From the NCBI GenBank assembly GCA_019358855.1, contig JAHHII010000005.1:62001-126000 (forward strand): a stretch of DNA of 64,000 bases. The letters run 5' to 3'. Of this stretch, positions 1 through 64,000 are shown piece by piece. The DNA comes from Timaviella obliquedivisa GSE-PSE-MK23-08B (GTDB taxonomy: Bacteria; Cyanobacteriota; Cyanobacteriia; Elainellales; Elainellaceae). The notes beneath the pieces were generated by a model. It saw only the letters and a program-made list of their open reading frames with translations, made no database searches and was not told the origin of the DNA. A program made the translations under genes and the position numbers. The number at the start of each line of letters is the position of its first letter. Within the stretch, counting starts at the first letter, position 1.

Positions 1-215
1 TATCCAACGAGGGGTACAAGCTTCAATAACTGACAATAACTGATTAGTTCACTTGATTAGAGCAAACTACAACATAGAAATTGCTCCTCAGGCTATCCCT
101 TTAGGATGATTGTTGCCTGAATTCAATATGTGACTATTGCTCCCGTAGGCAGATCTAAGCATTGCTCAATTCATTGTATAAGAGAATTGCACAGCTTAGC
201 TATAGGAATTCTTTT

Positions 216-695
216 ATGCGACCTAGGTTTGTGAAGCCTCTAAGTCAAACTAATCGCAGTTTACTTTCAGTTTCTTGTTGTTTTCTAATCATGCTAGTAC
301 TATGGCTAGGTATCTTCTTAGACAACAGCCCTGCATCTTTAGCACAGCCGTTGCAAGCAAGCAGAGTAAATGAATTTGATAGCGCGATCGCTAATCGCCC
401 TGATGTTTTTGAAAGCCTGAAAGATAAAGTCAAAGATGACTTAAGCGGAAAGGCTAGGTCTGTCCTAGGTGATTCTGACTCTGCTAATCTAGCGGAAGAA
501 GCCAAATCAGTAACTAACCAACCGAAACGAAGCTTTGATAATTCAGCGAAGAGAATTGAAGCTACGAAAACTGAGGTTGACGGGCGCACTGAAGAAAACA
601 TTGCTAAGATTCAAGGCAAAGCTACAGATTCAGGGCATGGAATTGAGAACGCCATTGAAGATGTTATGAGCAACATTAAAGACAAGGTCAATTAA
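216..695 (+). CDS. Small exported charged helical protein
   Basis: A protein of about 159 residues from the ATG at 216. A TTG at 162 in the same frame would add 18 residues, but the ATG gives the normal signal-peptide layout: basic start (MRPRFVK), hydrophobic stretch (CCFLIMLVLWLGIFL), then a likely cleavage near ASLAQP. The mature part is rich in K, D, E, S and A and looks helical, with segments such as DKVKDDLSGKA and NIKDKVN that recall LEA/CsbD-like stress proteins. No catalytic motif is visible. It lies just before dps, and a similar small exported protein is encoded at 53843-54214, so a periplasmic stress role is inferred. Family not recognised. Confidence 0.65.
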   Translation: MRPRFVKPLSQTNRSLLSVSCCFLIMLVLWLGIFLDNSPASLAQPLQASRVNEFDSAIANRPDVFESLKDKVKDDLSGKARSVLGDSDSANLAEEAKSVTNQPKRSFDNSAKRIEATKTEVDGRTEENIAKIQGKATDSGHGIENAIEDVMSNIKDKVN

Positions 696-756
696 CCAGT
701 CCTGATATTGTTCTAGACCAGTTTTTCGTACACTGTAACTTTTAGAGGATTTAACA

Positions 757-1296
757 ATGCAACGCATTAACATTGGCTTGACAGAAGAGCAACGTAAAGG
801 AGTTATTGATCTGCTTAATCGCGATGTATCAGATGCTTACTTGCTTTTGGTAAAAACTAAGAAATATCACTGGGATGTTGTTGGTCCTCAGTTCATTACT
901 CTCCATAAGCTCTGGGAAACACACTATGAAGTCTTAACCGCAAACATTGATGCCATGGCCGAGCGCGTCCGGACCCTGGGCGGCTATCCTATTGGAACTA
1001 TGGAAGGCTTTTTGAAACTTGCATCTATCAAGGAGCATTCAGGAGATGTTCCCACTGCTACTAACATGGTTAAGAACTTGTTGGAAGACCATGAATCAGT
1101 GGTTCGTAATATGCGTGAGCACATTACAAAAGCTAGTGAGGATTATTCAGATGAAGGGACTGCTGATTTCTTAACTGGGCTAATGGAGCAGCACGAAGAG
1201 ATTGCTTGGATGCTTAGATCCTTCTTAGAAGGTGAGGCAGTTGAGCCCAGTGGCGATCGCCCCACGATGTCCCAAAAAGAGGCAGTTGGAGTCTAG
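757..1296 (+). CDS. dps: Dps-family ferritin-like DNA-binding stress protein
   Basis: A 179-residue Dps/miniferritin. The intersubunit ferroxidase ligands are visible with family spacing: H38 (in KKYHWDV), H50, D65 and E69 (in NIDAMAERV). Dps dodecamers oxidise Fe(II) with peroxide and store iron in the cytoplasm, protecting DNA during starvation, oxidation and desiccation. The start is the ATG preceded by AGAGG in the upstream leader. The last 15 or so residues (EPSGDRP onward) are a short polar tail. A strong hairpin follows at 1364-1401, so it is probably a monocistronic unit or the end of a two-gene unit with the exported protein upstream. Confidence 0.95.
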   Translation: MQRINIGLTEEQRKGVIDLLNRDVSDAYLLLVKTKKYHWDVVGPQFITLHKLWETHYEVLTANIDAMAERVRTLGGYPIGTMEGFLKLASIKEHSGDVPTATNMVKNLLEDHESVVRNMREHITKASEDYSDEGTADFLTGLMEQHEEIAWMLRSFLEGEAVEPSGDRPTMSQKEAVGV

Positions 1297-1363
1297 CTCT
1301 CTTGCTCTTTATCTTCTAGAAAGGCGTGGATAGGTACCAATCTCTAGAGGCATCAATAGTTAG

Positions 1364-1401
1364 AATTACCTTGCTTCTTGCCAATGAGAAGCAAGGTAAT
1401 T
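1364..1401 (+). terminator. Hairpin downstream of dps
   Basis: A perfect 15-bp stem: AATTACCTTGCTTCT at 1364-1378 and its complement at 1387-1401, with an 8-nt loop. The downstream tract is only weakly T-rich, so it may act as an mRNA-stabilising hairpin or a terminator for dps. Confidence 0.6.
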
Positions 1402-1538
1402 AAGTCATTTCCCTCGGGTTTGACAGTTGTGGTTTAACACTATCGATTCACAGCTTGCTAGCTTAGTGCACCGTCCAGATCTAGCTTCGAGTTTAGTTTC
1501 GAGATCAATTACAAAGAAAAAATCTAGGAGTATGAGTA

Positions 1539-2306
1539 GTGGTTGAAACATATATGGCAGAACGCACTGTCACTGCTGTTTTTCAGAAAGAGGAACAGAT
1601 TGATGGAGTTGTACGCCGCCTACTAGAACGTGGCGTCTCCAGAGAACATATTTCTGTGATGGGCAGAAACTTTGAGTCTCAGACTCGCATTTCAGGATTT
1701 ATCTCCAAGCGAGATGTGATTTTAGGAGGTCTGCGCACAGGTGCGGTTTTTGGCTCATTGTTTGGCTCTTTCTTCAGTTTATTGAGCGGCGTTGGTGTGC
1801 TTTTTATCCCGTTTGTAGGGCCTATTGTAGCGGCTGGGCCTATTGGGGCGCTGTTGCTGGGAGCGGCAAGTGGCGCAGTTATTGGGAGTGCGGGCGGCGG
1901 TTTGGCATCAGTGCTAACCACGCTAGGAATGCCTGAAAGTAAAGCTACGGTTTATCAGACGCGTCTGCAAGCTGGAGAGTTTGTATTAATGGCAGAAGTT
2001 CCTGCTGATAGAGCAGGCGAATTTCAACTCCTCATTGAGAGTGCTGGTGGTGAGGAAATGCATCTAGCAGACTCAGCATTGCCCCGAGCCTGTGAGGGAC
2101 GTTGCGGAGGTGCTGAAGATTTGTCTCCTGAGGTACGGGCGCACTTGTCGCCAGAGGCTCAAGCTGCGTTTATTGAGTCTTACAATGCCTCTTTTGACAA
2201 ATCGAATGATGTGACTCAAGCCGAGCAGACGGCATGGCAAACTATTCATGATCATTATGATGAGGACGAAAATGGTGTTTGGTCAAAAATGAAGGTCACT
2301 GCCTAG
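1539..2306 (+). CDS. Glycine-rich membrane stress protein with C-terminal ChaB domain
   Basis: 255 residues. The GTG at 1539 is chosen because AGGAG (1526-1530) sits 8 nt upstream; an ATG lies at residue 6. Residues 7-50 look like the small ferredoxin-like domain of general stress proteins ([20 protein letters not shown]). Residues 60-130 form glycine-rich hydrophobic segments (glycine-zipper type, probably membrane-associated). Residues 195-250 match the ChaB pattern: [20 protein letters not shown], then an AW..I..HY motif and GVWSKM. ChaB was named as a cation transport regulator, but its biochemical role is poorly established. A rho-independent terminator follows, so it is a single-gene unit. 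The domain reading is fairly secure; the function is not. Confidence 0.75.
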
Positions 2307-2340
2307 TGCTCTTTTCAAAACCACAGCCATTGAAAAGAAT

Positions 2341-2376
2341 AAAAAGGGGACAGAAGTAGCCTGCTGTCCCCTTTTT
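2341..2376 (+). terminator. Rho-independent terminator after ChaB-domain gene
   Basis: AAAAAGGGGACAG at 2341-2353 pairs with CTGTCCCCTTTTT at 2364-2376. It is a 13-bp perfect stem that ends in a T run, 35 nt after the stop codon. Confidence 0.9.
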
Positions 2377-2427
2377 AGTTGTTCTAATTACTTCTTTCCA
2401 AGTATATCTGCCTTAAGGAGGATACAA

Positions 2428-2517
2428 TTGATCTCATTTCTACCCCATGATATGTACGCTGCCGCAAGGAGTAGTCTTGTTGATAAAATTCAGCTTATTG
2501 ACAACATCGTGCCTTAA
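2428..2517 (+). CDS. Possible 29-residue leader peptide before the LuxR-type regulator
   Basis: A perfect Shine-Dalgarno, TAAGGAGG (2414-2421), is followed after 6 nt by TTG and a 29-codon frame (begins MISFLPHDMYAAARS, ends IVP) closing with TAA at 2515-2517. The response regulator starts 57 nt later. Nothing in the peptide is recognised. Such a strong ribosome site in an otherwise empty gap suggests that something is translated here, as a small protein or an upstream control ORF. Chance remains a real alternative because the start is TTG. Confidence 0.3.
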   Translation: MISFLPHDMYAAARSSLVDKIQLIDNIVP

Positions 2518-2574
2518 ACGGAGCCTCAGAATGAGAGAAATGACTGTCCTTATGATGTTCCGGAGATGTGTGTG

Positions 2575-3282
2575 ATGGACAATATCACGACAGATTTTAT
2601 TACGATTGTGCTAGTAGAAGATCATGACCTGACTCGTATAGGCATGAAGGCAGCTTTACAACGGCAGCCTGATATTCAAATTCTGGGTGAGGCTGAAAAT
2701 GGAACGAAGGGTTTGCAGCTACTGCAAATCTCTCGCCCTACTGTTGCTATTGTGGATATCGGGCTGCCTGATATGGATGGAATTGAACTGACGCGACGTT
2801 TCCGAGCCACTCAAACAACAGAAACTAAGATTTTAATTCTGACTATGCATGATAGCGAAGAGGCTGTCTTAGCAGCGTTCGCAGCAGGTGCAGATTCTTA
2901 CTGTATGAAGGATACCAGCACTGAACAACTAGTTAGTGCTATTCATGTGACGGCGGCGGGTGATAACTGGATTGATCCGTCGATCGCTTCTGTTATTCTT
3001 AAGCAAACTCGTTCTACTGAAACCGAAGCTGTTCCGAGTGTAGCGATCGAGGCAATTGATCCTGAGTTTGGGCATCTTTTACAAAATTCTCCCTTAACAG
3101 TGCGAGAGTTAGACGTATTGAGGTTAATTGTTGAAGGATGCAGCAATGAAGCGATCGGGAAGAGACTTTACTTAACTGTAGGAACTGTCAAAACTCATGT
3201 TCGCAACATCCTTAATAAAATGTGTGTTGATGATAGAACACAGGCAGCCGTCCGGGCGCTTCGAGCCGGATTAGTTAAATAA
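2575..3282 (+). CDS. NarL/FixJ-type response regulator
   Basis: A receiver plus LuxR-type DNA-binding protein of 235 residues. The ATG at 2575 is preferred over 2566 because GGAG (2562-2565) abuts the latter but is 9 nt from the former. Receiver: acidic pocket E15/D16, phospho-acceptor D61 (in VAIVDIGLPDMDG), switch threonine in ILTMHD and lysine in CMKD. The C-terminal HTH contains LTVRELDVLRLIVEG and the LYLTVGTVKTHVRNILNKM recognition region. It should activate or repress genes after phosphorylation by an unknown kinase; none is encoded next to it. The Crp-family gene downstream is 180 bp away. Confidence 0.92.
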   Translation: MDNITTDFITIVLVEDHDLTRIGMKAALQRQPDIQILGEAENGTKGLQLLQISRPTVAIVDIGLPDMDGIELTRRFRATQTTETKILILTMHDSEEAVLAAFAAGADSYCMKDTSTEQLVSAIHVTAAGDNWIDPSIASVILKQTRSTETEAVPSVAIEAIDPEFGHLLQNSPLTVRELDVLRLIVEGCSNEAIGKRLYLTVGTVKTHVRNILNKMCVDDRTQAAVRALRAGLVK

Positions 3283-3462
3283 CCCAAGACTTGAGAGATA
3301 TAATACATCTGCTCCTGAACTATGGTTATATCTGGGGGTAGATGGACTTAGAACTTTGGCTCTGGTTAACTAAATAAGACCTAACAGTATTGCTAAAAAG
3401 CCAGGTTAGCGACTCTTTTGAATTTAATGAAAATCGATTAATTTCACAAAGACTGTATCTTT

Positions 3463-4065
3463 ATGACAATGACCTTAAGTGAATACTCAGTTAAAGATAG
3501 CGCTCCCTTTGAAAAATCTTTGCCTAAGACGTTACAGCATTTCCAGCGTCGAGAAAGTATTCCTCTTAATCAAAACACCTTGTGGCAAATTGAAAGTGGT
3601 GTTGTGCGGACTGCCACATGGGGAACAGATGCAGCAATAGTTCCCCTAGGCTTCTGGGGTTCTGAGGACATTATTGGATTACCTTTGTCTCAGATTGCTC
3701 CTTACCAAATTGACTGCTTGACAGATGTAACTGTTCGCATTTTGTCTAATGGGTTGCCCTACCCTCTAGACGCGATGATTTCTCATATTCAGCAAATGGA
3801 GGAGCTCTTAAGAATGATGCACAGCAATTCTGTTGAGCAGCGGTTGCTGAAATTCTTATTTTGGTTTGCTAACAAGTTTGGACAGGATACAAATGATGGG
3901 CAAATTATCAAGGTCCGTTTGACTCATCAAGAAATTGCGGAAGTTATTGGTTCAACTCGAGTTACAGTGACTCGCTTGCTCCAAAAATTCCAATCCGAAC
4001 GAATGCTGAATTGGTCGGAAGAGCGATACATGCTACTTGGATATTCTGCTGATTTAGCGTCGTGA
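3463..4065 (+). CDS. Crp/Fnr-family transcription regulator with NtcA-like recognition helix
   Basis: A 200-residue Crp-family protein. The N-terminal half is a short, degenerate cyclic-nucleotide-binding-like barrel without a recognisable cAMP phosphate-binding cassette. A dimerisation helix follows (MEELLRMMHSNSVEQRLLKF), then a winged helix with HQEIAEVIGSTRVTVTRLLQ. That stretch closely resembles the DNA-reading helix of NtcA, the cyanobacterial nitrogen regulator, but the effector domain is shorter and different, so it is not NtcA itself. The ligand is unknown. No clear ribosome site precedes the ATG. A MITE lies immediately downstream. Confidence 0.88.
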   Translation: MTMTLSEYSVKDSAPFEKSLPKTLQHFQRRESIPLNQNTLWQIESGVVRTATWGTDAAIVPLGFWGSEDIIGLPLSQIAPYQIDCLTDVTVRILSNGLPYPLDAMISHIQQMEELLRMMHSNSVEQRLLKFLFWFANKFGQDTNDGQIIKVRLTHQEIAEVIGSTRVTVTRLLQKFQSERMLNWSEERYMLLGYSADLAS

Positions 4066-4073
4066 TTTCTAGG

Positions 4074-4221
4074 AGGATGTCTGAGAAGTCTCAAGGATTT
4101 TTACACTCGCCTCCCAACCCCCCATTCTGGGGGACTTCCGCACCAGTCCTCCTTCAAAGTCGCCCAGAATGGGGGATTTAGGGGGCGGATCGGATAACAA
4201 TTTAGACTTCTCAGACATCTT
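4074..4221 (+). mobile_element. MITE family A, copy 1
   Basis: A non-coding 148-bp palindromic element with ends AGGATGTCTGAGAAGT and ACTTCTCAGACATCTT, and inner arms built on CCCCCATTCTGGGGGACTT and its inverse. The flanks CTAGG (4069-4073) and CTAAG (4222-4226) are a 4-of-5 match, consistent with an old 5-bp target duplication. It sits between the Crp-type gene and the antiporter. Five more copies are in this window. Confidence 0.85.
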
Positions 4222-4339
4222 CTAAGGTTATCGAGTGATATCAGTATACTTTTCTTTAAGCCTCTTTCCTTTGGGAGAGAGGTTATATATTAAGTCGGTA
4301 AAAGCCAAACTTTAACTAGATTATTACTCAATATCTATT

Positions 4340-5557
4340 ATGGACGTTTACATTCTTGACCTGTTAGTCATCGGGCTTCTGCTACTATTTGTAACTCTAG
4401 GCTCCGGCTGGATTGGACGCTTACCCTTTTCTTATGCCTTGATTTATTTGTGCGTAGGTATTGCTTTAGGACCTTATGGGTTTAATTTAATTCAGTTACG
4501 TCCAGGTGCAGAATTTTTACAACGGTTAACTGAGTTTGTGGTGCTGATCTCTCTATTCAGCTGTGGATTAAAGATGAATCGGCGTTTCAAGTTAAGGACT
4601 TGGAAGTCAACGCTTCAGTTAATTGGAGGGGTGATGCCCATTTCAATTTTTGCGGCTGCGGCTGTAGGGCATTGGCTCTTAGGATTGAACTGGGGAGCTT
4701 CTATTTTATTAGGCGCAATTCTTGCTCCTACTGACCCAGTACTCGCTTCAGAAGTTCAACTTTCTGACCCTACCGATCGCGACGAACTGCGGTTTGGTTT
4801 AACGTCGGAGGGCGGATTGAATGATGCGTTGGCATTTCCTTTTGTTTATTTTGGATTACGGTGGATTAATGACAGCAATTGGCAAAATTGGATTTCAGAA
4901 TGGGTGTTGATTGATCTATTTTGGGCGATCGCTGCTGGTTTGATAATAGGAGTGGTGGTTCCGAAAGGCATTGTCTGGATTGATAAACGGCTTCAACGCA
5001 TTCGCCCAGCTGACGCTCTCATGGAAGATTTTGTAGCAATTGGAATTGTTTTTATAACCTACTCAATTGCTGAGATTATAAATGGTTATGGATTTTTGGC
5101 AGTTTTTGTAGCAGGTATTATTACTCAGCGGAGCTATCGTGACCCGGAAAAGCGCCTCTCTCAGTTAGAGTTTATGGAAAGAATTGAAAAGCTCTTTGAG
5201 GTTGGGACTATTCTCCTTCTAGGAGCGTTGCTGCTCATAGAACCCATACAACGCTTTTTGGTTCCTGCTTTAACTATGGCTGGGCTCTTGCTTTTTGTAA
5301 TTCGTCCATTAGGAGTGTGGGTCAGTACAATCGGTCAGCCTACTCCGGTGCGTCTACTTTGGGGTTGGTTTGGTATCCGAGGGGTCGGTTCTATTTACTA
5401 CCTATCCTATGCTTTAGGAGAAGGTTTAAAAGATGAACTAGGGGAGCAAATTGCTTGGATTACTTTCATGACGATCGTCATTTCAGTGGTACTGCATGGT
5501 ATTACTGCTACATCTTTAATGAACTGGTACGAACGTCAAACAAATGATGCTACTTAG
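4340..5557 (+). CDS. Cation:proton antiporter (CPA1/NhaP type)
   Basis: A 405-residue integral membrane protein with about twelve hydrophobic segments covering the whole length. Family motifs are visible: APTDPVLASEV with the transport T131-D132 pair, and SEGGLNDALAFP (S156-D162), typical of CPA1 Na+(K+)/H+ exchangers. It would exchange Na+ or K+ for protons across the plasma membrane for pH and salt homeostasis. There is no large C-terminal regulatory domain, so it is shorter than many NhaP proteins. Ion specificity cannot be read from sequence. MITE copy 1 lies in its upstream region and could have altered its promoter. Confidence 0.9.
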   Translation: MDVYILDLLVIGLLLLFVTLGSGWIGRLPFSYALIYLCVGIALGPYGFNLIQLRPGAEFLQRLTEFVVLISLFSCGLKMNRRFKLRTWKSTLQLIGGVMPISIFAAAAVGHWLLGLNWGASILLGAILAPTDPVLASEVQLSDPTDRDELRFGLTSEGGLNDALAFPFVYFGLRWINDSNWQNWISEWVLIDLFWAIAAGLIIGVVVPKGIVWIDKRLQRIRPADALMEDFVAIGIVFITYSIAEIINGYGFLAVFVAGIITQRSYRDPEKRLSQLEFMERIEKLFEVGTILLLGALLLIEPIQRFLVPALTMAGLLLFVIRPLGVWVSTIGQPTPVRLLWGWFGIRGVGSIYYLSYALGEGLKDELGEQIAWITFMTIVISVVLHGITATSLMNWYERQTNDAT

Positions 5558-5816
5558 GTTGGTGTGAGCACGGCGGAATGAAAGGATAAATTCCTGTAAA
5601 ATCCCTTTTCTTAGAGAGAGGAATTTGATGAGATTTTTGACTGTGTTACCACTCAACTAAACTGTTCTAATCGCTATTCTCAAAGGGTAAGCCACTAAGT
5701 TTAATAATTTAGTTTGGCACCAAGAGATTGCTGTAAAGTTATCTCTCTGGATGGATGGAGTTGAAGTATGTAAATGCTTAGGATATATCTTTAACGCCTT
5801 AATCATGAGAAATGAT

Positions 5817-6572
5817 ATGTCTAATTCTATAAAAGAGCGTGTCAAAGCTGACTTAGAACAAGCGAAAGTTGAGGGGCAAGTCCGAGTAGAGCGCTTACAG
5901 GACATTATTAAAAGCGCAGTCTCCCAAGCTGTAGACGAAATACAGGGAGGATCTGGTGAGATTCGGCTGATTGTACGAGATGCGATCGCTGCACTAGTAG
6001 AAAGCTTGGGTGAACGGGGCAAGCATACTAAAGATGAAGCTGTTGCCTCAGTAGAAGGGTTGCTTGAGGGTCTTAGTCGTTCTAAACAAGATGCAATAAG
6101 TCGGACTGAACGGGAAATTCAACAGTTACAAACTCGTATGGAACAAGAAGAACGAGATTTGGATGAAACAATGAACGTTGCTGTTAGCGAACTTGAGTCG
6201 GCTAGTGCAAACGATTCTTCAGAAATTAAGGAGCTATTATCCACCATGGTAGATCGACTCAAAAATACTGAAGAAGCCTCTCTATTAAAGAAACGCTATG
6301 GTCAGTTGCAAACTCAGTTAGCAATTGTTAAGGCAAATCTGGCACTACGATATGGCGATCGCTACGATGAAGTAAAGCATCACTTAGACAATGCTAAAGT
6401 TTGGCACGATACTGCAAAAACTCAAGCCGATGACCTTGAGTCGGGTTTAGTGCAGCAGAAACAAGCTGAGTTTGAGACAAAACTAGGGCAGGCAGGGACG
6501 GCTGTGGCTCGAAAAGAGAAAGAAGTGAAGCGCTTGCTTAAGGAGCTATGGCACACTCTGACTGATAAATAA
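5817..6572 (+). CDS. Coiled-coil protein of unknown function
   Basis: About 251 residues from the ATG at 5817 (GAGA at 5807-5810 upstream); in-frame ATGs at 5805 and 5751 are alternatives. The protein is almost wholly charged helix with heptad-like patterns (RTEREIQQLQTRMEQEERDL; AEFETKLGQAGTAVARKEKE) and no signal peptide or membrane segment. It resembles the soluble apolipoprotein-like helical proteins common in cyanobacteria, which are often stress-related, but no defined family or catalytic site is recognised. It is flanked by gaps on both sides, so it is probably transcribed alone. Confidence 0.75.
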   Translation: MSNSIKERVKADLEQAKVEGQVRVERLQDIIKSAVSQAVDEIQGGSGEIRLIVRDAIAALVESLGERGKHTKDEAVASVEGLLEGLSRSKQDAISRTEREIQQLQTRMEQEERDLDETMNVAVSELESASANDSSEIKELLSTMVDRLKNTEEASLLKKRYGQLQTQLAIVKANLALRYGDRYDEVKHHLDNAKVWHDTAKTQADDLESGLVQQKQAEFETKLGQAGTAVARKEKEVKRLLKELWHTLTDK

Positions 6573-6757
6573 CTTACATTTTTCTGATGGAGCTATTTAA
6601 GGGTCTGGCATAAGCTGATTTTCTAGTCCTTAACTTAATGAGAGGGTAGTTCATCTTTGTAGGAGTGTAGCTGAGTATCCGTCTAAGAAGTTTGGTTAGA
6701 ACTTTTATTTTGCTTAACTTAAGGGCTTAACCGCTTACTTTGCTAAATATTTTGAGA

Positions 6758-6803
6758 TAGGCATTATACGATGTACAGTCTATGTACAGTAGTATGATGC
6801 CTA
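6758..6803. repeat. Long imperfect inverted repeat, possible terminator
   Basis: TAGGCATTATAC (6758-6769) pairs with GTATGATGCCTA (6792-6803) with one mismatch, and is followed by TTTT. The 22-nt loop holds two TGTACA palindromes. The 331-bp gap between the coiled-coil gene and the hydantoinase gene otherwise shows nothing recognisable. It could terminate the upstream gene or bind a dimeric regulator. Confidence 0.45.
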
Positions 6804-6903
6804 TTTTGGCGGCTTATCTTCTTACATTCGTGACGTGGGGAGGCATGAGGCTTTTGTAACTTTGATCAGTTAATGTTCTGTTCACTCTTAATTAGAGCTA
6901 AAG

Positions 6904-9900
6904 ATGATGAGTCTTAACGACATAAATCATTTACCTTGCCTAGCACAGAAGCGCTGGCAGTTTTGGATCGATCGCGGCGGCACATTCACAGATATAGTAG
7001 CGCGTAGTTCCGACGGTGAAATTTTGGTAAGTAAACTGCTATCTGAAAATCCAGAGCGTTACCGTGATCCAGCCGTACAGGGCATTCGAGAAATCTTAGG
7101 ACTTTCTGTCAATGATCCTATTCCGCCCGATCGCGTTGAAGTAGTGAAGATGGGAACAACAGTTGCTACTAATGCACTGCTGGAGCGTAAAGGCGATCGC
7201 ACTTTGTTACTGGTCACAAAAGGATTCCGAGATGCGTTACGAATTGGGTATCAGAATCGTCCTCAGATTTTTGCACGTCAGATTATTTTACCGGAAATGT
7301 TGTACGAGCGCGTCATTGAAGTAGAAGAACGCTATAGTGCACAGGGCGAGGTATTAGAGCCGATCCAGATCAATGAGGCGCTGAAGCGATCGCTGCAAGC
7401 TGCCTACACGGATGGGATTCGTTCTTGTGCCATTGTTTTTCTACACAGCTATCACTATCCAGCCCATGAACAGCAGATGGCGGCGATCGCTCGTGAGATG
7501 GGATTTACTCAAATCTCGGTTTCTCATCAAGTAAGTCCTCTCATGAAGTTGGTTAGCCGAGGAGATACCACGGTGATCGATGCGTACCTATCTCCCATCT
7601 TGCGACGATATGTCCGGCAAGTTGCCATGGATTTGGGGCAAGAGACTCCACTAATGTTTATGCAGTCGAATGGTGGACTCACGAACGCTTATCAATTTCA
7701 AGGCAAGGATAGTATCCTCTCTGGGCCTGCGGGAGGAATTGTTGGGGCAGTCAAAACCTCAATAATGGCAGGATTTAACAAAATCATTAGCTTCGATATG
7801 GGTGGTACGTCTACTGATGTCTCACACTTTAATGGTGAATATGAACGCACCTTCGAGACAGAAGTTGCAGGAGTCCGGCTACGTGCGCCCATGATGGCGA
7901 TCCATACTGTTGCAGCGGGCGGCGGCTCGATTCTGACATTTGATGGGTTTCGCTATCAGGTGGGAGCTAACTCTGCTGGAGCTAACCCGGGGCCTGCCTG
8001 CTATCGTCGGGGTGGTCCTTTAACCGTGACAGATTGCAATGTCATGGTGGGTAAGGTTCAAGCTGATTACTTTCCTACAGTATTCGGGGCAGAAGGAAAC
8101 CTACCCCTTGATGCGATAGGGGTGCGCCAACAATTTGCCGCATTAGCGGACGAAATTGAACAGGCTACGGGTAGATTGCAGGCTCCTGAGCAAATTGCAG
8201 CAGGTTTTTTGACGATCGCCATTGACAAAATGGCGAATGCAATTAAAAAGATCTCAGTTCAACGGGGCTACGATGTGATGGCATATACGTTGTGCTGTTT
8301 TGGGGGTGCTGGAGGTCAGCACGCTTGTTTAATTGCTGAAGCATTAGGGATGACCCAGATTTTTATTCATTCTTTGGCAGGCGTATTGTCGGCTTATGGA
8401 ATGGGCTTGGCGGATGTGCGATCGCTGAAAGAACAAGCTGTAGAGGTACGATTAACAGTTGAGGCTATATCCACTTTACAGCAGACTTTAGTAGAGTTAG
8501 CCACCATTGCGCGAGATGAAATTGTATCTCAAGGGATAGAGGATAGCCACATTCAAATCTTGAAAAAAGTCCATTTGCGATACGAGGGCACAGATTCGGC
8601 TCTGGTAGTAGATTTTGCTGATCTTAAAGGAATGCGATCGCATTTTGAGCAAAGTTATCACCAGCGATATAGCTTCACAATGTTCAACAAGGAATTGATT
8701 GTGGAAGCGGTTTCGGTCGAAGCCATTGGCAAAACTCTAGATTTGATAGAACCTGTAGCCCCACCAACCAGAACCACAGCGCTAAAACCTGTTGCCAGGG
8801 TCGAAATTTATACCAAAGGCAATTGGCACGAAACTCCTGTTTATCAGCGTCAAGATTTGCAACCGGGCGATCGCATTAGGGGAGCGGCGTTGATTGTGGA
8901 AGCAACGGGGACGAACGTGATTGAGCCGGGATGGTATGCGGAACTAACCAGGCAAAACCATTTAATACTGAGTCGAGAGGAATCGTTTCTAGTACGGCAC
9001 TCTCAGACAGAAATTGAAGACTTGAGGGACGAAAAACCTGATCCTGTACGGTTAGAGATTTTTAACAATTTGTTTCGAGCGATCGCTGAAGAAATGGGCG
9101 TTACCCTTCAAAACACTAGCTACTCGGTCAATATTAAAGAACGGTTAGACTTCTCTTGTGCCATCTTCAACTCACACGGAGAGCTTGTTGCTAATGCCCC
9201 TCATATTCCGGTTCATCTGGGTTCTATGAGTGAGAGTATTCGTGCATTAATTCGGGCAAAAGGTCGCGTTCTCAAACCAGGAGATGTCTATCTTTCTAAT
9301 AATCCTTACAATGGCGGCACCCATTTACCAGATATTACTGTCATTACTCCCGTGTTTTTAGAAGCGAGAATGCCTCTGTTTTACGTTGCATCTCGTGGTC
9401 ATCACGCTGATATCGGTGGAATTACCCCTGGCTCTATGCCACCGCACAGCATTACCGTTGAGCAGGAAGGGGTGTTGCTTGATAATCAACAGCTTGTAGA
9501 TCAAGGACAATTCCTCGAAGCTCAATTATTAAGCGAGTTAACCAAAGGAATTTACCCTGCACGCAATCCAGGACAGAACATTGCGGATTTACAAGCGCAG
9601 ATTGCAGCCAATGAAAGAGGGGTAACAGAGCTATGTCGTATTGTGAGTCAGTATGGACTAAACCAGGTAAACGCCTATATGAAGCATGTGCAAGATAATG
9701 CAGAAGCTGCGGTACAGCGAGTCATTGATCAGTTGCAATCGGGTGATTTTATCTATCCTACTGATGAGAGCAGTCAGATTCAAGTTAGTGTTCGTATTGA
9801 TCATTGCGATCGCTCTGCAACGATTGATTTCACGGGTACTTCTCCTCAGCAAGCCAGTAACTTTAATGCTCCTCTTGCCGTATGTAAAGCTGCCGTATTA

Positions 9901-10569
9901 TATGTCTTTCGCACCTTGGTAGATGATGATATCCCGTTAAATGAAGGCTGCCTAAAACCGTTAAACATTATTGTTCCAGATGGATGTATGCTTAATCCGC
10001 GCCATCCGGCTGCGGTAGTAGCTGGTAACGTTGAAACCTCTCAGGCGATCGTCGATTCCTTATATGGTGCGCTGGGCATCCTGGCAGCGTCTCAGGGAAC
10101 TATGAACAATTTCACCTTTGGCAATGCGCAGCATCAGTATTATGAGACTATTTGTGGCGGCTCTGGTGCTGGGCAAGATTTCGATGGTACTGATGCAATC
10201 CAAACCCATATGACAAATTCGCGTTTGACTGATCCAGAGGTGCTGGAGTGGCGGTTTCCAGTGCTGGTAGAATCGTTCTCTATCCGTAGCGACAGCGGTG
10301 GTGCCGGACGGCACAGAGGCGGAAACGGCGTAATTCGGCGCATTCAATTTCGGGAAGCCATGACAGCAGCAATTTTGTCAGGACATCGAGTAATTCCTCC
10401 GTTTGGATTAAAGGGGGGCGAATCAGGGGTGATCGGGCAAAATCGCGTTGAGCGCTGCAATGCCACGATCGAAGTTCTGGGCAGTAAAGCAGAAGTGTCT
10501 ATGAATGCAGGTGATATTTTCGTAATTGAAACACCAGGAGGGGGTGGTTTTGGGCGCGATGAGCAGTAG
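6904..10569 (+). CDS. Fused hydantoinase A/B (5-oxoprolinase-type)
   Basis: A 1221-residue single chain joining the two subunits of ATP-dependent oxoprolinase/hydantoinase. Residues about 18-700 are the HyuA half, with an ASKHA-like phosphate loop DRGGTFTD (23-30), [11 protein letters not shown] and a glycine-rich [11 protein letters not shown]. From about residue 713 the HyuB half begins ([20 protein letters not shown]), with [12 protein letters not shown] and a terminal GGGGFG. The length equals that of eukaryotic-type 5-oxoprolinases, which open 5-oxoproline to glutamate in glutathione turnover. Hydantoinase or acetone-carboxylase-like substrates cannot be excluded. Glutathione reductase is encoded 1.7 kb downstream, which fits glutathione metabolism but is only context. 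Confidence 0.92.
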
Positions 10570-10714
10570 TTTAATAAGCAATTGCAGAAGCCCTTTGGCT
10601 ACAGCAAAAACTGCTCTAAGCCATTTATTTTTACTTGAATGTGAGTTGCACTGAATAACAAAAGCGATCGCCCCGTGAAATTGATTTACCGTAGACGAGC
10701 GAACCAGTTCTTAG

Positions 10715-11006
10715 AGGATGTCTGAGAAGTCTAGGTGCTATCCAATCCGCCCCCTAAATCCCCCATTCTGGGGGACTTTGAAGGGGGACTGGTGCGGAAG
10801 TCCCCCAGAATGGCAGGGCTGATCTATTGAAAGAAGGAAAATACCTATGCTCCTTATCCTTCTGTTGAGTATCGGTAGACACCCATATAAGCTCAAACCC
10901 AAGAATGGGGGTTATGAGGTTTTCCTCTAATTAATAGATCAGCCCTGCCCCAGAATGGGGGGTTGGGGGGCGAGTGTAAGAATCTTTGATACTTCTCAGA
11001 CATCCT
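10715..11006 (-). mobile_element. MITE family A, copy 2, interrupted by a nested MITE
   Basis: Ends AGGATGTCTGAGAAGT (10715-10730) and its inverse at 10991-11006. The internal arms are reversed relative to copy 1. The sequence is split at 10814-10947 by a different element plus an 11-bp duplication; without these it is 147 bp like its relatives. The immediate flanks (CTTAG, CTAAC) show no clean target duplication, so this copy may be old or rearranged. Confidence 0.85.
10814..10947. mobile_element. Nested 134-bp MITE with 11-bp target duplication
   Basis: Perfect 15-bp terminal inverted repeats, CAGGGCTGATCTATT at 10814-10828 and AATAGATCAGCCCTG at 10933-10947. The element is flanked by a perfect 11-bp direct repeat, CCCCAGAATGG, at 10803-10813 and 10948-10958. 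It has no coding capacity. Removing it and one duplicate restores an uninterrupted family A MITE. An 11-bp duplication is in the range known for IS4-family transposases, so an IS4-type helper is a reasonable guess. Confidence 0.9.
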
Positions 11007-11034
11007 CTAACAGAGTATTGTTACTCGCAGGTTT

Positions 11035-11841
11035 CTAATTGTGGCTTAGGTTTGTATCTAAATTTAGAAATGGTACGGCTCCGTTGCCACCTAGTACCTG
11101 TGGAAACTTTCCATCCCACTTTTCGATCGCTTGCTTTTGCAATAACTCAGCTGTTAAGGTTTCCCGCAGCAGGCGCTGTGCTTCAGCTTGTCCTTTCGCT
11201 CGATTAATCGTTGCTTCAGCTTCCTGTTCAGCTTCCCGCGCAATGTACACAGCCCGTTGTGCGCGTTGTTCAGCAATTTGCTTTTCTTCGACTGCCTTTG
11301 AAAACTCAAGGGAGAAATTTAAGTCGACGACACTGGTATCCAGCACGATAATACCGTATTTTTCTAATCGTTCTCCTAAGGCTATATCAAAGTCTTTTTT
11401 CAACTCGTCACGCTTAGTAATCGCTTCTTCAACGGTGCGTCGGGCGGCTGCAATTTTGAATGATTCTTGAGTCTGGGGTGCAATGATTTTAGACACAATG
11501 TTTTGTAACGTTCCTTGAGTTCGTCGAATAGCCACGACCTGAACTGGATCAAGCCTAAAGTTAATCGCAAAACTGGCGGTTAGCTGCTGCAAATCTTTCG
11601 TTGAGCTTTGAGCAGGAACCTCAAATTTTTGGACAGTCAGATCGTAAATATCTACGTTTGAAATTAGGGGCGGCTTAAAGTGAACCCCTTCAAGCAGTAC
11701 GCCATCTCTTGCTTTTCCAAGAGTACTCAATACGCCTGCTTCTCCTGGGTTGATGATAACAAAGGAGTTAAGTCCAATAAATGCAGCAATTGTCAGCAAA
11801 ATAACTAGCGTAGTCGTTTGCCAACTAGGTTGACCTTTCAT
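11035..11841 (-). CDS. Prohibitin/SPFH-domain membrane protein
   Basis: 268 residues: an N-terminal membrane anchor (TTLVILLTIAAFIGLNSFVI), an SPFH/band 7 domain (residues about 25-200, including INPGEAGVLSTLGKARDGVL), then an alanine/glutamate-rich coiled coil (EQRAQRAVYIAREAEQEAEA). Prohibitin-like proteins form large ring assemblies on the membrane and act as scaffolds or chaperones for membrane proteins and proteases. Cyanobacterial Phb proteins of this size are known. The stop codon lies about 30 bp from the edge of MITE copy 2, so the element sits just downstream of the gene. No partner gene is adjacent. Confidence 0.92.
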   Translation of the reverse strand: MKGQPSWQTTTLVILLTIAAFIGLNSFVIINPGEAGVLSTLGKARDGVLLEGVHFKPPLISNVDIYDLTVQKFEVPAQSSTKDLQQLTASFAINFRLDPVQVVAIRRTQGTLQNIVSKIIAPQTQESFKIAAARRTVEEAITKRDELKKDFDIALGERLEKYGIIVLDTSVVDLNFSLEFSKAVEEKQIAEQRAQRAVYIAREAEQEAEATINRAKGQAEAQRLLRETLTAELLQKQAIEKWDGKFPQVLGGNGAVPFLNLDTNLSHN

Positions 11842-11936
11842 TATTCTGTCCTGGCTTCTGGTCTTCTTGACTTTAGCAGGAGTGCTTCAAAAATAAGCTG
11901 TTTAGAAGTTGAAATTACAACCAGTAAAGCTATTAA

Positions 11937-12084
11937 GGAGTTGCGTGAAAATAAAACCCCAATGGGATGCATTGACTTATCAGCCCCCTAAATCCCCCAT
12001 TCTGGGGCGACTTCCGAACCTGTCAAAGTCCCCCATTCTGGGGGATTTAGGGGGCGGTTCGGGGCGTTATTTAATTGCAACTCC
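11937..12084. repeat. Palindromic repeat sharing the MITE A core but with other ends
   Basis: The core at 11984-12060 has the same CCCCCTAAATCCCCCATTCTGG arms as family A MITEs, but the AGGATGTCTGAG ends are absent. Instead GGAGTTGC (11937-11944) and GCAACTCC (12077-12084) form a different terminal inverted repeat, with partial similarity continuing inward (AAAATAA and TTATTT). No target duplication is evident. A 112-codon open frame at 11909-12247 runs through it and is not considered a gene. The rest of the gap from 11842 to 12236 is featureless. Confidence 0.6.
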
Positions 12085-12236
12085 CTTACTCCCTGTCATG
12101 GGCATTGAGAGCTTGCTGCGAAATCGCGATGCCTTAAAAGCACTATTCAAGCTGCCTTATATCTCTTTGGGTAGAGGTAAAGGTCATGACCTAGCAAAGT
12201 ATAGTTTAGGCATGGTCAATCTTGGAGTAGTGTTGC

Positions 12237-13583
12237 ATGAGCTATGATTATGACCTATTTGTAATTGGAGCAGGGCCCGGAGGATTGGCAGCATCTAAGC
12301 GGGCTGCCCAGTATGGCGCTAGGGTGGGAATTGCTGATTTGTCTGAATTAGGCGGGTGCTGTGTTAATCGAGGCTGCATTGCTAAAAAGCTTATGGTTTA
12401 TGCAGCAGATTTTGCTCATTTGACCAAGACTGAAGTTGACTATGGGTGGAGTCAAGCAAGAGTCCAGTTTGATTGGCAACGCTTCGTTGGGCTTAGAGAT
12501 CAAGAAATTCAGCGATTGCGTCAGGTACATCAGCGAACTTTAGAAGATGCTGGCATTGACTTTATCCCACAGCGAGCGACCTTCGCGGATGCTCATACAC
12601 TACAGGTAGGCGATCGCTCCATCACTGCAAATAAGATTTTAATTGCTGTAGGCGGTAAACCGATCAAGCCAAAGATTTCGGGCATTGAACATGCTCTAAC
12701 GTCCAATGATATGTTCGATCTGAAGCAGTTACCAAGCCAGATTGCAATTATTGGAGGTGGCTACATTGGCGTGGAATTTGCCAGCATCTTACAGGCGTTA
12801 GGTACCCAGGTGACTTTGATAGATCATGATAACGCTATCTTAAGTGGCTTTGATGATGACGTGCGACTTGCCGTTCAGAATGGTTTGATTCAACGCGGCA
12901 TTTCCGTTCTGTGCAATACAAATGTTCAGTCAATTGAACAGATTTCGGAAGGCTTGCGTTTAATGATAGAAGGCGATCGCTTTGAGCCGTTAACGGCTGA
13001 TGTGGTGCTATGTGCAACAGGTCGTACTCCTAATTTAGAAGGCTTACAGTTAGAGAAGGCAGCGATCGAAATTAACGATAAGGCGATCGAGGTCGATGAT
13101 CATAGCCGCACCAGTCAAGCCCACATCTTTGCGATTGGTGACTGCACTAGCCGAGTCCAGCTAACGACCCTGGCGCGTTCAGCAGGACGAGCTTTTGCCG
13201 ATAGTGAATTTGGCAATCAACCCTGCACTGTCGATTATGATTTGGCGCTCTCGGCAGTGTGTTCTCGACCGGAGGCAGCAGCAGTAGGACTCAGTGAAGC
13301 TCAAGCCCAAGCAAAGTATAGTGAAGACCAGGTTAAGTGCTATCGCAGTGAGTTTCAGCCTTTGTTTTATAGCCTAAGCCATTGCTCTGAAAAGACCTTA
13401 ATGAAACTAGTGGTGCAAAGAGAATCCGATCGCTTGCTTGGAATTCACATGGTTGGGGAGAATGCAGCAGAGATTGTACAAAGTTTAGCAATAACTGTGC
13501 AGCAGGGAATGACTAAAGCTGAGTTCGATAAAAATATTGGCATTCATCCTTCCACTGCCGAAGAATTCTTCTCTCTAAATTAA
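12237..13583 (+). CDS. gor: Glutathione reductase-like flavoprotein disulfide reductase
   Basis: 448 residues, the usual length for glutathione reductase. FAD-binding GAGPGG (11-16), redox-active pair C42/C47 within GGCCVNRGC, NAD(P)-binding GGGYIGVEFA, second FAD motif FAIGDCTSR, and a C-terminal IGIHPSTAEE carrying the catalytic His and Glu. The enzyme reduces glutathione disulfide with NADPH in the cytoplasm. Oddities: an extra cysteine, C41, precedes the redox pair where most relatives have Thr; IAKK replaces the usual VPKK; and HPST replaces HPT. It could be a divergent member with another disulfide substrate, but glutathione reductase is the best call. Confidence 0.85.
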   Translation: MSYDYDLFVIGAGPGGLAASKRAAQYGARVGIADLSELGGCCVNRGCIAKKLMVYAADFAHLTKTEVDYGWSQARVQFDWQRFVGLRDQEIQRLRQVHQRTLEDAGIDFIPQRATFADAHTLQVGDRSITANKILIAVGGKPIKPKISGIEHALTSNDMFDLKQLPSQIAIIGGGYIGVEFASILQALGTQVTLIDHDNAILSGFDDDVRLAVQNGLIQRGISVLCNTNVQSIEQISEGLRLMIEGDRFEPLTADVVLCATGRTPNLEGLQLEKAAIEINDKAIEVDDHSRTSQAHIFAIGDCTSRVQLTTLARSAGRAFADSEFGNQPCTVDYDLALSAVCSRPEAAAVGLSEAQAQAKYSEDQVKCYRSEFQPLFYSLSHCSEKTLMKLVVQRESDRLLGIHMVGENAAEIVQSLAITVQQGMTKAEFDKNIGIHPSTAEEFFSLN

Positions 13584-13806
13584 GCATTCTATTGGGAGCA
13601 GTTGGCTCATTAGTAAATGTCCCTTGAGAACTCGCTTCCAATCGCCCAAGCAATGCTTTGATCATGCTTAAAATCTCGCCAAGAACGATCGACTTTTGCA
13701 GAAAATGCTGGTTACTCCAAGGAGATGCCTCTACGCGATCGGGCAACACACTATATCCTGAGAAATAACTGACACCAGAAACATCTCGCCAAAAATAAGA
13801 GTAGGT
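13513..13806 (-). pseudogene. Probable gene remnant, family unknown
   Basis: An open minus-strand frame with no start codon at its head. It begins after a stop at 13807-13809, with protein-like sequence TYSYFWRDVSGVSYFSGYSV and then WSNQHFLQKSIVLGEILSMI. A TTG at 13749 could give 78 residues. The 3' end overlaps gor by 71 bp, as expected of a decayed end. The composition looks like a real former protein rather than random translation, but the family is not recognised. A MITE lies 64 bp upstream and another remnant beyond it on the same strand. Confidence 0.35.
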
Positions 13807-13870
13807 TTAGGTAACTCCATCATAAGTTTAAAGGATTCAGTTGATGCTTGAGGTTAACCATTAGAATTCT

Positions 13871-14031
13871 GGCGTTGTTGAATGAGAAGGCATGAAAATC
13901 CGGTTCCCCTGCCCTTTTAGGGAAGGGGCTAGGGGTTAGGTTGAGCCAATGCAGCGAGACAGACCTCTCCCCAACCCCTCTCCTGAAGGAAAGGGGCTTT
14001 GAGCAAATTCATACTTTCATTCAGCACCGCC
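13871..14031. mobile_element. MITE family B, copy 1 (161 bp)
   Basis: Ends GGCGTTGTTGAATGAGA and, inverted, GGCGGTGCTGAATGAAA. The core has inverted CCTCTCCCC.../...GGGGCTAGGGG-type arms and no coding frame. A perfect 8-bp direct repeat, AGAATTCT, flanks it at 13863-13870 and 14032-14039. The terminal GGCnTTGnTGAAT resembles ends of IS903-type IS5-family elements, though those usually make 9-bp duplications, so the parent is uncertain. Confidence 0.88.
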
Positions 14032-14042
14032 AGAATTCTTAT

Positions 14043-14192
14043 TTAGGCAGCCTCTGTCATAACCGAATGATTGAGAAAATGCTCAATCGATCTCACCACT
14101 TTTAAGCCAGTTGCACAATCTAATAATTCCAAGGTTTCTACTAACTGATAAACTTTATGACTAGCATTCTCAGATGGTGTCTTCGGGATCTT
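14043..14192 (-). pseudogene. C-terminal gene fragment, family unknown
   Basis: An open minus-strand frame from a stop at 14193-14195 to TAA at 14043-14045 encodes about 49 residues, including HKVYQLVETLELLDCATGLK and ending in VMTEAA, with no upstream start codon. It looks like the end of a helical protein. Together with 13513-13806 it suggests that one or two genes decayed here, with MITE copy B1 between them. The remainder of the 13584-14273 gap shows nothing else. Confidence 0.3.
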
Positions 14193-14273
14193 TTAGTTCG
14201 CAGCGCTTGCTCTGCCTATTCTATCTAAACCCCTTGCTTGGTAATTAAGGAACAATTATTACAGGAGAAATTT

Positions 14274-15011
14274 CTAAAGATTAATTTCTTTGGCAAATGT
14301 CCATTCTAGAAGAGTTACAGGAGCTTCTTTAAGATCGGATGCCAATTCCTCTGTACTCTCGTACTTAAGCTTTGATAATAGACAAGCTTCAACGTTGACA
14401 ATGAATTTATCATCTTCAAAGGGCCAAGGCTCTACGGTAATCGATTCGTCGCTAAGCTGTCGCAAATCATAGCGCTGCCCATCAATGCCACTCGTAATTT
14501 CTAAGGCACGGCTGACCTGAGGAACCTGTTTTTGCGTCAGAATTAAGGAGAGGCGATCGCACCATCTCATAAACTGGTAAGCCCGCTCCACTTCGTCGTG
14601 CTCTATCCCTAATCCCTGACAGTACTCTTCCTGTAGCTGTGCTTGTCCTTTAAAGAAGCGCTTCCATTCAGTAGACTCATCTTGTTTAGATTGACAGATA
14701 AAACAGATATGTTTAGAGGTTAATAGTGTGACCCAACGACCTCGATAACGGGCTTGTTGAATGTGTTCCTCTAATTTCTCAATTGAGTTCTCTGGATCAA
14801 GCATAAAGTCTAGAGGAGCACCAGCAGGAGTAAGCTGATGACCTTCCCACTCACGTTCTAAATCATCATGGTGAGAAATTGCTGCTAAGGTTTCATATAT
14901 TCTTTCGGGGAAGTCTCTCCTACGCCAATGCCCACCAATTTGTGCAGCTAGAAGAGCGTGTGCCCGATGATAAATTACTTCCCAACCATTTTCAATTAAG
15001 TTAACGATCAT
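14274..15011 (-). CDS. DUF3891 family protein
   Basis: 245 residues. The N-terminal pattern MIVNLIENGWEVIYHRAHAL and HALLAAQIGGHW...ISHHDDLEREWEG are hallmarks of DUF3891. The clustered histidines and aspartates (H17, HH-DD near residue 47) suggest a metal-binding helical fold of HD-like type, but no activity is established for the family. The protein is soluble and shows no signal peptide. It starts 36 bp after the membrane protein gene at 15048-15554 on the same strand, so the two are probably co-transcribed. A role linked to that membrane protein is possible but unproven. Confidence 0.85.
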   Translation of the reverse strand: MIVNLIENGWEVIYHRAHALLAAQIGGHWRRRDFPERIYETLAAISHHDDLEREWEGHQLTPAGAPLDFMLDPENSIEKLEEHIQQARYRGRWVTLLTSKHICFICQSKQDESTEWKRFFKGQAQLQEEYCQGLGIEHDEVERAYQFMRWCDRLSLILTQKQVPQVSRALEITSGIDGQRYDLRQLSDESITVEPWPFEDDKFIVNVEACLLSKLKYESTEELASDLKEAPVTLLEWTFAKEINL

Positions 15012-15047
15012 AAATCCTGTGGCAAATTTTTACATGAGATGATAAGC

Positions 15048-15554
15048 CTACGCGGGTACACCGAAAAATAAAATGAAGAAAAGAAATCCAGAGACTAGCC
15101 CGTAAGCGCAAGCCACTAAAGACTTAAAAGCAATACGTTCAGAAATGAACACAAAAATGCTAAGCGTTATAGAAAGCGCAAATTCTCCAATCGGCAAGCT
15201 GCGATTCGAGTAATAGATAACATATCTAATTAAAACCATCAGCCCCAGTAACCAGCCGGCTGAAAATAAATAGAGGAAAACATTCAGTACTTCACTGGAA
15301 GGTCTTGTTAAGTGGTGAGCCTTATTAGAAAAAGAAATATAGCCTGTTAATAAGAGCGGAAGTATGATTGCTGCAATGCTTTTGAAGCCTACCTCTGGAC
15401 TCACTAAAAACGCTTTAATTGTTAAGTTCGCAATTAAGCCCATGATAATAAGCCGAGCAAGAATAACCATGAACCGATTAAAGGTATAACCTAGCGATTG
15501 TGCATGGCTCTTAATAGGTTCGGGTTCTTGCTGAGAGTTAACTTTTTCTCGCAT
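15048..15554 (-). CDS. Small integral membrane protein, unknown function
   Basis: 168 residues with a hydrophilic N-terminus (MREKVNSQQEPEPIKSHAQS) and about four or five membrane segments from residue 30 to the end (for example FMVILARLIIMGLIANLTI, and the C-terminal GLVSGFLFFILFFGVPA). No conserved polar motif, lipobox or enzyme signature is visible, and the family is not recognised. It leads a probable two-gene unit with DUF3891 downstream. The 263-bp gap between it and the divergent DUF2231 gene at 15818 should hold both promoters. Confidence 0.75.
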   Translation of the reverse strand: MREKVNSQQEPEPIKSHAQSLGYTFNRFMVILARLIIMGLIANLTIKAFLVSPEVGFKSIAAIILPLLLTGYISFSNKAHHLTRPSSEVLNVFLYLFSAGWLLGLMVLIRYVIYYSNRSLPIGEFALSITLSIFVFISERIAFKSLVACAYGLVSGFLFFILFFGVPA

Positions 15555-15817
15555 TTTAGCTGTTCAGGTTGCATGAAATATCTACTCATAATAAATCATT
15601 TCTTCTCTCTAAAGACAGCTATCTTAAGACGTAGATTCAAAAAGTACTCTCAAATGATCTGTTGAAAAGAGTTTCCACGATTTCCTCTTTTGGTGATTTA
15701 TTAAGATCACGCCCTAAGATAGATGCTCGATTAATAGGATTTTATAGAAAATTAGGAAGAAATCCGGGCTTTTCAGACCAAAAGAACGAATAGACATACC
15801 GAAACTAGGACGGAGCC

Positions 15818-16339
15818 ATGACACAGACTTCTAACATACCGCCTCTTATTGAAATCAACGAGGGTGAGTACCAAGATAGTGGTATTCCAAGCACAGTGGC
15901 GATCGCATCGCATCCTCTTCATCCTTTAATCGTCACCTTTCCAATTGCTTTTTTAACTGGAGTTTTGGGTACTGACCTGGGCTATTGGCTAACCTCTGAT
16001 CCATTTTGGGCAAGGGCATCGCTCTGGCTAATTGGAGCAGGTTTTATTAGTGGTCTTGTTGCAGCGCTATCTGGCATGTTAGATTTTTTACGAATTGATC
16101 GAGTTCGTAAGCGTCGGGCAGGCTGGGTACATATGGTATGTAATGTCATTGCTCTAGTTTTGACCCTGGTTAATTGGGCTATTCGCTGGGACAATCCAGT
16201 TAACGCAATTTTGCCGCTGGGTTTGATTCTTTCACTCATTGTGGCATCCCTTTTAGGAATAAGTGGCTGGTATGGCGCGGAATTAATTTATCGCCACAAA
16301 ATAGCGGTGATTGGTGTCAATAGCCGTCGAGAAGCGTAG
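15818..16339 (+). CDS. DUF2231 membrane protein
   Basis: 173 residues. A soluble head of about 35 residues ends in HPLHPLIVTFPIAFLTG, the typical DUF2231 entry motif (HP..H...V..PI). Four transmembrane helices follow, with LDFLRID.VRKRRAGWVHM between the second and third. The conserved histidines (H29, H32 and the later H of GWVHM) resemble haem or metal ligands in this family, but the function is not established. Oriented away from the membrane protein at 15048 and convergent with the dehydrogenase at 16436, sharing a bidirectional terminator. Confidence 0.85.
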   Translation: MTQTSNIPPLIEINEGEYQDSGIPSTVAIASHPLHPLIVTFPIAFLTGVLGTDLGYWLTSDPFWARASLWLIGAGFISGLVAALSGMLDFLRIDRVRKRRAGWVHMVCNVIALVLTLVNWAIRWDNPVNAILPLGLILSLIVASLLGISGWYGAELIYRHKIAVIGVNSRREA

Positions 16340-16369
16340 AAAGAAGCGTTCAAATTTGCGAAACAATAA

Positions 16370-16404
16370 ATAAAGAGACCTAGCTTCTAACTAGGTCTCT
16401 TTAT
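16370..16404. terminator. Bidirectional terminator between convergent genes
   Basis: ATAAAGAGACCTAG (16370-16383) pairs perfectly with CTAGGTCTCTTTAT (16391-16404) around a 7-nt loop. A/T runs on both sides let it serve the DUF2231 gene on the plus strand and the dehydrogenase gene on the minus strand. Confidence 0.9.
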
Positions 16405-16435
16405 GGATTTCTTTATAGTTAATGAAACCTGTTCC

Positions 16436-17605
16436 CTATGGCTTGAGAACTACTTTAATGCAGTTCTCTTTTTTATGTTTAAAGATTTCATATCCATGGG
16501 GCGCGTCATCCAGTTTCATCTGATGAGTAACTACGAAAGACGGATCAATATCTCCTTTTTGAATGTGTTCTAATAGAGGATTGAGGTATCGGTGAACGTT
16601 GGTTTGTCCCATCTTGAAATTCAAGCCTTTATTGAATGCTGCCCCCATGGGAAACTTATCAATAAACCCACCATAAACGCCTGCTAACGACACGTTTCCA
16701 CCTTTGCGACAAGCCAAAATCATTTGCCGAAGTGCAGTTGGGCGATCGCTCTCCATCTTGACAGCTTGCATTACCTTGTCATATAAAGCATCAACCCCTG
16801 TCCCATGGGCTTCCATACCTACTGCATCAATTACTGCATCAGGGCCCCGTCCTCCAGTCATTTCCTTAAGCGCTTCCCCTGCATCAAATTCTTCATAGTT
16901 GATGACCTCTGCTCCGCCCCATTCCTGTGCCATAGTGAGCCGTTCAGGAACGCGATCGATTGCAATGACTCGCTCTGCACCCAACATAAAAGCGCTCTTA
17001 ATGGCAAACTGCCCAACTGGACCACATCCCCAAATAGCAACAATGTCGCCCTGCTTAATTTGACAGTTTTCTGCTGCCATATAGCCAGTTGGAAAAATAT
17101 CTGTTAAGAAGAGAACCTGCTCATCAGTCAGCCCATCGGGGACTTTTAAAGGACCTACGTCAGCAAAGGGAACACGTACATACTCAGCCTGTCCGCCTGC
17201 ATACCCCCCGAATAGGTGAGAGTAGCCAAATAGCCCGGCAGGAGAGTGACCCATAATTTTCTCTACCATCCAAGCGTTAGGATTACTGTTGTCACACAAT
17301 GACCATAAATCGCTATTGCAGAAAAAACAACCTCCGCACGAAATTGTGAATGGGATAATAACGCGATCGCCAATCTGCAAGTTTTTAACATTTGCACCTA
17401 GCTCCACTACTTCCCCCATAAACTCATGACCCAAAATATCACCCGATTTCATTGTGGGGATAAAGCCATCATAAATGTGTAGATCAGAGCCGCAGATCGC
17501 CGTAGAAGTGACCTTAATAATGGCATCGCGAGGATTCAAAATTTTGGGATCAGGAACTGTGTCAACTCTCACATCATTAGCGCCATGCCAGCATAATGCC
17601 TTCAT
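16436..17605 (-). CDS. Zinc-dependent alcohol dehydrogenase (glutathione-independent formaldehyde dehydrogenase type)
   Basis: 389 residues of the zinc MDR family. Catalytic zinc ligands C38 (ICGSDLH), H60 and E61 (GHEF); structural zinc cysteines C90, C93, C96 and C104 ([15 protein letters not shown]); NAD-binding GCGPVGQF. The insertion [20 protein letters not shown] and the length match glutathione-independent formaldehyde or threonine-type dehydrogenases. It would oxidise an aldehyde or alcohol with NAD in the cytoplasm. Last gene of the minus-strand series that begins with phosphoketolase; 71 bp separate it from the SRPBCC gene. The substrate is not deducible, but removal of toxic aldehydes would suit the stress-type neighbours. 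Confidence 0.9.
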
Positions 17606-17676
17606 GAAATGTTGTCCTCATTATTAGTAAATAAAATCACAGTTAGTAAAGCTTCAAAATTAAGCAAAAGCTCAAA

Positions 17677-18408
17677 TCAGGCGGTACTTCCCTCTCTACC
17701 CCTTCCTGAAGGCTGACCCTCAGTAGTCGCAATTTCTCCTGCTTCCATGATTTGCTTAAAGCGTCGAAGATCATCGCCTAGCTGCTGTTCAGGTTCTTCC
17801 CCAAACAACTTAGCAATTGTTACACCCACAATGCCACCTGGCGGAGTATACTCTAGGACTACTTTCACTTCAGTGCCACGCCCCGGAGCAGCAGCCTGGA
17901 AACGAACGAAGCCAGAGTTATCAATCGTGGCGCCAGGAAGCGAACTCCAAGCAATCAGATGATTCTCTGCATCATCAATTACAGTCTCTGCATCCCACTC
18001 AACAGTCGCATTCCCAGGAGCGTTCGCTACCCAATGCGATCGCTGTTCATCAAGCACTGTCACTGACTGCAAATGCTTCATGAAAGAAGGCAAGTTTTCA
18101 AAGTTATGCCAAAACTGATATAACTCTTCTGGGGACTTGTTCAAAATCGATACTGACTTCTCAACTTTTACAGATTGACCTACTCCCACAGCTTCACTCA
18201 CAGTATCAGTAATACTCTTCTTGGAAGTTGCACCATGATACAACAAACCGCCCCCTGCTAGCGCCGTCAAAGCGCCTCGTAAGGAACCCTGCCTTAAACC
18301 CATTAAAACAAGTGCTCCTCCCCCAAGAAGAGAGGTTAAACGCTCATTTTCACCAAGGTTGCTGTTAGGCTCACTGGTAGGGTTCTGTGAACTTGTGATC
18401 TCTTCCAT
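17677..18408 (-). CDS. SRPBCC (START-like) domain protein
   Basis: About 243 residues from the ATG at 18408, which has GGAG 7 nt upstream; the longer frame begins at a TTG inside that ribosome site. Residues about 20-60 hold two short glycine-rich hydrophobic segments (LLGGGALVLMGLRQGSL; ALTALAGGGLLYHGA). Residues 75-225 are a polyketide-cyclase/SRPBCC fold with the family signature VEKSVSILNKSPEELYQFWH and NLPSFMKHLQSVTVLD. Such domains bind hydrophobic ligands; many bacterial relatives of this layout occur beside dehydrogenases and have no assigned function. It is 41 bp from the SDR gene and probably in the same operon. Confidence 0.85.
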   Translation of the reverse strand: MEEITSSQNPTSEPNSNLGENERLTSLLGGGALVLMGLRQGSLRGALTALAGGGLLYHGATSKKSITDTVSEAVGVGQSVKVEKSVSILNKSPEELYQFWHNFENLPSFMKHLQSVTVLDEQRSHWVANAPGNATVEWDAETVIDDAENHLIAWSSLPGATIDNSGFVRFQAAAPGRGTEVKVVLEYTPPGGIVGVTIAKLFGEEPEQQLGDDLRRFKQIMEAGEIATTEGQPSGRGREGSTA

Positions 18409-18449
18409 AAACCGCTCCAATAATTTAATGAGTCTGATCTGAAATGAAT

Positions 18450-19472
18450 CTAAATTTGCTGCTCATTCTTGAAGGTTCCTAAAGCCAACAAAGCTAGACC
18501 AACGATGCCTAAGACTCCTACGGCTGTTCCCCAAGAAGGGATATGACGATCGATCCAGTCAGTGACACTAGGGACAATTAAATGCCCGAAATCTCCTTCT
18601 ACCGTGTCATACTGTGGGACTGGCTCATAGAGGTTATTAGAGTCATCTTCCGTCTTTTGTTCATTTGTTTTTTGCAACGGAAATCCAACTGCAACTAATA
18701 AAACATCTACTAGCCCCGGAGAAACTCGTTGCAGTACATCCAAGACTCTTCCAACATCACCTACAATAAAATCGCGAGTTGGATGCTCAGCAACATGAAG
18801 AATGGCATCTGCAACTAAGCTGGGTTCATAATAGGGCGGAATTCCTGTCGGTTTAACCCCAAGTTTAGTTTTGCCTTTATTGTAAAAAGGCGTGTTGATG
18901 ACAGAGGGCTTAATGCTAGTGACACTAATCGGAATTCCGTCATGTTGTAACTCAACCCTTAAAGCTTCCAAGAAGCCTTCTAGACCATGCTTTGAAGAAG
19001 AGTAGGCGCTTTGAAAAGGTAGACCACGTCTACCCTCCATTGAAGAAATATGGATGAGTGCTCCTTGCCCTTCACGCTTCAGGTGTGGCAAAGCTACCAT
19101 TGCACCATAAACTTGTCCCATTAAATTAACGTCGATAATACGCTTAAACTCTTCTGGAGTAAGATGCTCGAAAGTTGAAAAAACGGCAGTGGCAGCAGCA
19201 TTAATCCAAGTATCAATTCGTCCGTAAGCTGCGATCGCTCTGTCTGCGATCGCTTGCACTTGATCGAAAATAGAAACATCAGCAACAACTGAGATAGCAT
19301 CTCCTCCAAACTGCTGAATCTCCTGAGCTAAAGACAAAAGCCCTGACTCACTGCGCGCAGAGACAACCACCTTTGCCCCTCTTCTAGCAAAACGTAAAGC
19401 GGTTTCTCGCCCAATTCCACTAGAGGCACCCACAATAACAACGATCTGGTCAGCGATCGGCTTAAGTTGCAT
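18450..19472 (-). CDS. SDR-family oxidoreductase with C-terminal membrane anchor
   Basis: 340 residues. Classical short-chain dehydrogenase: cofactor loop GASSGIG (G15-G21), NAAA-type motif (WINAAATAVF), catalytic Ser and Y-x3-K in SAYSSSKHG. Residues about 1-250 are the enzyme. The tail passes through a hydrophobic helix near the end (TAVGVLGIVGLALLALGTF), so the protein is likely tethered to a membrane. The ARS motif after the second strand suggests NADPH use. Substrate unknown. Spacing of 41 and 44 bp to its neighbours supports co-transcription with the PsaL-like and SRPBCC genes. Confidence 0.88.
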   Translation of the reverse strand: MQLKPIADQIVVIVGASSGIGRETALRFARRGAKVVVSARSESGLLSLAQEIQQFGGDAISVVADVSIFDQVQAIADRAIAAYGRIDTWINAAATAVFSTFEHLTPEEFKRIIDVNLMGQVYGAMVALPHLKREGQGALIHISSMEGRRGLPFQSAYSSSKHGLEGFLEALRVELQHDGIPISVTSIKPSVINTPFYNKGKTKLGVKPTGIPPYYEPSLVADAILHVAEHPTRDFIVGDVGRVLDVLQRVSPGLVDVLLVAVGFPLQKTNEQKTEDDSNNLYEPVPQYDTVEGDFGHLIVPSVTDWIDRHIPSWGTAVGVLGIVGLALLALGTFKNEQQI

Positions 19473-19516
19473 TAGATTCCCTGTTAAATAGCTAATTTTG
19501 ACAAGTCCGGGTTCAG

Positions 19517-20056
19517 CTACTTCGCACCGATCAAAGTCAGGAAGTTTCTGAGTACATCAAAATTTACCAAAATTAGAAAGGCTGCGATCGCACCCAACAC
19601 TCCCCCGATAAAGAAACCACCCGCATAATCGTTCCAGCCTTTCTGAGATTTAAAGGCATCCGGAGGATTTGGAGTGGCAGTTGCAGTTAAAGGTGCAGGA
19701 GGATGACTGGCTGCATAAAGCACAATCAGCACTGTAGAGATAATAATAAGTCCAAATGTTGATAGTAATGAACCGAATGTACCCACAGAGGTATAACGCA
19801 AAGGATTGAATTTTGCAAAAGGACAAACCAGCCAATACCCATGAGTAACGCCTACTTCAATACCTCTGCGTAATGGCGAGAGACCACTGCGGTAAGCAGA
19901 TAGATTACTCATGATTGCTTTTACGAGCGGAGAAGAGTTGATCGGCGTTAGCAAATCACCGTATTGAACATCTGCAACAGGATGCACAACTTCTCTATTT
20001 CTGGGATCACTAGGACGATTACCAGATTGCTCAATTCTGTCAACAACTTGAGTCAT
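19517..20056 (-). CDS. psaL: Photosystem I subunit XI (PsaL) paralogue
   Basis: 179 residues clearly of the PsaL family: SDPRNREVVHPV at the N-terminus, LTPINSSPLVKAIMSNL, AYRSGLSPLRRGIEVGVTHG, three membrane segments, and a late NPPDAFKSQKGWNDYAGGFF. Chlorophyll-ligand candidates E67 and H72 are kept. Three usually constant sites differ: C78 where relatives have Gly (GPF), N84 for Gly (GPLR), and Y88 for the Asp of GPLRD. That Asp helps bind Ca2+ at the trimer axis in known structures, so this form may alter PSI oligomerisation. It sits between phosphoketolase and an SDR gene, not in a psa locus, so it is probably a second, conditional copy. Confidence 0.88.
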   Translation of the reverse strand: MTQVVDRIEQSGNRPSDPRNREVVHPVADVQYGDLLTPINSSPLVKAIMSNLSAYRSGLSPLRRGIEVGVTHGYWLVCPFAKFNPLRYTSVGTFGSLLSTFGLIIISTVLIVLYAASHPPAPLTATATPNPPDAFKSQKGWNDYAGGFFIGGVLGAIAAFLILVNFDVLRNFLTLIGAK

Positions 20057-20174
20057 AATCTACCTCTACTTCGCGCATAATATAGAACACGCGAGTATTC
20101 TAAAAATATTCTTATGGCGAGGCATCTGACTTAAGATATAGACCTCTACTATCTATCTCTGTAGTTTGGGAGGA

Positions 20175-22661
20175 TTAATTATCTGAACGGGCTGAGCCTT
20201 CTGCACCTTCTACCGAAGGAGAAGAATGAGCCTCAGAGTTAGCTTGAAGAGATGATGGAGGTTCTTGAGCAGAATAATGATAGTATCCCCATTTCCAATC
20301 TTCAACTTCAGGCAGATCTTTTCCGACAGTTATAATATACTGCCGATGCTCAACCCACTTGTCGCGAATGAGTTGTTTAACATAAGCACCTGAACTTCTA
20401 AATTTGGGAAGGCGATCGATCGCATCATTAGCAAGATGAAACCGATCTAAATCATTAATTACTACCATATCAAAAGGCGTTGTAGTTGTCCCTTCTTCTT
20501 TGTATCCTCGGACATGCAGATTACTGTGATTCGTGCGTCGGTAAGTGAGTCGATGGATTAACCAAGGATAGCCATGGAACGCGAAAATAATAGGTTTATC
20601 AGTTGTAAAAATAGAGTCAAAATCAACGTCAGATAAACCATGCGGATGTTCGCTCTGGGGCTGAAGTGTCATTAAATCAACTACATTAACTACACGAATT
20701 TTGATATCCGGGAGATGGCAGCGTAAAAAATCGACCGCAGCCAAAGTTTCCAGAGTAGGCACATCACCCGCACAAGCCATGACCACGTCAGGTTCATCGC
20801 CATTGTCATTACTTGCCCATTCCCAAATACCAAGACCTGTTGTGCAGTGCTTAATCGCTGCATCCATATTCAACCACTGTAGTTCTGGCTGCTTACCTGC
20901 CACAATCACATTTACATACTGACGACTCCGAAGGCAGTGATCTGCTACAGAGAGAAGTGTATTCGCATCGGGCGGTAAATAAACACGAACCACTTTTGCT
21001 TTTTTGTTAGTAACAACATCCAAAAAACCAGGATCTTGATGGCTAAATCCGTTGTGATCTTGTCGCCAAACATGGGAAGTAAGCAAGTAGTTAAGAGAAG
21101 CGATCGATCTGCGCCAAGGGATGTCAATACAACTCTCAAGCCATTTAGCGTGCTGGTTAAACATTGAGTCTACAATGTGGATGAAAGCTTCATAGCAAGA
21201 GAAAAAACCATGGCGACCTGTCAGTAAATAGCCTTCTAACCAGCCCTGACACATGTGTTCACTTAACACTTCCATGACACGACCCTCTGGATCGATGTGA
21301 TCGTCATCGGATAAAATTTCAGCTGTCGAAACGCGATTAGTCACCTCTAAAACTGCATTAAGACGATTCGAGTTATTCTCATCCGGACTCATGACTCGAA
21401 AGTTACGGCTATCCATGTTCTGCTTCATGACATCTCGCAGAAATTGCCCTAGAACGCGAGTGGATTCTGCGATCGCTGTTCCAGGCAACGTGACTTCAAC
21501 ACCATATTCTCGAAAGTCAGGCAACTTCAAATCTTTAAGCAGTAAACCGCCGTTGGCATGAGGATTAGCCCCCATCCGCCGATCGCCTTTGGGTGCAAGT
21601 TCTGCGAGTTCCGGGATTAGCTTACCGTTTTGATCAAATAGGGTTTCGGGGTGGTAACTCTTCATCCAATCTTCTAGCAATTTTACATGCTCAGGATGAC
21701 TCGCCATCTCTGCTAAAGGAACCTGATGCGATCGCCAAGAACCCTCCATTTGCTTACCGTCTACTTCTTGAGGACCTGTCCAACCCTTAGGCGATCGTAG
21801 AATAATCATAGGCCACTGCTGCCGCTGCTGATATCCGTGCGATCGGGCTTCTTGCTGAATCGCTTTAATTTCCGTGGTGATAGTATCCAGTGTCTCTGCC
21901 ATTAATGAATGCATAGCTTCTGGCTCAGAACCTTCTACAAAATAGGGCTTATAGCCATAGCCCACAAATAAACTCTCCAACTCACTTTGTGGTAATCGAG
22001 CTAGCACAGTTGGGTTAGCAATTTTATAACCGTTCAAATGGAGAATAGGCAGCACAGCGCCATCCCGTGCTGGGTTAAGAAACTTATTAGAATGCCAACT
22101 GGTGGCTAAAGGCCCTGTCTCAGCCTCTCCATCACCCACCACGCAAGCTACGATTAGTTCAGGATTATCAAACGCCGCACCGTAGGCATGAACCAGGGCA
22201 TAGCCTAGCTCTCCTCCCTCATGAATTGAACCGGGTGTTTCAGGAGCCGCATGGCTAGGGATGCCGCCTGGAAAGGAAAATTGCTTGAATAATTGCCTCA
22301 GCCCCTCTGCATCTTCAGAGATATTTGGATATAGCTCGCTGTAAGTTCCCTCTAGATAAGTGTTAGCAACCATCCCAGGACCGCCGTGTCCTGGGCCAGC
22401 AACGTAAATCATGCTCAAGTCATGGGCTTTAATAACGCGGTTAAGATGTGCGTAGATGAAGTTTAGTCCTGGCGTTGTTCCCCAGTGTCCGAGAAGCCTA
22501 GGTTTGATGTGTTCTAGGGTAAGAGGTTCCTGGAGCAGTGGATTTGCCAAGAGATAAATTTGACCGACTGAAAGATAGTTTGCGGCACACCAATAGGCAT
22601 GTAACTTACGGAGTTCTTCAGCATTCACGCTAGAGGATTGGGGCAAAGATGCAACGATCAT
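20175..22661 (-). CDS. xfp: Xylulose-5-phosphate/fructose-6-phosphate phosphoketolase
   Basis: 828 residues. N-terminal XFP domain with [27 protein letters not shown] and GPGHGGPG; thiamine diphosphate motif [10 protein letters not shown]-terminal transketolase-like domain with SHQDPGF and [14 protein letters not shown]. The enzyme splits xylulose 5-phosphate or fructose 6-phosphate with phosphate to give acetyl phosphate, using ThDP and Mg2+, and feeds acetyl-CoA synthesis or dark fermentation in cyanobacteria. The core is slightly extended by a polar tail rich in Ser, Glu and Ala (about 30 residues). First gene of the probable xfp-psaL-SDR-SRPBCC-ADH operon; 118 bp to the next gene. Confidence 0.96.
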
Positions 22662-22721
22662 AACTCTTTCCTGGGTGAGGGGCAGATTGTGGATTAGAAC
22701 GCAGCAGAACTATTTTTTGTA

Positions 22722-22894
22722 GGCATTGCTGAATCAAAATATGAATCCTTCAAAGTCCCTTTCCTTTAGGAGAGGGATTTAGGGAGAGGTCTGTCGCGCT
22801 GCGTTGTCGAAACCTAACCCCTAGCCCCTTCCCTGCGAGGGCAGGGGAACATGATTTTCATATCGCAATTTTCATATCGCAATTCAGCAGCGCC
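22722..22894. mobile_element. MITE family B, copy 2 (173 bp)
   Basis: Ends GGCATTGCTGAATCAAAATA and, inverted, GGCGCTGCTGAATTGCGATA. A perfect 8-bp duplication, TTTTTGTA, lies at 22714-22721 and 22895-22902. The core has inverted arms CCTTTCCTTTAGGAG and CCCTAGCCCCTTCC-type blocks. Near the right end a 14-bp unit (TTTTCATATCGCAA) is tandemly doubled. It fills most of the gap upstream of xfp. Confidence 0.88.
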
Positions 22895-22995
22895 TTTTTG
22901 TAATACCCTTAGCGGGTAGCTTTCAATTTACTATTGACATAAGAAGCTTAGTCTCCGAAACTTGTTGTTCCGAATGTGCTATTAACGTAGAAAAC

Positions 22996-24009
22996 CTAAT
23001 CTCCGATCGCAATGACAATTTTGCCTACTGCTCGTTCGGTTTCGCTGTATGCATGAGCCTCAGCCATTTGAGATAATGAGTAAGTGCGATCGATCACTGA
23101 CTGAATCTTGCCTGCCTCAATTTGCTCTGTTAGATAGGCTAAGTCTACACCATTAGTTTTGAGCAAAATAACTTTGTACCTTTGTCCGGGTAACAAAGAG
23201 GTGAGAAAACTCTGAAAATAATTGTTTGGATAAGGCTGAGTTGTAACGTACCGACCCCAAGGTTGTAGAACGGATTGACAGTCTGACAAAGAACGGTTGC
23301 CCACCACATCAAACACTAGATCATACTTATCTTGCTCAGGCGTAAACTGTTGTTGAGTGAAGTCCTGCTGAGCATAATCGATAACTCGATCGGCTCCTAA
23401 GCTCATTACCCGCTCTAAGTTTGCACTGCTGCAAACTCCTACAACTTCTCCTGCGCCCAAAACCTTTGCAACTTGAATAGCAAAGACTCCTACTCCTCCA
23501 GATGCGCCATTGATCAACACACGTTGTCCTACTTTAAATTGACCTTGATCCCGTATTCCCTGTAAAGCAGTCATAGCCGCTAAAGGCACCGCAGCAGCTT
23601 GTTCGTGGGTGAGATTGGTAGGTTTAAGAGCAACTACCTTTTCGGAGACTGCTACGTACTCAGCGTATGCTCCACCCTTAGCCTGATCTAGGCAAGCATA
23701 GACTAGATCCCCTGGCTTAAATTTTGTGACTTGACTGCCGACTTCAACAACCTCGCCTGATAAATCAAATCCTAAAACCATCGGGAACTTATTGCCTGTC
23801 AAGAGTTTCAGCATTCCTTTTCGCATTTTCCACTCAATGGGATTAATGCTGGTAGCATGCACTCTAACCAACATCTGGTCAGGTCTAATCTGCGGTAAGT
23901 CTATTTCTTCAACCTGAAAAACATCAGGTTTGCCATAGCAACGAATGACAGCAGCTTTCCTATAAGTGCGTTCATTAACATGAGCTTCAGAAAGACGTTG
24001 TGCTTGCAT
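22996..24009 (-). CDS. MDR-family NAD(P)-dependent oxidoreductase (quinone reductase-like, zinc-free)
   Basis: 337 residues. GroES-like fold at the N-terminus (VLGFDLSGEVVEVGSQV) and a Rossmann domain with INGASGGVGVFAIQVAKV. The CGSD and clustered-cysteine zinc motifs of alcohol dehydrogenases are absent, so it belongs with zinc-free quinone oxidoreductase or enoyl reductase relatives. It probably reduces quinones or alkenals with NADPH in the cytoplasm. The substrate is unknown. The segment at residues 1-20 is longer than usual and may contain a later start. It is separated from xfp by a MITE and from the GAF-LuxR gene by a divergent 189-bp promoter region. Confidence 0.88.
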   Translation of the reverse strand: MQAQRLSEAHVNERTYRKAAVIRCYGKPDVFQVEEIDLPQIRPDQMLVRVHATSINPIEWKMRKGMLKLLTGNKFPMVLGFDLSGEVVEVGSQVTKFKPGDLVYACLDQAKGGAYAEYVAVSEKVVALKPTNLTHEQAAAVPLAAMTALQGIRDQGQFKVGQRVLINGASGGVGVFAIQVAKVLGAGEVVGVCSSANLERVMSLGADRVIDYAQQDFTQQQFTPEQDKYDLVFDVVGNRSLSDCQSVLQPWGRYVTTQPYPNNYFQSFLTSLLPGQRYKVILLKTNGVDLAYLTEQIEAGKIQSVIDRTYSLSQMAEAHAYSETERAVGKIVIAIGD

Positions 24010-24198
24010 AAAAACCTTTTTCAGAATCTAAATTTATTTAAGTGAGATACCTTATTACCCTATTCAGATTTATTCCGCTTCATATTATGCGCTTCTTTCT
24101 AAATACAAATCTATCCATTGTTAGAGATCTGTGTGAAAGAGGTAATCTGGAATACAAAAAGTGTCAATATTTTGAGGTCTAATTTAAGATAAAGTTCT

Positions 24199-25626
24199 TT
24201 GCATGTTCATTTGTCAAAGCTAATTTCAGAACTACTTGATTCAACGAGACTACTCCTCGATCTCCAGCAGGTAAATGATATTGCTGGAAGGATATCAGGC
24301 TGCTTAGTTCCAGAGGCGATCGCTCAACAGGTCACAGATGGTTTAGTTGAAAAGTTTGACTGTGCCTTCTCTCGGATTTGGTTGGTAGAACCTGACCAAT
24401 CTGCACTACGATTGGTGGCTTCGTCAGGACTCTATACGCGAATAGATGGCTCGTTCGCTAGAGTGCCAATGGGTGCATTCAAAGTTGGAAAAATTGCAAA
24501 AAATCGAATTGCATTTCTAAGTAACAATCTGTCTGAAGAAACTTGGGTGAAGGATCGAGAATGGGCGATCGCTAACCAAATTCGAGGGTTTGCGGGCTAT
24601 CCCCTGGGCATTAGCAGCGCCTCCTCCTCCGAGCATGCCGCGATTGGAGTATTGGCTACCTTCAGCTACTCACCCCTGACTCCCGAATTTTTAGAAGTTC
24701 TGCGTTTTCTTTGCACTCTCGTCACCATTTCTCTCAATGCCACCCTAGACCAAAAGACCATCCCCACTCCACCCGAACGCCTGCCTCTCTCTGACCAACT
24801 CGCTCAAGTGCTAAGCATGTCTCCTCTTACCCTGGTAGGAACAGAAAAGCCTTTAGCCGTCTCATTACAGTGTATTTTGCTGCGCTTAGCTGAAGTACTA
24901 AGCCAAGTCGAGTGCAACTATTGTCGGCTCACCTACGCCCCTGACATTGTTACCCTAACTGCTGTTGTGTCTATGCCTAATCTGCCGCAAGCACAGATCC
25001 CTAACTGGTTGCAAACGGCTTTTAGTAATCTGCTAACAACAGCCGCTTGTTTTGGAGGAAGCTTGCAAACTCAAATGGGGCTGAACCAAAAAAACATCCA
25101 GGTCTTGCTAACATTGCCCTACTCTAATGATCCGGTAGGAGCATCTTTATACATTGCTTGTCGTCAGCCGCTCTTACAAACAACCTTTATTCAACTTGCC
25201 CATGTTGCAGGACTGCAAGTGACTAGCACATGGAACGGGGAGAGTCCAATATTAACTGATGATGTTACTAAAATTTTGTCAAATCAGAAGATAATTTGGG
25301 TACAGATAGAAGGACAAACTATTCCTAAAGGAATTCATGCTTGCGTTACTTTATCTGTTCAGGCATCAGAGTTACGCGAAACAATAGAAGCGGTTATCCA
25401 GGGTTCTCCCCAGGGCTTGCTAATATCCTCTGAACCTAAACTATCAGGGCGCGAACTAGAGATACTCAAGCTTTTAGGACAAGGATATCGCGATCGCGAT
25501 GTTGCACAGCAACTGGTTATCAGCGAGAGTACAGTAAAGTTCCATTTAAACAATGCGATGACTAAATTGAAAGCGCGTACCCGTTACCAGGCACTTTATC
25601 AAGCAATGAAAGATGGCTGGCTTTAA
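24199..25626 (+). CDS. GAF-domain LuxR-type transcription regulator
   Basis: 475 residues. A GAF sensor domain covers residues about 20-175 (FDCAFSRIWLVEPDQSALRL; AIGVLATFSYSPLTPEFLE). The middle, about 190-390, is not recognised. The C-terminus is a LuxR helix-turn-helix: LSGRELEILKLLGQGYRDRD, VISESTVKFHLNNAMTKLK. The only plausible start is TTG at 24199, because the next in-frame ATG lies inside the GAF domain; the ribosome site is poor, so the true start could be another non-ATG codon. GAF ligand unknown (haem, tetrapyrrole or nucleotide are all possible). MITE copy 3 is just downstream. Confidence 0.82.
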   Translation: MHVHLSKLISELLDSTRLLLDLQQVNDIAGRISGCLVPEAIAQQVTDGLVEKFDCAFSRIWLVEPDQSALRLVASSGLYTRIDGSFARVPMGAFKVGKIAKNRIAFLSNNLSEETWVKDREWAIANQIRGFAGYPLGISSASSSEHAAIGVLATFSYSPLTPEFLEVLRFLCTLVTISLNATLDQKTIPTPPERLPLSDQLAQVLSMSPLTLVGTEKPLAVSLQCILLRLAEVLSQVECNYCRLTYAPDIVTLTAVVSMPNLPQAQIPNWLQTAFSNLLTTAACFGGSLQTQMGLNQKNIQVLLTLPYSNDPVGASLYIACRQPLLQTTFIQLAHVAGLQVTSTWNGESPILTDDVTKILSNQKIIWVQIEGQTIPKGIHACVTLSVQASELRETIEAVIQGSPQGLLISSEPKLSGRELEILKLLGQGYRDRDVAQQLVISESTVKFHLNNAMTKLKARTRYQALYQAMKDGWL

Positions 25627-25637
25627 AAACCTATTAG

Positions 25638-25784
25638 AGGATGTCTGAGAAGTATCAAAGATTCTTACACTTGCCCCCCAACCTCCCATTCTGGGGGACT
25701 TCCGAACCAATGCTCCTTCAAAGTCCCCCAGAATGGGGGATTTAGGGGGCGGATCGGAAACAATCTATACTTCTCAGACATCCT
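25638..25784 (+). mobile_element. MITE family A, copy 3, with 5-bp target duplication
   Basis: 147 bp, ends AGGATGTCTGAGAAGT and ACTTCTCAGACATCCT. A perfect ATTAG duplication at 25633-25637 and 25785-25789. Same orientation as copy 1. It lies 11 bp after the stop of the GAF-LuxR gene and upstream of the NtcA promoter of the Nit1C cluster. Confidence 0.9.
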
Positions 25785-25873
25785 ATTAGTTTTGGTAGGA
25801 AGATCGAAGAAGTATTTTTGAATCTTGTGTTAGTATCACGCTGCCTATGACAATCGCTAAACCTAAGTTTTTC

Positions 25874-25915
25874 GTAACACCTACTACTAAGTTAAGCTTA
25901 TGGAGCTTTTACTCT
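25874..25915 (+). promoter_or_regulatory. NtcA-activated promoter of the Nit1C cluster
   Basis: GTA-N8-TAC at 25874-25887 (GTAACACCTACTAC) is followed after exactly 22 nt by a -10 box TACTCT (25910-25915, pattern TAN3T). This is the canonical arrangement of NtcA-activated cyanobacterial promoters, in which the NtcA site replaces the -35 box. Transcription would begin near 25922, about 20 nt before the flavoprotein ATG. Confidence 0.85.
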
Positions 25916-25944
25916 GCTTATTAAAGTTGCAGGAGTTCTGACTC

Positions 25945-27255
25945 ATGAAAACACATTATCCTGTCATCGTTGTTGGCGGTGGACAAGCAGGTTTATCAAT
26001 CAGCTATTGCCTAAAAGAACGAGGTATTGAACACCTAGTCTTTGAGAAAGAAAAGATTGCTCACTCGTGGCAGACAAAGCGCTGGGATTCTTTTTGTTTG
26101 GTTACACCCAACTGGCAATGCAAGCTACCAGGATATGAGTATTCAGGCAGTGATCCACAAGGATTTATGCCGAAAGATGAAATTCTGAGATACATAGAAG
26201 CTTATGCTGCATCATTTGATCCGCCTGTCCTAGAAGGAGTTGAGGTGATCAGCGTTCGCAAAAAACAGACCAGCTTTGGACTCATTACCTCAATTGGAGA
26301 ATACACCGCCGACCAAGTCGTTATTGCTTCAGGCAGCTATCACAAACCCAAAATTCCTAAAGTTGCCGATCGCCTGCCTGAATCTATTCTGCAAATCCAT
26401 TCCTCCGCTTACAAAAATCCCCAGTCTTTACCTGCTGGTAGAGTGCTAGTCGTAGGGACAGGGCAGTCGGGTTGCCAAATCGCCGAGGACTTACACCTGG
26501 CAGGCAGGCAGGTGCATTTGTGCGTGGGGGGTGCCCCGCGATCGCCCCGTGTCTACCGAGGTAAGGATGTGGTTGAATGGCTCGATCAAATGCGATACTA
26601 CGATCTGCCCATCAGTGAGCATCCCCAAAAAGAAAAGGTTAGAACAAACGCTAACCATTATGTGACCGGACGGGACGGCGGACGCGAAATCGACTTGCGA
26701 AAGTTTGCCCTAGAGGGAATGCAGCTACACGGTAGGCTGAAAGATATTCAGGGCGGCAAGCTAGAGTTCTGGGACGACCTCAAGCAAAATTTAGATTATG
26801 CTGACGCTGTTTCAGAAGGCATAAAAAAAACTGTGGATGGATTCATTGAAAGGAACCAAATTCAAGCGCCGACAGAGCCAGCTTATCAACCCGTTTGGCA
26901 ACCCCCCCAGACATCACAGCCTCTAGATTATCAGTCTATTAGTACCGTCATTTGGAGTACTGGGTTCCAATCTGACTTTAGCTGGGTTGAAGTCCCAGTG
27001 TTTGATGGTAAAGGCTATCCAGGGCATGAGCGGGGCGTAACAGGCATAAAAGGATTATATTTTCTCGGGTTGCCTTGGCTCTACACTTGGGGCTCAGCCA
27101 GGTTTTCAGGCATTGCCCGCGACGCGAACTATTTAGCCGAGGAAATTTGGTCAAGTCTGCGAACTTCAGCGTTTGCACTTTATTCACCCACGGTTGAGGA
27201 AATTTGTCCTTGGTTATTAAATACAGGTTTGGTCACAACAGATCTGTCTATTTAA
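25945..27255 (+). CDS. MSMEG_0569-family flavin-dependent oxidoreductase (Nit1C)
   Basis: 436 residues. FAD-binding GGGQAG at residues 9-14, a flavin-monooxygenase-like body (FEKEKIAHSWQTKRWDSFCL), second dinucleotide motif VVGTGQSGCQIAEDL, and a final motif STGFQSDFSWVEVPVFD. This flavoprotein is a constant member of the Nit1C cluster, known from Synechocystis, mycobacteria and cyanide-using pseudomonads. Its substrate is not known. GGAG sits about 10 nt before the ATG. It is first in the cluster and carries its own NtcA promoter, so expression is expected to rise under nitrogen limitation. Confidence 0.92.
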   Translation: MKTHYPVIVVGGGQAGLSISYCLKERGIEHLVFEKEKIAHSWQTKRWDSFCLVTPNWQCKLPGYEYSGSDPQGFMPKDEILRYIEAYAASFDPPVLEGVEVISVRKKQTSFGLITSIGEYTADQVVIASGSYHKPKIPKVADRLPESILQIHSSAYKNPQSLPAGRVLVVGTGQSGCQIAEDLHLAGRQVHLCVGGAPRSPRVYRGKDVVEWLDQMRYYDLPISEHPQKEKVRTNANHYVTGRDGGREIDLRKFALEGMQLHGRLKDIQGGKLEFWDDLKQNLDYADAVSEGIKKTVDGFIERNQIQAPTEPAYQPVWQPPQTSQPLDYQSISTVIWSTGFQSDFSWVEVPVFDGKGYPGHERGVTGIKGLYFLGLPWLYTWGSARFSGIARDANYLAEEIWSSLRTSAFALYSPTVEEICPWLLNTGLVTTDLSI

Positions 27256-27349
27256 GCCTGTCGATTTAGATAGGTGCTTTGCCCAACTTTATCCTCTTTT
27301 GAAAGTCATAAGCGCCAAGCCTGACCTTATAGCTAGACTTGCAGCTTTC

Positions 27350-27391
27350 GTAATCAAATATACACTTTCTACCTCTAGCCCCCCTTAACGT
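27350..27391 (+). promoter_or_regulatory. Second NtcA-activated promoter inside the Nit1C cluster
   Basis: GTA-N8-TAC at 27350-27363 (GTAATCAAATATAC) and, after exactly 22 nt, TAACGT at 27386-27391 (pattern TAN3T). The gene for the Sll0783-type protein starts 57 nt further on. The geometry matches the promoter at 25874, so the cluster has two nitrogen-responsive start points. Confidence 0.85.
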
Positions 27392-27448
27392 GACAGCACA
27401 ACTTATAATTGTTTAACAGCAATATCAGAAATATCAGAGGAAAAAATC

Positions 27449-27931
27449 ATGCCAGAAGTTACAACTCCTGCTCATCAAACAGGTGACTTTTTTGTAGACT
27501 ACGAAGAAAAAGTTTTCCCTGATGTTAAAGCAGAACCTGGAGAAAAAGCCCTTGTTACATTTCATACTGTTGCTTTTGAAGGCTCGATTGGTTTAGTCAA
27601 TATGTTGCAATCCTTGCGCTTACTCCGTAAAGGCTTTGAAACCTCTATGTTGCTTTACGGGCCTGGCGTAACATTGGGCGTTCAGCGTGGTTTTCCTAAG
27701 TTAGGAGATGAAGCATTTCCAGGTCATCAAAACTTTGCAAACCAAATTACTAAGTTCATTTCAGAAGGCGGTAAAGTTTACGCTTGTCGATTTGCGTTGC
27801 AAGCTTTATATGGACATGGTGAACCTTCTTTGCTTCCTGGTATTCGCCCCATCAGTCCCTTAGATGTATTGGATTTGGTGCTGATGCATCGTAAAGATGG
27901 CGCTTTCATTCTAGATACCTGGACTCTTTAA
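27449..27931 (+). CDS. MSMEG_0572/Sll0783-family nitrogen starvation response protein
   Basis: 160 residues, very like Synechocystis Sll0783: [57 protein letters not shown] and the end [19 protein letters not shown]. The fold is a DsrE-like small domain. In Synechocystis this gene is strongly induced by nitrogen starvation, and its loss lowers polyhydroxybutyrate accumulation. Start supported by AGAGGA before the ATG. It has its own NtcA promoter and is followed by a small hairpin (27970-27988) with no T run, so read-through to the nitrilase gene is likely. Confidence 0.95.
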
Positions 27932-28067
27932 GAACAGGAGTTCAAGGACTTCTAATTCTGTATCTGTAGGTCAGGCTTCTTGCCTGACACTGACCATCTG
28001 GCTAAGGCGACTAAATTTACTTAATTCAACCCACAATCCTTAGATTCTTTGATAGCAGCGTCCTGAT

Positions 28068-28095
28068 ATCAAGGTACATACATCAAGGTACATAC
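28068..28095. repeat. 14-bp tandem duplication upstream of the nitrilase gene
   Basis: ATCAAGGTACATAC occurs twice head to tail at 28068-28081 and 28082-28095, ending 16 bp before the nitrilase ATG and next to its ribosome site (GAAGAGG). It may be a recent slippage duplication that lengthens the leader, or a doubled operator. Confidence 0.6.
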
Positions 28096-28111
28096 ATTGA
28101 AGAGGTGACTC

Positions 28112-29125
28112 ATGGGCGATATCGCCAAAGTTAGAGCCGCCGCAGTGCAGCTCAGTCCTGTACTGTTTAGCCGCGAAGGCACTACGGAGAAAGTATTACA
28201 GGCGATCGCCAAAGCCGCTGAACAAGGGGTGCAGATTATTGTTTTCCCAGAAACTTTCATCCCTTACTATCCCTATTTCTCCTTCGTGCAACCGCCCGTT
28301 CTGATGGGCAAAGAGCATATGCGTCTTTACGAAGAAGCCGTGACGGTTCCTGGAGTTGTCACCAATGCCATTAGTCGTGCCGCTCAGGCACACAATATGG
28401 TAGTGGTTTTGGGTGTTAATGAACGAGATCATGGCTCGCTCTACAATACTCAGATTATCTTCGATGCCGATGGTGAATTATTACTGAAACGGCGCAAAAT
28501 TACACCGACTTATCATGAGCGTATGGTCTGGGGGCAAGGAGATGGAGCAGGGCTGAAAGCGCTGGATACCGCTGTGGGCAAAGTTGGCGCACTTGCCTGT
28601 TGGGAGCATTACAATCCATTAGCCCGGTATGCGCTCATGGCTCAGCATGAGCAAATCCACTGCGCTCAGTTTCCAGGTTCGCTCGTAGGAGAGATTTTTA
28701 CAGAGCAAATTGAGGTGACGGTTCGTCATCACGCGCTGGAATCAGGATGTTTTGTAATTAATTCTACAGGTTGGCTTTCACCAGAACAGGTACAGCAAAT
28801 TACGCCCGATGATAAGCTTCAGAAAGCGTTGAAGGGCGGATGCTATACCGTCATTATTAGCCCAGAAGGAACGCTGCTTTGTGAGCCTATTACCGAAGGG
28901 GAAGGAATGGCGATCGCGGATCTAGATTTCTCTCTGATCACTAAAAGGAAGCGCATGATGGACTCTGTAGGGCACTATGCTCGTCCAGATCTTTTACATC
29001 TGACGTTGAATAACGCGCCTGGGCTAGTTATGCGTCGAGATGAAGCACCAGAAAATCCATTAGAGAATTCTGACTCTAATGCAAATGCGAACGATGATAG
29101 TCATGCTTCGCCTCTTACTTTATGA
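28112..29125 (+). CDS. Nit6803-type nitrilase (Nit1)
   Basis: 337 residues. The catalytic triad is visible at E47 (VFPETF), K129 (KRRKITPT) and C163 ([11 protein letters not shown]), each exactly six residues before the E53-K135-C169 triad known for Synechocystis Nit6803. These enzymes hydrolyse nitriles to acids and ammonia in the cytoplasm. In Nit1C-bearing Pseudomonas the cluster is needed for growth on cyanide, so detoxifying or using cyanide or a related nitrile is plausible here. The C-terminal 25 residues ([15 protein letters not shown]) are a low-complexity tail. Its stop overlaps the radical SAM start (ATGA), indicating translational coupling. Confidence 0.95.
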
Positions 29126-30216
29126 AAGAAGCTATGAACAAACAACAGCTTATTACTGAACTGCAATCTCAGGGGTTAAAGCTACTTGAAAAAGAGGTTG
29201 GTGCAGCCGGACGTAAAGGTGGCGCAGGGCCTTCAGATCATAAGGCAGTTACGATTGATGGCACAACGATCATGGTGCCGATTTTCACCGACACTGCGGC
29301 ACAGTCTCCTTACACTGCCGAAATTCTGCCAACGGGGGAGGCACTGCTGAAGTATGAAGAAGAACCCCTTGCACCTATTCATTTTCCCCATCCACCAAAG
29401 TTCTATAGCCTCAATACTGTGGATGGCATCCCTTACTGGAAGATTGCCCTCCTTCATAGCCAAGACGTTTTGGCGACTACTGTTTTGCAAACCTGCATCC
29501 GCTATAGTGACACTACAACATCTTGTCAGTTCTGCGCTATCGGTCAATCTTTGGCAAGCGATCGCACCATTGCCCGCAAAACTCCCAACCAGGTGGCAGA
29601 GGTTGCTGTTGCTGCTGTTCGGCTAGATAGTGTCAAACACCTTGTAATGACTACAGGTACGCCCAACGTTAGCGATCGTGGTGCGGCATACTTAACTGAA
29701 TGTGCCGCAGCAGTTAAGGCACAGGTTAATTTACCCATTCAGGCGCAGTGCGAGCCTCCTGACCAGTTTACTTGGTTTGAACGGATGAAGAACGCTGGAA
29801 TAGAAAGTTTGGGAATGCATCTAGAGGCAGTGGAGCCAGAAGTTAGAGAACGAATCATGCCTGGAAAAGCGACTGTGCCGATCGCATACTACTTAGAAGC
29901 ATTTGAGGCAGCCGTTAAGGTGTTTGGGCGAGGACAGGTCAGCACTTACCTGCTGGCTGGTCTAGGCGATCGTCAGGCTGCTCTGGTCGAAATGAGTGAA
30001 CGATTGATTCAAATTGGGGTTTATCCATTTATTGTGCCATTTGTGCCAATCACGGGCACTCCCCTATCGCAACATCCTGCCCCCAATAGTGAATGGATGG
30101 TCACCCTCTATCAACAGGTTGGCAAGCTTTTGAAGCAAGCAGGAATGTCTTCCAAAGATATGAGTGCGGGTTGTGCAAAGTGTGGTGCTTGTTCTGCACT
30201 CTCGACCTTTGAGTGA
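29122..30216 (+). CDS. MSMEG_0568-family radical SAM protein (Nit1C)
   Basis: 364 residues. The iron-sulfur site is C-x9-C-x2-C ([14 protein letters not shown]), not the usual CxxxCxxC, as is typical for this Nit1C family. A second cysteine cluster, CAKCGAC, lies at the C-terminus and could hold an auxiliary cluster. The substrate is unknown; the family is confined to Nit1C loci. The ATG at 29122 overlaps the nitrilase stop; another ATG at 29134 is possible. The GNAT gene starts 16 bp later. Confidence 0.93.
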
Positions 30217-30232
30217 GGCTGTGAGAAAAAAT

Positions 30233-30784
30233 ATGCAAAGCTACAGTTTTAACTTAGCAACGACTCCAACTGATGTTCAAGCTTATTTTGCTTTACGTCA
30301 TCAAATTTTTGTGGAAGAACAAGGTTTATTTTCAGGTGATTCTACAAGTAATTCAATTGCCAATGAAGTCGATGATCGCGATGCGATCGCCTATCCTATT
30401 GTTGCAAAGTTGCAGGCTCAAGTTGTAGGGGTTGTTCGCATTTACGAACTTCAGCACAGAATTTGGTACGGCGGGCGACTGGGCGTTCACGTCGATCATC
30501 GTCGTGCTGGCAAAGTAGGTAAAGGATTAATTCATCAAGCGGTAACAACAGCCCACGGGTGGGGGTGCGATCGCTTTTTAGCAACCGTCCAGTCTCAAAA
30601 CGTGCGATTTTTTCAGCGATTGCATTGGACATCTCTCGAAGAATTGCATTTGTGTGGATTAAATCATGCTTTGATGGAAGCAGATCTTAGCTTTTATCCC
30701 CCTGGCTCCAGCGATCGACCCCTCTTACAGTTCCCAAATGTACAACCTTCCCTTCGGCATCCCTCTCTTATAGAAGCCTCTTAA
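30233..30784 (+). CDS. MSMEG_0567/Sll0786-family GNAT N-acetyltransferase (Nit1C)
   Basis: About 183 residues from the ATG at 30233; a GTG at 30221 is an alternative start. The GNAT core is visible: YFALRHQIFVEEQGLF at the front, VVGVVRIYEL in the central strand, then the acetyl-CoA loop region LGVHVDHRRAGKVGKGLIHQ and CDRFLATVQSQNVRFFQRL. It would acetylate an amine from acetyl-CoA; the acceptor is unknown. In some bacteria this domain is fused to the AIR-synthase-like domain, which here is a separate gene one base downstream of the stop. Confidence 0.92.
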   Translation: MQSYSFNLATTPTDVQAYFALRHQIFVEEQGLFSGDSTSNSIANEVDDRDAIAYPIVAKLQAQVVGVVRIYELQHRIWYGGRLGVHVDHRRAGKVGKGLIHQAVTTAHGWGCDRFLATVQSQNVRFFQRLHWTSLEELHLCGLNHALMEADLSFYPPGSSDRPLLQFPNVQPSLRHPSLIEAS

Positions 30785-30785
30785 C

Positions 30786-31772
30786 GTGAACTTGCTAACG
30801 ATTACCACTCAGCTTCGGAAAGCTTTAGGCATTGGTTACAAGCAAGATATTCAAACAGCCTCTGCTCATCTTCAGCCTGAACTGTCCCTGGCTGCATCCA
30901 ACCCAACCATTGCTATTGGCGATGATTGTGCTGCTATTCCTGACGGTAATGGCTATTTGTTGCTAGCCTCTGAAGGACTGCTGCCAAGCTTAGTCGAAAC
31001 TGAACCTTGGTTCGCAGGGTGGTGCGCTGTCATGGTCAATATCAGCGACATTTACGCAATGGGTGGTCGCCCGATCGCCCTCGTCGATACGCTCTGGAGC
31101 CAGTCGCCGGCAGCAACTCAACCCATCTGGCAAGGGATGTTGGCAGCCGCTAGAACCTATAGCGTCCCCATTGTAGGAGGGCATACGAATTGCCATAGTC
31201 CTTATAATGCTCTTTCGGTTGCCATCCTGGGACGTGCTAAAGCTCTCATTACTAGCTTCAATGCTCAACCTGGCGATTCACTACTGATTGCAACTGATTT
31301 TCGGGGTCAAGCCCATCCGCGCTATCCCTTTTGGAATGCAACCCTAGAAACTGAGCCTGCTCGTCTTCGCGGTGATCTAGAACTCTTGCCAATGTTAGCT
31401 GAGGTGGGACTATGCAATGCAGGTAAAGACATTAGCATGGGCGGTATTTTAGGAACGCTGCTAATGCTTTTAGAAACGTCAAACTGTGGTGCTGTCCTTA
31501 ATCTCGATCGCATTCCTTCACCGTCCACATTGTCGTTAGAAGATTGGTTAACTCGGTTTCCTAGCTATGGTTTTTTACTGAGTGTTCGCCCTAATCATTT
31601 TTCGATCGTTCAATCTCACTTTCATCAACGCAACTTGGTTTGTGAGGCGATCGGTACCATTCAATCAGAACCTAAACTTCTGTTAGAAAGTCTTTCCCAA
31701 ACAGAAGTATTCTGGGATTTACAGCAACATCCTCTGACAGGTTTTGGCAACCAAAAGCCATTCCCAAAATGA
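30786..31772 (+). CDS. Sll0787-family AIR synthase-like protein (Nit1C)
   Basis: 328 residues, GTG start at 30786 directly after the GNAT stop. The PurM/AIR-synthase fold shows IGDDCAAIPDGNGYLLLASE (metal/ATP-binding strand), WCAVMVNISDIYAMGGRPIA and VGGHTNCHSPYNALSVAILG. Members of this superfamily (PurM, ThiL, SelD, HypE) use ATP to activate carbonyl or carbamoyl groups. No substrate is known for this branch. The tight junctions on both sides show that it is part of one transcript. Confidence 0.93.
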   Translation: MNLLTITTQLRKALGIGYKQDIQTASAHLQPELSLAASNPTIAIGDDCAAIPDGNGYLLLASEGLLPSLVETEPWFAGWCAVMVNISDIYAMGGRPIALVDTLWSQSPAATQPIWQGMLAAARTYSVPIVGGHTNCHSPYNALSVAILGRAKALITSFNAQPGDSLLIATDFRGQAHPRYPFWNATLETEPARLRGDLELLPMLAEVGLCNAGKDISMGGILGTLLMLLETSNCGAVLNLDRIPSPSTLSLEDWLTRFPSYGFLLSVRPNHFSIVQSHFHQRNLVCEAIGTIQSEPKLLLESLSQTEVFWDLQQHPLTGFGNQKPFPK

Positions 31773-32929
31773 TGACCCAATCGTCCCTACGAATTGCACT
31801 ATTAACTTATGCTACCAAGCCTAGGGGTAGCGTCATGCAAACTCTCTATCTCGCTGAAGCGCTTCAGTCTCTAGGTCATACAGTCTGTATTTTTGCGTTG
31901 TCTAAAGGCGAAAGCTTTTGTCGTCCTGTAATCTGTGAAACTCGCTTCATTCCCTCCCAGCCTGCTGCGCTAGATGTTGAAGCACTTGTAAAACAACGAG
32001 TACAAGAATTTGTTGATTATTTTGAGCAATGTAATGAAGCCTACGACTGCTATCATGCCCAAGACTGTATTAGTGCAAATGCATTAGCCATTCTGCGTGA
32101 CTCTCCCCAGAAAATGCGTCATCCTATTCCTCACTTCATCCGCACGATTCACCATATTGATAATTACAATCATCCCTATCTTCAGCAATGTCAGGATCGC
32201 TCAATTCGTTTACCTGACTTGTGCCTTTGCGTCAGTCAATACTGGCAAGAACAGGTTTGGCAGCAGTATCAAGTTCATGCCAAGCGCGTTATTAATGGCG
32301 TAGATACCGTCAGATTTTCTCCATTGACTAACGGGTTAGAATCTCAGCTTCAGCAACGGTTTCAACTCAGTGGCAGCCCCATCTACCTGACGGTAGGAGG
32401 CATTGAACCCCGCAAAAACTCCATCACTTTATTAACGGCGTTCTCTCAGGTTCTAAAAATCCATCCTGATGCTCAACTCATCATTGCAGGCGGCGATACT
32501 TTTTTTGATTATTCTTCCTATCGAGAACAGTTTTTTAATACAGTTCAGCAAACAGGGATGCCTGAAAAAGCTCTGGTTCTACCGGGCACTATTTCTGATG
32601 CCGAGCTACCTGCTTTGTATCGCTGTGCCGATGCGTTCATTTTCCCTTCAGTTAAAGAAGGCTGGGGAATGGTGGTACTGGAAGCGATCGCCACTCACCT
32701 GCCTGTTGTCACGTCCAACATTCCGCCGTTTACCGAGTTTCTTACCAACGCACAGGCACTTTTGGTCGATCCCAATGCGACAGAAGCGATCGCTCAAGCT
32801 ATGCTAGATGTCGTTCAACCCACTATTGCACAATCTCTAATTCAACAAAGTCAGTCTGTTTTGTCCCATTACACTTGGCTCACGGCTGCCCAAATGCATC
32901 TAAAATTTTATTGTGATATTCATCTTTAG
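31769..32929 (+). CDS. MSMEG_0565-family glycosyltransferase (GT4, Nit1C)
   Basis: 386 residues with a GT-B, GT4-type fold. The N-terminal domain has GSVMQTLYLAEALQSLGHTV; the C-terminal nucleotide-sugar domain has YLTVGGIEPRKNSITLLTAF and the EX7E-type region FPSVKEGWGMVVLEAIATHL. It transfers a sugar from an activated donor to an unknown acceptor. The ATG overlaps the preceding stop (ATGATG), so it is translationally coupled to the AIR-synthase-like gene. Its presence suggests that the Nit1C product, or a storage form of it, is glycosylated. Confidence 0.93.
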   Translation: MMTQSSLRIALLTYATKPRGSVMQTLYLAEALQSLGHTVCIFALSKGESFCRPVICETRFIPSQPAALDVEALVKQRVQEFVDYFEQCNEAYDCYHAQDCISANALAILRDSPQKMRHPIPHFIRTIHHIDNYNHPYLQQCQDRSIRLPDLCLCVSQYWQEQVWQQYQVHAKRVINGVDTVRFSPLTNGLESQLQQRFQLSGSPIYLTVGGIEPRKNSITLLTAFSQVLKIHPDAQLIIAGGDTFFDYSSYREQFFNTVQQTGMPEKALVLPGTISDAELPALYRCADAFIFPSVKEGWGMVVLEAIATHLPVVTSNIPPFTEFLTNAQALLVDPNATEAIAQAMLDVVQPTIAQSLIQQSQSVLSHYTWLTAAQMHLKFYCDIHL

Positions 32930-32956
32930 TAACCTCTCACAAATCTAATCAACGCC

Positions 32957-33247
32957 ATGCCCGAAATTCACTTTCAAATTAAATGGCCCGACGGTCAGCC
33001 AGAAACCTGCTATTCGCCCTCGCTTATTGTCAAAGACTATTTTACGCCTAACAGCGAGTACAACTTAGAAGATTTTGTAATGCGATCGCGGACTGCTTTG
33101 AACATTGCCAGCGATCGGGTATTGGCAAAATATGGAATGCCCTGTGGTAGAGCACTAGGGCAGATCCGCCAGATTGAAGTAACGGCAGCAGCCTATCAAA
33201 ATCTTCCTGACCCCAAGGTGCAATTTCTTCAATTTATTGAGAATTAA
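32957..33247 (+). CDS. MSMEG_0570-family nitrogen starvation response protein (Nit1C)
   Basis: 96 residues, typical length for this small Nit1C protein: MPEIHFQIKWPDGQPETCYS, then VKDYFTPNSEYNLEDFVMRS and a C-terminal IEVTAAAYQNLPDPKVQF. The protein is soluble and has no known activity. It lies 27 bp after the glycosyltransferase and closes the cluster. The following 204 bp to the next gene contain no obvious terminator. Confidence 0.93.
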   Translation: MPEIHFQIKWPDGQPETCYSPSLIVKDYFTPNSEYNLEDFVMRSRTALNIASDRVLAKYGMPCGRALGQIRQIEVTAAAYQNLPDPKVQFLQFIEN

Positions 33248-33451
33248 TATGGCAATCCTAAGTTAATTTTATACGAACTCTGTAAATCTACCTTTTATAA
33301 GAAATAAAGGGTTCCTTGTATTTTGTATAAAGGCTCACCCTGCTTTTAACTAGCTGTAAGTAATTATCAACACCATTAAATTAGCTTGCCAGCTTTGTTG
33401 AACTAGATGGGTAAACTATTGCCATAATTAACTCGTCACTTCATACTTTGG

Positions 33452-35443
33452 GTGACCAGGAGCACAGGAACCTATTCCATGAACATCAGCACAATTCTTG
33501 ATCAAATTGACATGGGCAGCATCGCCCTTCCTGAATTCCAACGCGGCTATGTTTGGAACCGCGACCAAGTGCGAAATTTCATGGACTCCCTCTACCGTCG
33601 TCACCCTATCGGTAGTCTCCTCGTCTGGGTTACCCAAACCGATCAAGCTGCCGACCACGCTCGTGGCTCTGGACAACTTGCAGCGGGAGTTATTAAACTT
33701 CTTCTCGATGGACAACAGCGCATCACTTCCCTCTACGGCATAATTCGCGGTCACGCTCCTAAGTTTTTCGACGGTAACGCCCAAGCTTTTACTGGAGTTT
33801 ACTTCAATCTTGAGGAAGAAACCTTCGAGTTCTATGCCCCCCTAAAAATGCAGGGCAACCCTCTCTGGATTAACGTCACTGCTCTAATGCAGCAAGGTAT
33901 TGGTGGATTCATGCAGCCCTTCTTTACCGATCCTGAATACCAATCCAAAGCCAGCCTCTATCTCGAACGTTTGAATACAGTCGTTGGCATCAAAGACATT
34001 AACCTCCACATTGAAGAAGTCACAGGAGCTAACAAAACCGTTGATGTCGTGGTCGATATTTTCAACAAAGTCAACAGCGGCGGCACCAAACTCTCTAAAG
34101 GTGACCTCGCCCTCGCCAAAATTTGCGCTGAATGGACAGAAGCCCGCAATCAACTTAAGGCTCGTCTAACCAAATGGGAAAAAGCTGGCTTTAACTTTCG
34201 CATGGAACTGTTTTTACGCTGCATCAATGCCATTATCACGAATGAAGCTCTCTTCTCTGCCTTCAAAGATGTCAAAATCGATCGCTTTCAAAAAGGAGTA
34301 CACGAAGCTGAAAAATCTATCGATACCTTGCTAAATCTCATTTCTTCTCGCCTCGGACTTGACCACGATCGCGTTTTAGGAAGTCACTATGCTTTCCCCC
34401 TCATGGCACGCTATCTCGACCAAAACGGCGGACACTTTCCAAGTCACAAAGAACGCGATCAACTCCTCTACTGGTTTATCCATGTCTTTCTCTGGGGACG
34501 CTATGCCGGATCCACCGAGTCGGTTCTCAAGCAGGATCTAGCCGTCCTCAGTTCCTCTGACGGTAGCCTTGAAAAACTCATTGCTCTCCTCCGCCAAAAC
34601 CGAGGGGATCTACGAATCCAGCCCGATGATTTTAATAACTGGGGAATTGGCAGTCGCTTTTACCCCATGCTCTATATGCTCACTCGCGTCTACGGTGCGT
34701 GTGATTGGGAAGATAATATTCAACTTTCTAAACATCTGTTCGGCAACCTTAGCAGCCTGGAGGTTCACCATATTTTTCCCAAGTCGAAACTCTACGCTCA
34801 CGGCTACGATAAAGCAGAAGTGAACGCGATCGCTAACTTTACCTTCCTGACTAAAAGCACTAATCTAAACGTTTCCAATACCGATCCCTGTAACTACTTT
34901 GCTCACTACGAAAACAAACATCCTGGTACGATCGCCTCTCACTGGATTCCCATGAATCCCGAACTCTGGAAATACGAAAACTATCCTGATTTCCTTACCG
35001 CCCGCCGCGAACTCCTCGCCCAAGCTGCCAACACTTTTCTTGATAGTCTCTACTCCGGCACTGTCCCTGAATCTGCTGCCATTCCCTCTGTCCTGAACCG
35101 CAAAGTCATCCCTATCCCCAGCAACATTGCCAGCGAATTTGAAGATCAAGCCCTTCAGGAATGCAACGCCTGGGTGATCAATCAAGGACTTCCCGCAGGT
35201 GAATTAGCTTTTGAACTGGCTAATTTGGAAACAGGAAAAGCGATCGCAGTCCTTGACCTTGCCTGGTCGAATGGAATTCAGGAAGGCTACAGTCAACCTG
35301 TCGCCCTACTACTTGACGAAAAGCCTGAGCTAGAGAATCTTGCGAATCAGGCAGGGTATCGGTTCTTTACCAATATTGAGAGCTTTAAGCAGTATGTACA
35401 ACGAGAAATTTTGGGGTTGCAGGAAATAGCGTTGGCGCTTTGA
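33452..35443 (+). CDS. DUF262/HNH (GmrSD-like) protein
   Basis: 663 residues from the GTG at 33452 (MTRSTGTYSMNIS); an ATG at 33479 with AGGA upstream is an alternative. The N-terminal DUF262 domain has DQIDMGSIALPEFQRGYVWN and the NTPase-type motif LLLDGQQRITSLYG. An HNH nuclease motif (DUF1524-like) lies near residues 430-470: LEVHHIFPKSKLYAHGY then NFTFLTKSTNLNVSN. This pairing is that of GmrSD-type, type IV restriction enzymes that cut modified phage DNA. The C-terminal 100 residues are unassigned. No methyltransferase or partner is encoded nearby. A defence role is inferred. By eye its codons favour C-ending Leu and Ser more than the neighbours do, a hint of transfer. Confidence 0.85.
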   Translation: MTRSTGTYSMNISTILDQIDMGSIALPEFQRGYVWNRDQVRNFMDSLYRRHPIGSLLVWVTQTDQAADHARGSGQLAAGVIKLLLDGQQRITSLYGIIRGHAPKFFDGNAQAFTGVYFNLEEETFEFYAPLKMQGNPLWINVTALMQQGIGGFMQPFFTDPEYQSKASLYLERLNTVVGIKDINLHIEEVTGANKTVDVVVDIFNKVNSGGTKLSKGDLALAKICAEWTEARNQLKARLTKWEKAGFNFRMELFLRCINAIITNEALFSAFKDVKIDRFQKGVHEAEKSIDTLLNLISSRLGLDHDRVLGSHYAFPLMARYLDQNGGHFPSHKERDQLLYWFIHVFLWGRYAGSTESVLKQDLAVLSSSDGSLEKLIALLRQNRGDLRIQPDDFNNWGIGSRFYPMLYMLTRVYGACDWEDNIQLSKHLFGNLSSLEVHHIFPKSKLYAHGYDKAEVNAIANFTFLTKSTNLNVSNTDPCNYFAHYENKHPGTIASHWIPMNPELWKYENYPDFLTARRELLAQAANTFLDSLYSGTVPESAAIPSVLNRKVIPIPSNIASEFEDQALQECNAWVINQGLPAGELAFELANLETGKAIAVLDLAWSNGIQEGYSQPVALLLDEKPELENLANQAGYRFFTNIESFKQYVQREILGLQEIALAL

Positions 35444-35459
35444 AGGAATCGAGTTTAGA

Positions 35460-36557
35460 CTAAACCGGACGAGCGATCGCCTGACCTATTTGCACAGATG
35501 GATGTGAATAGCGCTCTAGCCATTCGGGTGAGTTGGGCAGCATTCTATAGAGTTGCCTAAGTTTATCTACATCATGTTGAAACCATTGATTAATCCATTC
35601 ACAGTAGTGTTGAATTGCCTGTTGTTCAGGGCACTTGTTCTTTAAACACTGAGCAATTAAATTGCCTGCCATTCTGCCAGACATGAGCGCCCGCAGCACG
35701 CCATGGGAAGAGGTTGGATCCAGCACTGTTGCTGCATCTCCTACTAGAAAATAGCCTTCTCCTGCGGGTTGTGAAACTTTTCGCCAAGTGACATCGGCTC
35801 CTCGCATGGGTTGATAAACAGTAAGTCCGGTAAACTCTGGTGGTAACCAATGGCGTGGTGGTGGCTCGACAAACGACAATCTTGTCCACTGATAAAGCTG
35901 ATGACGAACTTTAGCCGTCCAAGTCCATCCTTGTTCATCAGCAGCGATCGCAGGCGCTCCATCTCGGACTGAACAATCTCCGGTGACATACCCATAGTAA
36001 GCAGTGAGATGCGGTGCATAATGTTGAATGCTTAACCCCATCTGCCGAGCCCCCCAATGGTTTCCGCCTGCCGCATCTACGACCGCAGCCGATCGCAATT
36101 TGCCCTGCGTAGTGTTTACTCCCACAACTCTACCCTTGTCATTGCTGAGCAAGCCCAAAGCCCGACACGGATGAAGCACTGTCACGCCTAGTGTCTGAGC
36201 TTGTGCCAGCAACAGGGCATCAAGGTCGGCTCTCACTGCTTGGAAGCCTTGCCATGCTCCAGATTCATCTGCACCAAATGCTGCAAACTGGCGATCGCCT
36301 TCCCACTGCACCCAATTTCCAGTATGGCGTAGAAAACCAGCTGATAAAACGGCATTGAGCACACCCATCTGCTGGAGCAGCGGCTCAACACCAGGATGAA
36401 GCGTCTCACCCGGTCGCGATCGCGGAAACGCTTGTGCTTCCAGCAAAATCACCTCTAATCCTAACTGAGCGGCAGCGATCGCGGCGGCAGCACCTGCTGG
36501 ACCACTGCCAATTATGACAACATCACAATTCATCTCTGCATTCACTGCTCTGTTCAT
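35460..36557 (-). CDS. LodB-like FAD-dependent oxidoreductase
   Basis: 365 residues in the tryptophan-halogenase/geranylgeranyl-reductase-like flavoprotein group. FAD loop GSGPAGAAAA, the PRSRPGETLHPG motif, and the late VGDAATVLDPTSSHGV. It starts 60 bp after the LodA-like gene on the same strand. In known lod/gox operons this flavoprotein is required to make the cysteine tryptophylquinone cofactor of the oxidase, probably by hydroxylating the precursor tryptophan. A later start at 36533 (MNCDVVIIG) is possible. The role is inferred mainly from pairing with 36618-38846. Confidence 0.88.
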   Translation of the reverse strand: MNRAVNAEMNCDVVIIGSGPAGAAAAIAAAQLGLEVILLEAQAFPRSRPGETLHPGVEPLLQQMGVLNAVLSAGFLRHTGNWVQWEGDRQFAAFGADESGAWQGFQAVRADLDALLLAQAQTLGVTVLHPCRALGLLSNDKGRVVGVNTTQGKLRSAAVVDAAGGNHWGARQMGLSIQHYAPHLTAYYGYVTGDCSVRDGAPAIAADEQGWTWTAKVRHQLYQWTRLSFVEPPPRHWLPPEFTGLTVYQPMRGADVTWRKVSQPAGEGYFLVGDAATVLDPTSSHGVLRALMSGRMAGNLIAQCLKNKCPEQQAIQHYCEWINQWFQHDVDKLRQLYRMLPNSPEWLERYSHPSVQIGQAIARPV

Positions 36558-36617
36558 TAGTGATTCTAGATTTTGGAGTTTAGATAGAAAATTTTAATTC
36601 ATTTCTTCAAGATTATT

Positions 36618-38846
36618 CTATCCATTTCTCCGTTGCCAGCCTCCGATTCCTCGCTTCAATAAAATGGTCAGAGGAGCGACAAATAACGTTACTAATTCTC
36701 GAATGGGCACCAAATGTTTACGGGGATTAGTAGGGTCGATAGAGCCTGAACCGTGTCGGTAAATCTCAAATCGATAAAGCTTACCCTCGAGTAGTGTCCC
36801 TGTAGCCGTTTGCGCCTGCTGTAATTCAGGATCATCAGAACGAATCCGACGAAATGACACGACACTCCACTGCCCTCTAGCGTCAGGTGTAATAGCTAGG
36901 GCTTGGTAAACCCGTGCCATTGATAGCACTCGGCTTTCATACTCCAGCACATCGACCTGGTGAGTCAGGGCAAGCGAGAATTGCTGCTTCAAGGCACTTT
37001 CAACATAATCGACATGATCAAAATCGGCGTATTCCACGACCTCTCTGTTATTCCGCACTACTCGACGAGGGCCTGGAATGCCGTCCCAGGGCAGATTTCC
37101 GGTTTGTCCAATTTCGTCATCGGTTAATGGACTAACCGTGGGCCAAGCTGGATTTGGCTGAAAAGTGCGAGCAGCATCGGGCGCTGCGGCAGGCCAAAAC
37201 GTGCTCAAAGCAGCGCAGAGCTTAGCATCTTCTGGAAAGGGGCTACCCAGTCCATAAGATGCTAAGTGCTGTACATTTTGAGCATTAACGTCAAAACTAA
37301 TATCCCATCCGGGGGCAAAAACGCCAGCAGCAGCATCCGGTAAATAGGCATGGCGCTGGGTTGCTCCTCCTGTTAAAGCCATTTGCTGCCCCAAACGATT
37401 GCGTAGTGGCGAAATAATGGTGGAAACCGTTTTATCTTCTGGGCGAAAGTCAACTCCCTGCAATTGCAGATTTGGAGCCATACGTGTATCGGCTAAAGTT
37501 TCAGGTTTAATGCGCCAAAGGTTTGCTCTAAGTGCTGTAGGAACTGACTGCTCTGTCCACTCTAGCAATTCACGTTGATCACAATTGCCAAAGAAATCAG
37601 GTGCTGTTACAAGTGAATAAGCTGGAACACGTCTAGGAATGGCGACTGCCAATGCGGGACACTCGACTTCAACCCAACCGTCGCCTGTAAAATCTAAATA
37701 ATGCCGAGCTTCATATCCACCTGCCTGTACGGCAGCTTCGACATCAGTGCGATCGTTGAGATTTTCCTCTCGACCATCTTCTAAAATTCGATGACGTGCA
37801 TGGACATATTCTGGGGCATGTCTAGCCCCTTGTCTGGCTGCTGGAATATTTAAACTAGAGGATAAGGTTTCACTCCCAGGGGACACCTTAAACGTTAGCG
37901 GTTTGCCTTGATAGGTTGCAGCTTCTACCATTTTTTCATGAACTACGGGCATGAGTAGCCCTGTGCCGAAGTCAGGATTTGTAGAAAACTCTGCTATTCC
38001 ATCACTGAATATAAAGGGTGAATTACTGATATCAGGCTCATTCCACCCACTGTTCGGCAAGGTGAGATGAATTCGTCTAAATTTTTGATTCACATGCTTG
38101 CTTTTGAGCGTGATCTGAAGGTTAAGATCACGGATGCATTCTGTGCCATTAAACAGTTTGTGAAGCGGTACCCAGAATCGTTGACTGCTGTCTGCTGGTT
38201 GAAACCGCATCGGACCAAATCGATCGCGATCGCCCTGTTGTTGAATAGCAATATAAGCGGCATAGCGGGCAGGTAAAACATGAAAGGCATTGAGTTCACC
38301 CCTAGCCTCACGAGTCGGAATAAATCCGCGACTTTGGCTATCGTACAGGGGCTCAGCCGTTCCTACGCGCGCCACACCCGCACGGGAGAAACAGAGATCT
38401 GCGTGTCTACGATGCACGGTTTCTGCGGCAGGGCGGTATTCGCAGGCAAAAACAACGATCGCTAATGGGGCTTGTTGGGCGCGTACCTTTAAATCTCCTA
38501 AAGAGGGAGGTTGAACGCCATAAACATAATTTTCAATAATTTCTTGTTCTGCTAAAGTTGGAAACGTGTTCAAGCGAGTTCCGTTAACGCCTTGAATCAC
38601 ATTAGGCGAGACTAGCGCATGAAAGAGCAGGCTACGAGCCGGATCACCTGCTACAATACCGCGCAGTCCTTCCGCTGCAAAGTCTTCAAACCCTGGCAAT
38701 CGGCGGTTAATGTTGGGAAGATTCTTAGTTAATTCTTGCTTTAAGTCTGTTGCAGTAATATCTAATCCATGGGCGAGTAATAAATCACGCCACCCCAGAG
38801 GAGCAAGGCGATCGCACACTTTTTTAATATCATTGATTAAAGCCAT
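36618..38846 (-). CDS. LodA/GoxA-like cysteine tryptophylquinone oxidase
   Basis: 742 residues, full length for LodA-like quinoproteins. The region DAKLCAALSTFWPAAAPDA contains C544, the expected crosslinking cysteine, and W587 (NLPWDGIPGP) is the candidate tryptophan. Other family features are LTGGATQRHAYLPDAAAGVF and GWDISFDVNAQNVQHLASYG. Known members oxidise lysine (LodA) or glycine (GoxA) with O2, releasing H2O2 and ammonia; LodA is secreted and antibacterial. No signal peptide is visible here, as is usual for the family. The substrate cannot be assigned. It forms an operon with the LodB-like maturation flavoprotein downstream. Confidence 0.9.
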   Translation of the reverse strand: MALINDIKKVCDRLAPLGWRDLLLAHGLDITATDLKQELTKNLPNINRRLPGFEDFAAEGLRGIVAGDPARSLLFHALVSPNVIQGVNGTRLNTFPTLAEQEIIENYVYGVQPPSLGDLKVRAQQAPLAIVVFACEYRPAAETVHRRHADLCFSRAGVARVGTAEPLYDSQSRGFIPTREARGELNAFHVLPARYAAYIAIQQQGDRDRFGPMRFQPADSSQRFWVPLHKLFNGTECIRDLNLQITLKSKHVNQKFRRIHLTLPNSGWNEPDISNSPFIFSDGIAEFSTNPDFGTGLLMPVVHEKMVEAATYQGKPLTFKVSPGSETLSSSLNIPAARQGARHAPEYVHARHRILEDGREENLNDRTDVEAAVQAGGYEARHYLDFTGDGWVEVECPALAVAIPRRVPAYSLVTAPDFFGNCDQRELLEWTEQSVPTALRANLWRIKPETLADTRMAPNLQLQGVDFRPEDKTVSTIISPLRNRLGQQMALTGGATQRHAYLPDAAAGVFAPGWDISFDVNAQNVQHLASYGLGSPFPEDAKLCAALSTFWPAAAPDAARTFQPNPAWPTVSPLTDDEIGQTGNLPWDGIPGPRRVVRNNREVVEYADFDHVDYVESALKQQFSLALTHQVDVLEYESRVLSMARVYQALAITPDARGQWSVVSFRRIRSDDPELQQAQTATGTLLEGKLYRFEIYRHGSGSIDPTNPRKHLVPIRELVTLFVAPLTILLKRGIGGWQRRNG

Positions 38847-38958
38847 AGGTCAGATTTGGAGTTTTAGATATTGGTTATTCTAGGTATCACCAATATGCCA
38901 GAATTCTCTATCAAGGATTAATACCCATAAGGGTACTTTATGAAAGCAACATTGCTTT

Positions 38959-39001
38959 CAGACTCAAATCATCCTCAGCTTCCAGACTCAAATCATCCTC
39001 A
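38959..39001. repeat. Two direct copies of a 19-bp sequence
   Basis: CAGACTCAAATCATCCTCA at 38959-38977 and again at 38983-39001, a 24-bp period. It lies between the LodA-like gene and the broken glyoxalase-fold gene. No function is apparent. Confidence 0.6.
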
Positions 39002-39041
39002 TAATGAAGATGACCTTAAATGAAATAATGGGAGAATTTTC

Positions 39042-39587
39042 ATGAACTTTTATCGTATTGAGAGGATGTCTGAGAAGTATCAAAGATTCTTACACTCGCC
39101 CCCCAACCCCCCATTTTGCGGGACTTCCGAGCCACGCCTTCTTCAAAGTCCCCCAAAATGGGGGATTTAGGGGGCGGATTGGATAGCAACCTAGACTTCT
39201 CAGACAACCTCTGAGCATATCAATAAGGTCTGTCAAAATTTAGAAACAACAATGAGATTTTACCAAACGCTTTTTCCTGACTGGTATATCCGGGCTGAAG
39301 AAAAATCAGATGATTTTGACTGGATGCATTTTGGTAATCGCCAGTTTTATATGTCACTTTATGAGCGCCGCGACACAGCCAACCCCATTCCCCTTGAAAC
39401 TGGCAATATTGACCATGTCGGTTTTGTTATTGAAGATGGTGAAAAAATGATAGCGGTATTAGAAAGACACGGGATTGAGTATTTTGTTGAAGATGCTCCG
39501 GAAACAAAATACCGAATCTATATTCAAGATCCAGATGGTACAGTTTTAGAGCTAATAAAGTACCGTGAAGATTATGGGCATCGCTGA
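39042..39587 (+). pseudogene. VOC (glyoxalase-fold) gene split by MITE copy 4
   Basis: ATG at 39042, preceded by GGGAG, begins MNFYRIE. MITE copy 4 then interrupts, and the frame resumes at 39216 as HINKVCQNLETTMRFYQTLF. Removing 39063-39210 with one copy of the 5-bp duplication restores a continuous frame of about 130 residues, a normal length for one VOC domain, ending VLELIKYREDYGHR. The first histidine of such domains (EHIN) is usually a metal ligand. After insertion only a truncated product from the ATG at 39252 (111 residues, lacking the first strand) could be made. The substrate is unknown (glyoxalase or dioxygenase-like). Confidence 0.88.
39063..39210 (+). mobile_element. MITE family A, copy 4, inside a coding sequence
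   Basis: 148 bp, ends AGGATGTCTGAGAAGT and ACTTCTCAGACAACCT. Flanks TTGAG (39058-39062) and CTGAG (39211-39215) are a 4-of-5 match; the left copy fits the reading frame of the split gene (ATT GAG). Same orientation as copies 1, 3 and 6. Confidence 0.9.
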
Positions 39588-40002
39588 ATGAAGGGATGCA
39601 TCAGGCTGGGATAGGGACATTCCAAAATTTCAAGTAGTAGAGTAACAATCAGATCGAGTGTGCCATCATTTTCGTTGCCTTAGAATAGCAGAGCGTCTTG
39701 CAATGTAATCAGGCTAGATAGTGGCGCGATCGCGTCTTATTGTTTAATCCAGCCCACCTACTTATAAGTAGAATTGCAAATGCGCGCGATTCGACCAAGA
39801 CTGTGAGACGCGGTGAGTGAAACCCATAATGTACAATGGCTGAGCAGATTAAGATATTGTGGAGTGAGTGTGACGCCTCAAAGTGGTGAATATGGGAAAA
39901 AACGAGTTGCTCAGGATCTGACTACTCCAACTTACCCGTGTTCTTCTGAGCATTAACCTGCCAAAACAAAGAAGAGCCTCGACTAGTGTAGCCAGGAGTA
40001 TA
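39588..40002. other. Intergenic gap, no gene seen
   Basis: 415 bp between the VOC remnant and the channel gene. I see no coding frame with a ribosome site and no clear repeat. GGAG near 39992 belongs to the GTG start of the next gene. The promoter of the channel gene is presumably here. Confidence 0.5.
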
Positions 40003-41325
40003 GTGAACGTCCTACTCAAGCGATTTTTTCTGAGATTGAGCGTCACCTTGCTGACTCTACTATTCTGCCTGCCAACGGTCGTTGCACAGGCTGAACAGGT
40101 AACGGTGCGTCTTGACGGACGAGCAGTATTTCGCGTGGGTGCAGTTAAGGAACTGGATGCTACCGCGCGAGCACGACAAATTGAGCGGCGGATGAACCGC
40201 TTATTAGAGAGCCCAGAGGCAATCACAGCCCCTCAAATTAAACCAACGAATGTTAGGCAAACTGATCGCGTGATTACGATCGCAGGGATTCCTTTGGTTA
40301 CGGTGACAGAGACAGATGCTCAAGATAATCTAATGACCGTAGACGCATTAGCGACTCAGTGGTCACAAGCGATTGATGCGAACTTAGAACGCGCTAGTGA
40401 ACGCCGACTTTCACATGGGGGACGATTTGCCTCAGAGGTTCAAGCCTCGATCGAAACTGCCTTTGGACGATTGATTGAGTCTGCTATTGTCATAATTCCG
40501 CGTGCTTTAGCGGCGCTGTTAGTGATAGGATTGTTCTGGGCGATCGCTACTATTGTGCGCGGATTGATGCGAATTCTCTTTCGGCGCATCGTGTCAGACC
40601 TTACTGTCGAGAATCTAATTAAACAAGTAGCTTACTATGCAGTCTGGATCTTAGGGGTTATCGTTGCGCTAGATGCTTTTGGCTTTGATCCGCAAGCTGT
40701 TGCCACAGGTTTGGGTTTGACCAGTCTCGCATTAGGTTTTGCCCTCAAAGATATTCTTTCCAATTTCATTAGCGGTATCTTGATTCTGATCTTACGTCCG
40801 TTTGAATTAGGCGATCAGATTATCGTGGGGGAAACAGAAGGTAATGTCGAGCGTATTGAACTGCGAGCAACTCAACTTCGTACCTATGATGGTCGCGTAG
40901 TGTTGGTACCCAATGCAGAGGTGTTTACCTCTCGCATCATTAACAACACGGCAGCTTCCGTTCGTCGGGGCAGTGTCACTCTTTTCCTAGGCTACGACAG
41001 TGATCTACAAACGGCAATCGCTGTCATCCAAAAAGCTGCTGAAGCCACTGATGGTGTGCTGGAAGAACCCGCTGTCTCTGTCCGTGTTCAAGACTTAGGT
41101 CAAGATGATATTAGGGTTGAAGTTCGATTCTGGACAGACTCGCGGCGATCGGACTTTATAGCTACTACATCCAATGTGCGACGAGAGGTCGTGATGCTGC
41201 TGAAACAGGCTGGTATTGGACTACCCGATCCAGATATACGGATTTTGGTACCGCGTTATTCACAGGAATGGCGCTCAGCCCTCGGAATTGAAGAAATCAC
41301 CCCTCAGGATGCTGACAATACTTGA
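40003..41325 (+). CDS. MscS-family mechanosensitive ion channel
   Basis: 440 residues, GTG start with GGAG about 7 nt upstream. A signal peptide (LLKRFFLRLSVTLLTLLFCL, cleavage near VAQAEQ) leads to a periplasmic domain of about 120 residues, then membrane helices and the MscS core: GLGLTSLALGFALKDILSNF is the pore-lining TM3, followed by FELGDQIIVGETEGNVERIE of the beta domain. The C-terminal cytoplasmic cage runs to residue 430. It opens under membrane tension to release solutes in hypo-osmotic shock. The long periplasmic N-terminus makes it larger than E. coli MscS (286 residues). Confidence 0.93.
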   Translation: MNVLLKRFFLRLSVTLLTLLFCLPTVVAQAEQVTVRLDGRAVFRVGAVKELDATARARQIERRMNRLLESPEAITAPQIKPTNVRQTDRVITIAGIPLVTVTETDAQDNLMTVDALATQWSQAIDANLERASERRLSHGGRFASEVQASIETAFGRLIESAIVIIPRALAALLVIGLFWAIATIVRGLMRILFRRIVSDLTVENLIKQVAYYAVWILGVIVALDAFGFDPQAVATGLGLTSLALGFALKDILSNFISGILILILRPFELGDQIIVGETEGNVERIELRATQLRTYDGRVVLVPNAEVFTSRIINNTAASVRRGSVTLFLGYDSDLQTAIAVIQKAAEATDGVLEEPAVSVRVQDLGQDDIRVEVRFWTDSRRSDFIATTSNVRREVVMLLKQAGIGLPDPDIRILVPRYSQEWRSALGIEEITPQDADNT

Positions 41326-41589
41326 GTTCAGAACTTGAGTTCAGAGATGATGAGAGACATAATTGTCCTCAAGAAGGAGCCTCAAGTACAACCAGTATTA
41401 AATCATTCTGTCGTCCACTTTGGCGTTACTACATAACAAGATAATTTCACTTTATTTTGAGTAAACTTTCAAGCCTTACAGATGTCAATTCCTTCCTTGA
41501 TTCCGCAACGCTACACTATGAACTGCGAAGAGTAAACGATCAAGTCTCTATCATTTACTCTCGGCTTAACGTCTGGGGCGATCGCTCTA

Positions 41590-43743
41590 TCATGACTTCA
41601 AGCTTCGCTCCATCAAAATATTTTGAGCGCAGCGTTCTGGATTGTCTGAGGTGGGCTGACGTTGGATGTAGGAGCCATCAGCCTGGAGATCCCATGCCTG
41701 ATAGTTGTCTGACAACAGGATAGTCAGGATTTCTTTCAATTCCTTGCTGCAAGCTGGGTCTTCAACCGGAGTAACTGCTTCAACCCGGCGATCGAGGTTG
41801 CGCTGCATCCAGTCAGCACTGCCGATGAAAACCTCTTCCTGACCATTGTTATGAAAATGGAAGATGCGGGAGTGTTCCAGATACCGCCCGACAATGCTGA
41901 TGACTCGAATATTTTCACTGACCCCTGGAATTCCAGGTAATAGGCAGCACATACCCCGCACAATTAAGTCAATTTGTACGCCAGCCTGAGAAGCTTCATA
42001 GAGCGTTTTGACGATGTTAGTATCAATCAAAGCATTCATTTTGGCAATAATCCGACCGGGTTTGCCATCTTTACAATGTTCGATTTCACGGCGAATGAGA
42101 GCGACCATGCGATCGCGAAGCGTGACTGGAGCTACCAGTAACTTACGAAACGATTTCTGTTTAGAAAAGCCTGTCAAGTAATTGAATAAATCAATGAGGT
42201 CAGATCCTAATTCTTCCTGACAGCTTAATAACCCTAGATCGGTGTAAATTTTGGCAGTCTTTGCATTGTAGTTACCTGTGCCAATATGAACGTAATGACG
42301 AATACCGTCGCCTTCTTGCCGAATGACCAAAAGCACTTTCGTGTGCGTCTTTAAGCCCATGACACCGTACACAACATGCACGCCTGCTTCTTCCAAAGCC
42401 TTCGCCCAATTAATATTACTGGCTTCGTCAAATCGAGCTTTAATTTCCACTAGAGCAACAACCTGTTTACCATTCTGAGCAGCGGCAATTAAGGCTTTGA
42501 TAAGAGGCGAGTCACTAGAAGTACGGTAAAGGGTCATTTTAATTGCCTGCACGTCTGGATCAGCCGCCGCCTGCATAATGAACTGCTCCACCGATGCCGC
42601 AAATGACTCGTAGGGGTGATGCAGCAGCAGATCGCCCTGACGAATGACGCTAAAAATATCATTGACCGAGGTTTCACCCAGCGCTGAGACTTGGGTTAAA
42701 TGACGCAAGCGTTTAGGAATAACAGGTGTCCAGGGAAAGTCTTTTAGGTGCGGCAATGGTAACGCCATAAAGGACATTAAATCTCGCATTCCTAACCAGC
42801 CTTGAGTCACGTAAAGATCGTTAGGATCGACGCTCATCCCCTTGATTAAGGCTTGCTTAACAAACTCTGACATTGTGGGGGCAAATTGAAACCGCACCAG
42901 CGATCCGCCAAAGCGACGTTTCCCTAGCCCTTGGGCGATCGCCTCCGCCAAGTCATCCGCTTCATCTTCCTGAACAGCTAGGTCAGCATCGCGGGTGATG
43001 CGAAATAAATGTTGTTCTTGAATCGTCATACCGGGGAATAACGCATCCAGGTTATCTGCAATAATCTGCTCTAAAGAAACGCCTGCCCAAACCACTGGGC
43101 GATCGCTTTGAGGATGGAACTCAGGAGGCAAGGGCACGAAGCGGGGCAAAGTATCCGGCACCTTAACCCGAGCAAAACCTGTTGTCCCTGTTTCTGGGTC
43201 TTTGAGCACGATCGCCAGATTTAAACTGAGGTTCGACATGACTGGAAACGGATGTGCTGGATCGACCGCTAGGGGTGTCAGAATCGGAAACACTCGCTTC
43301 TCAAAATGTTGTCTTAAATAACGACGCTGAGCCTGCTCTAGTTCAGTGTATTTCAGTACATGAACGCCCTCAGCCTCTAACTGTGGACGCAACTCAGTTT
43401 CAAACAACTCTTGCAACTGAGTCACCATCGGATGGAGGCGCTGACTAATCTCATCAAGTTGCTGCTGAGGGGTTCGTCCATCAGGCGTTAAGGTTTCGAT
43501 CTGTGCTTCCACTTGCCGTTGCAGGCTCGCCACCCGCACCATAAAAAACTCGTCCAGGTTAGAACCAAAGATGGCGGCGAATTTTATACGTTCTAGTAAG
43601 GGAGTGCGTGGGGCGATCGCTTCTTGCAACACCCGTCGATTGAATTCTAACCAGCTTAGTTCTCGATTGAAATAGTACTGTGGGTCATCTAAATTGATTG
43701 TAGAAATGGCTTCTTTAGTTTTTGACATATTCTTTGATGACAT
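41590..43743 (-). CDS. ppk1: Polyphosphate kinase 1
   Basis: 717 residues, normal PPK1 length. The N-terminus shows YYFNRELSWLEFNRRVLQEA; the phospholipase-D-like core carries the autophosphorylated histidine motif YVHIGTGNYNAKTAKIY and a second histidine motif, EHSRIFHFHN. It polymerises the gamma-phosphate of ATP into polyphosphate reversibly. An in-frame ATG at residue 6 is an alternative start. The last 40 residues are polar and variable. It stands alone, facing the channel gene convergently and glgP divergently across a 735-bp gap. Confidence 0.96.
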   Translation of the reverse strand: MSSKNMSKTKEAISTINLDDPQYYFNRELSWLEFNRRVLQEAIAPRTPLLERIKFAAIFGSNLDEFFMVRVASLQRQVEAQIETLTPDGRTPQQQLDEISQRLHPMVTQLQELFETELRPQLEAEGVHVLKYTELEQAQRRYLRQHFEKRVFPILTPLAVDPAHPFPVMSNLSLNLAIVLKDPETGTTGFARVKVPDTLPRFVPLPPEFHPQSDRPVVWAGVSLEQIIADNLDALFPGMTIQEQHLFRITRDADLAVQEDEADDLAEAIAQGLGKRRFGGSLVRFQFAPTMSEFVKQALIKGMSVDPNDLYVTQGWLGMRDLMSFMALPLPHLKDFPWTPVIPKRLRHLTQVSALGETSVNDIFSVIRQGDLLLHHPYESFAASVEQFIMQAAADPDVQAIKMTLYRTSSDSPLIKALIAAAQNGKQVVALVEIKARFDEASNINWAKALEEAGVHVVYGVMGLKTHTKVLLVIRQEGDGIRHYVHIGTGNYNAKTAKIYTDLGLLSCQEELGSDLIDLFNYLTGFSKQKSFRKLLVAPVTLRDRMVALIRREIEHCKDGKPGRIIAKMNALIDTNIVKTLYEASQAGVQIDLIVRGMCCLLPGIPGVSENIRVISIVGRYLEHSRIFHFHNNGQEEVFIGSADWMQRNLDRRVEAVTPVEDPACSKELKEILTILLSDNYQAWDLQADGSYIQRQPTSDNPERCAQNILMERSLKS

Positions 43744-44478
43744 AGAAGAAAAGTATTAGAAAGTTCTAGGACGTATTTTACAAAGCTACATCTTATGCGT
43801 ATTTCAGCATTGCTATCCTTTATACACAACTCGGCGTTTTGATCAGAATAGCCCTGCTATAGGTGAAAGAGAATTAGTTTAATTCAGATAGAACTATTGA
43901 ATCTTAATAACTGTACCTCCTTGCCTGTCATTATTAATTTGATTAAAGCTCATTAATTTAGCTTTCGAGTATTATTTTACCTTTAGATTATTTGTTCTTA
44001 AACCAATCTTAATCGGCACAGACCTGGGCAGTTTTTGAGAAACTATCCTAGCTAAAACTTGCAACTTAAGATATATATTTAGAAGACATCTTTATTTAAG
44101 CTCATCATCTGTCTTCAGGCAGGGGATCAGGTCTAAAAAATATTTTAAGCTTCCTAGGCTTAGGGCTTTTACTGCTAGAGTCTGCGATCGCGTCAAATTT
44201 ATTAAGCTGGGCGAAAAAAGTCTTATTGGTATTGGGCATTAGCCCTATTCTTCGTTGCCCCAGCGGCTTATTAATCAGTGCCTCACGATAGCAATTAATC
44301 TAGTCAAGGTCGCCTAATTAGTCCTCTCACAGCTTGGGAAATTAAGCCTGAAAAATTACCACTTAGGGATTGATGTATCCGAACGAAAACATACGTAAAA
44401 GCATAAAAGAAGCTTCTTTCTTTCGGCGTTGTTCTTTAGATCCTATGTCAGCAAGCAGTAACAGGAGAAAGAGATAAT
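43744..44478. other. Long intergenic gap between divergent ppk1 and glgP
   Basis: 735 bp, A+T-rich. It should contain the promoters of both genes, but no operator is recognised. An open frame on the plus strand around 44100-44290 translates to a hydrophobic stretch (FLGLGLLLLESAIASNLLSW) but has no start codon or ribosome site; it may be a decayed gene piece or chance. AGGAG at 44462-44466 is the glgP ribosome site. Confidence 0.5.
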
Positions 44479-47007
44479 ATGGTCAGCATTGTTCCTAACA
44501 ACATTCAAATTGAAGACGATCGTACTGGTATTGATGTTGAAACTTTGAAGCGCGCGCTTCTAGATAATCTATTTTACGTTCAAGCAAAGTTCCGAAAAAT
44601 CTCAACCCAAAACGATTACTACATGGCGCTAGCGTACACAGTCCGCGATCGCTTGCTCAATCGTTGGTTGAACACAACTCAGACCTATCTAGAGAAAGCT
44701 CCTCGGACGGTAGCTTACCTGTCGGCTGAATTCCTGCTAGGCCCCCATCTAGGCAACAACCTAATCAATCTAGGGCTTTACAACATCATCAAGCAGGCGG
44801 TCGAAGAGCTAGGACTTAACCTATCTGATCTCTTAGAGCAAGAAGAAGAACCTGGATTAGGGAATGGTGGACTAGGGCGACTAGCGGCTTGCTACATTGA
44901 CTCTCTGGCGACTTTAGAGATTCCGGCGATCGGTTATGGCATTCGCTATGAATACGGTATTTTTGATCAAGATATCAAAGATGGCTGGCAGGTCGAAATT
45001 ACCGATAAATGGTTGCGCTATGGCAATCCCTGGGAGGTCGTCCGCCCCGAAGCTGAACTGGAAGTTAAGATGGGAGGTCGGACTGAAGCTTATATTGATG
45101 AGCAAGGGCGCTATCGAAGCCGCTGGATTCCTTACAAGATGGTAAAAGGAGTCCCCTACGACACACCAATCTTGGGTTTTCAGACCAATACTGTCAACAC
45201 TTTACGGTTGTGGAAAGCAGAAGCTCCAGAGTCTTTTGACTTTGAAGCATTTAACAAAGGAGATTATTTTGGTGCAGTTCGCGAAAAGAGCGAATGTGAA
45301 AACATCACAAAAGTCCTTTACCCCAATGATGACTCTGCTCAAGGGAAACAACTGCGATTAGAGCAACAATTCTTCTTTGTCTCCTGTGCTTTGCAAGACA
45401 TGATTCGCATCATGAAGATGCAGAATCTTGCTCTAGAACGGTTTCATGAACACTATGCCATTCAGTTAAACGACACCCATCCTACCGTTGCTGTGGCTGA
45501 GCTAATGCGACTCCTCCTTGACGAACAGGGGTTTGATTGGGAAAAAGCTTGGAATATTACGACCAAAACGCTTGCCTATACCAACCATACGCTACTGCCA
45601 GAAGCCTTAGAGCGATGGCCTTTGGGAATGTTTGGCAGCCTGTTGCCCCGTCATTTAGAGCTAATTTACGAAATCAATCGCCGTTTTCTAGATGAAGTGC
45701 GAATTAAGTTTCCTGACGAGGGCGATCGCTTGCGGCGGATGTCTATTATTGATGAAAATGGTGAACGATATGTTCGCATGGCATACCTTGCCTGTGTGGG
45801 TAGTCATACCATTAATGGCGTTGCTGCACTACATAGTGATTTGCTAAAACAAACCACTCTGCGCGACTTCTACGAGATGTATCCAGAGAAATTTACTAAT
45901 GTCACTAACGGGGTAACACCGCGTCGGTTCATGGTGCTTAGTAACCCTAGGCTGACGAACCTGATCACTCATAAAATTGGTGATGGCTGGATTAAAAACC
46001 TGGAAGAACTGCGGAAATTGGAGAACTTCATCCACGATGGCAACTTCCGCAACGAGTTTCGTCAAGTTAAGCAAGCCGTAAAACAAGATCTGACAGATTA
46101 TATTCGGACAAACTATAGCATTGAAATTGATCCCAACTCGCTGTTCGATATCCAGGTCAAGCGCATTCATGAGTACAAGCGACAGCACCTTAATGCGCTG
46201 TTCATTATAACGCTCTACAATCGGATCAAGGCAAATCCTGATCTAGAGATTACGCCGCGCACCTTTCTGTTCGGAGGTAAGTCGGCTCCTGGCTATTTCA
46301 CGGCAAAGCTAATCATTAAATTGATTAATTCGATCGCTGATGTCGTTAATCACGATCCAGACGTGCGGGGTCGAATCAAAGTCTTGTTTTTGAAAGACTA
46401 CAACGTTAAGTTTGCTCAGCGCGTTTACCCTGCTGCCGATCTCTCTGAGCAAATTTCTACTGCCGGTAAAGAAGCCTCTGGAACAGGTAACATGAAGTTC
46501 TCAATGAACGGTGCTCTGACCATTGGCACACTCGATGGAGCCAACGTTGAAATTCGGGAAGCAGTCGGAGCAGAGAATTTCTTTTTGTTTGGACTCACTG
46601 CCAGCGAAGTCGCTGCTCAGAAAGCAGCTGGCTATAATCCTTGGGATAATTACAACAGCGATGCCGAACTGAAATTGGTCATCGATCGCCTCTCTTCTGG
46701 TTTCTTTTCTCATGGCGATACCAACTTATTCAAACCCTTAGTGGATTCGCTATTATCCCGAGATGAGTATCTGTTGCTAACAGACTATAAATCCTACGTC
46801 GAGTGTCAAGATCGGGTTAGTCAAGCTTACCGGGATGTGGATCAGTGGACTCGGATGTCAATTTTGAACGTGGCAAGAATGGGCTATTTCTCCAGCGATC
46901 GCTCAATCCAGGACTATCTTCAGAACATCTGGAAAGCTTCGGCAGTAAAAGTGGAAGTGCCTGAGTACAGTCAGGCAAACGAGTTAAATCCAGGTCAGGA
47001 GTTATAG
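44479..47007 (+). CDS. glgP: Glycogen phosphorylase
   Basis: 842 residues, the full length of the family. Signatures: YLSAEFLLGPHLGNNLINLG, EEPGLGNGGLGRLAACY, the histidine and substrate loop QLNDTHPTVAVAELMRLLL, and the pyridoxal phosphate lysine in EASGTGNMKFSMNGALTIG. It releases glucose 1-phosphate from glycogen ends in the cytoplasm, feeding night metabolism. AGGAG 12 nt before the ATG supports the start. A strong hairpin after the stop closes the unit. The enzyme is apparently complete with no missing catalytic residue. Confidence 0.97.
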   Translation: MVSIVPNNIQIEDDRTGIDVETLKRALLDNLFYVQAKFRKISTQNDYYMALAYTVRDRLLNRWLNTTQTYLEKAPRTVAYLSAEFLLGPHLGNNLINLGLYNIIKQAVEELGLNLSDLLEQEEEPGLGNGGLGRLAACYIDSLATLEIPAIGYGIRYEYGIFDQDIKDGWQVEITDKWLRYGNPWEVVRPEAELEVKMGGRTEAYIDEQGRYRSRWIPYKMVKGVPYDTPILGFQTNTVNTLRLWKAEAPESFDFEAFNKGDYFGAVREKSECENITKVLYPNDDSAQGKQLRLEQQFFFVSCALQDMIRIMKMQNLALERFHEHYAIQLNDTHPTVAVAELMRLLLDEQGFDWEKAWNITTKTLAYTNHTLLPEALERWPLGMFGSLLPRHLELIYEINRRFLDEVRIKFPDEGDRLRRMSIIDENGERYVRMAYLACVGSHTINGVAALHSDLLKQTTLRDFYEMYPEKFTNVTNGVTPRRFMVLSNPRLTNLITHKIGDGWIKNLEELRKLENFIHDGNFRNEFRQVKQAVKQDLTDYIRTNYSIEIDPNSLFDIQVKRIHEYKRQHLNALFIITLYNRIKANPDLEITPRTFLFGGKSAPGYFTAKLIIKLINSIADVVNHDPDVRGRIKVLFLKDYNVKFAQRVYPAADLSEQISTAGKEASGTGNMKFSMNGALTIGTLDGANVEIREAVGAENFFLFGLTASEVAAQKAAGYNPWDNYNSDAELKLVIDRLSSGFFSHGDTNLFKPLVDSLLSRDEYLLLTDYKSYVECQDRVSQAYRDVDQWTRMSILNVARMGYFSSDRSIQDYLQNIWKASAVKVEVPEYSQANELNPGQEL

Positions 47008-47024
47008 CTTTAGAGGTGCCTGCT

Positions 47025-47063
47025 CAATGAGTTGGAGCGATCGACGATCGCTTCAACTCATTG
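47025..47063 (+). terminator. Hairpin downstream of glgP
   Basis: CAATGAGTTGGAGCGATC (47025-47042) pairs with 47046-47063 across a 3-nt loop, with one G-U pair in 18. No T run follows, so it may work as a 3'-end stabiliser rather than an intrinsic terminator. Confidence 0.65.
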
Positions 47064-47274
47064 TCATCTGTAATTGTGGCATTTGAACTGTTGTTTCCTG
47101 TTATGGATAAGGGCATTGTTCATCGTTTGGGCAGACTCATAAAAAGGGCTGGCATGGGAGTAGAAAAGTAAAACTTAAAAAGAGGTGGCGATCGGTTGAC
47201 GCAGTTGCTTAAACAGTTGACGATAAGGCTATACAGACTAAACAACTTTGCAGAGCCTTCAGCATCCCTATCCC

Positions 47275-48480
47275 ATGTCTCTTCCTCCTCTCAGTTGGTC
47301 CGAACTAGAAACCCTCACCGACTTTCAGCCCGATCCTATTAACGGTCTTACTAATGCTCAATCCTGGCTGCGTCTCTTTGGTCAAAACGAAGCCGATGTG
47401 CGAGTGACCTTATACCGTGACTATCATGCTTGGTGCCCCTACTGCCAAAAAATCTGGCTGTGGCTGGAAGAAAAACAGATTCCTTACCGCATCGAAAAAG
47501 TGACTATGTTCTGCTATGGAGAAAAAGAAAGCTGGTATAAACGCAAGGTGCCCTCAGGAATGCTGCCTGCTGTTGAGATAGAGAGTCGCATGATTACTGA
47601 AAGCGACGATATCTTAATTGCGTTGGAACGAGCTTTCGGCTCCTTAGGTGCAGGGATGGAAGATCCAACAGTTCGCCCGCTTCGACAGTTGGAGCGCCTG
47701 CTTTTTAGAGCCTGGTGTGCTTGGCTGTGCCGTCCTGCCCATTCAGAGCGAGAAGAGCAGCGAAATCATGACTCGTTCACGGGAGTAGTTGCTAGGGTAG
47801 AAGATGCTTTGAGTCGCACTCCAGGTTCCTACTTTCTGGCAGAATTTGGCACTGCCGATGTTATTTTTACGCCCTATGTTGAACGAATGAATGCCAGCCT
47901 CTACTACTACAAGGGCTATTCCCTGCGAGAAGAAAACCCCCGTTTAAATGCCTGGTTTGCAGCCATGGAAAGCCGCTCTACCTATCGCGGTACCCAAAGC
48001 GATTTTCATACTCATGCCCATGATTTGCCTCCTCAGATGGGAGGATGTTGGGAAAATGGTCAACCTCAGATGCTGCTCAATAAAGCACGGGTAGATCAGG
48101 GCCCTTGGGCAGGGCTACCCGATGTGACTTATCCTGAACCTGAAACCTCGCGTGCTGAAGCGCTTCAACGAGTTATTAAGCATCGTGCTAATATCATTCG
48201 CGTCAATCCTGCCGAAGACAGCTTGATTGATCAGGCATTGCGTTGTGCCCTGACTGCAATGATGACGGGTGAAGCTTGTCTACCGCCACTGGGAGCCGAT
48301 CGCGCCTTGCGATATCTGCGCGATCGCATTAGTGTGCCTCGTGATATGTCAATCTATGCTGCTAGGCGATTAAGGCAAGCCTTAGAATCCACTGCTGCAC
48401 TGGCTGGTGACGGTCAAGGTTCTCCAATTCCAATTAACCATCGACGAGATCAAGACCCTGCCAACTTTGCTAAAGTGTAG
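47275..48480 (+). CDS. Glutathione S-transferase family protein with CPYC active site
   Basis: About 401 residues from the ATG at 47275; the open frame begins at a TTG at 47248. A thioredoxin-fold GST N-terminus around residues 45-125 contains [20 protein letters not shown], a redox CxxC as in glutaredoxins and omega-type GSTs, then [19 protein letters not shown]. An all-helical GST C-domain follows ([20 protein letters not shown]). The last 150 residues, including [20 protein letters not shown], are a C-terminal extension seen in some plant and cyanobacterial homologues. It likely performs thiol transfer or conjugation with glutathione. Only 4 bp separate its stop from that of the convergent DUF4268 gene. 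Confidence 0.88.
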
Positions 48481-48484
48481 AGCA

Positions 48485-49603
48485 TCAAGCATTCGGTTGG
48501 CGCGAAGATGAACTGGGTAGGATAGCAGACGGCTTGAGAGGATTAAAACTGTAGTCTGGCAGAGGATGATAGTTATTGGCGTTAAGATGTTTAACGCGAT
48601 CGGCAAATACTTCATGGAACTGTTCAAGATAAAGGCAGATCCACTGGTAATAGTCGCTCCACCGATCGCGATCGTCAAAATTAACTTCTGCTAAAACGCA
48701 ATAGACGTAGCGGTTTTTATCAACACTAGTTTTGTCATTCCTCGGATCATTCCATTCTAGTGGAACACCAATCTCAGTCTCGATCGCTTCTTGTTCTTCC
48801 TCTAATAAGCAGAGATGGGGCTTAGCATCTTCTCCAGAGAGCAAAAGCCCAACGCTGAGGCAATGAGCTTCTTTGTCAATGCAGGCGTGTAACCGAAAGC
48901 CTGCCCGCCCAATAGCAAAGCTCATATCACTCTCAGTTGAAGGATCACTAGGCTTGACAATACTGCCTCGTCGTTCTAGCTGTTGACACAAACTGCTCCA
49001 AAACTCCAGATTCTGTTCTTGTTCTTCAGTTAACTTCTCAACTAATTTTTCTGGTATTTCTTCTAATAAAGCTTCCAACGCCCCCTCTACTTGCTCAGAG
49101 CCTTCTGGTGACAGTCTCGACTGAGTCGGCTGTGTAACCAAACTAAACTTAGGGGCGACCAATTCGCCAATTCGCCACAGTTCAATCTCTAGCCCCAAAA
49201 AATGGAACCCTGGGAGCGTGATCTGGTTAAGCCAATGGAGACTAGCTTGATGCTCTGGGGTAAATGTGCCAGCGATCCAAATGACTGTCGCTGCCTCTAA
49301 ACTTGCCATGTCTGCTAAGAGTTTGCCTAAATGTGTCATTACATCCGTTATCTCTAGCTGACTCTTAATCAGCACCCAGCGATCGCTGGCTGAGTCTTGA
49401 CAAAGAATATCAGTCGTAAGCAAGTCAACTGGGCTGTGAGGCACAACCTCTAGTTCTCTATCAATAGCGTCTCCTAGCAGCTGTATATTCTCTGCCTGCG
49501 CCAACCACAGTGTGAACTCAGCATCCTCTTCGTTCCAACAGGTACGCAAGTCAACTTTTTCTAGTCGCCCTAAAGGGATCTTTTGAGAAGGCTTTGATGT
49601 CAT
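48485..49603 (-). CDS. DUF4268-domain protein
   Basis: 372 residues. The N-terminal 150 residues have the layout LGRLEKVDLRTCW, FTLWLAQAENIQLLGDAI, a region corresponding to the PD-(D/E)xK-like core (VDLLTTDIL ... RWVLIKSQLEITD) and ATVIWIAGTFTPEHQASLHW, as in DUF4268 proteins with nuclease-like folds. The C-terminal half (SLCQQLERRGSIVKPSDPST onward) is the DUF4268 domain. The usual acidic/glutamine motif (ENQL) reads KSQL here, so catalysis is doubtful. The function of the family is not established; association with genome maintenance or defence is only suggested. Confidence 0.8.
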   Translation of the reverse strand: MTSKPSQKIPLGRLEKVDLRTCWNEEDAEFTLWLAQAENIQLLGDAIDRELEVVPHSPVDLLTTDILCQDSASDRWVLIKSQLEITDVMTHLGKLLADMASLEAATVIWIAGTFTPEHQASLHWLNQITLPGFHFLGLEIELWRIGELVAPKFSLVTQPTQSRLSPEGSEQVEGALEALLEEIPEKLVEKLTEEQEQNLEFWSSLCQQLERRGSIVKPSDPSTESDMSFAIGRAGFRLHACIDKEAHCLSVGLLLSGEDAKPHLCLLEEEQEAIETEIGVPLEWNDPRNDKTSVDKNRYVYCVLAEVNFDDRDRWSDYYQWICLYLEQFHEVFADRVKHLNANNYHPLPDYSFNPLKPSAILPSSSSRQPNA

Positions 49604-49796
49604 TGGTTCAACAGCATTAATGATTTCACTTCTATCCTATGATGCGAGGGGTAATGTTAAAGAAGAGTAAGAGGGAGAAAAGTAAAAGCATGACTCGTAG
49701 TATGTGGATCAAGCATCCTAGGTGCTTTATATCATAGCTAAAATAGTTCTCACTCATTTAATTTGGTTTGTCTACTAATTAACATTATCCAGACAA

Positions 49797-49830
49797 CGTC
49801 AGACAGCCTTATTGGAGAGATTGTCTGACG
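49797..49830. repeat. Hairpin in the gap before the DUF1003 gene
   Basis: CGTCAGACA (49797-49805) and TGTCTGACG (49822-49830) form a 9-bp perfect stem with a 16-nt loop. The 326-bp gap from 49604 to 49929 holds nothing else recognisable. It could be an operator or a leader structure for the DUF1003 gene, about 100 bp downstream. Confidence 0.45.
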
Positions 49831-49929
49831 CTAGATCAAGCTAACAAAGCAAGCGTATAATATCCAATAAACCTTTTTGGCTCGCTAAAATCTGTTCTCT
49901 ATTCTGCACAGCAGAAAAAACTGATAAAC

Positions 49930-50607
49930 ATGATTCGTATTAACGTACCTGTATCTACAGAAGATGACTTTTCTGGCTCTATTGATTTATCTGTAGCCAG
50001 TGGCTCAGAACTCGTTCCTGATGCAGTTTTAAAAAATATTGAAGCTATCATTGAACTTGAAACTCGTCATGAATCTAGTCTTCCTTTACATCAGCAGATT
50101 ATAGAAAAAACGGCAGCTAGTTTTGGTCAACCTTGGTTTCTCTATTTTCAACTCATTTTCTTTATAGGTTGGTGGTTTAGTAGTCAGTTACTTAATGAAA
50201 GGCTGGTGCAATGGCAGGTGCCTAGATTTAATATTTACGAGCAAGGTTTAGATGCTGCTTCATTGCTCATTGCAACAGGCGTACTGATTTACCAAGCTCG
50301 TCAAGAAAAAGTGGCAGAGGAGCGATCGCACCTTGTCCTACAACTTAACTTGTTAACAGAACAGAAAATCGCCAAGCTTATTGCATTAGTTGAAGAGTTA
50401 CGTACTGATCTACCCAACGTGCGTAACCGCTACGACTCAGAAGCTTTTGAAATGCAAAAAACAACGAATCCGCAAGTTGTTTTGAACGCATTGAAGGAAA
50501 CGCTTAACGCTACAGCTTTAACGAAAGAGGGACAAGAGGTACTGCTCAATTCTTCCGAATCTTTAACTCATGACCCTACAGCGATACATGATGAAGAGCT
50601 AGACTAA
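49930..50607 (+). CDS. DUF1003 membrane protein
   Basis: 225 residues. The DUF1003 core spans about 65-165: IIEKTAASFGQPWFLYFQLI begins the first helix, two membrane spans follow, and the sequence ends in VLIYQARQEKVAEERSHLVL with the conserved acidic/basic helix. The first 50 residues and the last 60 are polar. Family members are small inner-membrane proteins of unknown activity, often induced by stress. No neighbour shares its strand closely: the aldo/keto reductase begins 131 bp downstream. Confidence 0.88.
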   Translation: MIRINVPVSTEDDFSGSIDLSVASGSELVPDAVLKNIEAIIELETRHESSLPLHQQIIEKTAASFGQPWFLYFQLIFFIGWWFSSQLLNERLVQWQVPRFNIYEQGLDAASLLIATGVLIYQARQEKVAEERSHLVLQLNLLTEQKIAKLIALVEELRTDLPNVRNRYDSEAFEMQKTTNPQVVLNALKETLNATALTKEGQEVLLNSSESLTHDPTAIHDEELD

Positions 50608-50738
50608 GAGCAATCTATTGAGTTGTTAGATTGATAACTCGCTTCTTCAATAAGCGCGATCGCTCCCTTGATGGAAGTCAGTAAAATAATTGCAGCATAA
50701 AGTAATGGTTGAGTCAAAATATTTTAGAGTGAATCAAC

Positions 50739-51695
50739 ATGCAAACTAAACCGCTTGGCAATTCAGAGCTACATATTACTCCTATTGGCTTCGGCGCTTG
50801 GGCGATTGGTGGCAGTGGTTGGGCTTTTGGGTGGGGTGCCCAAGACGATGACGACTCCGTTGAAGCCATTCAACGATCGCTCGATCTAGGGGTCAACTGG
50901 ATCGACACAGCAGCCATCTATGGTTTAGGACATTCTGAAGAAGTAGTGGCTAAAGCGCTCAAGGGTCGAAGCGATCGCCCCTATGTTTTTACCAAATGCT
51001 CAATGATTTGGAACGAAAAAGGCGAGATCAGTCGCAGTCTCAAAAAAGATTCAATTCGCCATGAAGTCGAAGCGAGCCTGAAACGGCTTAATGTTGAAAC
51101 CATTGATTTATACCAAATTCATTGGCCTAACCCAGAGCCTGAAATTGAAGAAGGATGGACGACGCTTGCCCAGCTAAAAGATGAGGGAAAAATTCGTTAC
51201 ATTGGAGTTTCAAATTTCAATGTTGAACAGTTGCAGCGCGCGCAGGCGATCTCCCCCATTACCTCCCTACAACCGCCTTACTCCCTAATTAATCGCAAGG
51301 TGGAAGCCGAGGTTTTGCCTTTTTGTCAGCAACATAATATTGGAGTCATTGTCTATTCTCCTATGCAGTCAGGTTTACTCACAGGCGCAATGAACCCTGA
51401 ACGAATTGCTAACTTGCCTGATGATGATTGGCGGAAACAAAGCACGGAATTTCAGGAACCGCGATTGTCTCGTAACTTGAAACTAGTCGAAGTATTACAG
51501 AAAATTGGTCGAGAGCATCAGCGATCGCCTGGTGAAGTGGCAATTGCTTGGACTTTGAATCATTCAGCCGTAACAGCAGCGATCGTAGGAGGACGCAATG
51601 GCAAGCAAGTTGAGGGCATCATTGGAGCAAGTGAATTTCGCCTTAACAAACCAGCACTAGAGCAGATTAGTAGTTTTCTACAAGAAAATCCATGA
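50739..51695 (+). CDS. Aldo/keto reductase
   Basis: 318 residues with a TIM-barrel AKR fold. The catalytic tetrad is visible as D and Y in NWIDTAAIYGLGHSEEV, K in FTKCS and H in YQIHWPNPEPE. The cofactor end shows VAIAWTLNHSAVTAAIVGGR. It reduces aldehydes or ketones with NADPH in the cytoplasm; the substrate is unknown. MITE copy 5 lies 76 bp after the stop. Relatives in cyanobacteria detoxify reactive carbonyls, which would match other reductases in the window. Confidence 0.93.
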   Translation: MQTKPLGNSELHITPIGFGAWAIGGSGWAFGWGAQDDDDSVEAIQRSLDLGVNWIDTAAIYGLGHSEEVVAKALKGRSDRPYVFTKCSMIWNEKGEISRSLKKDSIRHEVEASLKRLNVETIDLYQIHWPNPEPEIEEGWTTLAQLKDEGKIRYIGVSNFNVEQLQRAQAISPITSLQPPYSLINRKVEAEVLPFCQQHNIGVIVYSPMQSGLLTGAMNPERIANLPDDDWRKQSTEFQEPRLSRNLKLVEVLQKIGREHQRSPGEVAIAWTLNHSAVTAAIVGGRNGKQVEGIIGASEFRLNKPALEQISSFLQENP

Positions 51696-51776
51696 AAGTC
51701 TGATATTGAATTATTGCAGTCATAGCAGCGCCTAAAGTTTTCTTACAGGTCTTGACACCTCACCTTTTAAGCTAAG

Positions 51777-51925
51777 AGGTTGTCTGAGAAGTCTAGGTTG
51801 CTATCCAATCCGTCCCCTAAATCCCCCATTTTGGGGGACTTTGAAGAAGGAGTGGCTCGGAAGTCCCCAAAAATGGGGAGTTGGGGGGCGAGTATAAAGA
51901 ATCTTTGATACTTCTCAGACATCCT
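51777..51925 (-). mobile_element. MITE family A, copy 5, with 5-bp target duplication
   Basis: 149 bp, ends AGGTTGTCTGAGAAGT and ACTTCTCAGACATCCT, orientation reversed relative to copy 1. A perfect CTAAG duplication at 51772-51776 and 51926-51930. Confidence 0.9.
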
Positions 51926-52087
51926 CTAAGGAATGAAGAGCAAACTCACATGAGTAGGGGTTATGAATAGGTGTTACTGAGCAATACCGGAGTTCTTTTG
52001 TAGTAAAGTGTTTGAAGTTGTTACTCTGAGCACAGAAAATTAGAATGAAGGATTTTAGTCTGTAAAATAGTGTGTAATTGCAAAGAG

Positions 52088-52120
52088 AAAAGACAAGCCA
52101 TTACAGCTTGTCTTTTTTTT
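52088..52120. terminator. Strong intrinsic terminator
   Basis: AAAAGACAAGC (52088-52098) pairs with GCTTGTCTTTT, and the plus strand continues in a run of eight Ts to 52120. The minus strand also ends in Ts, so it can close the acidic-protein gene at 52151-52636. The plus-strand T run is the stronger, although no annotated plus-strand gene ends nearby after copy 5. Confidence 0.85.
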
Positions 52121-52150
52121 AGAGAGATTTATGGTAGATTGCAATAGAAT

Positions 52151-52636
52151 CTATTCTTCGGTTGACTGCTCACTCGCTAGTTCCTTGCCTTCACCAGAAA
52201 GTGCCTTACCTAGCCGATGCAACTTAGTTTTATAGCCTCGCTCTGCATTGTTAGCATACTGATCAACTTGTCCTCCTAGCTCAGTCATTACTTCTGCTAA
52301 GTCAGCCTCTTTGATTTTGCTGCTACCCAATAACTTTTTCAGTTGCTTCAGATTTGTGCCAATCTCTTTTAGCTCTGCATCCTTAGACTTACCAAGAATA
52401 CTATTCCATTCATCAATCATCTCGACCGCTTGTTCAAGATCCATATCAGTCAGATCTTCATCTTCCAGCATGGTTAATAAATTGTCTAACTCTTCTCCAG
52501 TATCCATCTCTTCAGATGAAGCTTCAGAAGAGGCTGACTGACTCTTCTTGTCTTCCTGAGCACTGTCATCCTTACCTTTCTTAGCTGTAGACTCGTTAGG
52601 CTTTTTAGCGTCGGCTTTTCCTGTTTTAGATGTCAT
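52151..52636 (-). CDS. Acidic low-complexity helical protein
   Basis: 161 residues. The first 45 are a disordered K/S/E-rich segment (KKPNESTAKKGKDDSAQEDK). The rest is acidic helix (DNLLTMLEDEDLTDMDLEQA; LKQLKKLLGSSKIKEADLAE). No signal peptide, membrane span or recognised domain. It lies in a run of minus-strand small stress-type genes but has wide gaps to the next (143 bp), so it is probably transcribed alone, ending at the terminator 52088-52120. Function unknown. Confidence 0.7.
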   Translation of the reverse strand: MTSKTGKADAKKPNESTAKKGKDDSAQEDKKSQSASSEASSEEMDTGEELDNLLTMLEDEDLTDMDLEQAVEMIDEWNSILGKSKDAELKEIGTNLKQLKKLLGSSKIKEADLAEVMTELGGQVDQYANNAERGYKTKLHRLGKALSGEGKELASEQSTEE

Positions 52637-52779
52637 GTGTTTATCCTTTGGTTAGACACTGTGCATCTTTAGAATATTTAACTATTGCCTAGAGTACTTC
52701 TGTCTGAGGTATTGTCACATTAATATACCAATAGATAGAACGTTATTAAGAAATCTAAGCGCAAATCTAAAGTAACGAG

Positions 52780-53034
52780 TTAGAGATCAGACAAAGAATC
52801 AGGGGCAACAATAACTCCCTTCACTTCTGATTCTAAATCTTGACTCTTCGCAAGATCGGTTAAGTCATGAATTGTAACTCCTATCTCTTCACAAGCCTGT
52901 TCTAATGTCTCTATGAACAACCTAGTATTTTGACCATAGCCACATTGCTCGGCAGCCTCTTCAACTCCCTGCTTTGCACTGGCTTGAGCGCAACTAATTA
53001 AGTCCATGCCCTGAAGTGGAATATTAGATGACAT
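52780..53034 (-). CDS. Small soluble protein, unknown function
   Basis: 84 residues, MSSNIPLQGMDLISCAQASA onward, with two cysteines near positions 15 and 31 and a third in the helix (LEQACEEIGVTIHDLTDLAK). The protein is predicted helical and cytoplasmic. No known motif. It lies 112 bp downstream of the rhodanese-like gene on the same strand, so read-through is possible. Coding potential rests on the coherent helical pattern and on an ordinary ATG. Confidence 0.65.
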   Translation of the reverse strand: MSSNIPLQGMDLISCAQASAKQGVEEAAEQCGYGQNTRLFIETLEQACEEIGVTIHDLTDLAKSQDLESEVKGVIVAPDSLSDL

Positions 53035-53146
53035 GATATTGCCTTCAACTTCACTAAGAATAAGTTTAACGAGAAAAAATGATGCAAGAATAAGTCATAA
53101 TTCCTGCACCAGAAGAAGAAATAACTAGATTTAGCGATCGTCAATC

Positions 53147-53638
53147 TTACTCTATGGCTTTTTCTTTCGCGCGGTCTTCGCCAAACTGATTAAGCCGAGC
53201 TACCACATTATAAGCATCAGCACCAGGCTTATCTCGCTCAGTTGCTCTCCCTTCAACTGCGCCTCCAATCTCTTGCCACAGTGCTATCCCTCCCTGCAAC
53301 TGTGCCACGTTCTGAAAACCTGCTTCCCGAAGAGCAGCAGCAGCAGCAGCAGTGTCTGCGTCGGTTTCCCCATAAACATAAATATCACGCTTAGGTGATA
53401 AGCTAGCTTGAGCACCGGTCGCCACATCACCCGTCGAAGCATTCATTGCGCCCATAATACGGCACTCTTGAAAAGCTGAAGAATCGCGAGTATCCAAAAT
53501 CGTTAAGCCTGGTTCTCCCCACTCTAAGCGAGACTTCAGTTCATGAGGCGTTGCTGTTGAGTGAAGTCCTGGAGGAGTGGGAGTAACATTAGGAAGTTTA
53601 TCTTTAATCTGTTGAATGGTATCTTCAGTATCCGCCAT
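53147..53638 (-). CDS. Rhodanese-like protein lacking the active-site cysteine
   Basis: 163 residues. The rhodanese fold spans about 30-130: LTILDTRDSSAFQECRIMGA (CDC25-like DxRd motif), then AALREAGFQNVAQLQGGIAL and W of the final helix. The active loop, normally beginning with Cys after the IVVY strand, reads YVYGETDADTA, so the sulfur-carrying cysteine is replaced by Gly. It is therefore probably a binding or regulatory domain rather than a sulfurtransferase. The polar N-terminal 25 residues and the C-terminal 35 are extensions. It sits among stress-type small genes. Confidence 0.85.
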   Translation of the reverse strand: MADTEDTIQQIKDKLPNVTPTPPGLHSTATPHELKSRLEWGEPGLTILDTRDSSAFQECRIMGAMNASTGDVATGAQASLSPKRDIYVYGETDADTAAAAAALREAGFQNVAQLQGGIALWQEIGGAVEGRATERDKPGADAYNVVARLNQFGEDRAKEKAIE

Positions 53639-53788
53639 AATAAATTAACCTCGCTAATAAGCTTTAGAACATAGTAGAACACTAGCAAAAGTAAGAATCG
53701 CAGACTTCTCCCGTAAGGAGGAGTCCGAAATAGTAAAAGTGAGTTTGACGTCTCTTGTGTTTATAAGTACACCTTCTTTTAAATTAAA

Positions 53789-53815
53789 AAATGCCTCCTT
53801 ATATAAGAGGCATTT
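53789..53815 (-). terminator. Intrinsic terminator of the small exported protein gene
   Basis: AAATGCCTC (53789-53797) and GAGGCATTT (53807-53815) form a perfect 9-bp stem with a 9-nt loop. Read on the minus strand it is followed by a T run, 28 bp after the stop at 53843. Confidence 0.85.
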
Positions 53816-53842
53816 ATAAACAGTCAATTTTTTAGATTAAAA

Positions 53843-54214
53843 CTATTTATTACCAGTTACTTTCTCTAAGATTTGCTCTGCTTTCTCTTCAATGGAAGTT
53901 GCATTTTGAGAGTTGCTAGGACGACTCATATCTTGAATGTCCGCAGATCCTTGAACTTCGTTCAGACCTTTATTAGACTCATCTTGCACACTTTCCATAT
54001 CCAAAGGAGGATTCCTCAAAGCTTCCTCCGACTTCTTCTGAACATCATCTAGACGCTCAGAACCCTTAGTTGGATTGCTCTTCATTTGAGTTGAATTACC
54101 AGGTGCTGCACTTACAGGCAGCCCATTAGAAAACACCAAAAGCGTACAAGTAAAAATAATTGCAAGCACTTGGGTTAAGCGCAAAACCATTTTGCCAAAA
54201 CGACTATCATTCAT
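53843..54214 (-). CDS. Small exported stress-type protein
   Basis: 123 residues with a clear signal peptide: basic start (MNDSRFGKMVLR), hydrophobic core (LAIIFTCTLLVFSNGL), cleavage near VSAAPG. The mature part is short, polar and repetitive in composition (RLDDVQKKSEEALRNPP; NKGLNEVQGSADIQD), ending IEEKAEQILEKVTGNK. The architecture matches the exported protein at 216-695. Function unknown; a periplasmic protectant is a guess. A perfect intrinsic terminator follows. Confidence 0.7.
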   Translation of the reverse strand: MNDSRFGKMVLRLTQVLAIIFTCTLLVFSNGLPVSAAPGNSTQMKSNPTKGSERLDDVQKKSEEALRNPPLDMESVQDESNKGLNEVQGSADIQDMSRPSNSQNATSIEEKAEQILEKVTGNK

Positions 54215-54447
54215 CTTTGAGTCTCCTACACATTAAAAGTATTTTCTTTGGTTAACAGTGTAAATCATTTCTGCACCATCTTTTTACTGCAAAGTCATGA
54301 TGATAAAATCATCCCTAAGAGCGAAGACAACTAGTTTCCGCTTAACCCAACATTTGTTAAAACTGTTGTATGCACAGATTTGTATAGAGTGTAAATTGTT
54401 GAGATTGCAAGAAATTAGTCACCTTAGTGGATAATTGGTTTCACTGC

Positions 54448-54948
54448 TTAGATTCCTGGTTGTGACCCAGATGCCGAAGTAGTAGTATCTACGCCCATTG
54501 GTGAAACGATGTCTCTGAAGATCGTGATTTGCTGCTCAAACTCTGCTTGCTTGATTTGATCAAAAATAGTTTGTGCTTGACTGGAAAGTTGATAGTCAGG
54601 AGGCATAGGAATAATGGTCTGCTGCTCCATACCAACTGCTAAAAGATACCAAAAAAGCAGCTTTGTCGTATCACTAAGCGCTCCGTATTCTCGACTAATT
54701 AAAGTGTCTTTATGAGCAATTAAGTCGCGCTGAACTTGCAGTTGCTCTTCATGGGACAATTCCTTAACCTGGTCAAATAAGCCTTGGGCGATCGGCTCAG
54801 AGACTGTACTTGCTGCAGGTGCTGCGGGTGTAATGGACTCGCCCATCTCAGTGTAAACAAACCAAAATAGAGCCAACTGCTGATCGACTTCTAGTCCCTG
54901 AAAGGCTTCTACGATCGATCTTTGCTCATTTGAAACACCAGTAGTCAT
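54448..54948 (-). CDS. Helical carotenoid protein (OCP N-terminal-domain homologue, HCP)
   Basis: 166 residues matching the all-helical N-terminal domain of the orange carotenoid protein. Carotenoid-tunnel residues are kept: W29 and Y32 (ALFWFVYTEMG, equivalent to OCP W41/Y44) and the Trp of LLFWYLLAVG (OCP W110). HCPs bind a ketocarotenoid, quench singlet oxygen and, in some clades, quench phycobilisomes. The start has AGGAG upstream. It is divergent from a CTDH gene 185 bp away; the two together represent a split OCP. The tail TTTSASGSQPGI is variable. Which HCP clade it belongs to needs a tree. Confidence 0.93.
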   Translation of the reverse strand: MTTGVSNEQRSIVEAFQGLEVDQQLALFWFVYTEMGESITPAAPAASTVSEPIAQGLFDQVKELSHEEQLQVQRDLIAHKDTLISREYGALSDTTKLLFWYLLAVGMEQQTIIPMPPDYQLSSQAQTIFDQIKQAEFEQQITIFRDIVSPMGVDTTTSASGSQPGI

Positions 54949-55133
54949 ATTGTTTTCTCCTGAAAATATATTTTTTTCAATTGCCTTCGCTAATTTACCT
55001 AAGATGGAAAAAGAAGTAATCTTGCTAAAGATGGAATCAGTTTCTCTCGATTAATAGAGGCAAGTTGCTAAATTTTCTCGCTAATTTGCAGATCCAGACC
55101 CTGTACAATTTAATGCTATAGATAGAAAAAATA

Positions 55134-55493
55134 ATGATTGAGCAATACTTTGAAGCTCTTAACGCCGAAGATTTTCAGCTTGCTGCTAGCCTGTTTGCTC
55201 TAGATGGTGTCTTGACCCCGCCGTTTCACTCAGAAGTGGTAGGGCGAGAAGCGATCGCCCTTTACTTAGAAGAGGAAGCAAAAGGCATTAAGCTTTTTCC
55301 AGAGCATTACATGACTCAGCCTTCAGAAAGGGGTACTGAGTATACCATTGCGGGCAAAGTTAAAACTTCCCTATTTTACGTCAATGCATCCTGGTATATT
55401 CTTGAAAACACAAACTCTGAAATTCAATCTGTGAAAGTCAAGTTACTAGCCTCGCTAGGGGAACTCATGAACCTAAGCACATTAGAGAATTAG
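55134..55493 (+). CDS. OCP C-terminal-domain homologue (CTDH), NTF2-like
   Basis: 119 residues with an NTF2-like fold matching the OCP C-terminal domain: YFEALNAEDFQLAASLFALD, PPFHSEVVGREAIALYLEEE, and the final KLLASLGELMNLS. Y5 and W87 correspond to OCP Y201 and W288, which hydrogen-bond the carotenoid keto group. CTDHs carry carotenoid to and from HCP and membranes. It contains no cysteine, unlike CTDHs that dimerise by a disulfide. No strong ribosome site precedes the ATG, but an in-frame stop just upstream excludes a longer N-terminus. Confidence 0.93.
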   Translation: MIEQYFEALNAEDFQLAASLFALDGVLTPPFHSEVVGREAIALYLEEEAKGIKLFPEHYMTQPSERGTEYTIAGKVKTSLFYVNASWYILENTNSEIQSVKVKLLASLGELMNLSTLEN

Positions 55494-55609
55494 TTTTCTG
55501 TAAGTTCCATTGATATAGAAAAAGTGACATATAAAAAGTGATATAGAAAAAGGAGTAGAGAACCCTCCACCCCCTTCATAAAAATGCGGTAATTGACCTT
55601 GGTAAAACG

Positions 55610-55990
55610 CTACCGAGCTTCCGTACCTTGGTTTGGATCACCGGCAACTTCAGGGTTTCCACCTGGTGAATCGCTAGAGGCACCGGGTCGAGTATCTTTA
55701 TTTGATACACCTTGTCCTGTTTGACGAATCCCAGGCTCTAGAATAGTTTGCTTGCCTCCTGAAGCAGCAGGCGTAGCTTTTTGCGATTTAGCAGTTGGGG
55801 GTGCTACTTCGACCAATTCGCTCAAGGCAAAGTTGTTTGAGTTTACACCTGCATAATTGACCTTCTCAAATCGGACAATAGCGGGGTATTTGATAACTCC
55901 GCCCTGATCAATAGTGGCAACTGTTCCAACTTCTTGAAACCAGTAGGATTCTTTACGAAGAATCCGAACCTTAGAGCCGCGTTGAACCAT
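55610..55990 (-). CDS. psaE: Photosystem I subunit IV (PsaE) with long C-terminal tail
   Basis: 126 residues. Residues 1-62 are a complete PsaE SH3-like barrel: [20 protein letters not shown], then [20 protein letters not shown] and ALSELVEV. PsaE docks ferredoxin on the stromal face of PSI and supports cyclic flow. Ordinary PsaE is about 70 residues; here a further 60 disordered residues rich in G, P, S, T and Q follow ([33 protein letters not shown]). It is monocistronic, next to the carotenoid-protein pair. Whether it is the only psaE of the genome or a stress paralogue is unknown. Confidence 0.93.
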
Positions 55991-56299
55991 AGTGAGTAAC
56001 CTTCTGATGAATAGTATGAAAGGGCTTGCAATTCAACCGTTGATAAAAACGTTTCAAATCACACTAAAGATAGCCTGCCCCTAAGCACTTCTACCTTAAG
56101 GTAGATTCTATAGTGTGCTGTTCCCTCTAGGCGTAAGTCCTTTTCAATAGTTTACAGAGTTTCCTACAACTTTCAGGCAGAGTCTTCAGCATAGGTAGGA
56201 CAAACACAAAGTGTACCCACAGCATGAGGACAAGTGAGCAGTAATTCCGTAACCTTGTAAGTAATATAAAACAATGTATTACTTAACCTAGTCCAAATT
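55991..56299. other. Divergent promoter region of psaE and a receiver gene
   Basis: 309 bp between the psaE start and the receiver start. It has no coding frame with a ribosome site and no repeat that I recognise. It must hold both promoters. Confidence 0.5.
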
Positions 56300-56698
56300 A
56301 TGGAATCGTGGCTTTTAGACTTGGAAAATAACCGTTCGTCAATTCTTGTTGTAGATGATATTTACGATAACTGCTTCTTGATACAATCCTTTCTAGAGGC
56401 AGAGGGCTATGAGGTCGATACAGCCGAGAGTGGAGTTGAAGCGATCGCTAAGATTGAGCTAAATTTACCAACCCTGGTGTTGCTTGATGTGATGATGCCA
56501 GACATGAACGGGTATGAAGTTGTTGAAAATATCCGGCAGAATCTCCACCTTCCAAACCTACCTATCTTGTTTGTCACAGGAATGGACATTTCAGCAATCC
56601 CTAATGCTGAGAAAACTCATGTCAATGGGGTAATTCATAAACCTGTGGATTTGGAACAGCTTCTAGAAAAAGTTCAGTCCTTTGCTCAGCCTACTTAA
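56300..56698 (+). CDS. CheY-like single-domain response regulator
   Basis: 132 residues, one receiver domain and no output domain. Acidic pair in ILVVDDIYDN, phospho-acceptor Asp in LVLLDVMMPDMNGYEV, switch Thr in ILFVTGMD and Lys in VIHKPVD. It begins with a short tail (MESWLLDLENNRSS). Such proteins relay phosphate or act by protein contact; no kinase is adjacent. No clear ribosome site precedes the ATG. A short frame with a perfect Shine-Dalgarno follows 27 bp after the stop. Confidence 0.9.
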   Translation: MESWLLDLENNRSSILVVDDIYDNCFLIQSFLEAEGYEVDTAESGVEAIAKIELNLPTLVLLDVMMPDMNGYEVVENIRQNLHLPNLPILFVTGMDISAIPNAEKTHVNGVIHKPVDLEQLLEKVQSFAQPT

Positions 56699-56724
56699 TT
56701 TACTTCTACTACGAGGAGGTAAAG

Positions 56725-56802
56725 ATGGAAAAACGAGAATCCTTTATGGTAATTCTCTCACTGTTTTTAGTCCAACTTAAATATCCTAGTAGAAAGAAAT
56801 GA
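56725..56802 (+). CDS. Possible 25-residue membrane microprotein
   Basis: ATG with a perfect AGGAGG (56714-56719) 5 nt upstream and TGA at 56800-56802. The peptide has a charged start MEKRES, a hydrophobic middle FMVILSLFLVQL, and a basic end KYPSRKK. It is too short to judge by composition, but the ribosome site is the strongest in this neighbourhood and the layout is that of single-span membrane microproteins. It lies 27 bp after the receiver gene and may be co-transcribed. The remaining 365 bp to 57167 hold nothing recognisable. Confidence 0.4.
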   Translation: MEKRESFMVILSLFLVQLKYPSRKK

Positions 56803-57167
56803 CCTAAACAAAAGGTCTTCTCTTGAAAATTTTTAATTCTCGAAATTTACTGAATTGCTCTTTTGAGCGTAGTCATTAGTAACTATAGGATTGTAATTAC
56901 TTAAATATATAGTTTGTGAGCGATCGCAATAATCCTTATTTATCTACTCTAAATAGAAAATTAATGAATTTACGAACGTCTTTAGGACTAGTTAAACTGC
57001 ATCAATCTTTTGTGAAAACCTTTCCCTGACTGCAAAATAGACGTTTATTCAAGTAATTTTCGCTAACAAAACTAGATCAGCCTTCGGAGAGATTAACTCC
57101 GTCCTATCCATACTTTATGCTTTATGAGTTGCTATAAACCTTAACGCAATAAGCAGGGAGAAAAGAA

Positions 57168-58118
57168 ATGGCTCTTCACAGAATTAGAGATTTTGATCCG
57201 GATTACAAAAATCATTTTGAGAATGGCGATATTAAAGGGCTTGATGTTTACTCAGGTCCTGAGAAGGTTGGATCGGTTGAAGATATTTTGGTTGATGAAA
57301 GTGGACAGTTTCGGTACTTAATTATCAATACGGGTGCTTGGATCTTTGGTAAGAAAGTATTGCTTCCCATCGGTCGGGCACGTGTCGATCTACGCGGTAA
57401 CCGTGTTAATGCAGATAACTTGACGAAGGCACAAGTCGAAATGCTGCCTGAGTTTAATGATGATATGACCGCAGACTACGATCATGAAGAACAAGTTCGT
57501 AAAGTCTACCGTCCTGCTGCTCCTCTAGATAATGGAGTAAGTTTAGACAGCCCTGCTGCTTTAGGGGTTGGCTATGCAGGTTCTCAGAGTGCGCCTTCAA
57601 CTACTAATCCAGTCCCTACAGTTGATACTAGCGCTGGCTATCAAGGCTACGATCGCGACACATATGACTATCAGCATGAGCCAGATTTGTATCAGTTGCA
57701 CGGGGAAGATCAGGACGGATTGAAGCTTTATCAAGAGCGGCTTGTGGCGAATAAGACTCGTCAAAAGACGGGAGAGGTCACAATTGGGAAAAATGTACAA
57801 ACCGAAACAGCCAGCGTTTCTGTGCCCATTGAAAAAGAGCGGATTGTCATCCAAAGAAATGCAGTTGCTTCAGGTACGGCTGTAACACCTGGCGAAGCGG
57901 CTTTCCAAGAGGGAGAAGTTGCTCGGATGGAAGTTTACGAAGAAACAGCAGATGTTCGGAAAGAAGCCTTTGTACGTGAGGAAGTTCATGTACAAAAGGT
58001 AGTAGATCAGGAAACAGTGACTCTTGAGGAGAAGATTCGTCGAGAGGAGCTAAATGTAGATACTGAGGGAAATCCTCAGGTAGGTCAGCCGGGTCAGCAA
58101 TCTGGTAAGCGAGTCTAA
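57168..58118 (+). CDS. PRC-barrel and DUF2382 domain protein
   Basis: 316 residues. The N-terminal PRC barrel covers about 20-85 (IKGLDVYSGPEKVGSVEDIL; FRYLIINTGAWIFGKKVLLP). A flexible linker follows, then a DUF2382 domain from about 185 (LKLYQERLVANKTRQKTGEV), with repeats of the type SVPIEKERIVIQRN and VREEVHVQKVVDQETVTLEE. The combination is common in stress-tolerant bacteria and cyanobacteria; the function is not established. AGGGAG precedes the ATG. The stop TAA lies within the 5-bp target duplication of MITE copy 6. Confidence 0.9.
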   Translation: MALHRIRDFDPDYKNHFENGDIKGLDVYSGPEKVGSVEDILVDESGQFRYLIINTGAWIFGKKVLLPIGRARVDLRGNRVNADNLTKAQVEMLPEFNDDMTADYDHEEQVRKVYRPAAPLDNGVSLDSPAALGVGYAGSQSAPSTTNPVPTVDTSAGYQGYDRDTYDYQHEPDLYQLHGEDQDGLKLYQERLVANKTRQKTGEVTIGKNVQTETASVSVPIEKERIVIQRNAVASGTAVTPGEAAFQEGEVARMEVYEETADVRKEAFVREEVHVQKVVDQETVTLEEKIRREELNVDTEGNPQVGQPGQQSGKRV

Positions 58119-58119
58119 G

Positions 58120-58271
58120 ACGATGTCTGAGAAGTATCAAAGATTCTTACACTCGCGCCCCAACTCCCCATTTTGGGGCAGGGAGTTCCGAGCCACTCCT
58201 TCTTCAAAATCCCCCAAAATGGGGGATTTAGGGGGCGGATTGGATAGCAACCTAGACTTCTCAGACAACCT
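58120..58271 (+). mobile_element. MITE family A, copy 6, inserted at a stop codon
   Basis: 152 bp, ends ACGATGTCTGAGAAGT and ACTTCTCAGACAACCT. A perfect CTAAG duplication at 58115-58119 and 58272-58276 includes the TAA stop of the PRC-barrel gene, which was recreated on insertion. The hairpin would now form the 3' end of that transcript. Confidence 0.92.
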
Positions 58272-58276
58272 CTAAG

Positions 58277-58781
58277 ATTTAACAAATTAGGTCAGTGACT
58301 TAGCTCCTTGCTTAAGGTGTTAGCACAAAGGAAAGTTTAGAATTTGAATAAATGAGGCAGGGCTATGTGGCTTTGCCTCTCATTTTATTGATTTAAAGGG
58401 AATGAAAATTACTATGATATTCTTCGGGTCTCCTACTCTATTTTTCTTCGCCATTCCAAGTAGAGAACTATGAAGGGTTGATTATTTTACTCCTCTTTTA
58501 TATTTAGGATAAATGTATTTGGGATACAAGAAGATTAGGAATAATAAGCAAAGTTTTGTTGTTAACTAACGAAATAGGTACAAAATTTACTCGTTTGAAT
58601 CCAACCTTAGACAGATGATGGGGAGATGATCCTCTGCAATAGTTGTATAGCAAAAGTATGAGTTCTTATACAAGAATTTATGCAAATCAGTCTGTAGTTT
58701 TCTCGTTTGCTATAGGCTCTACATATTCCAACTTATAGAACCCAAACGTTACTATTTACCAGTTCTTTCTAGGAGGTAAAA
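58277..58781. other. A+T-rich intergenic gap
   Basis: 505 bp between MITE copy 6 and the lipoprotein gene. I find no supported coding frame, hairpin or repeat. AGGAGG at 58771-58776 is the ribosome site of the next gene. Confidence 0.5.
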
Positions 58782-59231
58782 ATGAGTTTTTTTCAACGCA
58801 GCCAAAAAATTATCACTGCTCTAGCCTTAGTTTTGATGTTAGCAGTTACCACTGCTTGCAGTGCAACTGTTGCTACGCGTGACACTGACGCAGCTTATCC
58901 TAATAAGGTGGCGCATAGTGCTGACTATGGACGGTTGGCACGAGGCAACTCGGCAACAGGACAGGATTTTGGCAATTGGGTTGTAGAGACGAGTAAAGGT
59001 CTGATCAAGGATGCTTATGTACGAGATAATAATAAACTAGGGGTTGTAGTCTCGTCTGAAGTTCGTCCTACAGAAGTGAAGGATCTTTCTAAGTCGCTAA
59101 CTCAAGGTTTTCGGAAAAACTTTCCTGGACAGGATCTAACAGTTTTAATGTACGCTCCTGATAAAAAACTGGTTTTGACTACGCGGTATGATGCGCAATC
59201 TAGACAGATTGAGTTTAGTCAACCTAGCTAA
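58782..59231 (+). CDS. Lipoprotein of unknown function
   Basis: 149 residues with a lipoprotein signal: SQKIITALALVLMLAVTTAC, lipobox ending at C26, so it is probably anchored in a membrane facing the periplasm. The mature part (YGRLARGNSATGQDFGNWVV; LTQGFRKNFPGQDLTVLMYA) forms a small alpha/beta domain with no recognised catalytic residues. A perfect AGGAGGT precedes the ATG. It is a cyanobacterial-type hypothetical; no close operon partner. Confidence 0.82.
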   Translation: MSFFQRSQKIITALALVLMLAVTTACSATVATRDTDAAYPNKVAHSADYGRLARGNSATGQDFGNWVVETSKGLIKDAYVRDNNKLGVVVSSEVRPTEVKDLSKSLTQGFRKNFPGQDLTVLMYAPDKKLVLTTRYDAQSRQIEFSQPS

Positions 59232-59542
59232 TGTTGCCTAGTTGAAGCGATCGTGATTTAGAGGAACAATTGAGTTTATCTACCTGCAATACAAGCCCAT
59301 ATCTACCAACAGTGTAAGTAAGCTAGCTGGGTTTGCTTATCATCATCACTTTGATGTGTTTCATGAAGTATTAGCTGAGCAACCTATGCTAGTAAAGTTT
59401 ATTAGCAATCCTGTCATAGGTACTGCGCTAGACGCGATCGCTTCTAAGGGGTTAAGAGGTTGAAAGTAGGATTGAGGTTTGAGGTTCAATGACAAGTATT
59501 TTGTTCAACAGTAAATATTTCCAAAAAATAGGAGAAGATTTA
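59232..59542. other. Intergenic gap with no supported gene
   Basis: 311 bp. A 15-codon frame after AGAGGA near 59261 starts with TTG and is probably chance. No repeats seen. Confidence 0.45.
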
Positions 59543-59752
59543 ATGCTTTTGCACGACAAGAAGAAAGACGCTTTGGTAGAAGTGCTAGATTTAGTTGCCT
59601 TGATTGATCCTAATCAAAGCGAAATTTCGGGTCAGGTGCAATCTGGACAAGAAGAGCAAGATCCAGAGGCATCTCTGAAAGCCGATTTGATTTTCCCCTC
59701 AGGTGAGAGTTTGCCTCGATGCTGGGTAGATGCAGACTATCGTAATTCTTAA
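59543..59752 (+). CDS. Small conserved cyanobacterial hypothetical protein
   Basis: 69 residues from the ATG at 59543, chosen because AGGAGA (59530-59535) lies about 7 nt upstream; the frame extends to an ATG at 59489 without a ribosome site. The sequence DKKKDALVEVLDLVALIDPN and the closing LIFPSGESLPRCWVDADYR follow a pattern that I recognise from small cyanobacterial proteins of unknown function, in which EEQDPE and FPSGESLPRCW are constant. Cytoplasmic, no domain assigned. A strong terminator follows. Confidence 0.78.
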   Translation: MLLHDKKKDALVEVLDLVALIDPNQSEISGQVQSGQEEQDPEASLKADLIFPSGESLPRCWVDADYRNS

Positions 59753-59780
59753 CTAAGATCATGGTAATTAGCTAGAGTCT

Positions 59781-59817
59781 AAATTGGGCTCTTCAGTTGC
59801 ACTGAAGAGCCTAATTT
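59781..59817. terminator. Bidirectional terminator
   Basis: AAATTGGGCTCTTCAGT (59781-59797) pairs with ACTGAAGAGCCTAATTT (59801-59817) with one G-U pair and a 3-nt loop. It lies between the convergent small protein gene and the transporter operon and can serve both. Confidence 0.85.
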
Positions 59818-59866
59818 ATAGTGTTATTAATATTATCAGTACTTTGCAGGGTTTGATTTGCCAGCT

Positions 59867-61570
59867 TTATCGGATCGATCGCCGGGCATTTGCACTCACC
59901 CAATCTACAACGAAGGTTAGTAGCAGGAAACAGCTAAGGGTAAGTACCATTCCCTGATAGTCGAAGCTACTCAATTGTTCCATAAGCAGCCGACCTAAGC
60001 CCCCTGCTCCGACTAGTCCGACAATCACGGTTTCTCGCAGACAAACTTCCCAGCGGTACAAGGCATAGGCAAGAAACTGAGGCGTACTAAGGGGCAAAAC
60101 GCCGTAGAAAAATACCAAAGATGCAGGAGTACCCTGGGCTTTCAGTGCCTCTAGCGGACGCTGATTCAGGTTTTCAATAACCTCTGCCATCAGCCGTCCA
60201 AGAATGCCGAGATTGTGCAGCCCTAGAGCGATCGCCCCTGGCAAAATGCCTGGAAATAGCACGAATACCACAACCAATGCCCAGATAGGCGCAGGAATAG
60301 CCCGGGTTAACAGCAGCACTGCCCGAGACAAGAGCAATCCTAACAAAGGCAGGTAATTCCTTCTATTTGCTTGATTGGAGTTTAGCAGACCTCCTGGTAA
60401 AAAAAGGTTGTGAGCCGCAGGAAAAGCCAGCAATAGTCCACCTATCGCCCCCAGAGCGATCGCTAAAACTGACATAGCGACGGTTTCTAAAGATAGACTT
60501 AGCAGTTGGGGCACGATACTCCAATCGGGCGGCTGGCTGGCTCGATAAAGTTCTCCTAACCGTTGACCTGTGGTAGCTGTCCAGAGGTGACTAAAGTCTG
60601 GATGAACATACCAGAAACAGTAAGGAACCAGCAGAGATAGCCCAATTGATAAAATAATTCCTACGCCTTGTCTGTGCGGTTGTCCCGCTCCTACAGAGCC
60701 TACACGCTTCAAGTTTAGATTCATCCGACTGGCACATCCTAATTGACGGCGCAACCAGGCGCTACTGAAATCTACTAGCCCGTTGAGTACAAACAAAGCA
60801 TAGAAAAAAGTCCAGAGTTGCTCGTAGCGTAAGGACTGAAGGCTAAGAAGAATTTGGTAACCGAGTCCGCCCGCCCCAATAATGCCTAATACTGCTGCAG
60901 AGCGAATTGAACACTCGAAGCGATAAAAGGCATAGGATAGCAAATTTAGGAAAGCTTGGGGGAATAGGCTGTAGCAGAAAGCATTGAGGGGCAGAACACC
61001 GCTATTCAACAGCGCTTGAAGAGATTGGCGAGGTGTGTCATCTAGAATTTCTGAGAATACTTTGGCAACGATCGCGCTAAAGGGAATTACGATCGCCAAA
61101 ATTGCGGTCAGGGGGTCTAGCCCCCAGAGATTAACAAAAAACAAACCCCAAATTAATTCATGAATGGCGCGAGGAAACGCCAGTAAAGTCCGGATACCTA
61201 ACCAAAATTTAGGCAGTTGAGCAGGGAAGCGTGCAGTGCTGCTGTTCCTTTGACGATTGCCCAAAACAGAGTGCCACCAAACCTCAGAAGCCAGTACTCC
61301 TGCTATCAACCCAAAGACTAAGCTGAGAACTGTGCCACAGACGGCGTAAGACAAGGTAATAAGGCTAGATTGCCAAGTCAGTTGCAGAATATCTGGGCTG
61401 AGATCAGGGTGCAGGCTGGCGCTAAAAAACCGCAACAATAGGGGCAAGCCGTCGGAGTTCACCAAATCTTGCTGAAACACTCCGGCGATCAGTAGAGAAA
61501 AAGCGATCGCCCCCAGGCTAGCTAGTCCCCAAGCCTGAGTTGGAGAGAAAGCCGCCCTACGACTGCTCAT
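59867..61570 (-). CDS. phnE: Double-length PhnE-type ABC transporter permease
   Basis: 567 residues, about twice a single PhnE, with two tandem permease units. The first (residues 1-270) carries the EAA-loop motif LGIIGAGGLGYQILLSLQSL, the second (about 300-567) VGLVGAGGLGRLLMEQLSSF, each within about six membrane helices. The fused chain would replace the usual homodimer of the phosphonate/phosphate transporter. The start overlaps the end of the ATPase gene by 4 bp. It is last in the phnD-phnC-phnE order. The substrate could be phosphonate, phosphite or phosphate ester. Confidence 0.9.
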   Translation of the reverse strand: MSSRRAAFSPTQAWGLASLGAIAFSLLIAGVFQQDLVNSDGLPLLLRFFSASLHPDLSPDILQLTWQSSLITLSYAVCGTVLSLVFGLIAGVLASEVWWHSVLGNRQRNSSTARFPAQLPKFWLGIRTLLAFPRAIHELIWGLFFVNLWGLDPLTAILAIVIPFSAIVAKVFSEILDDTPRQSLQALLNSGVLPLNAFCYSLFPQAFLNLLSYAFYRFECSIRSAAVLGIIGAGGLGYQILLSLQSLRYEQLWTFFYALFVLNGLVDFSSAWLRRQLGCASRMNLNLKRVGSVGAGQPHRQGVGIILSIGLSLLVPYCFWYVHPDFSHLWTATTGQRLGELYRASQPPDWSIVPQLLSLSLETVAMSVLAIALGAIGGLLLAFPAAHNLFLPGGLLNSNQANRRNYLPLLGLLLSRAVLLLTRAIPAPIWALVVVFVLFPGILPGAIALGLHNLGILGRLMAEVIENLNQRPLEALKAQGTPASLVFFYGVLPLSTPQFLAYALYRWEVCLRETVIVGLVGAGGLGRLLMEQLSSFDYQGMVLTLSCFLLLTFVVDWVSANARRSIR

Positions 61571-62334
61571 TTTCGTCCTCCCTGTTTTTGTCCTCCATAG
61601 AGGTCTTTTAGCATGGTGCTAGAAACCTCCTGGCTAAGACAATCAAACACGATCGCGCCCTGCTGCAACCCAATGATGCGATCGCAGTGACTTTGGGCAA
61701 AATCCACATCGTGCAAGCTGACGACCAGGCTACGCCCTGCCTGTTGACAAAGCAGACGCAACAAATCCATGACCTCACGGCTCAGAGTTGGATCGAGACT
61801 GGCGATCGGTTCGTCTGCCAAAATTGCTAAAGGATTCTGCACTAACACTCGTGCGATTGCCACCCGCTGCTGTTGTCCACCTGAGAGATCGCGTGTTCTC
61901 GCATAAAGCTTTTCTGAAATGCCGACCTGGGCTAGGGCTTGCGTGGCAGTTTCCACCTCTAGCGGCACCAGTAACGATACCAAGGCTTTGAAGAGCGACC
62001 AACGCCCCAAGTGTCCGGCATTAACATTATGAATAACGCGCAGATTATCTACTAGATGAAACTGCTGATAAACTGTACCGATTTGCTGTTGCACCTGACG
62101 GAGCCGGGTCGGTTTAAGTTGGTTAAGGTTACGCCCCAATGCCCAAACCTCTCCTTCTGTAGGGCGCAAGGTGCCATTTAGCAGACGAATCAGCGTACTC
62201 TTCCCGGCTCCGCTTGACCCCACTAGCGCCACCCGATCGCCAGAAAAGATCTGTAAATCAACGCCTTTTAACGCTTGCAAATTGCCGAACTGGTGCGACA
62301 CTTGCTTCAATTCAAATAGGGGTGCCGCATTCAT
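61567..62334 (-). CDS. phnC: PhnC-type ABC transporter ATP-binding protein
   Basis: 255 residues. Walker [10 protein letters not shown] (about residues 38-46), Q-loop region [17 protein letters not shown], signature [19 protein letters not shown], Walker [14 protein letters not shown], and the switch histidine in [11 protein letters not shown]. The phosphonate type is indicated by homology layout and by its neighbours. It powers uptake through the double permease encoded immediately downstream, and its start follows directly on the stop of the binding-protein gene, so all three are one operon. Confidence 0.94.
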
Positions 62335-63249
62335 CTACTTAATCTTGCCAATCTGTCGTCCTACAGCCTCGATCTGGGCGTAATTATCGTTTTGAGTCGC
62401 AATAAATTTCTCGGCTCCAAACAGTTCTAGAATTTCCTTGTGTTCTGGAACTTTTGGGTCGAGTTTAAGTAAAGCTGCCTGGACTTTTTGAGGAAAGTCT
62501 GACCCATAGCGTTGCTGTACGGCTGGGTTAATCACCCAATGATAATCATAGTAGGCAGGCGATCGCCAAATAACCTGCACCTTACTCTCATCCACTTCCC
62601 CCGCCTTAAGTCGTTTCTGCCAGACTTGCTCATTCATAGCACCCACCTCGTAAGTGCCCGCCGTCACCAATTGCAGCGTTGCATCATGGTTCTGAGAAAA
62701 CCCGACCTGTCCTTTAAAGTCTTCTAGCTTTACGCCAGCCTGCTGCAAAAAATATTGAGGCATCAGCCGCCCTGATGTAGAAGACTCACTGCCAAACGTC
62801 ATCGTGCGTCCTTTAAGCAGGGTCAAATCTTTAGCGTCTTTGATAGGCTGGATGCCACTCTTTTTCGTTGCAATCAAAACTGTATGAAAGTTGGCATCAA
62901 TGTCACGCTGGGCGATCGCGCTGGCACCGGGAACCTGTAAACGAGCCTGCACGCCTGTCAGTCCGCCAAACCACACCATGTCCAAATCATCCACCTTAAA
63001 AGCGGTCACTGCTGCGGTGTAGTCAGTAACAGGCTTGTAGACCACAGGCACCTTCAGTTCTGCTTGCAGATATTGAGACAACTTGCTGTAGAGCCGCTGG
63101 AGTTTCTCTGGATCTTGGTCAGGGATGGCTCCCGTAGTGAAGGGTTGGGTACTTCCGGGTTGGGCAGATGCTGGGGCAGAGGCAGGTGTGGGAGCTTGGG
63201 TGCAGGCAGACAGCAATAGTAGACAACCTGCTAATAAAAACTGTTTCAT
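62335..63249 (-). CDS. phnD: PhnD-type phosphate/phosphonate-binding lipoprotein
   Basis: 304 residues from the ATG at 63249; the longer frame starts at a TTG with no function for the extra 17 residues. Lipoprotein signal MKQFLLAGCLLLLSAC, a Pro/Ala/Ser linker, then the PhnD-type periplasmic binding fold: LQRLYSKLSQYLQAELKVPV, DLDMVWFGGLTGVQARLQV, MTFGSESSTSGRLMPQYF. It captures the anionic substrate in the periplasm. No C-P lyase, phosphite dehydrogenase or phosphonatase gene is next to it, so specificity is unknown; phosphite and phosphonate remain open. Confidence 0.93.
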   Translation of the reverse strand: MKQFLLAGCLLLLSACTQAPTPASAPASAQPGSTQPFTTGAIPDQDPEKLQRLYSKLSQYLQAELKVPVVYKPVTDYTAAVTAFKVDDLDMVWFGGLTGVQARLQVPGASAIAQRDIDANFHTVLIATKKSGIQPIKDAKDLTLLKGRTMTFGSESSTSGRLMPQYFLQQAGVKLEDFKGQVGFSQNHDATLQLVTAGTYEVGAMNEQVWQKRLKAGEVDESKVQVIWRSPAYYDYHWVINPAVQQRYGSDFPQKVQAALLKLDPKVPEHKEILELFGAEKFIATQNDNYAQIEAVGRQIGKIK

Positions 63250-63690
63250 TAATCTTTCTCTATCAATCACTCTTGTTAAAACGGTGCCACTGGATTTCAA
63301 AAAATCTTAGCGCTTGTCTCAAGCTGTTCTTCTTCTTTTAACGATTTTCTCCGTTTGCACAGCGTTCTGAAAAAAGAAATTGCCTAGACTGATTAACACT
63401 TCGATCGCTCAACCGTGGCTTGCAGTTCTTAACTCTAGCAGCGATCGGGTTAATCATTACGCTCAGAATGGCTGAGTTGGGGTAGCAAGGGTTTTTCTGA
63501 GCATTCATTTGAGCATTCAGTTTAAACAACCTATCACTTGCGTTGGGGTTGGGATTCAGAATTGTTGCGCCATTTTTCTGTTACAGGTCACTGAATTCTC
63601 AAAGGACAAATATGTTACAAAAAGTGAAGAGAGACCGGCGATCGCCCTGCCTCTTTTGCCCTCATTAAAAAGCTGCACAACTCCATCGTC
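63250..63690. other. Divergent promoter region upstream of phnD
   Basis: 441 bp. I looked for Pho-box-type repeats (CTTAACCT series) before phnD and saw none convincing. No supported small gene. It contains the promoter of the hydrolase-like gene at 63691. Confidence 0.45.
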
Positions 63691-64000
63691 ATGAAGCAAA
63701 AAATTATCGATCTGTTTGATGAATACACCCATACTGCTTTGCCTCGACGTATTTTTTTCAAACGGCTTGTCGCCTTAGCCGGAAGTACGGCTGCTGCAAC
63801 AGCATTGCTGCCGCTGTTGGAAAATAATTATGCTAAGTCGGCTATGGTTGACGAAAAAGATCCTCAACTCACCACCGAATTTCTGTCCTACCCAGGTGCG
63901 GGTGGAAACATGAAAGGCTACTTGGCTAAACCTAAAGACATGCCGGGTGAACTTCCTGCGGTGATTGTCATCCACGAAAACCGAGGGCTGAACGCTCATA
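63691..64000 (+). CDS. Dienelactone hydrolase-like protein (cut by window edge)
   Basis: 103 residues visible, open at the right edge. ATG at 63691, MKQKIIDLFDEYTHTALPRR, then a twin-arginine-like or hydrophobic leader (RRIFFKRLVALAGSTAAATA), suggesting export or membrane attachment. The alpha/beta hydrolase begins with FLSYPGAGGNMKGYLAKPKD and reaches VIVIHENRGLN, which is the first part of dienelactone hydrolase proteins (HENRGLN oxyanion region). The nucleophile Cys or Ser lies beyond the window. Divergent from phnDCE. Confidence 0.85.
   Translation, partial: MKQKIIDLFDEYTHTALPRRIFFKRLVALAGSTAAATALLPLLENNYAKSAMVDEKDPQLTTEFLSYPGAGGNMKGYLAKPKDMPGELPAVIVIHENRGLNAH

Follow-up and report, generated by a model that had tools for sequence, protein, structure and literature searches.

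Which regulators switch on the Nit1C gene cluster of cyanobacteria, and from which promoters? The cluster is widespread and it is linked to the use of cyanide or nitriles, and the natural substrate of its cyanobacterial form is a presumed one in the available parts of the literature. In the window, i.e., the whole stretch of 64,000 nucleotides analyzed here, the Nit1C genes form a collinear cluster and all of them exceed the NCBIfam cut-offs (Table 1); the true start of the GNAT acetyltransferase gene is probably located downstream of the listed position 30164. The genes belong to the same families as those of the sll0783-ssl1464 operon of Synechocystis PCC 6803, with the difference that the flavoprotein gene lies on the opposite strand in Synechocystis, according to the accessible text of the Nit1C-defining paper (PMC1199592), and is collinear here. 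According to the same text, no conserved upstream binding sites for transcription factors could be identified. In Synechocystis, sll0783 was reported to be upregulated upon nitrogen starvation and the operon to be downregulated with ammonium (PMC3901256; PMC10094980); in their accessible parts these sources name no NtcA site, no LuxR-type co-regulator and no second element. Nitrogen control of Nit1C is thus known from Synechocystis, and what appears to be new, judged from the sequence comparisons described below, is a composite promoter with a dedicated LuxR-type partner. The sll0783 paper of 2010 is said to have possibly proposed NtcA control of sll0783.

Table 1. Coordinates of the Nit1C region in the window; promoter elements are predicted.
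Feature	Position	Strand	Basis
NtcA-like box GTAATCTGGAATAC before luxR, followed after 24 nt by TAATTT (24180-24185)	24142-24155	+	
LuxR-type regulator (luxR), TTG start	24199-25626	+	Pfam, 22 orthologues, AlphaFold model
Lux-box-like dyad CTATGACAATCGCTAA; conserved element 25843-25864	25845-25860	+	Matrix score 15.1
NtcA box GTAACACCTACTAC of the flavoprotein gene	25874-25887	+	Sequence, conservation, matrix
-10 box TACTCT, predicted start near 25922	25910-25915	+	Sequence; orthologues have TACTCT, TAATCT or other TANNNT
MSMEG_0569-family flavin-dependent oxidoreductase (NitH type; flavoprotein)	25945-27255	+	NCBIfam TIGR04046, 665 bits (cut-off 498)
Lux-box-like dyad CTGACCTTATAGCTAG of the second promoter; element 27319-27340	27321-27336	+	Matrix score 25.2
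NtcA box GTAATCAAATATAC of the MSMEG_0572/nitrilase operon	27350-27363	+	Conservation; matrix score 18.1
-10 box TAACGT, 22 nt past the NtcA box, predicted start near 27398	27386-27391	+	
MSMEG_0572/Sll0783-family nitrogen starvation protein (NitB type; m0572)	27449-27931	+	TIGR04044, 284 bits
Nit6803-family nitrilase (NitC type)	28112-29125	+	TIGR04048, 587 bits
MSMEG_0568-family radical SAM protein	29122-30216	+	TIGR04043
Sll0786-family GNAT acetyltransferase	30164-30784	+	TIGR04045, residues 27-180
sll0787-family AIR synthase-like protein	30786-31772	+	TIGR04049
MSMEG_0565-family glycosyltransferase	31769-32929	+	TIGR04047
MSMEG_0570-family nitrogen starvation protein (m0570)	32957-33247	+	TIGR04042

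The preliminary description of this DNA placed a perfect class II NtcA promoter upstream of the flavoprotein gene. The layout is indeed exact: GTAACACCTACTAC occupies 25874-25887 and TACTCT 25910-25915, with 22 nt (25888-25909) between them, and the flavoprotein ATG follows at 25945. The word perfect is justified for core and spacing but not for the strength of the box, which scores 10.2 on a matrix built from 54 orthologous promoters with a training median of 21.0 and a training range of 7.4 to 27.9. The motif GTAN8TAC by itself shows no enrichment in the window (11 matches versus 7.4 expected; at least 11 matches in 13 of 100 shuffles). The full layout GTAN8TAC-N22/23-TANNNT is found three times, at 25874 and 27350 on the plus strand and once on the minus strand, while 60 Markov simulations of the window gave a mean of 0.48 and a maximum of 2; across the 4.9-Mb genome it occurs at 28 places. 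As these statistics are weak for the 25874 site itself, it is its conservation in orthologous loci that lifts it above chance. The genome encodes NtcA (381 bits, cut-off 245), and together with the occurrence of the layout at the same place in many cyanobacteria this supports the class II reading, so that the 25874 site is predicted to be, very probably, a class II activator site of NtcA. The proposed link between nitrogen status and Nit1C is likewise supported by the conservation, by the NtcA gene and by the ammonium repression of the Synechocystis sll0783 operon, as given in the accessible part of the source (PMC10094980).

For the comparison with relatives, flavoprotein loci with their flanks were taken from related and named genomes and 52 different loci were kept; one duplicate (L046, the same as L126) and regions with less than 250 bases upstream were dropped before counting. 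Of the 51 cyanobacterial loci with sufficient sequence, 36 had the strict layout in the 300 bp before the flavoprotein gene, and m0572, the MSMEG_0572/sll0783-type gene, was preceded by it in 34 of 38 loci. The layout was absent from all 184 regions upstream of the six other cluster genes, i.e., those for the nitrilase (0/37), the radical SAM protein (0/34), the GNAT acetyltransferase (0/36), the AIR synthase-like protein (0/34), the glycosyltransferase (0/29) and m0570 (0/14), and from the antisense strand. If the box is relaxed to GTN10AC and the distance to 400 bp, 49 of the 51 flavoprotein loci carry it, the exceptions being L108 and L127. A congener carries GTAACTACTACTAC-N22-TACTCT at the matching place. 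As the strict layout is conserved upstream of both genes, the window is predicted to contain two NtcA promoters. On the same matrix the 27350 site outscores the 25874 site (18.1 vs 10.2). The earlier reading was in this respect incomplete: it described the weaker of the two NtcA promoters and mentioned neither the second one at 27350-27391 nor the upstream dyad and its probable regulator. In the Nodosilinea group (L048-L061) the flavoprotein gene and m0572 are divergently oriented and each has its own strict NtcA class II site in 14/14 loci. The idea that the flavoprotein promoter has no NtcA control where luxR adjoins it was dropped, because the strict pattern had missed the GTN10AC variants that occur in those loci.

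Alignment of the promoters on the NtcA box revealed a second conserved block, which extends from 31 to 10 nt 5' of the box at both promoters. It contains a dyad with the core CTRNCNNTANNGNYAG (CT-N12-AG), the center of which lies 28 bp upstream of the NtcA center at both promoters. Centered at -21.5 relative to the G of GTA, the dyad has a symmetry of 2.44 compared to a shuffled mean of 1.03, and none of 5000 shuffles reached as high a value. The exact form CT-N12-AG is found in 45 of 56 non-redundant promoters; in the window it is matched by the dyad of the second promoter, while the flavoprotein dyad ends in AA rather than AG. Both dyads are centered at -69.5 relative to the predicted starts. 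CT-N12-AG is a motif published for LuxR-type factors, as far as the accessible parts of the sources go (PMC6113619; PMC4074388).

The specificity of this element was assessed with a combined matrix of NtcA box and element, from which the window and its congener were left out and for which L042 and near-identical promoters were dropped. The composite score reaches 43.3 and 25.3 in the window; the next best value in the 64 kb is 0.7 and the highest one in 60 simulations is 14.3. At the 26 other class II places of the genome the element scores negative in 25 cases and 1.8 in one. The element is missing at these 26 places, and the possibility that NtcA promoters carry it in general was therefore rejected. 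The class II search of the genome also lands upstream of glnA-like and ntcB-like LysR genes (named by eye, on the basis of their N-terminal sequences). In 16 non-cyanobacterial Nit1C loci (L062-L077) no composite promoter was found, the best score being 5.9. A search of 388 genomes yielded 88 composite places in 71 genomes, 77 of which are located within 4 kb of m0572 or the flavoprotein gene. The other 11 comprise three on a contig with luxR (G151, G142, G339), seven that are apparently unrelated and one (G179) with the same sequence as a match in the congener G191. A reversed control pattern gave about 36 places across the 388 genomes, and a scattered lone composite match therefore means little. 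The upstream element itself is well supported by the comparison and the identity of its binder fairly supported; the dyad is apparently a second switch beside the NtcA site that was not described before.

A candidate for this binder is encoded directly upstream. The LuxR-type regulator contains a GAF domain (residues 38-179), a middle alpha/beta region and a GerE helix-turn-helix (HTH) domain (residues 414-466); Pfam found GAF and GerE only and no autoinducer-binding domain. The AlphaFold model (mean pLDDT 82, pTM 0.42) has the same order of GAF, alpha/beta middle and C-terminal HTH, and most of the PDB matches listed for it represent GAF domains or photoreceptors that contain one. The 22 orthologues are 48-58% identical. 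Three cysteines of the protein, C35, C172 and C321, are nearly invariant, from which no clear ligand emerges. Many luxR orthologues (e.g., in G058, G097, G125, G128 and G136) match mainly over residues 8-310 and have frames of about 370-400 amino acids, as if their middle region were shortened. The gene luxR lies directly 5' of the flavoprotein gene here and in 12 of 53 loci of relatives, it is found elsewhere in the cluster in a few loci (L041, L134), and it is unlinked or out of view in most.

The regulator gene is itself preceded by an NtcA-like box. This box, GTAATCTGGAATAC, is weak on the Nit1C-derived NtcA matrix (1.7), and 18 of 41 regions 5' of luxR, counting the window genome, have GTAN8TAC at a corresponding position. 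In a set of 13 upstream regions the strict layout with TANNNT at 22-23 nt was absent (0/13) and the core alone was present in 10. The boxes suggest that NtcA may also drive the luxR gene.

The regulator and the cluster also occur together. Among 388 genomes of the class, including that of the window, m0572 is present in 153 and luxR in 140; 126 genomes have both, 27 only m0572, 14 only luxR and 221 neither, for which a Fisher test that ignores shared ancestry gives 1.5e-57. In 59 relatives searched, a strong luxR match was found in 31 of the 32 genomes with a strong flavoprotein match, the exception being G021, which is 78% complete, while G008, G031 and G045 carry luxR without a strong flavoprotein match. 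As 14 genomes have luxR without m0572, some of them near complete (e.g., G130, G252, G093 and G045, largely complete), the regulator may have other targets.

Genomes with the cluster and without luxR allow the dyad and the NtcA box to be compared separately. In this comparison luxR was searched in 18 genomes of named loci, the genomes of L040, L056 and L059 being left out. The sole one without luxR is Chroococcus sp. FPU101, in which HTH-only and weak GAF-only matches were found; both of its promoters have kept the NtcA box (21.7 and 17.7) and lost the dyad (-27.3 and -30.4). A second case is G215: luxR is missing from this genome and present in others of the genus, such as G185 and G103. All three share the m0572 NtcA box GTATTCAGTGTTAC; the element is lost in G215, with about -4.9 at both promoters, and kept in G185 and G103, with 20.3 and 18.6 at m0572 and 24.3 at the flavoprotein gene in both. 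In two further genomes without luxR, G255 and G299, the NtcA site is of the strict form at m0572 and of the relaxed form at the flavoprotein gene; the element is partly kept in G255 (about 6.6 at m0572, -2.2 at the flavoprotein gene) and scores about -1.9 and -14.7, respectively, in G299.

In the m0572 test set, from which 7 of 82 regions were dropped as their genomes were in the training set, 43 genomes carry both luxR and an NtcA site. The element reaches a score of 5 or more in 40 of these (median 17.3) and was missing at the expected place in the other three. The five luxR-less test genomes with an NtcA site scored 6.6, 2.2, -1.8, -4.6 and -27.3 (P = 0.001). The NtcA scores of the two groups do not differ (P = 0.58). 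None of the tests of element against luxR is corrected for shared ancestry, and the losses are few and not all independent. Six genomes were set aside as doubtful for the absence of luxR, namely G021, G129, G217, G228 and G247, which are incomplete or fragmented, and G296, in which a luxR piece lies at a contig edge, so that the gene may be present. Within this group no luxR was seen in G217, G228 and G247 and the element is kept (9.9, 12.0 and 9.6); these were treated as doubtful by judgement, because they are fragmented or incomplete and their congeners have luxR. In G296 (L194, L273) the m0572 dyad is shifted upstream by about 12 bp, or roughly one turn of the helix, compared with relatives.

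A counter-example is G015, which is 99% complete and has neither the flavoprotein gene nor luxR beyond HTH-only matches. Its composite promoter is nevertheless complete (element 16.2, NtcA 13.8, N23, TACGCT) and lies about 1 kb 5' of m0572. If G015 is counted, P becomes 0.003, and if G129, G217, G228, G247 and G296, the five doubtful genomes in which a relaxed class II site is present, are additionally taken as luxR-less, P becomes 0.0002. A gene for 338 amino acids, which by eye resembles methylenetetrahydrofolate reductase, is inserted between the composite promoter and m0572 in this genome (L196, 451-1467). Six more luxR-bearing genomes have no class II site upstream of m0572, with only 91 bases in view in one of them (G142), and 17 luxR-less genomes have none within 400 bp upstream of m0572, i.e., 14 members of family f2 as well as G083, G389 and G015. 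For f2, the absence of luxR, class II site and element together fits a joint loss and not a specific loss of the element. Across the genomes compared, the absence of luxR correlates with decay of the dyad, exceptions included.

We consider it likely that NtcA and the adjacent GAF-LuxR protein jointly activate Nit1C from two composite promoters. This proposal builds on what can be read in the DNA, i.e., both promoters, their fixed spacing, the dyad, the conservation and the co-occurrence. Upon an increase of 2-oxoglutarate, NtcA would bind GTAN8TAC at -41.5 and recruit RNA polymerase to the TAN3T box, and a dimer of the GAF-LuxR protein would bind the CT-N12-AG dyad at -69.5, at the fixed center spacing of 28 bp, and act as co-activator. 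As luxR is preceded by an NtcA-like box too, the circuit probably forms a feed-forward loop, which would need nitrogen shortage and a second signal sensed by the GAF domain. Binding of the LuxR-type protein to the dyad, activation rather than repression, the loop and the signal are what we infer here. More tentatively, the second signal could be the Nit1C substrate, a nitrile, cyanide or a product, with the regulator forming an AND gate with NtcA and being itself under its control; we hold this to be somewhat less probable than an even chance. If so, the cluster would open only when nitrogen is short and substrate is present, and the ligand of the GAF-LuxR protein would reveal the natural substrate of Nit1C.

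NtcA could also control Nit1C alone, with a factor other than the neighboring LuxR-type protein on the dyad. Where luxR is absent the NtcA boxes stay intact, which indicates that NtcA can be sufficient in those genomes; the composite promoter of G015 is complete without luxR, and the link between dyad and LuxR protein is drawn from sequence comparison. We nevertheless regard this explanation as unlikely, since the regulator gene adjoins the flavoprotein gene in a part of the loci and co-occurs with the cluster, since five other luxR-less genomes have a weak dyad or none, and since the dyad has the form known for LuxR-type proteins. Slightly less probable still is that the LuxR-type protein sits on the dyad to repress, or to antagonize NtcA, until a nitrile or cyanide signal frees the promoter. 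Ligand-released repression is a common mode of control and the GAF domain suggests a ligand, but sites near -69.5, upstream of another activator, are typical of activators and atypical of repressors, and so is the constant phase observed here.

It seems very improbable that the 25874 layout arose by chance and that transcription of the flavoprotein gene begins at the luxR promoter or at another start. About 0.5 such layouts per window are expected by chance, and the score of the box is among the lower ones of the orthologous promoters; layout and dyad are, however, kept with unchanged spacing in relatives, the congener among them.

A pathway-specific factor that works with NtcA is known from the nirA promoter, where NtcA acts together with the LysR-type regulator NtcB. 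The Nit1C promoters would likewise be two-factor promoters, with the difference that the partner is LysR-type at nirA and proposed to be LuxR-type with a GAF domain here. Quorum-sensing regulators such as LasR, RhlR and QscR have lux boxes of the CT-N12-AG form, as do 45 of the 56 promoters compared here, and a GerE-type DNA-binding domain; unlike these LuxR proteins, the regulator described here combines its GerE domain with a GAF domain, and Pfam finds no autoinducer-binding domain in it. Canonical class II NtcA promoters (glnA, nirA, urtA, ntcB) have the same GTAN8TAC at about -41.5 and the TAN3T box, according to the accessible text of the source (PMC3898017). The Nit1C promoters add the dyad at -69.5, which the glnA-like and ntcB-like class II sites of the genome lack. 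A regulator gene of its own next to the cluster, as found here, was also reported for nit1C of Pseudomonas pseudoalcaligenes CECT 5344; there, NitA is described in the accessible text as a sigma-54-dependent Fis-type protein, whereas a GAF-GerE LuxR-type protein is encoded beside NtcA sites here (PMC11049912). In titles and abstract openings of literature mostly outside subscription journals, no LuxR partner of NtcA at Nit1C was found. The proposed circuit would add a LuxR-type partner for NtcA. Two conserved sites at fixed spacing are found here upstream of Nit1C, the predicted nitrogen-control switch of which is common to many cyanobacteria, and the ligand of the regulator named here could point to the substrate.

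Three minor observations concern the surroundings of the promoters. A further GTAN8TAC match at 28754-28767, inside the nitrilase gene, has a matrix score of 11.7 and no -10 box at class II spacing. A second regulator of the CRP family is encoded at 3766-4026 of the window, about 20 kb from the cluster, and reaches 58.8 bits to the NtcA model, which is below the cut-off. A MITE-like element (25630-25789), about 145 bp long, separates luxR from the flavoprotein promoter and lies about 55 bp 5' of the dyad; it has inverted ends, is flanked by copies of CCTATTAG and is present at full length at no fewer than 40 places in the genome, its own included (40 of 185 candidates were scored).
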